NCBI GenBank assembly: GCA_018266765.1
Contig: JAFDZU010000007.1
Coordinates: 23,210-59,004 of the forward strand
Reading direction: 5' to 3'
Source of the DNA: Bacteroidota bacterium
GTDB taxonomy: Bacteria > Bacteroidota > Ignavibacteria > Kapaibacteriales > UBA961
DNA length: 35,795 bases
The translations under genes were made by a program, and so were the position numbers. The notes under the pieces are model-generated. The model had not been told where the DNA came from, searched no databases, and was given only the letters and a program-made list of their open reading frames with translations. This document shows positions 1-35,795 of this stretch, piece by piece. Each line of letters opens with the position of its first letter. Position 1 is the first letter of the stretch.

Positions 1-1
1 T

Positions 2-43
2 CAACTGTCCGACGGTTCAACTCATCTGTCCGACGGTTCAACT
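2..43. repeat. Two tandem copies of a 21-bp repeat
   Basis: Positions 2-22 and 23-43 are direct tandem copies differing at a single base (caact versus catct at the left end). The shared core is CTGTCCGACGGTTCAACT. Because the copies touch the window edge, this may be the tail of a longer array. A related string, CTGTCCGGTCGGTTG, occurs at 11887-11901 beside the RHS remnant. Confidence 0.75.
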
Positions 44-80
44 TTTTAGATTTCAATTGTCCTTATTTTTCCAGTCAGAG

Positions 81-95
81 CAGTTGTTGCAACTG
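81..95. repeat. Short palindrome
   Basis: CAGTTG and CAACTG arms flank three central bases. It resembles the GTTGTWACAAC palindromes at 8618-8633 and 11896-11914 and may belong to the same small intergenic repeat family. Confidence 0.45.
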
Positions 96-184
96 AGTAA
101 ACATTTGCATATAAAACGATTTCCCGTCCGATAGGCAGTTATATTACCAACCTTCTTCATCTTTATATTTAGTAAACAATTGAA

Positions 185-202
185 GTCAGTTGAAGAACTG
201 AC
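185..202. repeat. Perfect short hairpin GTCAGTT/AACTGAC
   Basis: A 7-bp perfect stem encloses the tetraloop GAAG. The arms match the outer part of the CAGTTG/CAACTG palindrome family seen elsewhere in the window. There is no T-tract after the stem, so a terminator is unlikely. Confidence 0.5.
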
Positions 203-470
203 ATGACTTTAAAATATGTAAATATATTGTTTCTTCTAAACCGATAAACTGTTTACACTATCGAAAATTAAAAAACCAGTCTTAGATGAACGTCCTCATA
301 GCTCCGATGAATCCCCCCAACTTCTGACCGCATGGCTCTCGTCATTCAGAAGGAAAGTATTTGTTTAAGCTGTGGTATTTCAAATATTTTAAATAACCTT
401 TATAATAATTCACGTCAAGTACTTATATTGAACTATAATTGATGTTAAAATTAATTTTCGAGAGTGTTTT

Positions 471-3400
471 ATGAAACTTCGTTACGTTTTTATAGCGGCT
501 ATCGCTACAATTGTAGTATGTTCTGCACTACTATTACAGCTTTCCCCTCATTCATATCCTGATTCTGACGGTTATGCAGACGAAACCCGTGCCCGCACTG
601 AATGGGAATTACTGCGCCTTCGTGACCCTGCAACCGGTAAAATTCCTGATAATATTCGACAAAATGAATTGGCATTTGCTTCGACGCTTCCCCGTAAAGA
701 TGGAGATTCAAAATCTGCATCTACACTCTCATCATCGTGGACTCAGCGAGGGCCTTGGAATGTAGGAGGTCGCACTCGTGCTGTTGCAATGGATATTGAC
801 AATGAAAATATAATACTCGCAGGCGGTGTTTCGGGTGGAATATGGCGTTCGGAAGATGCCGGAGCACATTGGACACCGACGTTTACTCCTGCCCAACTTA
901 AATCAGTAACATCAATTACCCAAGACACCCGCACCGGCAAAAGAAATATATGGTACTGCGGAACAGGTGAAATATGGGGAAATTCTTCGAGATTAAACGG
1001 TGACGGTATTTTAAAATCAATTGATGGTGGTAAATCTTGGCAATCGCTCAAATCAACAACTACTAATACACCTGATGCTTGGGACGGTGCATTTGAATTT
1101 GTATGGAAAGTGATAACCAATCCTCATAATGTACAAGAAGATGAAGTATATGTCGCAACGACGTTAGGAGGAATTTGGCGTTCTGTCGATGGAGGAAACT
1201 CGTGGAAAGCCGTTTTGGGAAATTTGGGTAATAATTATTCGCTTTTCACAGATATTTCAATTACTTCATCGGGTGTAAGATATGCGGCAATGAGTAGTGC
1301 CGGAGGAGGAGGTCAATTGTCATTAGTTAAAGGTATGTATAGGTCGTTAGATGGAGTTAATTGGACAAATATTACACCGAAAGATTTTCCTGATACTTGC
1401 AATCGTATTTCAATTGGAATTGCACCATCGGATGAGAATCAAGTATATTTTCTGGCGAATACTCCAAGTGCGGGATTACGCGGATTAGGGTTTGAACAGC
1501 GAACTGATTGGAATTCACTGTGGAAATACACGTATATCGCTCTTGACGGGACTGGCGTTGGTGGAAAATGGGAGAATCGTTCACAGAATTTGCCCGCTTT
1601 TGGTGGGGAATTTGGAGATTTTTTCTCTCAAGGTTCGTATGATTTATTTGTTCGTGTCAAACCCAACAACCCAAATGAAGTATTCATCGGCGGAACAAAT
1701 CTCTACCATTCAACCGACGGCTTTGCTTCGACAGCAACAACGACATGGATAGGCGGATATAAGCCCGGCACAACGCGCCCGGATTATGAATTATATACCA
1801 ATCAACACCCTGACCAGCACGAATTAGTCTTTTCGCGTTCCAACCCAAATGTTATGATTTCCGGAAATGATGGTGGTCTGTGGCGATGCAATGACAATAC
1901 TGTATCTGCACCTGTTTGGTCTTCACTCAATAACGGATATTTAACAACACAGTTTTATACGGTTGCGCTCGATCATTCAGTAAAATCTAACGAAGTTATT
2001 ATCGGTGGTTTGCAGGACAACGGAACGTTCTTTGTGAATTCTACCCAACCAACAGCAGAATGGGTACAGCCGGGACTTGGCGACGGTTCGTATTGTGCAA
2101 TTGCCTCAGGTGGAAATTATTATATGTCGCGCCAATTAGGGAAAATCGGACGATTTATATTGGACAGTACAGGAAAGATTCTTCAGAAAGGTAGAATTGA
2201 CCCAGCCGGCGGAAAAGGATATTTATTTATCGATCCTTTTTTATTAGACCCCAATAATGATAAAGTAATGTATTTAGCAGCAGGTTCATCAATTTGGCGT
2301 AATAAAGACCTTACACAAATTCCACTTGGTCGGTGGGATTCTGCCACAGTAAATTGGGATGAATTGTCCTCGACATTTTTACCATCTGATAGTGTTTCAG
2401 CTCTTGGAATAGCAAAAACGCCTGATTCACGGCTTTATTACGGAACAATTCACGGCAAAGTATTTCGATTGGATAATGCTTCTAATACTTCATCTATTCC
2501 AAAAGAAATAACAGGATCATCATTCCCGAAAGGCGGTTATGTGAGCTGTGTAACTGTAGATGCTTCTGATGGAAATCACGCTGTTGTTGCTTTCTCAAAT
2601 TATAAGGTTGTAAGTTTATTTGCAACCAAAGACGGCGGAGAAACATGGGAAGAAGTAGCGGGAAATTTGGAACAATTCCCCAATGGAAGTGGAAGCGGGC
2701 CATCGTGTCGCTGGGTAAAAATCCTCTCGGTCGGAGGGAAGAACATTTATTATGTAGGAACAAGTACGGGGTTGTATTCAACTGCTTTTTTGAATGGAGA
2801 AAATACTATTTGGGAACAAGAAGGCGCAGAAATAATTGGGAATGTTGTAGTTGATATGATTGACGCGCGTGATTCGGACGGAAGAATCGTAGCCGCAACT
2901 CATGGAAATGGAGTGTTTAGTGCATCTGTTACCCAATCACCGCTTCCGCCTACGACTCCAAGTTTAGTATCACCTTTGAATGATACAACGGGAGTATTGC
3001 TAACTCAATCACTAACGTGGAATTCATCTGCAGGTGCAGTAGGGTATCAGATACAACTATCAGAAACAGCAGATTTTTCAACAGTATTTGCAGAACAGAA
3101 TGGACTCAAAACAACATATTACAATGTAAGTAATTTAACACAAGGTCTAAAAGTCTATTATTGGCGTGTGAGGGCATTCAGTTCGGGTGGAGCAAGTGCA
3201 TATTCGGAAGTTTGGAAATTTACTACAGCAATCGCCCCTCCTGTATTGGCTTCTCCTTCGTCAGGAACAGTAGGATTAGGATTGCCTGTAACCATTCGTT
3301 GGAATGAGTCAATCGGTGCAACTACGTATCATATTCAGGTTTCGCCAAGTTTAGGATTCTCTTCTCTTGTATTTGAGCAAAGTATTAAGGGAACATCAAT

Positions 3401-3797
3401 TGAGATACCGGGGCTTGAATTGCAGAAACGATATTATTGGCGTGTGAGTGCCGGAGATGATACCCACGAAGGCACGTTCTCATCCAAATGGAATTTTACG
3501 ACGGGAGCAAATGGAGTAGAGGATGAAACGAGTGATATTTTAGGACTGAGTGTTTTTCCGAATCCTCTCTCAGCTGGTAAAGGAACAATACATTACTCGT
3601 TAAAGTATTCAGGATACGTACAAATAAGACTTTTTAATCTATTAGGAAATTCAGTAAAATCAGTGTTTGAAGGTAAGCAAGAAATAGGGAATTACACACA
3701 GAACATAAATGCAGAGAATTTACCCACCGGTAGATATTTTCTTGTTCTATATTTAGGAACAAAACGTCAAAGTATTCCGATTGATATATTTCATTAA
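471..3797 (+). CDS. Secreted BNR/VPS10-like protein with FnIII domains and T9SS sorting signal
   Basis: A 1108-residue exported protein. Residues 1-23 form a signal peptide (charged MKLR start, then a hydrophobic core). Residues of about 90-800 carry repeated sialidase/sortilin-type (BNR) motifs such as GIWRSEDAGAHW, GIWRSVDGGNSW and LFATKDGGETW. This pattern is typical of glycosidase-like beta-propellers. Two fibronectin-III-like domains follow, at about 825-917 and 918-1010, each containing a YYWRV motif. The C-terminus (about 1026-1108) opens with VFPNPL and ends in a beta-rich T9SS type A sorting domain. No catalytic residues can be assigned, so binding or adhesion is as likely as hydrolysis. 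GAGAG lies before the ATG as a plausible ribosome binding site. It converges on the next gene across a strong terminator. Confidence 0.85.
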   Translation: MKLRYVFIAAIATIVVCSALLLQLSPHSYPDSDGYADETRARTEWELLRLRDPATGKIPDNIRQNELAFASTLPRKDGDSKSASTLSSSWTQRGPWNVGGRTRAVAMDIDNENIILAGGVSGGIWRSEDAGAHWTPTFTPAQLKSVTSITQDTRTGKRNIWYCGTGEIWGNSSRLNGDGILKSIDGGKSWQSLKSTTTNTPDAWDGAFEFVWKVITNPHNVQEDEVYVATTLGGIWRSVDGGNSWKAVLGNLGNNYSLFTDISITSSGVRYAAMSSAGGGGQLSLVKGMYRSLDGVNWTNITPKDFPDTCNRISIGIAPSDENQVYFLANTPSAGLRGLGFEQRTDWNSLWKYTYIALDGTGVGGKWENRSQNLPAFGGEFGDFFSQGSYDLFVRVKPNNPNEVFIGGTNLYHSTDGFASTATTTWIGGYKPGTTRPDYELYTNQHPDQHELVFSRSNPNVMISGNDGGLWRCNDNTVSAPVWSSLNNGYLTTQFYTVALDHSVKSNEVIIGGLQDNGTFFVNSTQPTAEWVQPGLGDGSYCAIASGGNYYMSRQLGKIGRFILDSTGKILQKGRIDPAGGKGYLFIDPFLLDPNNDKVMYLAAGSSIWRNKDLTQIPLGRWDSATVNWDELSSTFLPSDSVSALGIAKTPDSRLYYGTIHGKVFRLDNASNTSSIPKEITGSSFPKGGYVSCVTVDASDGNHAVVAFSNYKVVSLFATKDGGETWEEVAGNLEQFPNGSGSGPSCRWVKILSVGGKNIYYVGTSTGLYSTAFLNGENTIWEQEGAEIIGNVVVDMIDARDSDGRIVAATHGNGVFSASVTQSPLPPTTPSLVSPLNDTTGVLLTQSLTWNSSAGAVGYQIQLSETADFSTVFAEQNGLKTTYYNVSNLTQGLKVYYWRVRAFSSGGASAYSEVWKFTTAIAPPVLASPSSGTVGLGLPVTIRWNESIGATTYHIQVSPSLGFSSLVFEQSIKGTSIEIPGLELQKRYYWRVSAGDDTHEGTFSSKWNFTTGANGVEDETSDILGLSVFPNPLSAGKGTIHYSLKYSGYVQIRLFNLLGNSVKSVFEGKQEIGNYTQNINAENLPTGRYFLVLYLGTKRQSIPIDIFH

Positions 3798-3827
3798 AGA
3801 TCAAACCTTCAATTGATTAATAAAATA

Positions 3828-3863
3828 AAGAAGCCGGACGAAATCAAATTCGTCCGGCTTCTT
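3828..3863. terminator. Bidirectional intrinsic terminator
   Basis: A perfect 15-bp stem (AAGAAGCCGGACGAA at 3828-3842, its complement at 3849-3863) encloses a 6-base loop. It sits between two convergent genes, with A/T runs at both ends of the stem, so it can stop transcription from both sides. Confidence 0.9.
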
Positions 3864-3902
3864 ATGTATTAAGTGGAGAGGAGAGTTCCTCCCACAATTA
3901 GA

Positions 3903-6497
3903 TTAACGATTAATAACAAGAGGAAGTTGAACAGTTTCAACTGCTGTATGAGCAATGATATGATAACTTCCGGTTGCTAATGCTGATGCATTTACGTTTG
4001 CTGTATAATTACCCGGAGCAAGAGAAATGTTATCAACTAAGGTTGCAACTCTTGCACCGCGAATATCTACTACATACATTTCAACAACTTGCGGTGAAGT
4101 TCCACCGATTGTGTAGTTGATAGTAGATTTAGTATTTGCCGGATTTGGACCAGCGGTCATGCCGATAACAGTTTTAGCTTGATCAGCCGGAATGAATACA
4201 GATTTTGGAGCATCTTTTCCTTTACCGGTTAAATCTGAAGTTATACTATTATTTTTAGGATCATTAGATGTAACTCTAAGAACACCGGTCAATGCATCAC
4301 CTAAAGATGTAGGTGTGTACGTAATAGTAACAGTCACTTTTGCACCCGGTTTAATAGTCATCGGTAAGGAAACACCTTTGAGTTTAAAATCTTTATTAAT
4401 AAGGATTTCGATATTAGTAATTACTAAATCTGCATCTCCGGTATTTTCAATATCAACTGTCATATCTTTTGATTTGTTAATTTCAACTTCACCAAAATCT
4501 ACATCGTTAATATTCGCAATAACAGGTACTTTTGGCTTTACAAGTAATCCTTCAGCTAGCCAATTCATAGTTTTATCCATAATTTGACTGTTGATTGCAG
4601 GATTACCGGAAGCTGCCATGTCGAAAGTAAGGAATACAACACGAGCTTTATTTGTGGCTTCGTAGCGTACACCAAGAATATCTGCAGGTTTGCCACTCAT
4701 TTCAAAGATTGGAACTGATTTGCTACCCGGACTTAGCTTTATACTGTTTGTCCAGAAAGTATATCCAAGACTTGGAGTACCGTTGATTGTAGCAGTTAAA
4801 CCTTTGCATATTTCATTAGCAATTCCTGTAACTGTAAATTGAGCAGGAGTATAAGAATTTCCGGAAACTGTGTAGTGTTGGTTTGCTTTTGCTAATTCCA
4901 CACCAATTGTAGAATAAAATGCTGTAGCATCTTGATTAATTGCCCCTGCTACTTTGTTTAATGCCAAACCGTTAGGAACAGATACTAAAACGCGTTTGCC
5001 ACCATCCATAATGGTTTTAATATATTTTGCCATGTTTGGATAATCAGGGTTAACAGTCGGGTCAGCCGCAAGTGGAGTACCATTTAACAAATCCAAAGTT
5101 CCGTTATAAATAAGTCCACCTGAAAAGCTCATCGCTACCACATGGAATTGGTCAGCAAATGCTTCGAGTAGTTTTTGGTCGGTCGCCCAAGTGAATGCTT
5201 TAGCTTGGTCACCAATAATGTCTAATCCAAGAACTGCATCATTAAATGCAGAAGATAATGGATTGAACTGACCAATAACAGCATATCTGATATTCTCACT
5301 CATTGCATAAACAGTTGCATTACCTGCTACCGGAATTGCATCTTGAACTTTTGGAGTTGCTGTTACTAAAACTTTCGCCAAATCAAGTCTTTCGTCTGTT
5401 TCAATAGTTACAGTAGCTTCAACAGTTCCACCATTTGCAGAAATAGTTGCTGTAGTTGGTTCTACTTTTGTACCCCATCCACCCGGCAAAGTACTATTTG
5501 AAATATCAACAGCAATATCAACATCAACATCAACATCATTGTTATTTGTAAATACTACTTTTTTCGTAATTTTTGAAGTAGCTGCTGCACGAAGATACGG
5601 ATCAACTACACTACCAACAACACCAATAGAAGGAAGTTTTGTTTCAAACAAACCTTGCTCAACCGCGTTCAAAACTTCTCGTTTGTTGGCATCAGTTGCA
5701 TCATACATTTGTACAATGCCAACTACACTAACTCTATTTGTATTCCAAGTTGCCGGTAACTGGTATGTGTATGTTTTCTTGTATGTTCCACCACTTGTAA
5801 CCGATGAAGGAATGACGCCGTTCGTTCCCCAAGCTCCACCAAGCATCGCGCGAAGTACATGGCGATGATAGAAGTTTGTTATAGTTGGAGGAAAGTTGTA
5901 CCAAGGACTGTTTGGGTCAGGAGATGAGCCGGTTTTAGACATATAATTATGCTGGTCATAGCCGGTTCCGCTTCCTTTTACACTGTCTTCAACTAAATAA
6001 ACATTAAAACGGATATCTCCTGAAACTGATGCTACAAATGCCGCTTTTACATCCACCGTTAATGTACGGTTTGCTGAACTATACACAAGATTTTCGATAG
6101 TAACATCTGCTTTTGCAGGTGTTACCATTTGAGTTTGAATCGGACCTACAATTGCTCCGTCACTTATACCAATTTTGGTTCCTGAAACAGAAAATCTTTT
6201 TCTGTCAACTGTCATATTAGGATAACCATTAATAAATGCCCCGGAATATTGTGGCTCTTCAGGAACTGACATTGCATCTCCATTATGAACTGCAACTCCA
6301 ATAACCTTTCCGGGATATTTCTCAATTGTATTTATAAGAGTTGTAGCACCGCGCGGACAGAATCCACACCATGCTCCGGTTCCCTCTTCTACAAGAACTC
6401 TTTTGACGGGAGTTTGGGCGTTTAAGCCACTTCCCATCATGGTCACTGCCGCTATAAGTGCTAAGCACCGAACAGCATAAGACGTAATCTTTTTCAT
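3903..6497 (-). CDS. Omp28-like secreted protein with CxxC thioredoxin-like domain and T9SS sorting signal
   Basis: An 864-residue exported protein. The start is placed at the ATG whose codon ends at 6497. An in-frame ATG 12 bases upstream overlaps the GGAG ribosome binding site and is rejected. Residues 1-28 form a signal peptide. A thioredoxin-like region of the Omp28 family follows, with the motif EEGTGAWCGFCP (C44 and C47), and covers roughly residues 30-250. The middle (about 400-650) resembles a ThuA/GATase-like Rossmann domain, but I see no catalytic triad. About 660-770 is an ASPM/choice-of-anchor-D-like beta domain (DFGEVEINKS, YTPTSLGD). The last 80 residues, from GPNPANTKSTINY, are a T9SS sorting domain. 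It probably acts at the cell surface. A disulfide role is suggested only by CxxC. Confidence 0.83.
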   Translation of the reverse strand: MKKITSYAVRCLALIAAVTMMGSGLNAQTPVKRVLVEEGTGAWCGFCPRGATTLINTIEKYPGKVIGVAVHNGDAMSVPEEPQYSGAFINGYPNMTVDRKRFSVSGTKIGISDGAIVGPIQTQMVTPAKADVTIENLVYSSANRTLTVDVKAAFVASVSGDIRFNVYLVEDSVKGSGTGYDQHNYMSKTGSSPDPNSPWYNFPPTITNFYHRHVLRAMLGGAWGTNGVIPSSVTSGGTYKKTYTYQLPATWNTNRVSVVGIVQMYDATDANKREVLNAVEQGLFETKLPSIGVVGSVVDPYLRAAATSKITKKVVFTNNNDVDVDVDIAVDISNSTLPGGWGTKVEPTTATISANGGTVEATVTIETDERLDLAKVLVTATPKVQDAIPVAGNATVYAMSENIRYAVIGQFNPLSSAFNDAVLGLDIIGDQAKAFTWATDQKLLEAFADQFHVVAMSFSGGLIYNGTLDLLNGTPLAADPTVNPDYPNMAKYIKTIMDGGKRVLVSVPNGLALNKVAGAINQDATAFYSTIGVELAKANQHYTVSGNSYTPAQFTVTGIANEICKGLTATINGTPSLGYTFWTNSIKLSPGSKSVPIFEMSGKPADILGVRYEATNKARVVFLTFDMAASGNPAINSQIMDKTMNWLAEGLLVKPKVPVIANINDVDFGEVEINKSKDMTVDIENTGDADLVITNIEILINKDFKLKGVSLPMTIKPGAKVTVTITYTPTSLGDALTGVLRVTSNDPKNNSITSDLTGKGKDAPKSVFIPADQAKTVIGMTAGPNPANTKSTINYTIGGTSPQVVEMYVVDIRGARVATLVDNISLAPGNYTANVNASALATGSYHIIAHTAVETVQLPLVINR

Positions 6498-7197
6498 AAA
6501 AATCTCCAATAAACTAAATAAAAAATAAAAACTATAAAAACTGAAAATTATTTAAAAATTGTGTAAAGATTAAAAATTTAAAACACTTTGTTACTACACT
6601 AACTACCTAAAGATAGTGATTTGGATACATAAATCTAAGTCGTTATGTAATAAAGTAATGCAATATTGCAAGTAAATTTTGAGAAATACAAACTTTTTTT
6701 GCAAAAATTGTTAATTTTTAACTTTTTTTAGATATACTCTCGCGTGCGATATAATGCAATACAAGTAGATTTGTTACAGAACTTCACTTTTATTTTCAAT
6801 ATTTCAATTCAAATATAGTATTTCTATAGTATTACCGTATCAAAATTACAGCTCATTGCATCTTTATATAAATTATTTGGAAATAAAAGTTTGGCATGTC
6901 ATCAAATTTTACAAAATTTATGAAATTTGTATATTCCGATGTTGTGGTAATTTAAGTTTTAAAACAAATTAACTACACTTTATCTTTCTTGTTATTTGTT
7001 TTCAATTCTTTCGTGCAAAGAATTATATAGTCTTAATTTAGATAACTATTAGGAATGATTTCTCAGTACAAGGGCTATTTCAATCCATTTTTGTAAGTCA
7101 ACTATTCGAATGCATCTTTTATTAATTAAATATACATAGTTTTGTAAAAACAATAAATTTTTAACTTTACTCAAACTAATATAATATATAACTATTT
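6498..7197. other. 700-bp A+T-rich divergent intergenic region
   Basis: It lies between two divergently transcribed genes and should contain both promoters. No coding sequence, tRNA or strong hairpin was found. The only motif worth marking is TAGTTTTG at 7137-7144. The length is unusual for this otherwise compact region. Confidence 0.6.
7137..7144 (+). promoter_or_regulatory. Candidate -7 element TAGTTTTG
   Basis: It matches the Bacteroidota -7 consensus TAnnTTTG and lies 53 bases upstream of the start at 7198. No TTG element is visible at the expected distance upstream, so support is weak. Confidence 0.28.
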
Positions 7198-8529
7198 ATG
7201 AAAAACATATTCTACATTTCTATTCTTCTTATCTCCTTTTCAATCGGCACATCCTTTTCCCAAAACTTCAATAAATCCAAGCTCGATAAATTGTTCGATG
7301 TTCTTGCAGAAAAAAACAAAGCAATGGGAAGTATTGCAATTTCAAAAAATGGGAAACTGCTCTACAGCCGAGCTATCGGTTATTCATCTATTTCGGGTAA
7401 TGAAAAGATACCTTCTACCGCCACTACAAAGTACAGAATCGGTTCGATAACTAAAATGTTTACTTCGACAATGATATTCCAATTGATAGAAGAGCGAAAA
7501 ATCAAACTTACCTCTACAATAGATGCTTATTTCCCGAAACTCCCGAATGCTCGAAAAATTACTATCGGCAATCTATTGAATCATCGAAGCGGACTGCATA
7601 ATTTTACCGATGACCCTGACTACAAATCATGGATGACTCAGCCCAAAACTCACGATGAAATGCTCGCAATTATTTCTAAAAACCCTGTTGATTTTCAGCC
7701 GAATGAAAAAGCATCATACAGTAATTCTAATTATATAGTTTTAGGATATATCATCGAGAAAATCACCAAACAATCCTATTCTGAAGCACTTAACCAGCGC
7801 ATTATCTCCAAAGTAGGACTTACGAATACCGAAGTTGGCGGTAAAACCACTTTAAGTAAAAATGAAAGTTTCTCGTATCAATTCTCTGATACTTGGAAAC
7901 AAGAACCCGAAACAGATATGAGTATCCCCGGAGGTGCTGGAGCAATTATTTCCACTCCAACGGATTTAACCAAATTTATAGAAGCATTATTTGCACATAA
8001 GCTAATATCTGAGAAGAGTTTGGCACAGATGAAAACATTAAAAGACGGCTATGGAATGGGAATGTTCAGTTTCCCTTTTTATGCCAAACAAGCACTTGGT
8101 CATAATGGTGGAATAGATGGTTTTACCTCTATTGTAGGATATTTCCCCGAAGATAATGTGGCAATATCTTATATTTCAAACGGACAAGTATATCCGATGA
8201 ATGATATAATCATTGGCGCATTAAGTATCTATTTTGGCGAGGTGTATGATATTCCTGAATTTATGACATTTGCATTAAAAAGTGAAGATTTAGATAAATA
8301 TCTTGGAGTCTATTCCAGCACCGAACTTCCTTTGAAAATGACTATTTCAAAAGAAAATAACTTGTTAATTGCCCAAGCTACCGGACAATCATCGTTTCCA
8401 CTCGAAGCAACAGCAAAAGATACATTTCAATTTCGGCAAGCAGGAGTAGTTATAGAATTTACCACTGAAAAAAATGAATTCATTCTCAAACAAGGCGGTG
8501 GAAGTTATGTGTTTACTAAGGATAAATGA
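7198..8529 (+). CDS. Serine hydrolase, class C beta-lactamase/peptidase S12 family
   Basis: A 443-residue exported protein with a signal peptide (about 1-21, cleavage near SFSQN). The serine-beta-lactamase fold is shown by three motifs in the expected order: SxxK as SITK (S83, K86), YxN as YSN (Y174-N176), and HxG as HNGG (H302). A smaller C-terminal beta domain (about 350-443, LGVYSSTELPLKMTI) resembles the lipocalin-like tail of many S12 peptidases and esterases. The family includes D-aminopeptidases, DD-carboxypeptidases and esterases. The substrate cannot be told from sequence, and resistance activity should not be assumed. It is transcribed alone, with A+T-rich DNA on both sides. Confidence 0.9.
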   Translation: MKNIFYISILLISFSIGTSFSQNFNKSKLDKLFDVLAEKNKAMGSIAISKNGKLLYSRAIGYSSISGNEKIPSTATTKYRIGSITKMFTSTMIFQLIEERKIKLTSTIDAYFPKLPNARKITIGNLLNHRSGLHNFTDDPDYKSWMTQPKTHDEMLAIISKNPVDFQPNEKASYSNSNYIVLGYIIEKITKQSYSEALNQRIISKVGLTNTEVGGKTTLSKNESFSYQFSDTWKQEPETDMSIPGGAGAIISTPTDLTKFIEALFAHKLISEKSLAQMKTLKDGYGMGMFSFPFYAKQALGHNGGIDGFTSIVGYFPEDNVAISYISNGQVYPMNDIIIGALSIYFGEVYDIPEFMTFALKSEDLDKYLGVYSSTELPLKMTISKENNLLIAQATGQSSFPLEATAKDTFQFRQAGVVIEFTTEKNEFILKQGGGSYVFTKDK

Positions 8530-8567
8530 ATCGAATGTAAAGTTTTGAAGGAAATTTAAGTCAAGTA

Positions 8568-8633
8568 GGTTGTTACAGCCGACTTCCCCTATAAACCCTT
8601 ATTTAGCAATTTGTTAAGGTCAGTTGTAACAAC
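8568..8633. repeat. Inverted repeat pair of the GTTGTWACAAC family
   Basis: GGTTGTTACAGCCGAC at 8568-8583 is an imperfect inverted copy of GGTCAGTTGTAACAAC at 8618-8633. The second is identical, on the opposite strand, to 11898-11913 beside the RHS remnant. A 34-base spacer separates the arms. Confidence 0.55.
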
Positions 8634-8698
8634 TCGTATATTGCATATTATTAAAATAAGCCTAAATTTGACAGCCGAATTATCTTTGAAATGAAGGC

Positions 8699-8820
8699 GG
8701 GAACGATAAAGACCAATTAACAACGAGTTCAAAAAGAACGCCAGTCATGATGGTCCCGTTCCCTGACTTCTGCAACCTTGAACAGTTCTTTAGGGCGACT
8801 ATCGAATAGATTTCGACCCT
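8699..8820. other. Possible structured RNA or degenerate element
   Basis: GGGAACG (8699-8705) can pair with CGTTCCC (8757-8763), and GACCA (8711-8715) with TGGTC (8751-8755), as one two-part helix. A second hairpin at 8792-8820 pairs AGGG-CGA-CTAT with ATAG-TCG-CCCT, with one bulged A. The segment has more G and C than its surroundings. There is no match to an RNA family I know, and no promoter or T-tract fixes a transcript. It may be a decayed mobile element instead. Confidence 0.3.
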
Positions 8821-8849
8821 GACCGGACTTAAAAAAAATTAAGAAATGA

Positions 8850-8885
8850 AAAAAAAAGTACCATTTATTATCAAATAATGGTACT
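8850..8885 (-). terminator. Intrinsic terminator for the LRR gene
   Basis: The arms AGTACCATT (8857-8865) and AATGGTACT (8877-8885) form a 9-bp stem. Read on the minus strand it is followed by a run of seven T (8850-8856). It lies just beyond the stop of the minus-strand gene at 8913. Some T also follows on the plus strand, so it may act in both directions. Confidence 0.75.
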
Positions 8886-8912
8886 CTTTTATAAAATAAA
8901 TAATTAAATCAA

Positions 8913-11078
8913 TTATTTGTTTACAACAAATCTCATAGAAAAAACAGTACCATTTACTGTAGCACGTGCTACATAAATACCTGATGCAAGATTATGTACA
9001 TCAAATTGATAAGAATGGCTATTCCCGCTGAGATGAAGATATGTCATCTGATTGCCGAGTGCATCATAGATATTCAATGATATTGGGAATTGAATCTTTT
9101 CTGGAAAACGAAAAGTAACTACATTATTTACAGGGTTTGGCTCAAAAGTAATTCCATTTGAATATTCATCTTCTTCAACAGGAGTTCCATCCTGAACTTT
9201 AATAGTAATCAAACGTGAATACAATATAAGATTCGCAACTACCGAGTTTGTAACTTGATAAGAATATACACCCTCATCAGATTTTTTTAAGGAAGTAATC
9301 ACAAATTCTTTAGAAGTAGCAGAAGGAATCACCACACCATTTTTAAACCACTTGTATAGATTATTGGTTGTTTCTCCTGCTAGAGTACGAATACGAAACT
9401 CTCTGTTTTGGTTGATAGTTGTGTCAGTTGTTACTCCCAGAGAGTCTTGAGGTGAATAATTAAACAATGTATCCCTACTTGCTATATCATAATTCTTTTC
9501 AATATCATCAAATGTAAGTTTGTTGTTTTGAATTTTGAATTCTTTGAGAATTGGAAGGGGAGAAGCAATATCGGGTAACCCGGTAATATTAGAATTATTT
9601 ATCCAAAATCGTTGTAAATTTCTTAACCTTGTAAATAAAGGAGGTAATGGTTGAGGAGTAAAATTACAACTGTCAAGGAATAAACCACCCTGAGTAAAGT
9701 TTGGAATTTCTAAGCCCAGAGAATCTAAATTTCCTATTTGTTTTGGAATAAGTCCGTTTAGCTTAGTATGCCCAAGTGCTAAATATCTCAGACTTTTGCA
9801 ATTGCCTATTTCAGAAGGAATTGAACCTGATATATTTGTTTCATAGAGGTGAAAATATTGCATATTCGTTAGATTACCTATGCTAATTGGGATTGTTCCA
9901 TCTATGTTTGTGTATCCTAAATAGAGTTCTCTTAATAAAATTAAATTACCTATTTCCTCAGGTATAGTACCTACCAGTTGGTTGTTTCCTAAAAACAGCT
10001 CTTGTAGGTTGGTAATATTGCATATTTCTTTGGGGATAGACCCTGTCAGTTGATTGCGTTCTAAATATAGTGTTTGAAGGGCACTTAGTTTGCCAAACTC
10101 AATGGGTATAGAACCTGCCAGTTGATTTTGACTTAATTCTAAATTTTCTAAATTACTAAGATTCCCAATTTCTTTGGGAATTGATCCAGAAAAACTATTA
10201 CCCCAAAGATAAAGATCAGTTAACTTGATAAGTTGTCCTATTTCAAGTGGAATTGTTCCACTAAACTTATTACCACCAAGTCCCAACAGCTTTAATTCAC
10301 TCAAATTTTTAATTGATTTGGGAATCTCTCCTGTTAATTGATTTCTTGATAGACTCAAATCAGTAAGTAAAACCAACCCTGTTATTTCAGTTGAAAACGT
10401 TCCAGTCAATTGATTTGACGAAAGATAAAGTCGTTGGAGATTTATAAGATTACCAAGTTCTTTGGGGATAGTACCTGTCAATTGATTAGTCGAAAGAGTA
10501 AGTTCTATGAGTGAGATACAGTTTCCAAGTTCTTTAGGAATTGTGCCTGTTAGTTGGTTGTTCCGCAAAAAAAGATAGTTTAAATTGTTACAATTACCTA
10601 ATTGATTAGGTATTGAACCAATTAGTTTATTGACCGAGAGTGAAAGTGCGGTTAGTTTTATGCAATTCCCAATACTATTCGGTATCGAACCTGTTAGCTG
10701 GTTATTCCATAAGATGAGGTTTGTGAGCGCTGTCAGGTTTCCAATTTCATTTGGGATTGGTCCTGTTATTTGGTTATTATCTAAACTAATATCATTAATA
10801 GTGGTTAAATTACCAATATCATTTGGTATTGTTCCACTCAACCCATTATAACTAAGGTTAAGAGTAACTACTCTGCCATCAGCTTTGAGTGTTACTCCAT
10901 ACCATGTATTGATTGGATTGTTAGTCAGCCAATTTGTATTATTATACCACCCCGAACCATTTGTAGAATTATAGATGGCAACCAGAGCAAGTGAATCACC
11001 CTGCCTACTACCTTGTCCTGACATATGACCTGCTAGAATAATTATCTTTAGGCAGGTAATAATGAAAATATTTTTCAT
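8913..11078 (-). CDS. Secreted leucine-rich-repeat protein with Ig-like domain and T9SS sorting signal
   Basis: A 721-residue exported protein with a signal peptide at about 1-21. A short cap region (DSLALVAIYNSTNGSGWYNN) resembles the N-terminal cap of plant-type LRR proteins. Sixteen 24-residue leucine-rich repeats follow, at about 70-460, with consensus LxxNQLTGxIPxEIGNLxxL, the plant-specific LRR subtype. An Ig-like domain lies at about 545-630 (YKWFKNG, SDEGVYSYQVTN). The C-terminus from FEPNPVNNVVTFRF is a T9SS sorting domain. Such proteins usually bind proteins or glycans at the cell surface, and no enzyme motif is present. The 72-bp internal periodicity makes repeat-number variation likely. 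AGGA precedes the start at moderate spacing. Confidence 0.9.
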   Translation of the reverse strand: MKNIFIITCLKIIILAGHMSGQGSRQGDSLALVAIYNSTNGSGWYNNTNWLTNNPINTWYGVTLKADGRVVTLNLSYNGLSGTIPNDIGNLTTINDISLDNNQITGPIPNEIGNLTALTNLILWNNQLTGSIPNSIGNCIKLTALSLSVNKLIGSIPNQLGNCNNLNYLFLRNNQLTGTIPKELGNCISLIELTLSTNQLTGTIPKELGNLINLQRLYLSSNQLTGTFSTEITGLVLLTDLSLSRNQLTGEIPKSIKNLSELKLLGLGGNKFSGTIPLEIGQLIKLTDLYLWGNSFSGSIPKEIGNLSNLENLELSQNQLAGSIPIEFGKLSALQTLYLERNQLTGSIPKEICNITNLQELFLGNNQLVGTIPEEIGNLILLRELYLGYTNIDGTIPISIGNLTNMQYFHLYETNISGSIPSEIGNCKSLRYLALGHTKLNGLIPKQIGNLDSLGLEIPNFTQGGLFLDSCNFTPQPLPPLFTRLRNLQRFWINNSNITGLPDIASPLPILKEFKIQNNKLTFDDIEKNYDIASRDTLFNYSPQDSLGVTTDTTINQNREFRIRTLAGETTNNLYKWFKNGVVIPSATSKEFVITSLKKSDEGVYSYQVTNSVVANLILYSRLITIKVQDGTPVEEDEYSNGITFEPNPVNNVVTFRFPEKIQFPISLNIYDALGNQMTYLHLSGNSHSYQFDVHNLASGIYVARATVNGTVFSMRFVVNK

Positions 11079-11137
11079 AAAATATATCCTAAAAAATGTT
11101 AAAAATTATGACAAATTGTATTTGGAAAAGCTTTTCG

Positions 11138-11145
11138 CAAAATTA
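11138..11145 (-). promoter_or_regulatory. Candidate -7 element TAATTTTG
   Basis: On the minus strand it reads TAATTTTG, matching TAnnTTTG, and lies 59 bases upstream of the LRR protein start. No clear -33 TTG is found at 19-22 bases. The 11-bp repeats lie further upstream. Confidence 0.28.
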
Positions 11146-11168
11146 CGGTATTAATTCTGGAATCCATT

Positions 11169-11200
11169 ACTCAATTTATACTCAATTTATACTCAATTTT
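11169..11200. repeat. Three tandem 11-bp repeats upstream of the LRR gene
   Basis: The unit ACTCAATTTAT occurs at 11169-11179 and 11180-11190, and as ACTCAATTTT at 11191-11200. The 11-bp spacing would place the units on one face of the DNA. The position, 23-62 bases upstream of a candidate -7 element, fits a regulator-binding site. Slippage in A+T-rich DNA is the plain alternative. Confidence 0.6.
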
Positions 11201-11491
11201 AAGATTTTTTATTTAGAATTTGAACAAAAATTAATATAACAAATATCAATGTGATAATACTACTTTATGAATAACTATTTTATTTTACGAGCATTAGAAT
11301 AATAGACTTGTATTCAGTGATTAAGGGAAAGGAAATAATTATTGGTAGTAAAATGGCGTGCAGAATATTAATAAATTTATTCTTAGAATTAAATTAGTTA
11401 TGAAAATTAAACATCAATTAAATTTCTTATTAAGTAAATTTAAGATTTTTAAGTAAAAAATTTCACACGATAAAATTTCTCGGCCATTCAT

Positions 11492-11884
11492 TTATCTTTT
11501 ACGCTGCCGAATAAAAATACCTAAACTTTCGCGGTCGGAAAGACCTAATTTTTTGCGAAGGCGAAGGCGGTGATTCTCAATCGTTCGTTCGGAAAGGGAA
11601 AGAATTTGTGATATTACTTCTGACTTTAATCCTGCTCGAATCAAAATACATATTTTAACTTCCATCGAGGTTAAATTCTTGTATTCAGATTCTAATACTT
11701 CTTGAAAATAAGGGTGAACTTTCCGAAATGATTCCAAATATGATTCCCATGAATCTCTCAATAGAGGTGAATTCCGTAGTTTTAAAACTATTTTACGCTT
11801 GATTTCCGACGGCTTTTCTTCTAACTTCGTAATAGTAAGAATTTCAGATTTGAATCTGCTTGTTTCTTCCATTTGAATAACCAT
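11492..11884 (-). CDS. Short LuxR-type helix-turn-helix regulator, possibly N-terminally truncated
   Basis: A 130-residue protein. The C-terminal part (about 65-125) is a LuxR/GerE-type DNA-binding domain: LTSMEVKICILIRAGL, then the recognition helix in SERTIENHRLRLRKKLGL. The N-terminal 60 residues are helical, with the W..Y...F..VHPYF pattern found just before the HTH in Bacteroidota regulators that normally carry TPR and coiled-coil sensing domains. Here that sensory part is missing, and the reading frame begins 12 bases from a palindromic repeat (11896-11914). It is therefore either a stand-alone regulator or the surviving 3-prime end of a broken gene. An alternative start is the ATG five codons in. 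No strong ribosome binding site is seen for either. Confidence 0.7.
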   Translation of the reverse strand: MVIQMEETSRFKSEILTITKLEEKPSEIKRKIVLKLRNSPLLRDSWESYLESFRKVHPYFQEVLESEYKNLTSMEVKICILIRAGLKSEVISQILSLSERTIENHRLRLRKKLGLSDRESLGIFIRQRKR

Positions 11885-11895
11885 TCCTGTCCGGT

Positions 11896-11914
11896 CGGTT
11901 GTTACAACTGACCG
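11896..11914. repeat. Palindromic repeat beside the RHS remnant
   Basis: It contains the 11-bp palindrome GTTGTTACAAC (11898-11908). Positions 11898-11913 are the exact reverse complement of 8618-8633. It separates the start of the LuxR-type gene from the RHS remnant and may mark an insertion or recombination junction. Confidence 0.55.
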
Positions 11915-11940
11915 TCAACACATACCGCTGAAACGTCTGT

Positions 11941-12057
11941 ATGATAGATCACTTGGGTTCTACTCGGGTGGTGTTAGATAGCAATGGAACTATTTTGAGT
12001 ACGTATGACTATGAGCCATTCGGCAAGCCATTGCTTACTTCATTCATAAATTCTTAG
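11941..12057 (+). pseudogene. Remnant of an RHS-repeat-associated core domain
   Basis: A 38-codon open frame reads DHLGSTRVVLDSNGT followed by STYDYEPFGKPL and then a stop. This is the hallmark C-terminal core of RHS/YD-repeat proteins (DHLGS...YDPFG). An in-frame TGA (11926-11928) lies upstream, so none of the thousand or more residues that normally precede this core are present. After GKPL the sequence loses similarity and soon ends. It is almost certainly a fragment, not a functional gene. It points to a past RHS locus, recombination or gene-tip exchange at this site. Confidence 0.8.
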
Positions 12058-12118
12058 TTGAGAACTTGCCTGATGTGATTTATAGTAAATAACCAATAAA
12101 CAGTAGAATCATATAAAT

Positions 12119-12916
12119 TTACAAACTCAAGCTATCTCGTTGCCTGCGCATTTCAAACATTAAAATTCCACCGGCAACCGACGCATTAAGCGATTCAATT
12201 TTACCGGACATCGGAATTTTTACTAATTCATCACATAATTTGCGGATATTTGGTCGTAGTCCTTCGCCTTCGCTACCTATTACTAAGACAATCGGCACAT
12301 CATAGTTATATTCATCTGTATAACTGCGTGCTGATTCGCCGGCCGCGCCAATAAGGTTAAATCCTGCAGACTTACAGTCCTTTAATGCAACGCTGAGTTC
12401 GCTTACTTTAGCAACGGGAATATGTTCTAACGCTCCGGCAGAAGCTTTGACGGCTGTAGGAGTTATGGGCGATGAATGACCGCTCGGCAGAATTATTCCC
12501 GAACACCCTGCGCATTCAGCACTGCGGGCAAGTGCGCCGAGATTATGAGGGTCGGTTATACCATCGAGAGCGAGGAGCATCGGCGTATCGGTGTCGTCAT
12601 AGCTATTGGTAATTAGTGTTTGCAAATCTAATGTAACACCCAACGAACAAAGCGCAATGACACCTTGAGCCGCATTTTTTCCGGCTCGAAGTTCGCGTTC
12701 CATTGTTCCAAATTTTTCGCGGTCGGCTGTTGTAAAGCTAATGCCTGCTTTTCGGGCTTCTTGGCGAATTGAGTCAATAGCCGCGCCTTCGCTTCCGTAA
12801 GCAATAAAAATTTTTTCGATGGCACGTCCGGCGGATATTGCTTCTAATACGGCATTCCGTCCATAGATATAGCTTCCCGAAGAGGGAGTTGTTTTAAAGG
12901 ATTGATGGTCTTGCAT
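12119..12916 (-). CDS. rlmB: 23S rRNA 2'-O-ribose methyltransferase (SpoU/TrmH family)
   Basis: A 265-residue SPOUT methyltransferase, predicted to methylate the 2'-OH of a guanosine in 23S rRNA with S-adenosylmethionine. The N-terminal substrate-binding domain begins YIYGRNAVLEAI. The catalytic SpoU domain shows motif 1 (LDGITDPHNLGALARSAECA), motif 2 (IGSEGEGLRP) and motif 3 (IPMSGKIESLNASVAGGI), which form the trefoil-knot cofactor site. Length and architecture fit RlmB. Another TrmH-family target cannot be excluded. It is divergent from queF with only 66 bases between them. No clear ribosome binding site is visible. Confidence 0.88.
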   Translation of the reverse strand: MQDHQSFKTTPSSGSYIYGRNAVLEAISAGRAIEKIFIAYGSEGAAIDSIRQEARKAGISFTTADREKFGTMERELRAGKNAAQGVIALCSLGVTLDLQTLITNSYDDTDTPMLLALDGITDPHNLGALARSAECAGCSGIILPSGHSSPITPTAVKASAGALEHIPVAKVSELSVALKDCKSAGFNLIGAAGESARSYTDEYNYDVPIVLVIGSEGEGLRPNIRKLCDELVKIPMSGKIESLNASVAGGILMFEMRRQRDSLSL

Positions 12917-12941
12917 AGCGTGTTAATTCGTAAAAAAGGCG

Positions 12942-12949
12942 TATTTTTG
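12942..12949 (+). promoter_or_regulatory. Candidate -7 element TATTTTTG before queF
   Basis: It matches TAnnTTTG and lies 33 bases upstream of queF. GTG occurs 19 bases further upstream, one mismatch from the TTG element of Bacteroidota promoters. Confidence 0.3.
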
Positions 12950-12982
12950 AAGTCTATTTTGTTGCAAAATTACTAAATTACC

Positions 12983-13321
12983 ATGACGCGCCTCGAAACA
13001 TTCCCAAATCCAAAGCCGGAACGTCCGTATCTTATTACACATGCTAATCCGGAATTTACGTCTGTTTGTCCGATAACCGGACTTCCTGATTTTGCCGTTG
13101 TTACAATAGAATATATTCCTAATGAAGTGTGTTTAGAACTGAAAGCTCTCAAATATTACTTCTTGGAATTTCGCAATAAAGGCATTTTCTACGAAGCAGT
13201 TACCAATCAAATTCTCGATGACCTTGTGTCAGCGTGTAATCCGTTGGAAATGACAATAACGACCGAGTGGGGAGCGCGTGGAGGTATGACATCTATTATT
13301 GAAGCTACGTATTCTCGATAA
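12983..13321 (+). CDS. queF: NADPH-dependent 7-cyano-7-deazaguanine reductase
   Basis: A 112-residue unimodular QueF of the T-fold superfamily. It reduces preQ0 to preQ1 in queuosine synthesis. The active-site motif FTSVCPITGLPDFA gives the thioimide-forming cysteine C29 and the proton donor D36. The QueF signature LELKALKYY lies at about 51-59. Conserved FRNKGIFYE and the terminal ARGG also fit. It is shorter than the Bacillus enzyme (about 165 residues) but contains all core motifs. The stop is 16 bases before the proposed queD start, so the two are probably one transcript. QueC and QueE are not in the window. Confidence 0.93.
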   Translation: MTRLETFPNPKPERPYLITHANPEFTSVCPITGLPDFAVVTIEYIPNEVCLELKALKYYFLEFRNKGIFYEAVTNQILDDLVSACNPLEMTITTEWGARGGMTSIIEATYSR

Positions 13322-13337
13322 GTTTTTTGGAATGAAC

Positions 13338-13775
13338 ATGAAGGCAACAATTGCAAAAGATTTCAATTGGGAAATGGGACATCGGCTTCCGTATCACGAC
13401 GGTGGTTGTCAGAATATTCACGGACATTCGTACTCAATGCGAGTAGAAGTTTCGGGTGATATTGACGCTCGAGGTATGGTAATTGATTATTTTGACCTTA
13501 AAGCCGCTGTTCAGCCGATTGTCGAACGGTTAGATCATTCGTTTTTATGTTCAGATTCAGACGAAACAATGTGTGCTTTTTTTCGGGATAATCCAATGAA
13601 AGTGAACATGGTTTCGTTTCATTCAACAGCCGAGAATATTGCGTTGTTTATTCTGCGGGAAATTACTCCCGAAATTGCAAAATATCCGAATGTAGAAATT
13701 CTTAAAGTCCGTCTTTGCGAAACAGCACGCACATTTGCTGAAGTTTCTGTGGATATGAAAGTATATCACGTTTAA
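13338..13775 (+). CDS. queD: 6-carboxytetrahydropterin synthase
   Basis: A 145-residue QueD/6-pyruvoyltetrahydropterin synthase homologue. It converts dihydroneopterin triphosphate to 6-carboxytetrahydropterin, the step after GTP cyclohydrolase in queuosine synthesis. Zinc ligands are H16, H28 and H30 (MGHRLP and CQNIHGHSY). C24 is the catalytic cysteine and LDH (D66-H67) the catalytic dyad. A C-terminal CETARTFAEV completes the pocket. The start at 13338 is preferred because GGA lies six bases upstream. Earlier in-frame ATGs at 13332 and 13299 (inside queF) are possible but have worse ribosome-binding spacing. Confidence 0.92.
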   Translation: MKATIAKDFNWEMGHRLPYHDGGCQNIHGHSYSMRVEVSGDIDARGMVIDYFDLKAAVQPIVERLDHSFLCSDSDETMCAFFRDNPMKVNMVSFHSTAENIALFILREITPEIAKYPNVEILKVRLCETARTFAEVSVDMKVYHV

Positions 13776-13817
13776 TTAGTTCCATCCATCTCATTTGATT
13801 ATTTGTAGGTAAAAATT

Positions 13818-15269
13818 ATGTCTGTTAGAGTTCGATTTGCTCCATCTCCCACCGGTTTTCTTCATATAGGTGGTTTGCGTACTGCCCTTTATAATTATCT
13901 GTTTGCAAAGCATAATGATGGTGAGTGTATTCTGCGAATTGAAGACACTGACCAAACACGCTATGTAGAAAGTGCCGAAAAAGCAATTGTAGATATGTGC
14001 CGTTGGGCTGGCTTTGATTTTGATGAAGGCCCTGAACAAGGCGGGAAATATGGGCCGTATCGCCAATCCGAGCGCACAGAACTTTACCAAACGCACGCAA
14101 GTATTCTCATCGAAAACGGTGAGGCATACTATGCTTTCGACACTTCCGAAGAACTCGATAGGATGCGTGAACGACAGCAAAAATCAGGTCTTGCACCCAA
14201 ATACGACCGTACCATAATGCGCAATCAAACTACGCTCGGAGAAGATGAAACCAGCCGTTTGCTAGCAGAAGGTGAACCGAGTGTTATTCGGCTGAAAGTG
14301 CCGCATACAGGCGAGATTCGTTTTAATGATTTGGTGCGAGGTGAAGTAGTGTTTGCTGCACGTGATATTGATGACCAAATATTATTAAAATCAGATGGGT
14401 ATCCGACCTATCATTTAGCGAATATTGTTGACGATCATTTGATGGAAATTACTCACGTTATTCGTGGTGAAGAATGGCTTCCGTCCACTCCAAAACATTG
14501 CATACTGTATGATGCATTCGGTTGGGAAAAACCGAAATTTGCTCATCTTCCTTTGCTGTTGAATCCCGATAAAACAAAAATGTCGAAACGTCATGGTGAT
14601 GTATTCGTCGAAGATTTCAAAAACAAAGGATTTTTCGCTGAGGCATTAGTTAATTTTATAGCGTTGTGCGGATGGAATCCTTCTTCAGACCGTGAAATAT
14701 TCTCTATGAGCGAACTTATTGAGTATTTTGCTCTCGAAAAAGTAAATAAAGCGGGTGCTATTTTTGATTATAAGAAGTTAGAATGGATGAACTCTCAGTA
14801 TTTTAGAAGTTATAATCCTTCTGACCTCGCGCCCGAACTTCTTCGAATCTTAGACCAGTATGATTATCCCAAAGTAAGTGCTGAATATGCCGCACAAGTG
14901 ATAAAACTACTTCGTGAGCGAATTAATTTCATCGGTGACATTCCAACCTTCGGTGATTATATGTTTGTTGCTCCCAAGAATTTTGATGAAGAATATAAAA
15001 GCAAACATTGGCAACCCGAAACGCATGGAAATATTGCTCCATTGGTGGGGATGTTCGAATCTACGGTTGAATTTTCACATCAGGAACTCCATGATATAGT
15101 GCATGCTTATATTACAGAAAAACAACTTGCACTCAAATTAATAATTCACCCGCTTCGGCTGATGATTACCGGGAAACAAGTAGGAGCAGGAATGTTTGAA
15201 ACAATGGAAGTGCTCGGTAAAAAAGAAACTTTGTCAAGAATGACAGCTTTTTTGGAGAATAATGCGTGA
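13818..15269 (+). CDS. gltX: Glutamate--tRNA ligase
   Basis: A 483-residue class I aminoacyl-tRNA synthetase that charges tRNA-Glu. It begins with FAPSPTGFLHIGGLRTALYN, the HIGH-type ATP-binding motif (H16-G19). KMSKR lies at residues 254-258. The catalytic Rossmann domain spans about 1-320 and the helical anticodon-binding domain follows. Length and order are typical of bacterial GltX. Whether it is discriminating or also charges tRNA-Gln cannot be told here. The stop overlaps the GTG start of the next gene by four bases (GTGA), which indicates translational coupling. Confidence 0.96.
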   Translation: MSVRVRFAPSPTGFLHIGGLRTALYNYLFAKHNDGECILRIEDTDQTRYVESAEKAIVDMCRWAGFDFDEGPEQGGKYGPYRQSERTELYQTHASILIENGEAYYAFDTSEELDRMRERQQKSGLAPKYDRTIMRNQTTLGEDETSRLLAEGEPSVIRLKVPHTGEIRFNDLVRGEVVFAARDIDDQILLKSDGYPTYHLANIVDDHLMEITHVIRGEEWLPSTPKHCILYDAFGWEKPKFAHLPLLLNPDKTKMSKRHGDVFVEDFKNKGFFAEALVNFIALCGWNPSSDREIFSMSELIEYFALEKVNKAGAIFDYKKLEWMNSQYFRSYNPSDLAPELLRILDQYDYPKVSAEYAAQVIKLLRERINFIGDIPTFGDYMFVAPKNFDEEYKSKHWQPETHGNIAPLVGMFESTVEFSHQELHDIVHAYITEKQLALKLIIHPLRLMITGKQVGAGMFETMEVLGKKETLSRMTAFLENNA

Positions 15270-15736
15270 TTAAATTATTTGTTAGTTGTATCTGCATTTC
15301 ATTAGCGTTTGTCGCAAGTTGTTCAACGCCGGCTGTTAAGTCGTGCATCAATGAGCGAACACGAGAGTCAGTAATTCGTTGGGGGGAATACAGCACTCGA
15401 ACCGGACAAATGCGTGCTTATCAGTTTGACGGTTCATTGAAATTAGCAAAATGCTTACGGGAATCAGAGGCAGATACCAATAAACTTACTCTAATTCGAG
15501 AGATACCCTCGGATGACTTTTGTAAATATTTAATGACTACTCTTCAAACATTTGATACAGTACAAACACTGTATGCGCCGGGTGAAATAGCACGTTTTGT
15601 CGAATATACAAATTATGAATCAAACGCAAAGGCAAGGGCCGTTTGGAATCCGGAATATAAAACGTATGGCAGTAAAGCATTTCGGTCAGTATACGATTCT
15701 TTAATGACGATTATTCCACTTGAACAACAGTGGTAG
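15266..15736 (+). CDS. Hypothetical lipoprotein, coupled to gltX
   Basis: A 156-residue predicted lipoprotein using a GTG start that overlaps the gltX stop. The signal peptide ends in FVASC, giving lipid-modified C19. I do not recognise the family. The mature part is mixed alpha/beta with an acidic middle. Its size and general plan (short lipoprotein, one compact domain) recall the DUF6438-type lipoprotein at 17176, but they share no clear motif. Together they flank the sigma-54 activator gene, which suggests a functional link to envelope sensing. TTTGGAG upstream is a reasonable ribosome binding site. Confidence 0.72.
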   Translation: MIKLFVSCICISLAFVASCSTPAVKSCINERTRESVIRWGEYSTRTGQMRAYQFDGSLKLAKCLRESEADTNKLTLIREIPSDDFCKYLMTTLQTFDTVQTLYAPGEIARFVEYTNYESNAKARAVWNPEYKTYGSKAFRSVYDSLMTIIPLEQQW

Positions 15737-15794
15737 ATTTATTAAGTATAGATAATGATTCTCACCGAAATATAGATTTAATTAATTAAGAACT

Positions 15795-17195
15795 ATGGCA
15801 ATACCTGTTAAAATACTGTTAGTGGATGACAATCCAGACTTTTGCGGAACATTAGCCGATATAATTCAGCCGCTCGGATGGCAAACTGAAATTATCAATA
15901 AACCGGAAGATGCTCTCACGTATTTGGAGGCGAATCATCAATATATCTCGCTCATTCTTCTCGATATTGAATTTACAACATCCCAAGATATGAGCGGAAT
16001 GGAAGTGCTTTCCGTAGCTCGACGTACATATCCTGCTGTGCCGATTATTATGATTTCCGGCAAGGGAACAATCGAAAACGCTGTGAAAGCTACGAAACTT
16101 GGCGCAGTTAATTTTATCGAAAAAAGCGTTTTGAGTGGTGATAAATTGAAGGAAGTCATTACAAGTACAATTCAAAGAATATCTGCAAATAATGAAAATG
16201 CAGAAATGATGCGGATTATCGAAGGGCAAGGAATTACCGGTAAAAGCAAAGCAATGATGGCAGTTGCCGATAAAATTATGAGATTTGGTCGCACAGACTT
16301 AAACGTATTAATTACTGGTGAAACAGGAAGCGGAAAAAAATTAGTCGCTCAAGCGCTTCATGCCGCAAGTCGACGAAACAAATACTCGCTTGTTACGGTG
16401 GATATTCCGAATATTCCGAGAGAATTATTTCAGAGCGAACTTTTCGGGCATGTTAAAGGTGCGTTTTCGGGTGCATTAGAAAATAAAAAAGGAATGTTTC
16501 ATCAGGCAAATAAAGGTACGTTGTTTTTAGATGAAATTGGTGATTTACCTATCGAACTTCAAGCAAATTTACTATTGCCAATCGAAGAACGGATTATACG
16601 GCGTGTGGGAAGTGTAGAGCCGGAAGCTGTAGATTTACGTCTTGTATCGGCGACGGATAAGGATTTGATATCAGCAATGAAAGATGGGAAATTCCGCGAA
16701 CAACTCTATCACCGTCTTCGTGAATGTGAGATTCATTTGCCGCCATTGCGTGATCGTCGCGATGATATTCCTTCTATCGTAGAAAAGTATGTTCTGCGTC
16801 ATAATACTGATATGGAAGAAGGTAAAGTAATCTCTCCTGCTGCAGTTGAATACTTACAGGAAAGAGACTGGCCGGGTAATGTGCGCGAACTCGTTAGTAC
16901 AATTCGCCTTGCGTTGCAAACAACTCAATCTGACCAGATAGAAGTTATTGACCTTCACCGAGCAATTTCTCCGTCGTCAATGCCTGAAAATTCTGTGGGA
17001 CAATTTAATTTCTCGACTGACCGTTCCTTGCGAGATGATATCGCCCGCGCAGACCAAATGAAAATAGAAGCTACGCTTGAACGTTGTAAGGGGAACGTCA
17101 GCAAAGCCGCGGCTATATTAAGTATTAGTCGTGAAACGCTTCACAATAAAATCCGACGTTATGGAATTAACACACATGATTTTAGGGCGAAATAA
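15795..17195 (+). CDS. NtrC-family sigma-54-dependent response regulator
   Basis: A 466-residue three-domain transcription activator. The receiver domain (1-125) has D11/D12, phospho-acceptor D57, S88 and K110. An insertion of a few residues (FTTSQD) follows D57 where most relatives have MPG. The AAA+ domain (about 145-385) shows Walker A GETGSGKK (175-182), a GAFSGA loop (222-227) in place of the usual GAFTGA that contacts sigma-54, and Walker B GTLFLDEIGDLP (241-252). The Fis-type HTH is at the C-terminus (KGNVSKAAAILSISRETLHN). It should activate sigma-54 promoters after phosphorylation. No histidine kinase gene is adjacent, so it is an orphan here. Confidence 0.93.
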   Translation: MAIPVKILLVDDNPDFCGTLADIIQPLGWQTEIINKPEDALTYLEANHQYISLILLDIEFTTSQDMSGMEVLSVARRTYPAVPIIMISGKGTIENAVKATKLGAVNFIEKSVLSGDKLKEVITSTIQRISANNENAEMMRIIEGQGITGKSKAMMAVADKIMRFGRTDLNVLITGETGSGKKLVAQALHAASRRNKYSLVTVDIPNIPRELFQSELFGHVKGAFSGALENKKGMFHQANKGTLFLDEIGDLPIELQANLLLPIEERIIRRVGSVEPEAVDLRLVSATDKDLISAMKDGKFREQLYHRLRECEIHLPPLRDRRDDIPSIVEKYVLRHNTDMEEGKVISPAAVEYLQERDWPGNVRELVSTIRLALQTTQSDQIEVIDLHRAISPSSMPENSVGQFNFSTDRSLRDDIARADQMKIEATLERCKGNVSKAAAILSISRETLHNKIRRYGINTHDFRAK

Positions 17196-17694
17196 TTCCC
17201 CGAAAAGTAAAAACAGCGTACATCTTATTGCATCTGTTTTCTTAACAATAACAATAGCAACAGTTTTTATTGCTTGCTCGCATACAAAATCTATGACTGG
17301 CGGAAGAGATATAAGCAACGATACACTGATGTTGCAACGGACTGTATGTTTTGGAATGTGTCCGTCCTATAAACTAATAATTTATGGTACAGGAAAAGTA
17401 GAGTATGAAGGGTTCAAATATTCCAAAATAGACGGCAAAGTTTCGGCTGAAATTCCGGTGGATTCCGTAAGAATTTTAATACAAGAAATAGAAAAAGCTG
17501 ATTTTTTTTCGTGGAATGATGAATATCAACGACAAGATGCAACTGATTTACCCTCGGCGTGGACTACGGTAACAATTGACGGGAATACAAAACTCATTAA
17601 ACATTACGGCGGTGATAGCAGTGCTCCTCGCAAGCTCACTGAAATCGAACATCGAATTGATGAAATTGCAAACTCTGAGCAGTGGATTCGATAG
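17176..17694 (+). CDS. DUF6438-type lipoprotein
   Basis: A 172-residue predicted lipoprotein. The domain is recognised by VCFGMCPSYKLIIYGTGKV, the Cys-x-x-x-Cys-Pro hallmark of DUF6438, whose function is unknown. The signal peptide ends in VFIAC (C34 from this start). The start overlaps the end of the activator gene by 20 bases. In-frame ATGs at 17131 and 17161 would lengthen the overlap, and the one at 17176 has GGA ten bases upstream, so the choice is uncertain. Tight overlap places it in the same transcript as the response regulator. Confidence 0.75.
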   Translation: MILGRNNSPKSKNSVHLIASVFLTITIATVFIACSHTKSMTGGRDISNDTLMLQRTVCFGMCPSYKLIIYGTGKVEYEGFKYSKIDGKVSAEIPVDSVRILIQEIEKADFFSWNDEYQRQDATDLPSAWTTVTIDGNTKLIKHYGGDSSAPRKLTEIEHRIDEIANSEQWIR

Positions 17695-17768
17695 AAATTT
17701 AATAAACTAATCTACATTCGTAAATAATTAAACTACTTTAACTTTCTCACATATTTAATAAAAGAATC

Positions 17769-18870
17769 ATGTTCGAACCTCAAAAATCACGAATCAGTTT
17801 ACTTCAAGAAAGAATTGAACAAATGCGGAGGTTTCTTTGACCTCGACACTAAAATTGACGAAATAGCCGAGCGGGAGCAATTATCCGAATCTCCAAATTT
17901 TTGGGACGATAATGTAGCCGCCCAAAAAATCATGCAGGAAATTGCAGAGCGTAAAGAATGGATTGAACTCTGGAAAGCCACCCAACAAACCGTTGAAGAT
18001 GCCAACGCAATGATACAACTCGCCGATGAACTCGCCGATGAATCCCTCGAAAATGATATTAATTCCGAACTTGCTAAATCTCAACAAGCAGTTGATGAAC
18101 TTGAACTTCGGAAAATCCTTTCCGGCAAGGACGACAGCCGCAATGCAATTTTAACAATTCATGCAGGAGCAGGTGGAACTGAAGCACAAGATTGGGCTGA
18201 AATACTGCTGAGAATGTACACACGCTGGTGCGAACGTCATGGCTATACAGTCTATCTTGCAGACGAACAGGCGGGCGATGCCGCAGGTCTTAAATCTGTA
18301 ACACTTGAAGTAGTTGGCAAAGATGCTTATGGTTATCTCAAAGCAGAAAATGGTGTTCACCGACTTGTACGAATTTCACCGTTTAATTCGCAAGGCAAGC
18401 GCATGACTTCATTTGCTTCTGTTTTCGTTTATCCCGAAGTCGAGGACGATGTTGAAATTGAAGTTAATCCTGCTGATGTTGAAATGGATACATTCCGTTC
18501 AGGTGGAAAAGGCGGGCAAAATGTTAATAAAGTGGAAACTGCCGTTCGACTTCGACATCTACCTTCGGGTATTGTTGTGGCGTGCCAGCAGGAACGTTCT
18601 CAATTATTAAACCGAGAGCGAGCCATGAAAATGCTCAAATCTCAACTCTATAAAAAACGGCTGGAAGAAGAAGAAGCCGCAAAAGCAATCATCGAAGGAA
18701 ATAAAAAGAAAATTGAATGGGGAAGTCAAATTCGTTCGTATGTGTTTCAGCCCTATACAATGGTCAATGACCACCGCACAGAACTAAAAGAAACAGACAT
18801 CCACTCCGTCATGGATGGGAAGTTGGACGGCTTTATTCGTGCATTCTTACTTATGACCGACGAAGAGTAA
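17769..18870 (+). CDS. prfB: Peptide chain release factor 2, with programmed +1 frameshift
   Basis: RF2 recognises UGA and UAA stops and triggers peptide release. The gene is in two frames. Codons 1-23 run from the ATG at 17769 to CTT, then an in-frame TGA at 17838-17840. A +1 shift continues at GAC 17839 and gives a 366-residue protein, the normal RF2 length. The stop-codon-reading tripeptide is SPF (203-205), specific to RF2 rather than RF1, and the peptidyl-transferase motif is GGQ (248-250). The upstream GGAGG (17827-17831) is the frameshift stimulator. Starting instead at an internal ATG would lose the N-terminal helix. Its own level regulates its synthesis. Confidence 0.95.
17827..17841 (+). 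promoter_or_regulatory. RF2 autoregulatory frameshift site
   Basis: The sequence GGAGGTTTCTTTGAC holds an internal Shine-Dalgarno GGAGG, three bases, the slippery CTT, and TGA followed by C. Low RF2 makes ribosomes pause at this poor stop context and slip +1 from CTT to TTT. This matches the classical prfB arrangement. Confidence 0.93.
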
Positions 18871-18988
18871 GTATTTCTATTTATTTGCTTTTCTTTCGGT
18901 TATAATAGCCGGTCATCCGAAAATATTAAATCATATTTTTTAAGCCAATTTTCAGGTTTTCTACTTTATATATCACTCTACATTAATT

Positions 18989-19408
18989 ATGAACGTTAAT
19001 CTAATACTCGAAGAAGGAATGAGAGTTCGCGGAACAAACGCACGAGGAATGACAACATTATTTGATACAAATGGAGATGCGCACATTGCAACTTCTGCCT
19101 CCCCGATGGAAATTATGCTCGAATCATTGGGCGGATGTTCGACTATGGATGTGATTTCAATTCTTCGTAAACAGCGCAGAACCATTACGGATTTCCGTGT
19201 AGATATCGAAGCAGAACGTGCCGAGGAACATCCTAAAGTATTTATTTCTGCACATTTAAAATACACATTGACCAGCCCCGACGCAACTCTAAATGAATTG
19301 ACTCGTGCTGTCGAACTTTCCCAAGAAAAATATTGCAGTGCATCGGCAATGTTTATTCGTTCAGGATGCGAAATTACCTATGAAGCGGTAATAAATCTTC
19401 CCCAATAA
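18989..19408 (+). CDS. OsmC/Ohr family protein
   Basis: A 139-residue OsmC-fold protein. It shows the paired cysteines of the family, C50 in SLGGCSTMDV and C116 in EKYCSASAMF, which reduce organic hydroperoxides or other thiol-reactive compounds in characterised members. It is the YhfA/OsmC-like subgroup rather than clear Ohr, judged by the N-terminus. The next gene, der, begins 12 bases after its stop, so co-transcription is likely. The region upstream back to prfB is 118 bases and shows no terminator or regulator site. Confidence 0.88.
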   Translation: MNVNLILEEGMRVRGTNARGMTTLFDTNGDAHIATSASPMEIMLESLGGCSTMDVISILRKQRRTITDFRVDIEAERAEEHPKVFISAHLKYTLTSPDATLNELTRAVELSQEKYCSASAMFIRSGCEITYEAVINLPQ

Positions 19409-19420
19409 TCAGAAAATATT

Positions 19421-20749
19421 ATGAATCTTGTAGCAATTGTCGGTCGTCCAAATGTCGGAAAATCAACGCTGTTCAATCGAATTATCGGTGAACGTGATGC
19501 CATAGTCGAGGAAGTTTCCGGTGTGACACGCGATCGTCATTATGGAAAAGGTGAATGGTGCGGTGTATCATTTATTTTAATTGATACCGGAGGTATTGTT
19601 CCTCAAAGTGATGATGTATTTGAAAAAGCAATCCGCGAACAAGCAATGCTTGCAATCGAAGAAGCAAATTCTATCATTTTTGTCTGTGACGGGCGCGACG
19701 GAATTACCCCGATTGACCGTGATATTGCTTCTGTGCTTCGTTCATCACAAAAAAGTGTTATTCTCGTTGTCAATAAATGCGACAACGTAAAACAAGACGG
19801 GCAAATGTATGAATTTCATGAACTTGGACTTGGTGAGCCGTTTGCAATTTCTGCTATGAACGGTCGCAGTACCGGTGATTTTCTTGATGCAGTTATCGCG
19901 CCGCTTGACCATGATGAACCCCAAGAAGATAACCGCTTGAAAATTGCTATGGTCGGACGGCCAAATGTAGGAAAATCAAGTATTACCAATGCGTTGCTCG
20001 GCAAAGAACGTGCGATTGTTACACCAATTGCCGGAACTACTCGTGATGCAATTGACAGCACATTGAAATTCTATGGAGAAGAAATTATACTGATTGATAC
20101 AGCAGGACTTCGCCGACGCAGTCATATTACCGAAAATATTGAAATGTATAGCACTATGCGAACAGCAAGGGCAATCGAACGATGTGATGTAGCAGTTGTT
20201 GTGCTTGATGCAGAGCGCGGGTTGGAGTCGCAAGACAAGCGAATTATCGGTGATGTAGTAGATGCACGTAAAGGGGTTGTAATTGCAGTTAATAAATGGG
20301 ATTTGGTGGAAAAAGAAACAAATACTGCTCTTAATCTGACTAAAAAAATCCATGAAGAACTAAAAACATACGATTATATTCCGATTATTTTCATATCAGC
20401 ACGTAGTAAACAACGTCTTACCAATCTCGTAGAAATGGCAATTGAAATTCAAAAACGCCGTTCAACTCGTATTTCTACTTCAAAACTTAATGATTTGTTT
20501 TTGGAGGAAATTCGCGCTACTCCGCCGCCTTCGGTTCGCGGGCATGATATGCGTATCAATTATGTAACACAAGTGAAAGTATCGCCTCCGGTTTTTGCAT
20601 TTTTCTGCAATCATCCCGAAGAATTAGCTGTGTCGTATAAACGATTTTTAGAGCGTGCTTTGCGTCGTCATGTTGATTTATCCGGCGTTCCTGTTTCGTT
20701 CTTATTCAAACGAAAAAATGTAAAATGGGAACCTGACGGTAAAAAATAA
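19421..20749 (+). CDS. der: Ribosome biogenesis GTPase Der (EngA)
   Basis: A 442-residue tandem-GTPase that assists 50S subunit maturation. The two G domains begin with GRPNVGKSTLFNRI (about 7-20) and GRPNVGKSSITNALLG (about 178-193). Each has its own DTAG/DTGG switch (IDTGGIV, IDTAGLRRR) and an NKxD base-recognition motif (NKCD, NKWD). The C-terminal KH-like domain spans about 350-442. Double G domains plus KH are unique to this family. Length is normal. Confidence 0.97.
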   Translation: MNLVAIVGRPNVGKSTLFNRIIGERDAIVEEVSGVTRDRHYGKGEWCGVSFILIDTGGIVPQSDDVFEKAIREQAMLAIEEANSIIFVCDGRDGITPIDRDIASVLRSSQKSVILVVNKCDNVKQDGQMYEFHELGLGEPFAISAMNGRSTGDFLDAVIAPLDHDEPQEDNRLKIAMVGRPNVGKSSITNALLGKERAIVTPIAGTTRDAIDSTLKFYGEEIILIDTAGLRRRSHITENIEMYSTMRTARAIERCDVAVVVLDAERGLESQDKRIIGDVVDARKGVVIAVNKWDLVEKETNTALNLTKKIHEELKTYDYIPIIFISARSKQRLTNLVEMAIEIQKRRSTRISTSKLNDLFLEEIRATPPPSVRGHDMRINYVTQVKVSPPVFAFFCNHPEELAVSYKRFLERALRRHVDLSGVPVSFLFKRKNVKWEPDGKK

Positions 20750-20851
20750 ATATGTTGAACTGTAGTGATAACAGTGGGTTAGTAAATTATCAATCAGAAG
20801 TTCATCCTTCATCATTCCTTACTGTGTGAATGAAAAATAGAGAACAACACT

Positions 20852-21742
20852 ATGGATAATAAAAAGTATCTTCAGCCGGCAATCGTAGCACAGCTTTCGA
20901 GTATAGAATTGAAAGCACGGCTTGTGGTCGAAGGGTTTATCAGTGGGTTGCACCGCTCGCCATTTCGTGGATTTAGTGTGGAATTTGCCGAACATCGAGC
21001 ATACCGTCCGGGTGATGATATACGATTTATGGATTGGAAAATCCTTGGGCGAACTGACCGCTATTATGTGAAGCAATTCGAAGAAGAAACAAATTTACGA
21101 TCAATGATTGTGGTGGACGCAAGTGCTTCGATGGGGTATGCCTCTAAAGGGAATATATCTAAGTTTGAATATGCATCGTATGTGGCAGGCGCGCTTTCGT
21201 ATCTGATGATGAAACAGCAAGATGCAGTCGGGCTTGCACTCTACGATACCGAGGTAAAAGCATTCCTTCCGCCACGTTCTAAACCTTCGTATATTCAAGA
21301 AATACTGCGCACTCTCGGGAGTGCAGTTCCTGCGAGTTCCACAGGAACAGGTAAAGCACTCGACCGCCTGGCTGAACGTATTTCAAGACGAGGGCTTGTG
21401 ATTATTCTCAGTGATTTTTTTGATGATATTGAGTCAATTATTACTGCTCTCAAGCATTTTCGGCATAAAAATCATGAAGTTGTCGTAATGCAAATTTTAG
21501 ACCCGCGTGAACGTGATTTTAAGTTTGGAATGGATGCAAATTTCAAAGACCTCGAATCCGGTGAAGAGCTGCTTACTCAACCCTACCAAATTCAAAAAAC
21601 GTATTCAAAAGCAATCAATGATTTTATTGTTACACTTAAACGCGAGTGTTTCCAGCGTGGTATAGACTATGTGTTGATGGATACATCCGAGCCGTTTGAT
21701 ACGGCACTTCGAGGATATTTGGCTAAACGAACAAGAATGTAA
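20852..21742 (+). CDS. DUF58 domain protein with vWA-like fold
   Basis: A 296-residue cytoplasmic protein of the DUF58/YeaD-like family. The family signature RAYRPGDDIRFMDWKILG lies at about 50-67. A metal-ion-dependent adhesion-type motif DASASMGY follows, so the vWA site is intact. Relatives usually sit beside a MoxR AAA ATPase and Bat or transglutaminase genes and take part in a chaperone-like system. No such partners are adjacent here, so either the operon is split or the preceding 102-base gap hides its own promoter. Function is unassigned. Confidence 0.88.
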   Translation: MDNKKYLQPAIVAQLSSIELKARLVVEGFISGLHRSPFRGFSVEFAEHRAYRPGDDIRFMDWKILGRTDRYYVKQFEEETNLRSMIVVDASASMGYASKGNISKFEYASYVAGALSYLMMKQQDAVGLALYDTEVKAFLPPRSKPSYIQEILRTLGSAVPASSTGTGKALDRLAERISRRGLVIILSDFFDDIESIITALKHFRHKNHEVVVMQILDPRERDFKFGMDANFKDLESGEELLTQPYQIQKTYSKAINDFIVTLKRECFQRGIDYVLMDTSEPFDTALRGYLAKRTRM

Positions 21743-21933
21743 TGGTTTTGTCTTTTCACTAAAAAGAGTTTAACTGCGGTTGGGGCTGTCCGCCGTTGCA
21801 GCTAATCGCAAAGAAGGACATCTCATTTCCGGCTGCATCAGACATTTAATGTTGGAATTTCGCTTTGTAACATTGGTGGCAGATTTCAGTACTTTCCGTT
21901 GGGAACTACTCCCGAGAAGTTCATCCGAAACGT

Positions 21934-21970
21934 ACAAGTGCAGGCAGGAAAAACTCCTGCCTGCACTTGT
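21934..21970. terminator. Long hairpin between convergent genes
   Basis: ACAAGTGCAGGCAGGA (21934-21949) and its exact complement (21955-21970) form a 16-bp stem with loop AAAAC. It lies between the ends of the DUF58 gene and the minus-strand lipoprotein gene. Three T end the plus-strand side and few T follow on the minus strand, so terminator strength is uncertain, but position and stem support that role. Confidence 0.7.
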
Positions 21971-22003
21971 TTACATTCCTACCCTTTCAATTACACCCGC
22001 AGC

Positions 22004-22516
22004 TTATTTTATCGTTTTGCACACTTTTCTCAGTTTCTTGATGTCAATCAACTGATTAAGTTGCTTAGGTGCGTCGTCGAATGCCGTTTTATTTCCGCAG
22101 TCGCACAGTTCCACCAGCGGGTCTTTATCAAGTATCATGCCGTATAACTCGTCTAACGAGGGAACGGCTGTAAGTTGGGAGTATTCCTCATACGTCCATT
22201 TTAGGAAGGCAACGTTTTTACCGATGCCCCTATTGTCGAGCAGATAGCCCTCGTGCAGAAGTGTCGGGAAAGGAAATCCGCTACCGAGAGCGATGTCTTT
22301 GGGATGAGGGTACGACACCACTGAGGACTTGTCGTCCGAGAGCATGACCGGAACATGGTCGTTATAGTCCCTAACTGTTTTATAGACAATAGCCGGCGGC
22401 CCCGGTATGAACTGCGGAGTGAACTCGTTATCTGTGTTCTTCTCTGCGTTGTTTGCTGAGTTCTTTGTCGAGGCACACCCAACGAGCAGCAATATTGTAA
22501 ATGCAAGTGTTTTCAT
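22004..22516 (-). CDS. Bacteroidota lipoprotein of unknown function, coupled to C10 protease
   Basis: A 170-residue predicted lipoprotein. The signal peptide ends in LLVGC (C14). The mature region (about 55-165) shows YPHPKDIALG, then LLHEGYLLDNRGIGKNVAFL and WTYEEYSQL, and a Cys-Asp-Cys (CDCGNK). This looks like a family seen in several Bacteroidota, recalled from memory and not searched. No enzyme motif is evident. Its ATG overlaps the stop of the upstream protease as TAATG, so it is translated from the same message. An inhibitor, chaperone or surface anchor for the protease is inference from position alone. C10 proteases elsewhere are partnered with inhibitor genes. G+C is clearly above the neighbourhood. 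Confidence 0.75.
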   Translation of the reverse strand: MKTLAFTILLLVGCASTKNSANNAEKNTDNEFTPQFIPGPPAIVYKTVRDYNDHVPVMLSDDKSSVVSYPHPKDIALGSGFPFPTLLHEGYLLDNRGIGKNVAFLKWTYEEYSQLTAVPSLDELYGMILDKDPLVELCDCGNKTAFDDAPKQLNQLIDIKKLRKVCKTIK

Positions 22517-25086
22517 TATTCTACAATAATTTTTTTGGTAATAACACCATCACTTCCATGCACCCGGACTGCATAAACGCCGGCTACAGCTCCTGACAAC
22601 GGCAGATTGACAATGCCATTATTCACAACATCTGTGGCAGCAAGAACCAGACCTTGCAACGAGACGAGTTCCACGCGCCAGACGCTACCGGAAATGTTTC
22701 TTGTATCAATGCTGACACTGCCAGTCGCAGGGTTGGGATAGAGGTTGATTGCTGCTGCAAAATCATTTTCGTTCACACTCATGCTACCCGATTTTTCCAC
22801 CCCAATTTCAAGGAGATACGTTCCTGATTCGGCTGCGAAGTAGGGCGACACACCGAAAAGTATCGTTGTCCCACCGGGCATTTGGACGGGTGTGTCCATT
22901 ACGTCGTCGTAGGCATCCGACCATGTGTTGCCGCCGTCGGTCGAGTAGGCGAAAAGGGCGTCAAGCGAGTACGTGTTGCCGTTGCCACTGTTTGCTGCGT
23001 CATGCAGGCGGGGCTTAATTGCATAATTGTCTCCCGCGGGCAGGTTGATTTTGTAGAAATCATAGTCCGTACCCTCACCCTCGTGGCAGTTCGACGCCCC
23101 GGTATTCGTGCTCCCCGAATTTCCCGAAAACACGACCGTCAGCACAGTCGCCTGGCTCGGCTCGTTGTTGGGTTCAAATTTGTCGGCAACTAATTTTGGA
23201 AGCGCTACTGTTACGGTAATCGGGTTCGGATACGTGGAAGAGCCGGTAATAGTTATTTCGCCACCGTCCTTTTGGTAAAGACAAGCAATGTAATAGGTTC
23301 CCGGCTCGGCCCCAATGGCATCTGTTGTGAATGCCAAGTCCGACTCGCCGCCTGCGGGCAGGGTTCCTGCTTTTTCCTCGATTACTTCTACAAGTTCGCC
23401 TGCGAGAGAAAACAGACCGACTCCAACGCCCCCGGAGAATTCCGCCGCGCTGATATTTTTGATTTTCATGGCAACAGAAGCTGACTCCCCTTTGATAAAG
23501 GTTGCAGGGGTGGGTGTCATGGCGGAAGTCAGTTGGAGATCATTCTGCAAGACAACCTTAATCTCGGCGTAATTGCTGAAATTGATGTAGTCCTCAGCTT
23601 TCTTCCAGTCGCCTTCGGCCTGGCGGTAATATATCCTGACATAATAATCTCCCGGCAGCATACCTGCGATTCCGACAGTGGAAAATACAAGATTTGACGG
23701 GAAGCTCGCGCCGGCAGCCAATGACTGTCCTGTTTTTACTTCAACAAAACCCACAGATTTTCCGGTCTTTTCAAAAACCGCAGCGGCAATATCCCCGGCG
23801 AACGGCGTGTTGCCGCTGTTGGTGATGTTGACGGTAGCGGTAAAGGGGGCGCCGAAATTTATCGTAGAGGCCGAAAGGATGAGCGGTTCGCTCAGGCGCA
23901 TTGCAAGCACAGGCACTTCCACGGGTTTAATCTTGATAACTGCCAACTGGTCCGAGTTGAAACCGCCGCCACCTCCGCCGGTTCCCAAACTGGGCGGGTT
24001 TAACGCATCCAACGTAAAATAGCCGTCGGAACTGCCGCCCCAGCCCCAGTTAAAGTGGAAAAGGCCGTTATTGTCATAGCCGTCGCACACGAACGCATGC
24101 CCACCCTTTACGCCGAAGCCTGCATACGAAATCGGGCGCTTGCTGTCTAGTTCCGCTTTAAGTTTTACTTTCCATTCATCATCCGTGAAATCTTTGCGTT
24201 GCAAGCCCTCGATGCCATCGGCATAGCCGAAATACTTCTTCAGCGCATCAATACACTTAAACGGTCCTGCGCCGCTGCCCCCTGTTTTACCAACGCCGTA
24301 GCTCATGTCAATGCTCACACCAACATGATAGTTCAGGGTTGCTACGGCGTTGTTGGCGGCCGTTACTTCATCAGGCATGGCTGCCCAATCGTAGGTAGCG
24401 TCGCCGAAATTCGCCGACAAAGTTCCATATTTCTTATGGACATAGGAATGGAATCCGCTCCCCTTCGCCGGATGGTTCCAATATTTCATGATCTGTGCCA
24501 TTGCCGTTGCAGCACATCCGGTTACAGTTCTTTCTTTATATTGGGGGTCGTAGGGGCAGAGGTCGTTGTAAAACGGTGCTTGGTTCCATTTTGTTTTCAA
24601 AAGAGGTTCAACCGCAGATGCTCCGGCTATGCGTGCCGCCTGCTTTCCTTCGAGCAGCTTCTGCCATGCCGATTGCACGGCGGGCGTCGCTTGTGCGGTA
24701 TGGTTTATTGCCTGCCGAATTTGCTGAATATACCCTTCGAACCATTTAGCAGCATTTTCCGGGATGTTGTCCGGGTTGAAACTCCCTTCGGTTGAATAAC
24801 CCAGAATGGGAGCTATAGCGTCGTCGCCTGCAACGATGACAAAACCCGAAGGCGCGTTAAAAATATAGAAATACGCCTTATTTTGGGCCGCTTGTAAGTT
24901 CTGTAATTTAGATGCAGCGGTGTAGGCAAGCGTGAGAGATGCAAGACGCTTAGAAGAAGCGTCGGAAATGCGGGAAGATAAAAAATACTGCCCTGCCTGC
25001 TTGGCAGTGCTAACACCGACCTGCTTTGCAGTGACCGAAAATACAGTCATTGTAAGCAGTACCAAAAGAGTACATAGTTTTTTCAT
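22516..25086 (-). CDS. C10 (streptopain-like) cysteine protease with T9SS sorting signal
   Basis: An 856-residue secreted protease. The start is set at the ATG with codon 25084-25086, giving a signal peptide at 1-20 (MKKLCTLLVLL). An upstream in-frame extension of 25 codons is not signal-like. Residues of about 20-150 are a Spi-type propeptide/inhibitor domain. The C10 catalytic domain (about 160-400) shows the nucleophile in TVTGCAATAMAQIMKYWNHP (C191) and the base in GGHAFVCDGYD (H330), then FHFNWGWGGSSDGYF. Two CARDB-like beta-sandwiches, a PPC-like domain (EPNNEPSQA) and a T9SS sorting tail (LYPNPATGSVSIDT) follow. It is the same class as SpeB and Prevotella interpain A. G+C of sampled lines is about 60 percent against about 40 in neighbours. 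Confidence 0.92.
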   Translation of the reverse strand: MKKLCTLLVLLTMTVFSVTAKQVGVSTAKQAGQYFLSSRISDASSKRLASLTLAYTAASKLQNLQAAQNKAYFYIFNAPSGFVIVAGDDAIAPILGYSTEGSFNPDNIPENAAKWFEGYIQQIRQAINHTAQATPAVQSAWQKLLEGKQAARIAGASAVEPLLKTKWNQAPFYNDLCPYDPQYKERTVTGCAATAMAQIMKYWNHPAKGSGFHSYVHKKYGTLSANFGDATYDWAAMPDEVTAANNAVATLNYHVGVSIDMSYGVGKTGGSGAGPFKCIDALKKYFGYADGIEGLQRKDFTDDEWKVKLKAELDSKRPISYAGFGVKGGHAFVCDGYDNNGLFHFNWGWGGSSDGYFTLDALNPPSLGTGGGGGGFNSDQLAVIKIKPVEVPVLAMRLSEPLILSASTINFGAPFTATVNITNSGNTPFAGDIAAAVFEKTGKSVGFVEVKTGQSLAAGASFPSNLVFSTVGIAGMLPGDYYVRIYYRQAEGDWKKAEDYINFSNYAEIKVVLQNDLQLTSAMTPTPATFIKGESASVAMKIKNISAAEFSGGVGVGLFSLAGELVEVIEEKAGTLPAGGESDLAFTTDAIGAEPGTYYIACLYQKDGGEITITGSSTYPNPITVTVALPKLVADKFEPNNEPSQATVLTVVFSGNSGSTNTGASNCHEGEGTDYDFYKINLPAGDNYAIKPRLHDAANSGNGNTYSLDALFAYSTDGGNTWSDAYDDVMDTPVQMPGGTTILFGVSPYFAAESGTYLLEIGVEKSGSMSVNENDFAAAINLYPNPATGSVSIDTRNISGSVWRVELVSLQGLVLAATDVVNNGIVNLPLSGAVAGVYAVRVHGSDGVITKKIIVE

Positions 25087-25143
25087 AAACGTACACCTTA
25101 AATATGAATAAAATGAATATAATTGTTCGTCAGCCCCAAAAAC

Positions 25144-25182
25144 ACTAAGTCGAATCTGCACCCCCTAAGCTAACGACTTAGT
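25144..25182. repeat. Inverted repeat upstream of the C10 protease
   Basis: ACTAAGTCG (25144-25152) and CGACTTAGT (25174-25182) are perfect 9-bp arms with a 21-base spacer. The position, 58 to 96 bases upstream of the protease start, fits an operator or a 5-prime leader hairpin. No regulator can be named. Confidence 0.55.
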
Positions 25183-25413
25183 CACAATATAAAAAAAAAA
25201 ATGTAAAATGAAATATTTGAAATTTAGGCAAGGCATTCTAAGAATCTAAGAAGTTTTTATTAACTATCCAAAATAAATAAAGTTTTAAACATTCTACTAA
25301 AGTTATATTAAGCAGGTTCTTCTAATATAATTTTAAGCCAAAAGTCAACTTAAAATCTTCCTCGAATTGTATTTTTCAAACAGAGTATATGCGTCTTTCC
25401 ATAGTAAAATTGC

Positions 25414-25421
25414 TATTTTTG
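25414..25421 (+). promoter_or_regulatory. Candidate -7 element TATTTTTG before aldolase
   Basis: It matches TAnnTTTG and lies 54 bases upstream of the start at 25476. No TTG is found at 19 bases upstream. Confidence 0.28.
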
Positions 25422-25475
25422 TATCATAGCTTATATTGTTACAATTCGACCTCACTTTATTGAAAGGAAAATTAT

Positions 25476-26156
25476 ATGCAACTCTACGTAGATACAGCAA
25501 ATATCAATGAAATTCGCCATGCCGCCGCTCTTGGTATTGTTAATGGTGTCACAACCAACCCATCGCTTTTGGCAAAAGAAGATCCAAGTGTGGATGTGCG
25601 CCAACGTATTTTAGAAATTTATGAAATTATGGAAGGCGGACATCTTTCGGTGGAAGTAGTTTCTACCGATACCGACGGAATGTTACGCGAAGCGGATGAA
25701 ATTCTTTCTTGGTTTCCTGATGCAACCATCAAAATTCCGATGATTGAGAGCGGTTTAGCGGCTGTTAAATCACTGTCACGGCAGAATATCCCAACTAACG
25801 TTACGCTTATATTTAATGCTACTCAAGCAATTGCCGCAAATAATGCAGGTGCGACGTATGTCAGTGTATTTGTAGGTCGTTTGGATGATATTGCAATTGA
25901 TGGAATTCAAGTAGTACAAGAAGTTTGCGAGATTTGGGATACACAAGATTTGGAGTCTCAAATTATCGCCGCTTCGATTCGCCACCCGATGCACATTATC
26001 GGTTGCGCACAAGCAGGCGCGGATATTGCAACAGTTCCGTATAAAGTGCTAATGCAATCACTCAAACATCCGCTTACTGATGCCGGACTGCAAAGTTTTT
26101 TGAATGATTATGCTAAAATGCAAGCAGAAAAGGCGAAACTTGCCGGAAAGAATTAA
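25476..26156 (+). CDS. Fructose-6-phosphate aldolase / short transaldolase family
   Basis: A 226-residue TIM-barrel class I aldolase of the short transaldolase/FSA (TalC, MipB) group. The Schiff-base lysine is K86 in DATIKIPM, equivalent to K85 of Escherichia coli FSA. VTTNPSLLAKE at the N-terminus and GADIATVPY near the C-terminus are family motifs. It is either a transaldolase of the pentose phosphate pathway or an aldolase for fructose-6-phosphate, and sequence alone does not decide. AAAGGAAAA precedes the ATG at normal spacing. A terminator follows. Confidence 0.88.
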   Translation: MQLYVDTANINEIRHAAALGIVNGVTTNPSLLAKEDPSVDVRQRILEIYEIMEGGHLSVEVVSTDTDGMLREADEILSWFPDATIKIPMIESGLAAVKSLSRQNIPTNVTLIFNATQAIAANNAGATYVSVFVGRLDDIAIDGIQVVQEVCEIWDTQDLESQIIAASIRHPMHIIGCAQAGADIATVPYKVLMQSLKHPLTDAGLQSFLNDYAKMQAEKAKLAGKN

Positions 26157-26255
26157 TTATTCTAAGATTTTATTAGCTGTAAAAGTAGGATGAAGAAATC
26201 ATAGATAACTTATTTAAAACAGGTTAGAAGTATTTGTATGTACTTCAAAATGAAT

Positions 26256-26291
26256 AAAGCTACCTCTGGCAAAAGCCGAAGGTAGCTTTTT
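26256..26291 (+). terminator. Intrinsic terminator after aldolase
   Basis: AAAGCTACCT (26256-26265) pairs with AGGTAGCTTT (26280-26289), with an inner GGC/GCC helix around an AAAA loop. Five T close the hairpin on the plus strand. Confidence 0.85.
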
Positions 26292-26600
26292 CATTTTGCT
26301 AAAACTATAATATCTTTATTCATATTCATCCACTTGCAAAAAAAGTCGGTAATTGGACATTAGAGCATAGTAGAACTATAAAACAACGAGTAAATTTTCA
26401 ATTAAATAATAAAATTATACGAGTTCGGTAAGGTTCTTACGGTTGTATTGTTCTTTGATAAAGTAAAACAAATTAAAATAAATGAACTAGTTATTGTAAT
26501 CAAGAAATATAAAGCTGACAAGAAGCGTTTGCAACAGTATTCTTCACGAATAAATTAAGCATCACACAAGTTTCAATTTTTATTATTATCCTACATATTT

Positions 26601-26607
26601 GGAGGAG
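26601..26607 (+). promoter_or_regulatory. Strong ribosome binding site GGAGGAG
   Basis: GGAGGAG ends five bases before the ATG at 26613. It is clearly stronger than most other starts in this window, where Shine-Dalgarno sequences are weak, and it fixes the start. Confidence 0.75.
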
Positions 26608-26612
26608 TTGCT

Positions 26613-28769
26613 ATGAAAAAGTATTTGTCGTTTCTTCTTGTAAGTGTATATTTATTATGCACTTTAGACAGCAAAGCATATAATACTCTGCAAGTTCAAG
26701 ATGTTAAGTCAACTTGGAGAGTAGACAGAGGTTCAATTGATGCCGCTGTTCTGACCGTGAAACCCTCTGGCGCGTATTTTGAATATGGACTTTACCTAAC
26801 CTTTTCCTCAAAAGGAACCACACTAATCCAAAGTAGTGATACCCTCGAAATTCAATATTTTTTTGATTTGAATCCCAATTCAATTATGATTGACTCGTGG
26901 CTTTGGGTGGATGATACCATCGTGAAAGCTTTGCTCATAGACAAAGGTCAAGCACGACAAATCTATGAAGGCATTGTAAATCGCCGTAAAGACCCGTCAA
27001 TTCTCTATAAAAACTCTCAAACTCGCTATGAATATCGAATATTTCCGCTTGCAGGTTCGTCCTCTCGCAGGGTTAAAATTACGTGGCTTCAGCCGGCAAA
27101 TTGGTCAACAAAAACAGTTTCAGCACAGCTTCCAACTAATATGATGCTCGATTCTAAAACTCTGCTGAGTAAATTACGAGTAATTGCTCTGACAGATTCA
27201 AAATGGGCAGATCCTACGCTATCTGCTTCCGGCTATACGTTTGCGGACGTAGATGACCCATTCTATGGAAAAGGCAAGGAAGTTTATATTAACAGCCAAA
27301 ATTACTCTTCCCTTCCTTCCATTCAATATACAAGCCCTCTCCAAAATGGATTCTATCTGCAAGCATATGAAGATGTTCCTAATGAAGGATATTATCAGCT
27401 AATCATGCTGACAAAACAAGCAGTTGACATTACTACCAAGAAAAAAACACTTTTCATAGTTGATTATGATGTAAGTCAAACGTCTCTGAGCAGAAAAGAT
27501 GTTCTTGCTGAACTCCAAACTGCCATTCTAAATAATTATGCCGCAAAAGATTCATTTAATATTCTTTTCTCGAATAGTACGGTGCAACCTGTTTCTGAAA
27601 AGTGGATTAGCGGAAGTCCTGAAAATATTAATGCATTATTTAATTCGATAAAAGAAGAGCAATTGTCGTTGTATTCGTATTTACAATTATCACTGCCCGC
27701 CGGGTTTAGATTCTTAAAAAAAGACTCACAGAAATCAAATATTGTTCTTATTTCAAATTCCGACGGATTGGGAAATTATAAAATTGCTAATCCTTTGATA
27801 GAAGAAATTTCTGCAATTGATTATAGTCCGCAAGTAAACTGTCTTGATTATTCGACCAATCGGCGATCGTACTACCAAAATTCAACGAATTATGTGGGAA
27901 ATTTCTATTTATATGATTATTTGGTGAAATGGTCAGGCGGATATTATCTCGATGCAGCGAAACCTGTAGTTCCTCTATCATCAGCCATTTCTTCATTAGT
28001 AAATACTTCTGAAGGAAAAATACAATCACTCGAATTATATACAACTCTCGCTGATGGATTCTGTTATGGACGATACGACCAAGTATCCACACAAGCCCAA
28101 AAAGATGCAGGAATAGTATTTCAAGTAGGCCGTTATTACGGCAAACTTCCGGTTATTGTGCGGGCTACGGGATTTTATCAAGATAAACCATTCAGTAAAG
28201 AAGTGAGTTTTAATGTTACGCCTGATGTTGACTCACTTAAAATTACCCGAAGAATTTGGAATGGAAATTATATTTATAAAATGGAAACCGGCACAGTTAC
28301 TAATGATGTAATTAAGGAAATTATTGATGTAAGCCGAAGGAATCGAGTGCTGTCGCTCTATACTGCTTTTCTGGCACTCGAACCATGGCTGATGCCAAAG
28401 GATAACTACTACTTCTATATTCCCGAAAAAGAAAAAGATGGGACTGGCGGCTCTAATGATGTTAATGAATCTATAATCGTTAATGGTAGTGATATTGTTC
28501 ACATAAAAGCGTTCCCAAATCCATTTACGACAAGTTTGCAAATTGAATGTAACGAACTTGCTCACGGTGTTAAAATTACATCAGTTGAAATTTATAACTC
28601 AATTGGAAACTTAGTAAAAATATTGGCGAGTGACGGGTTAGGCGAAGCTAAAAACTTGCAATGGCTTGGTGATGATAATTCAGGTGCGTCAGCTCCAAAC
28701 GGAATGTATGTAGTTGTTGTAAAAACCACAATGGGCCCTATTCGCTTTAATGTAGTCTTAAATAGGTAA
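26613..28769 (+). CDS. VIT-domain secreted protein with degenerate vWA and T9SS sorting signal
   Basis: A 718-residue exported protein. Residues 1-22 form a signal peptide. Residues of about 25-165 resemble a VIT (vault / inter-alpha-trypsin) domain, with LLIDKGQARQIYEGIVNRRK and YEYRIFPLAGSSSRRVKITW. About 265-400 looks like a vWA fold (KKTLFIVDYDVSQTSLSRKD), but the metal-site DxSxS is replaced by DYDVS, so metal binding may be lost. The tail from KAFPNPFTTSLQIE is a T9SS sorting domain, ending VVLNR. VIT-vWA proteins are usually surface or matrix proteins, and no enzyme site is visible. It is flanked by terminators and is probably a single-gene unit. Confidence 0.83.
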   Translation: MKKYLSFLLVSVYLLCTLDSKAYNTLQVQDVKSTWRVDRGSIDAAVLTVKPSGAYFEYGLYLTFSSKGTTLIQSSDTLEIQYFFDLNPNSIMIDSWLWVDDTIVKALLIDKGQARQIYEGIVNRRKDPSILYKNSQTRYEYRIFPLAGSSSRRVKITWLQPANWSTKTVSAQLPTNMMLDSKTLLSKLRVIALTDSKWADPTLSASGYTFADVDDPFYGKGKEVYINSQNYSSLPSIQYTSPLQNGFYLQAYEDVPNEGYYQLIMLTKQAVDITTKKKTLFIVDYDVSQTSLSRKDVLAELQTAILNNYAAKDSFNILFSNSTVQPVSEKWISGSPENINALFNSIKEEQLSLYSYLQLSLPAGFRFLKKDSQKSNIVLISNSDGLGNYKIANPLIEEISAIDYSPQVNCLDYSTNRRSYYQNSTNYVGNFYLYDYLVKWSGGYYLDAAKPVVPLSSAISSLVNTSEGKIQSLELYTTLADGFCYGRYDQVSTQAQKDAGIVFQVGRYYGKLPVIVRATGFYQDKPFSKEVSFNVTPDVDSLKITRRIWNGNYIYKMETGTVTNDVIKEIIDVSRRNRVLSLYTAFLALEPWLMPKDNYYFYIPEKEKDGTGGSNDVNESIIVNGSDIVHIKAFPNPFTTSLQIECNELAHGVKITSVEIYNSIGNLVKILASDGLGEAKNLQWLGDDNSGASAPNGMYVVVVKTTMGPIRFNVVLNR

Positions 28770-28835
28770 TACCGCCATTAATTTTCAATAATTAATGTAA
28801 TTCACGCCGGCAATTTAGGTAAATATCACAAGTAA

Positions 28836-28860
28836 GAAAACCCTCTAATAGAGGGTTTTC
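28836..28860 (+). terminator. Intrinsic terminator after VIT-domain gene
   Basis: An 11-bp perfect stem, GAAAACCCTCT/AGAGGGTTTTC, with a three-base loop, 67 bases after the stop. T-rich sequence ends and follows the stem. Confidence 0.88.
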
Positions 28861-28876
28861 TTCGTTTAAAGTATGA

Positions 28877-28906
28877 TTGTATTTTGTGCAGAATTAAGTA
28901 GTTTTG
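28877..28906 (+). promoter_or_regulatory. Candidate Bacteroidota-type promoter before DinB-like gene
   Basis: TTG (28877-28879), a 19-base spacer and TAGTTTTG (28899-28906) match the TTTG-N19-TAnnTTTG promoter layout. The gene start is 77 bases downstream. The spacing makes it the best promoter candidate in the window. Confidence 0.4.
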
Positions 28907-28983
28907 AATTTTCTACAAACAAATTTTATAAGTCATAATTTTACAAGTAATAATTATAAATACACGACATATACACAATCATC

Positions 28984-29442
28984 ATGACAGAGCAACTCGA
29001 AACTTGGCAAATTAATAATCGAATTAATCTCTATTTGCTTAATGCAATTCATGAAGAATTTCTTGGTAATGTATCAGCATCCAAGGGCAGAAATATTGCT
29101 GAGCAATTTTCCCATATTCATAATGTTCGGTTACTGTGGTTAAAAGCAGCATCTCCCGAACTTCTCGAAGGTCAAATAAAAATTGAAAAAAATACAATTA
29201 TTAACAAAGAACTCCTTAATTCTGAATTATTTAACAGTTCAGAAGCAATTTCAAAACTGCTGACCAAAGGATTTACCGAACAAAGAATAAAAGGGTTTAA
29301 GCCACATCCATCGGCATTTTTGGGGTATCTTATTTCCCATGAAAGTCATCATCGAGGACAAATTGTTCTCACATTAAAACAATCGGGGCATCCACTTGAC
29401 CAAAAAACTCAATATGGTCTCTGGGAATGGGGAAGCAGGTAA
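28984..29442 (+). CDS. DinB-fold family protein
   Basis: A 152-residue four-helix-bundle protein of the DinB/YfiT-like group. Candidate metal ligands are H44 or H46 (FSHIHNV) and the histidines in LISHESHHRGQI (H119, H123). Members bind a divalent metal and include thiol transferases (bacillithiol, mycothiol), but most are uncharacterised. It should not be confused with the DNA polymerase that shares the name DinB. It is a single-gene unit by position. Confidence 0.82.
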   Translation: MTEQLETWQINNRINLYLLNAIHEEFLGNVSASKGRNIAEQFSHIHNVRLLWLKAASPELLEGQIKIEKNTIINKELLNSELFNSSEAISKLLTKGFTEQRIKGFKPHPSAFLGYLISHESHHRGQIVLTLKQSGHPLDQKTQYGLWEWGSR

Positions 29443-29490
29443 ATTTACTATCCACAAAACCCTTCGTCGAATTAATTGCTTTGCTCCAAC

Positions 29491-29524
29491 TTTGCATTTT
29501 TTTAAGTGGGATTGCGTAAGTTTG
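29491..29524 (+). promoter_or_regulatory. Candidate promoter of the folB-folK transcript
   Basis: TTTG (29491-29494), 22 bases, then TAAGTTTG (29517-29524). The second matches TAnnTTTG. folB begins 66 bases downstream. The spacer is slightly long for the consensus. Confidence 0.38.
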
Positions 29525-29590
29525 CATTAGGTACTTCGATACCCCTATGCTTAATCATTCTATTTACAATAATAACACTCAATAAAAACT

Positions 29591-29974
29591 ATGAACAAAC
29601 ATACTCTCACTCGTCTTACAATTCGCAATGCGGAATTTTATGCTTATCACGGCGTTAAATCCGAAGAGCAAGCTCTCGGCGGTAAATATCAAATTGATGC
29701 AGATTTATTCTATGATGACAGGCAAGCAGTTGTGAGTGATACTGTTCAGGATGCAGTCAATTACGAAGAAGTAATGTTCTGCATTGATGAAATTATGAAT
29801 GGTGATCGTTTTAATCTTGTAGAAACATTAGGGTATGATATTCTCACTGCTTTGATGGAGCGTTTTACCATGCTTCAAAAAGTAACAGTTCGCATACGCA
29901 AACTGTATGTGCCGATACGTCATATTGTTGATTATATTGAAGTTGAACAAACACTTTCACGCGACGGCGTATAA
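29591..29974 (+). CDS. folB: Dihydroneopterin aldolase
   Basis: A 127-residue T-fold enzyme that splits 7,8-dihydroneopterin to 6-hydroxymethyl-dihydropterin and glycolaldehyde in folate synthesis. The N-terminal FYAYHGVKSEEQALGGKYQID carries the substrate-binding glutamate region, and VNYEEVMFCIDE and ETLGYDI are family motifs. A lysine-containing RIRKLYVPI near the C-terminus supplies the catalytic lysine. The stop overlaps the folK start as TAATG, so folB and folK are translationally coupled. Confidence 0.93.
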   Translation: MNKHTLTRLTIRNAEFYAYHGVKSEEQALGGKYQIDADLFYDDRQAVVSDTVQDAVNYEEVMFCIDEIMNGDRFNLVETLGYDILTALMERFTMLQKVTVRIRKLYVPIRHIVDYIEVEQTLSRDGV

Positions 29975-30513
29975 TGATTAGCCAAGCCGGAACTTTCGTA
30001 CTACTTTCGCTTGGTGCAAATTTAGGCAATCGCTTAGCGTCTTTGCAGTTGGCGGTTGAATTTCTTCAAAGAGATGCAGAACTTCAAGAAATTTCTGTGT
30101 CTAATGTCTATGAAACCGAACCTATTGGATATAAAAATCAACCTTCATTCCTGAATATTGCCATTTGCGGGCGAACAATTCTATCAGCTTTAGAATTTCA
30201 TACTGTATGTAAACAGATAGAACAAGAAATTGGTCGCCAAAACCGTAAGCAATGGCATGAGCGAGAAATTGATATTGATATTCTGCTTTTTGGCAATGAA
30301 ATTATACGGATTGAGAAGTTACAACTTCCACATCCTCGCATGGAAGAACGTAAATTTGTACTTGTTCCTTCAGTAGATATTGCTCCCAATACCATTCATC
30401 CTATTTCAGGGAAAACGATCAGCAGATTACTTTCTGAATGTGTTGATACGGCAGAAGTTGTACAAACAGAACTACGAATTACAATCCTAAATGAATTAAA
30501 CTCTCCTTATTAA
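29974..30513 (+). CDS. folK: 2-amino-4-hydroxy-6-hydroxymethyldihydropteridine pyrophosphokinase
   Basis: A 179-residue HPPK, the step after FolB, which transfers pyrophosphate from ATP to 6-hydroxymethyl-dihydropterin. It shows LSLGANLGNR at the N-terminus, YETEPIGYKNQPSFLN for pterin binding, and REIDIDILLFG with the two magnesium-binding aspartates. LPHPRMEERKFVL is the conserved catalytic loop. Length is typical. It overlaps folB by one base and is followed 19 bases later by a peptide-binding protein gene. Confidence 0.96.
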   Translation: MISQAGTFVLLSLGANLGNRLASLQLAVEFLQRDAELQEISVSNVYETEPIGYKNQPSFLNIAICGRTILSALEFHTVCKQIEQEIGRQNRKQWHEREIDIDILLFGNEIIRIEKLQLPHPRMEERKFVLVPSVDIAPNTIHPISGKTISRLLSECVDTAEVVQTELRITILNELNSPY

Positions 30514-30532
30514 TTTTTAAGATGGACTTTCT

Positions 30533-32290
30533 ATGAAATTATCAGCTCATATACTTTTCTCATTGATTATTGTAGTGCTACTAACTTCCTGTGGTGGCAA
30601 AAAAAATGAAACCGTTCATTCAGCCGGTGCAGGTGGCAAATTCTACGGTGGTGAATTCCGTACCAATGAAGCAGGAGAACTTCGCTCGCTCGATCCTGTT
30701 GGAATTAATGATGCAACGTCACATCATATTGCTGCGCAAGTGTACGACAACCTCATTTCATTTGACTCAAAACTTCATATTATTCCTGAACTTGCAGAAA
30801 CATGGGAGATTTCACCTGATGGACTGATCTATACATATCATTTGCGTAAAGGAGTCTATTTTCATGATAATCCTTGTTTCCCGAACGGAAAAGGACGTGA
30901 ACTTACTGCTGAGGACGTGAAATACTCTTTTATGCGGCTGTGCGATATTCGCACGCAAACGCGTGGATTTGGGTACTTTCAGGGAAAAGTTATTGGAGTG
31001 AATGAATATTTTGACGCAACTCGTAAAGCAGTTGAAACCAGACAAGAGCCAACTGTTACTGATATTCCCGGCTTTGTTGTAGTTGATAAGTATACATTTC
31101 AATTCCGTCTTACAAGAGCATTCTCACCTTTTGAGAATTATCCCGCTCTCGGTTGTATGATGATTCACCCCAAAGAAGCTGTTGATTATTACAAAAAAGA
31201 CTTTTTTCAGCATCCTGTAGGAACCGGCCCGTTTAGTTTTACATCATGGACTCCTGACCGTGAATGTATTCTAACACGCAATCCAAAATATTGGGACAAA
31301 GATGCAAGTGGCAATCAAATGCCATTTTTGGATAAAGTTAAATTTACGTTTATCAAAGATTTAAAAGCTCAGTTGCTTGAATTTAAACAAGGTAATATTG
31401 ACGAAGCATATCGAATTCCGAATGAATTTTTTGCTGATGTTGTGGGTGAAGACGGTAAAACAAAAGGAGATTATACTCAATTTAAATTACTTAGTTTACC
31501 GGCTCTGTCTACTCAATTTTACGGAATGTTAGCCCCGAGTAAAGAATTTTCTGATATACGAGTTCGTCAAGCTTTTTCGATGGCAGTTGACCGCCCCCGA
31601 ATAATTAAATATGTTCTCAAAGGTCAAGCTGCAGGACCGGGATATAATGGAATAGTACCGCCAGCAATGCCTGATTATAATGCGAGTTTGATTAAAGGTT
31701 ATAAATTCGACTTATCTAAAGCTCGTCAACTTCTCGCCGAAGCCGGCTACCCGAATGGTAAAGGATTCCCGAAAGTTGTTTTTCAATTGAATTCAGGTGG
31801 TGGGCGTAATCTTCAGGTTGCCGAAGCAATTCAATCAATGCTGACAGAAAATCTCGGTGTGAAAGTCGAGCTCAAAGAAGTTGAATGGGCAAAACATCTC
31901 GATGAAGTGGATGCAGGACATTCGATGTTTTTCCGTTTGGGCTGGGTGGCTGATTATCCCGACCCGGAGAATTTTTTAAATCTCTGTTATGGGAAAATTG
32001 TACCAAAAGACGGTTCGGCAAGTCCTATCAATCAAGTACGGTATAACAATCCTGAATTTGATAAATTATTTGAGCAAGCCGTAGCAACCGTTGACCGAAC
32101 CAAACGGATGGAACTCTACCAACAAGCCGAACAAGTGGCAATGAATGAGGCACCGATGCTGATTTTATTCTATGATTCTGACTACCGATTATTGCAATCA
32201 AATGTGGAAGATTATCATAATAATTCAATGGACAGAAGGCATTATAAGTATATTTGGATGAATCCCGAGAAAAGTGCAAGCAAACGATAA
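30533..32290 (+). CDS. ABC transporter substrate-binding lipoprotein, family 5
   Basis: A 585-residue SBP_bac_5 (OppA/DppA-type) solute-binding lipoprotein, anchored through C20 (VLLTSC). Family features are SLDPVGINDATSHHIAAQVY, LAETWEISPDGLIYTYHLRK near the start and VGTGPFSFTSWTPDRECIL in the middle. Substrates of relatives are oligopeptides, dipeptides or other small solutes, not predictable here. No permease or ATPase genes are next to it. It starts 19 bases after folK, so it may share that transcript although its role is unrelated. Confidence 0.92.
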   Translation: MKLSAHILFSLIIVVLLTSCGGKKNETVHSAGAGGKFYGGEFRTNEAGELRSLDPVGINDATSHHIAAQVYDNLISFDSKLHIIPELAETWEISPDGLIYTYHLRKGVYFHDNPCFPNGKGRELTAEDVKYSFMRLCDIRTQTRGFGYFQGKVIGVNEYFDATRKAVETRQEPTVTDIPGFVVVDKYTFQFRLTRAFSPFENYPALGCMMIHPKEAVDYYKKDFFQHPVGTGPFSFTSWTPDRECILTRNPKYWDKDASGNQMPFLDKVKFTFIKDLKAQLLEFKQGNIDEAYRIPNEFFADVVGEDGKTKGDYTQFKLLSLPALSTQFYGMLAPSKEFSDIRVRQAFSMAVDRPRIIKYVLKGQAAGPGYNGIVPPAMPDYNASLIKGYKFDLSKARQLLAEAGYPNGKGFPKVVFQLNSGGGRNLQVAEAIQSMLTENLGVKVELKEVEWAKHLDEVDAGHSMFFRLGWVADYPDPENFLNLCYGKIVPKDGSASPINQVRYNNPEFDKLFEQAVATVDRTKRMELYQQAEQVAMNEAPMLILFYDSDYRLLQSNVEDYHNNSMDRRHYKYIWMNPEKSASKR

Positions 32291-32344
32291 GTAATTTAGT
32301 TGTTGAAAATGAAGAATGATAATTAATGTAACATTACCCAAATC

Positions 32345-33130
32345 ATGAATAAATTTACGATTATAGCCGGCCCCTGCGTGGTCGAATCCAAAGAAATGCT
32401 TCAAGAAGTTGCCTCAATCGTATCTCCTATTTGCAACGAACTTGGATTTGATTATGTATTTAAAGCGTCGTATCGTAAAGCAAATCGAACAAGTGTGGCA
32501 AGTTTTACGGGAATCGGCGATGAACGAGCTTTAGAATATTTAGCCGAAATCCATACTGAATTTGGAGTTCCGACGATTACCGATATTCATACAGCTGAAG
32601 AAGCAACATTAGCTGCACAATTTGTAGATGTATTGCAAATCCCTGCTTTTCTCTGCCGCCAAACCGATATTCTCCAAGCCGCAGGCATGACAGGCAAAAC
32701 GGTAAATATTAAAAAAGGACAATTCTTAGCTCCGGCCGACATGGCAAAAGCCGCCGCAAAGGTTAGTGCTACCGGTAATAATTCCATTTGGCTCACCGAA
32801 CGGGGAACAACCTTTGGTTATCATGATTTAGTTGTGGATTATCGTGGATTGGTTATTATGCGTGAATCGGGATATCCTGTGATTTATGATGCAACTCATT
32901 CGGTTCAGATGCCGGGTGGAGGCGAGCAATCCGGCGGTCAACCGCGCTTCATTCGTTCGCTTGCACGTGCAGCTGTTGCTGTTGGAATTGACGGACTATT
33001 CGTGGAAACGCACCCAAATCCCCAAAAAGCAAAAAGCGATGCCGCAACTCAGCTTCCACTCTCTGAAATCAAAAATTTCCTCGAAGAAATAGCGTTGATT
33101 CAATCGGTAATTACATCATCCCGAACCTAA
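32345..33130 (+). CDS. kdsA: 3-deoxy-8-phosphooctulonate synthase, metal-dependent class
   Basis: A 261-residue KDO8P synthase that condenses phosphoenolpyruvate with arabinose-5-phosphate, a committed step in the Kdo part of lipopolysaccharide. Family motifs are KASYRKANRTS, IPAFLCRQTDIL, VNIKKGQFLAP and TERGTTFGYHDLVVD. C11 in IAGPCVVES occupies the position of the metal ligand in the Aquifex enzyme, whereas metal-independent enzymes have Asn, so this is the metal-dependent class. HSVQMPGG and ETHPNP supply other metal ligands. It supports a Gram-negative envelope. Confidence 0.95.
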   Translation: MNKFTIIAGPCVVESKEMLQEVASIVSPICNELGFDYVFKASYRKANRTSVASFTGIGDERALEYLAEIHTEFGVPTITDIHTAEEATLAAQFVDVLQIPAFLCRQTDILQAAGMTGKTVNIKKGQFLAPADMAKAAAKVSATGNNSIWLTERGTTFGYHDLVVDYRGLVIMRESGYPVIYDATHSVQMPGGGEQSGGQPRFIRSLARAAVAVGIDGLFVETHPNPQKAKSDAATQLPLSEIKNFLEEIALIQSVITSSRT

Positions 33131-33147
33131 AAGAAGTGAGTTTCTCG

Positions 33148-33155
33148 TATATTTG
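33148..33155 (+). promoter_or_regulatory. Candidate -7 element TATATTTG before acylase gene
   Basis: It matches TAnnTTTG, 61 bases upstream of the start at 33217, after the kdsA stop. No -33 TTG at the expected spacing. Confidence 0.28.
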
Positions 33156-33216
33156 GTGAAATTATCTTTAATTTCGACTCTGTTACTCCATTAACCTATA
33201 ATCACAAGTTCGTGTA

Positions 33217-35730
33217 ATGTTTCAATTCCTTCGCAATTTTGCCGGTGTTCTCATCTCGCTGACCGTTATAGCAGCAAGTTTTACCGCTTTTTCATTATTT
33301 ATAGCCACTCGCTCCGAAGTTTCCCCGAATACCACAGTCTATTCAACTATAAAAGATACAATTCGTGTGTATCGTAATCAATTTAGCGTGCCTCATATTA
33401 TTGCAGGAAGCGAAGCAGACGGATATTTTGCTCTTGGATATGTTCATGCACAAGACCGCCTTTGGCAAATGGATATTGCTCGAAGGGCAGGTCAAGGACG
33501 ATTAGCTGAAATTTTCGGGAAGGAAGCACTCGAAACCGATAAATTTCTTCGAGCGCTTGATTTAGAAGTAATTTCCCAAAAAGTCTGGAAAACTTCTTCC
33601 AAAACCTCTCGGTTTATTATGGAACAATACTCAAACGGAGTCAATGCGTTCATTAATGACCATAAAATTGGACTTCCTTTTGAATTTGGAGCACTCGGTT
33701 ACGCTCCAGACCAGTGGCAACCAACCGACTGCATTCTCATCGGGCGAATGATGGCTTTTGAAATGAGTATCGGCTTTTGGTCGGATATTGCCTTTGGTGA
33801 AATTGCCGATAAACTTGGCAATACTCGCGCCGCCGAACTTGTTCCTTCGTATCCTAATTCCGGCCCGTTTGTTATTCCTTCCGACAAAAAAAGTATTCCT
33901 GCTCAAGCTCCTAAATCTGCATCTCAAGCTGCTGTATTGCAAACACTTCGCAATCATGATGTACTCAATTCTACTGCTGAACTCCTCACATCACTTCGGA
34001 AGTTTATGGGAATGAACGGTTCGGGTGTGGGCAGTAATTCTTGGGTGATGAAAACTACTTCGAGCGGCTCCGGCTCTACGATTTTGGCAAATGACCCGCA
34101 TCTTTCATTGTCATTACCGGCTCGGTGGTATCAGGCACATTTGACTACTCCTTCGATGAATATTACAGGACTGACTATCGCAGGTATTCCGCTGTTTATC
34201 GTTGGACGCAACGATAATATTGCATGGGGAATAACCAATATGATGGCAGATGATTGTGATTATTACGTCGAAAAAGTAGATTCAAATCCCAATTATTACT
34301 TTAATGAAGACGGCAAACGTGTAAAATTCAAATATCGCCGCGACACTATTCACGTAAAAGGTGACGAATCGCTTATTTATGATATTCGCTTTACCAAACG
34401 CTCGGCAATTATCTCAGATGTTCATGCGTTTAATTCCGATAAAATATTGGATATGAGCAATTCCCATTCAGATAACTTTTTACAGAAATACGCCTTGAGT
34501 TTCAGTTGGACTGCCCAACAGCCATCCGACGAAATTCTGGCAATGTATCGAATAAACAAAGCAAGTAATTGGCAGGAATTTCAGCAAGGAATTAATCTGT
34601 GGTGCGTTCCGGCATTGAATTTCAGCTTTACCGACCGCAGAGGGAATATCGGCATGGCTCCTGCCGGCTTAATTCCAATTCATGGAAAAGGAAATACGAA
34701 CATTCCTAATCCCGGATGGCTACCCGAATTTACATGGCAAGGGTTTCATACGTCAAGTGAATTACCGCGAAGTTATAATCCTCAACGGCGATATTTAATG
34801 AGCGCGAACAACAAAACTGCCGAGTCATTACCATTTTTTATTTCGTCGCTGTGGGAGCCCTCATCGCGTGCCGAGCGCATGGATGAAACTCTGCAAGAAT
34901 TTGATGAATATTCTGTTCGTGATGCCCAATTTATGCAAATGGATGTTACTTCACCGTTTGCACGGACACTTCTCAAAAGAACATTACCCGTCATAGAGTC
35001 GAAACAAAAGTATTTATCACAAACGGAACGGGAAGCATTCACCATGCTTCAAAAGTGGGATGGAATTATCAGCGGAAGGTCGCCGCAACCGGCTATCTAT
35101 TCGGGATTCCTCACGAATTTACTTCGACAAACATTTGAAGATGAACTTGGCGAGCGGCTCTATCGTGAATATGTCTTTGTAGCGAATTTACCCACGCGTA
35201 AAATCTTGGAATTACTTAGTGCCGACAGTTCGTCAGCGTGGTTTGATAATGTAAAAACGAAAGAAATTGAAGATAAAAATGAAATTATCTTTCGCAGTTT
35301 TGTTCTTGCTGTGCGCTCGCTCCAAGACCATTACAAAAACAATGATATTCACTCATGGAAATACGGAGATATTCATCAAATTACACTCAATCATCTTTTT
35401 AGTGCTAATCCGTATATGAAGCAAATAGTTACCAATGGCCCGTTTGCAAGTGGAGGTGATAATACTACGCTCAATAATGGCGAATATCATTTTTATCAGC
35501 CGAAAGAACAGGTTTTGGGGGCTTCGATGCGCTTCATTGCCGATATGAAAGACACGGTGGTTTATTCTGTTCTGCCCGGTGGAAACTCCGGTGAACCGCT
35601 GAGCGCACATTATAGCGACCAAGTGCAACTTTGGCTGAATGGCGGCTATATTCGTATTCCGATAAACCGATTGCCCGACCCAAGTTTTACGAAGTTTACT
35701 ACGATTATTCCCAAAGTTCAGGAAAAATAA
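33217..35730 (+). CDS. Penicillin acylase family Ntn-hydrolase (S45)
   Basis: An 837-residue secreted or membrane-anchored amidase precursor. Residues of about 8-28 form a hydrophobic segment (signal peptide or anchor). The alpha-chain region contains VYRNQFSVPHIIA and GYVHAQDRLWQMDIARR. The precursor should be cut between G272 and S273 in GVGSNSWVM, which makes S273 the N-terminal nucleophile of the beta chain. LANDPHLSLSLPARWYQAHL and GLTIAGIPLFIVGRNDNIAWG are beta-chain motifs of the family. Substrates of such enzymes range from penicillins to N-acyl-homoserine lactones and amides. None can be assigned here. Confidence 0.93.
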   Translation: MFQFLRNFAGVLISLTVIAASFTAFSLFIATRSEVSPNTTVYSTIKDTIRVYRNQFSVPHIIAGSEADGYFALGYVHAQDRLWQMDIARRAGQGRLAEIFGKEALETDKFLRALDLEVISQKVWKTSSKTSRFIMEQYSNGVNAFINDHKIGLPFEFGALGYAPDQWQPTDCILIGRMMAFEMSIGFWSDIAFGEIADKLGNTRAAELVPSYPNSGPFVIPSDKKSIPAQAPKSASQAAVLQTLRNHDVLNSTAELLTSLRKFMGMNGSGVGSNSWVMKTTSSGSGSTILANDPHLSLSLPARWYQAHLTTPSMNITGLTIAGIPLFIVGRNDNIAWGITNMMADDCDYYVEKVDSNPNYYFNEDGKRVKFKYRRDTIHVKGDESLIYDIRFTKRSAIISDVHAFNSDKILDMSNSHSDNFLQKYALSFSWTAQQPSDEILAMYRINKASNWQEFQQGINLWCVPALNFSFTDRRGNIGMAPAGLIPIHGKGNTNIPNPGWLPEFTWQGFHTSSELPRSYNPQRRYLMSANNKTAESLPFFISSLWEPSSRAERMDETLQEFDEYSVRDAQFMQMDVTSPFARTLLKRTLPVIESKQKYLSQTEREAFTMLQKWDGIISGRSPQPAIYSGFLTNLLRQTFEDELGERLYREYVFVANLPTRKILELLSADSSSAWFDNVKTKEIEDKNEIIFRSFVLAVRSLQDHYKNNDIHSWKYGDIHQITLNHLFSANPYMKQIVTNGPFASGGDNTTLNNGEYHFYQPKEQVLGASMRFIADMKDTVVYSVLPGGNSGEPLSAHYSDQVQLWLNGGYIRIPINRLPDPSFTKFTTIIPKVQEK

Positions 35731-35747
35731 CTAATGACTTAGATTCT

Positions 35748-35780
35748 ATGAAAACACTTCTTCTATCTCTCTTAACGTGA
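35748..35780 (+). other. Ten-codon signal-like reading frame at window end
   Basis: ATG AAA ACA begins a hydrophobic peptide MKTLLLSLLT that stops at TGA after ten residues. It looks like the first codons of an exported-protein gene broken by a stop or frameshift, or simply chance. The rest lies beyond the window. Confidence 0.2.
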
Positions 35781-35795
35781 GTTCGGGATAACCGT

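Follow-up and report, generated by a model that had tools for sequence, protein, structure and literature searches.

A lipoprotein family of undescribed type encoded directly beside type IX-exported C10 proteases in Bacteroidota

Genes of a small lipoprotein family in the Bacteroidota are coupled, far beyond chance, to C10 protease genes, and the lipoprotein is probably a partner of the proteases. The pair was analysed in a 35,795-nucleotide stretch of DNA (the window), and homologues were compared across genomes. By sequence comparison the lipoproteins form a new family within a known kind of gene arrangement. The C10 proteases that Bacteroidota make are related to streptopain and interpain.

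Results

A two-gene unit in the window

The features of the unit are listed below in the direction of its transcription.

25087..25475, no strand assigned: divergent intergenic region of 389 bp, presumed location of the operon promoter (gene layout)
22516..25086, minus strand: gene for a C10 protease zymogen of 856 aa (ORF and domain searches)
22514..22518, minus strand: TAATG stop/start overlap coupling protease and lipoprotein (sequence; spacing of -4, -1 or +3 kept in relatives)
22004..22516, minus strand: gene for a lipoprotein of 170 aa, undescribed family (ORF and alignments)
21934..21979, minus strand: hairpin with a long, perfect stem, CAAGTGCAGGCAGGA...TCCTGCCTGCACTTG, immediately 3' of the lipoprotein gene (fold z = -5.6)

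The protease gene runs from an ATG at 25086 to a stop at 22516-22518, and the last A of this stop also serves as the A of the lipoprotein ATG; both reading frames and their overlap are present as originally predicted. The hairpin is very stable but has no long U-run on the minus strand, and the terminator scan did not pick it up; we infer that it is the likely transcription end of the unit. With this hairpin directly behind the lipoprotein gene, the pair is probably a closed operon. The promoter scan was of the sigma-70 type, and Bacteroidota-type promoters lie outside its coverage. The protease is the sole C10 gene of its genome, where the lipoprotein is also single-copy. Near the operon, on the plus strand (26613-28769), lies a gene for a 718-aa exported protein with an apparent T9SS-type C-terminal tail.

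By its domain content, the protease is a C10 peptidase (streptopain family) with an inhibitory pro-domain. A signal peptide is followed by an I69 pro-domain (aa 20-123; PF13734, 73.7 bits), Peptidase_C10 (aa 167-357; PF01640, 213.5 bits against a cut-off of 26) and Por_Secre_tail (aa 782-855), all three matched above the curated Pfam cut-offs; among solved structures, streptopain and interpain A are the closest to it. The T9SS type A sorting domain was recognised by both TIGR04183 and PF18962, again above cut-off, and the T9SS channel SprA was found in the organism's own genome; tail and channel together identify the protease as a T9SS type A substrate. The earlier description of a T9SS-tailed, streptopain-like protease with a pro-domain was thereby borne out, while its accessory domains fared differently. 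A PPC-like stretch could be seen at aa 674-759, but its score stayed under the curated cut-off, and the CARDB-like domain was not detected in the window protease (CARDB was matched in 2 of the 32 partner proteases).

Sequence features of the lipoprotein family

The window lipoprotein consists of a signal peptide with a lipobox (LLLVG followed by C14), a flexible linker of about 25 aa and a conserved domain of about 125 aa. The lipobox cysteine after the signal peptide classes it as an outer-membrane lipoprotein. In the family the conserved domain follows the pattern VYKT..DY..V.....SYP..D......LDNRG.....F...TYEEY, and residues invariant in the alignment of 44 relatives include Y45, Y69, D74, P84, L87, L93, D94, G97 and Y112. 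Members are 155-290 aa long, with a linker that reaches about 140 aa in G622/G606. A low-complexity charged linker of about 120-140 aa separates the lipid anchor from the conserved domain at two loci (L082:301-1152 and L083:305-1093).

Searches of Pfam and NCBIfam with the window lipoprotein and 43 aligned relatives returned nothing beyond lipoprotein-leader or chance-level scores, in keeping with its original designation as an uncharacterised lipoprotein. A profile search against all PDB chains gave weak matches only, with no convincing solved structure and with no known inhibitor chain and no staphostatin among them. The top match was to the mitochondrial ribosomal protein mL42 (E 0.005, profile positions 45-86, corresponding to about aa 50-90 of the window protein); when 14 carrier genomes were searched in reverse with PF10210, the lipoprotein loci were not recovered, and the match is therefore treated as one that probably arose by chance. 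An origin in the I69 pro-domain was likewise rejected, as hhalign against the pro-domains gave a probability of 0.1% and there was no Pfam match either. AlphaFold2 models built from a six-sequence input were poor for both the full-length protein and the mature domain (pLDDT 39 and 41), and the lipoprotein tree was weakly resolved. Viral contigs and plasmids contained no relative at the sensitivity used.

A simple lipobox pattern was found in 36 of 46 relatives, the rest being partly truncated or narrow misses. Ordinary signal peptides take its place in L004, L005 and L007/G008, so membrane anchoring is not conserved. To assess on which side of the membrane the protein lies, we applied a published rule, in which the minimal surface-export signal of Capnocytophaga is K-(D/E)2 or Q-A-(D/E)2 near the lipidated cysteine, acidic export motifs being found in Bacteroides and Flavobacterium as well (PMC5080379). 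None of the 36 lipobox-bearing relatives had two or more acidic residues at positions +2 to +7, where basic residues are common. As no acidic export signal lies near the lipidated cysteine, the lipoprotein is predicted to face the periplasm.

Linkage with C10 proteases across genomes

About 39 of the approximately 48 relatives with readable neighbours, pooled over two orders and loci from other assemblies, directly adjoin a C10 protease. Among 123 genomes of the window's order, 8 carry the lipoprotein and 19 carry C10 proteases; seven of the eight lipoprotein genes lie directly beside a C10 gene, and in the remaining carrier (G044) no C10 was detected. A second order was sampled with 398 genomes, of which 37 have the lipoprotein and 62 have C10 proteases. 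Here C10 genes occurred in 33 of the 37 lipoprotein carriers as compared to 29 of the 361 other genomes (Fisher p ~1e-26, uncorrected for relatedness among genomes). About 30 of the 35 readable loci of this order are adjacent to C10, with the protease immediately upstream in 25 of 30 inspected; G510, G513, G606, G622 and G637 belong to the C10-adjacent class as well, placed there by coordinates. The pair is also present in other Bacteroidetes assemblies (L004 and L005).

The lipoprotein gene usually lies 3' of the protease gene, mostly at a spacing of -4, -1 or +2 to +4 nt; in one case (L007/G008) the order is reversed. The gene beyond the pair on the downstream side belonged to 27 families among 28 pairs, which indicates that the pair persists amid changing surroundings and is not borne by general synteny. 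The original prediction had made the idea of a protease partner dependent on where the homologues lie; they are mostly directly beside C10 genes, and the idea is well supported by this adjacency.

Four relatives had appeared to lie beside PKD proteins other than C10 proteases; the full genes encode C10 proteases. At one locus (G617, L079:678-3297) the partner protease is split into two ORFs by a frameshift or sequence error, and the lipoprotein is intact. The gene following the lipoprotein in several g227 genomes (L022, L024, L027) resembles, by eye, prolipoprotein diacylglyceryl transferase (Lgt).

Partner proteases, detached lipoproteins and unpartnered C10 genes

All 32 partner proteases examined combine I69, C10 and Por_Secre_tail domains, and the catalytic C191 and H330 are invariant across them. 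Their middle regions differ, being CARDB/PPC-like in many and composed of PKD and Ig domains in genus g247. Given constant I69, C10 and T9SS-tail parts and a variable middle, a shared target would most simply be the zymogen or catalytic part, or the export route. In a quick tree, the partnered proteases were spread over several C10 clades, with 9 label changes, at least 5 of them forced by well-supported branches; those of g247 fall in a clade otherwise made up mostly of unpartnered paralogues.

Detached lipoproteins were found in G575, G631, G621, L002, L003 and L006, in genomes with 6, 7, 6, 9, 8 and 3 C10 genes, respectively. Only G044, G611 and G853 have the lipoprotein in a nearly complete assembly with no C10 protease detected. 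There is one lipoprotein per genome irrespective of the C10 count, even where seven C10 genes are present. The detached copies and the single lipoprotein amid many C10 genes speak for a protein that works in trans on C10 proteases as a class, and against a fixed pairing of one inhibitor with one enzyme; from gene content, the lipoprotein appears to act on the class and not on one cognate protease. Most C10 proteases have no neighbour of this family, so a C10 enzyme does not depend on the partner, and the other C10 genes that were inspected showed no alternative small lipoprotein and no small exported neighbour of such a kind.

Two further C10 loci were recorded. In G865 (L161:2527-5099), a C10 gene overlaps by 4 nt an exported gene that looks thioredoxin-like by eye, possibly another C10 helper. 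G089 (L090, L091) contains nine C10 genes, some of them in tandem, and ASH/HYDIN-like Ig domains occur in them; the lipoprotein family is absent from this genome.

Comparison with known protease-inhibitor systems

The Bfi/Bti proteins of Bacteroides are small exported proteins, often lipoproteins, whose genes lie within a few bases of a C10 gene, on its 3' or 5' side, and are co-transcribed with it; they are 116-138 aa long, predicted to be mostly beta, likened to staphostatins and proposed to be inhibitors that guard the periplasm (PMC2873492, PMC3462683). The window lipoprotein is likewise small, exported and encoded beside a C10 protease gene. As described, Bfi/Bti typically occur one per protease and beside lipoprotein-type C10 proteases, and by these descriptions we set them apart from the present family, which is 155-290 aa long, often has one copy in a genome with many C10 genes, and is partnered with T9SS-tailed proteases in 32 of 32 cases examined.

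KLIKK proteases are metallo- and serine proteases exported by the T9SS. In Tannerella forsythia, their genes are preceded by those of the potempins, small lipoproteins reported to inhibit their own partner specifically (PMC7296668). The likeness lies in a small lipoprotein gene directly beside that of a T9SS-exported protease; the potempins' place before KLIKK genes and their partner specificity distinguish them by description, and no inhibitor was among the PDB profile matches of the present family.

The original expectation that C10 proteases can be neighboured by inhibitors of other folds holds for Bfi/Bti in Bacteroides but not for Spi of Streptococcus pyogenes, which is a propeptide analogue (PMC2873492). 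The SpeB-Spi pair shares with the window an inhibitor gene (here a candidate one) beside a C10 gene, as well as the protease fold and the I69 pro-domain; it differs in that the lipoprotein family shows no relation to I69 pro-domains by hhalign. Staphopain (C47) and staphostatin provide another case, in which a papain-fold protease has the gene of a small inhibitor next to its own. Staphostatins are thought to act in the cytoplasm, and on a protease family other than C10; none was among the PDB profile matches, a difference at the sequence level that leaves fold likeness aside. In its arrangement, then, the lipoprotein resembles Bfi/Bti and the potempins; in sequence, the comparisons made linked it to no known inhibitor.

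Discussion

The most likely role of the lipoprotein, to which we would give about an even chance, is that of a periplasm-facing inhibitor or guard of the C10 zymogen; this reading draws on the analogy with Bfi/Bti and potempins and on the passage of the zymogen through the periplasm. The protease would be made as a Sec-exported zymogen and would have to pass through the periplasm before its release by the type IX system. The lipoprotein, fixed by its lipid to the periplasmic side of the outer membrane, would carry its one conserved domain on the linker; this domain may bind the pro-domain or catalytic part of C10 proteases, and could block or silence molecules activated too early, until they are exported. 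A more far-reaching version is that the lipoproteins are inhibitors of a new family, with no sequence kinship to I69, staphostatins or potempins, and that a single one guards every T9SS-bound C10 zymogen of the cell and can re-pair between C10 paralogues in the course of evolution; we put it forward tentatively, as a possibility short of probable.

Several observations weigh against inhibition. The lipoprotein shows no sequence relation to Spi and I69 by hhalign and drew no known inhibitor chain in the PDB profile search, the protease already has an inhibitory pro-domain of its own, most C10 proteases are without such a neighbour, and three carriers have no detected C10. Known bacterial inhibitors usually occur one per protease. 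One lipoprotein gene per genome, even with seven proteases, would also be explained by a maturation or export factor, that is, an outer-membrane lipoprotein that folds or stabilises C10 zymogens, hands them to the type IX translocon or aids their activation after export. Such a factor fits the single gene in genomes with up to nine C10 genes at least as well as an inhibitor does; it would also be consistent with partners that are all T9SS substrates by their tails and vary in their accessory domains, and with a start/stop overlap that would yield near-equal amounts of both proteins. We nevertheless consider it rather unlikely: many T9SS C10 proteases belong to genomes that have no such lipoprotein, and are presumably exported there, and the small lipoproteins reported next to secreted proteases have until now been shown or proposed to be inhibitors (PMC3462683, PMC7296668).

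An additional scenario is a surface tether, adaptor or receptor that keeps the protease or its cleaved products at the outer membrane. The lipobox of most members and the long linkers of G622/G606 would suit it; the lack of an acidic export motif in all 36 members, the ordinary signal peptides of G008, L004 and L005, and the type A tail, which already gives the protease a surface fate of its own, make it improbable, and we disfavour it. There is also a small chance that the lipoprotein is a functionally separate exported protein that is co-regulated with the protease and merely shares its operon. Operon membership by itself is no proof of interaction, and three carriers are without a C10 gene; on the other hand, the pair stays together in 27 different neighbourhoods and in both gene orders (L007), the pairing involves C10 proteases of several clades, and nearly every carrier also has C10 (p ~1e-26, relatedness uncorrected).

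To our knowledge, little has been established about the way in which Bacteroidota that make C10 proteases shield themselves from them during type IX export. A conserved and so far undescribed partner family would offer a direct handle on this self-protection, and may be a source of new cysteine-protease inhibitors. Its association with C10 proteases would, moreover, give annotation pipelines a basis for naming a family that now matches no curated model.
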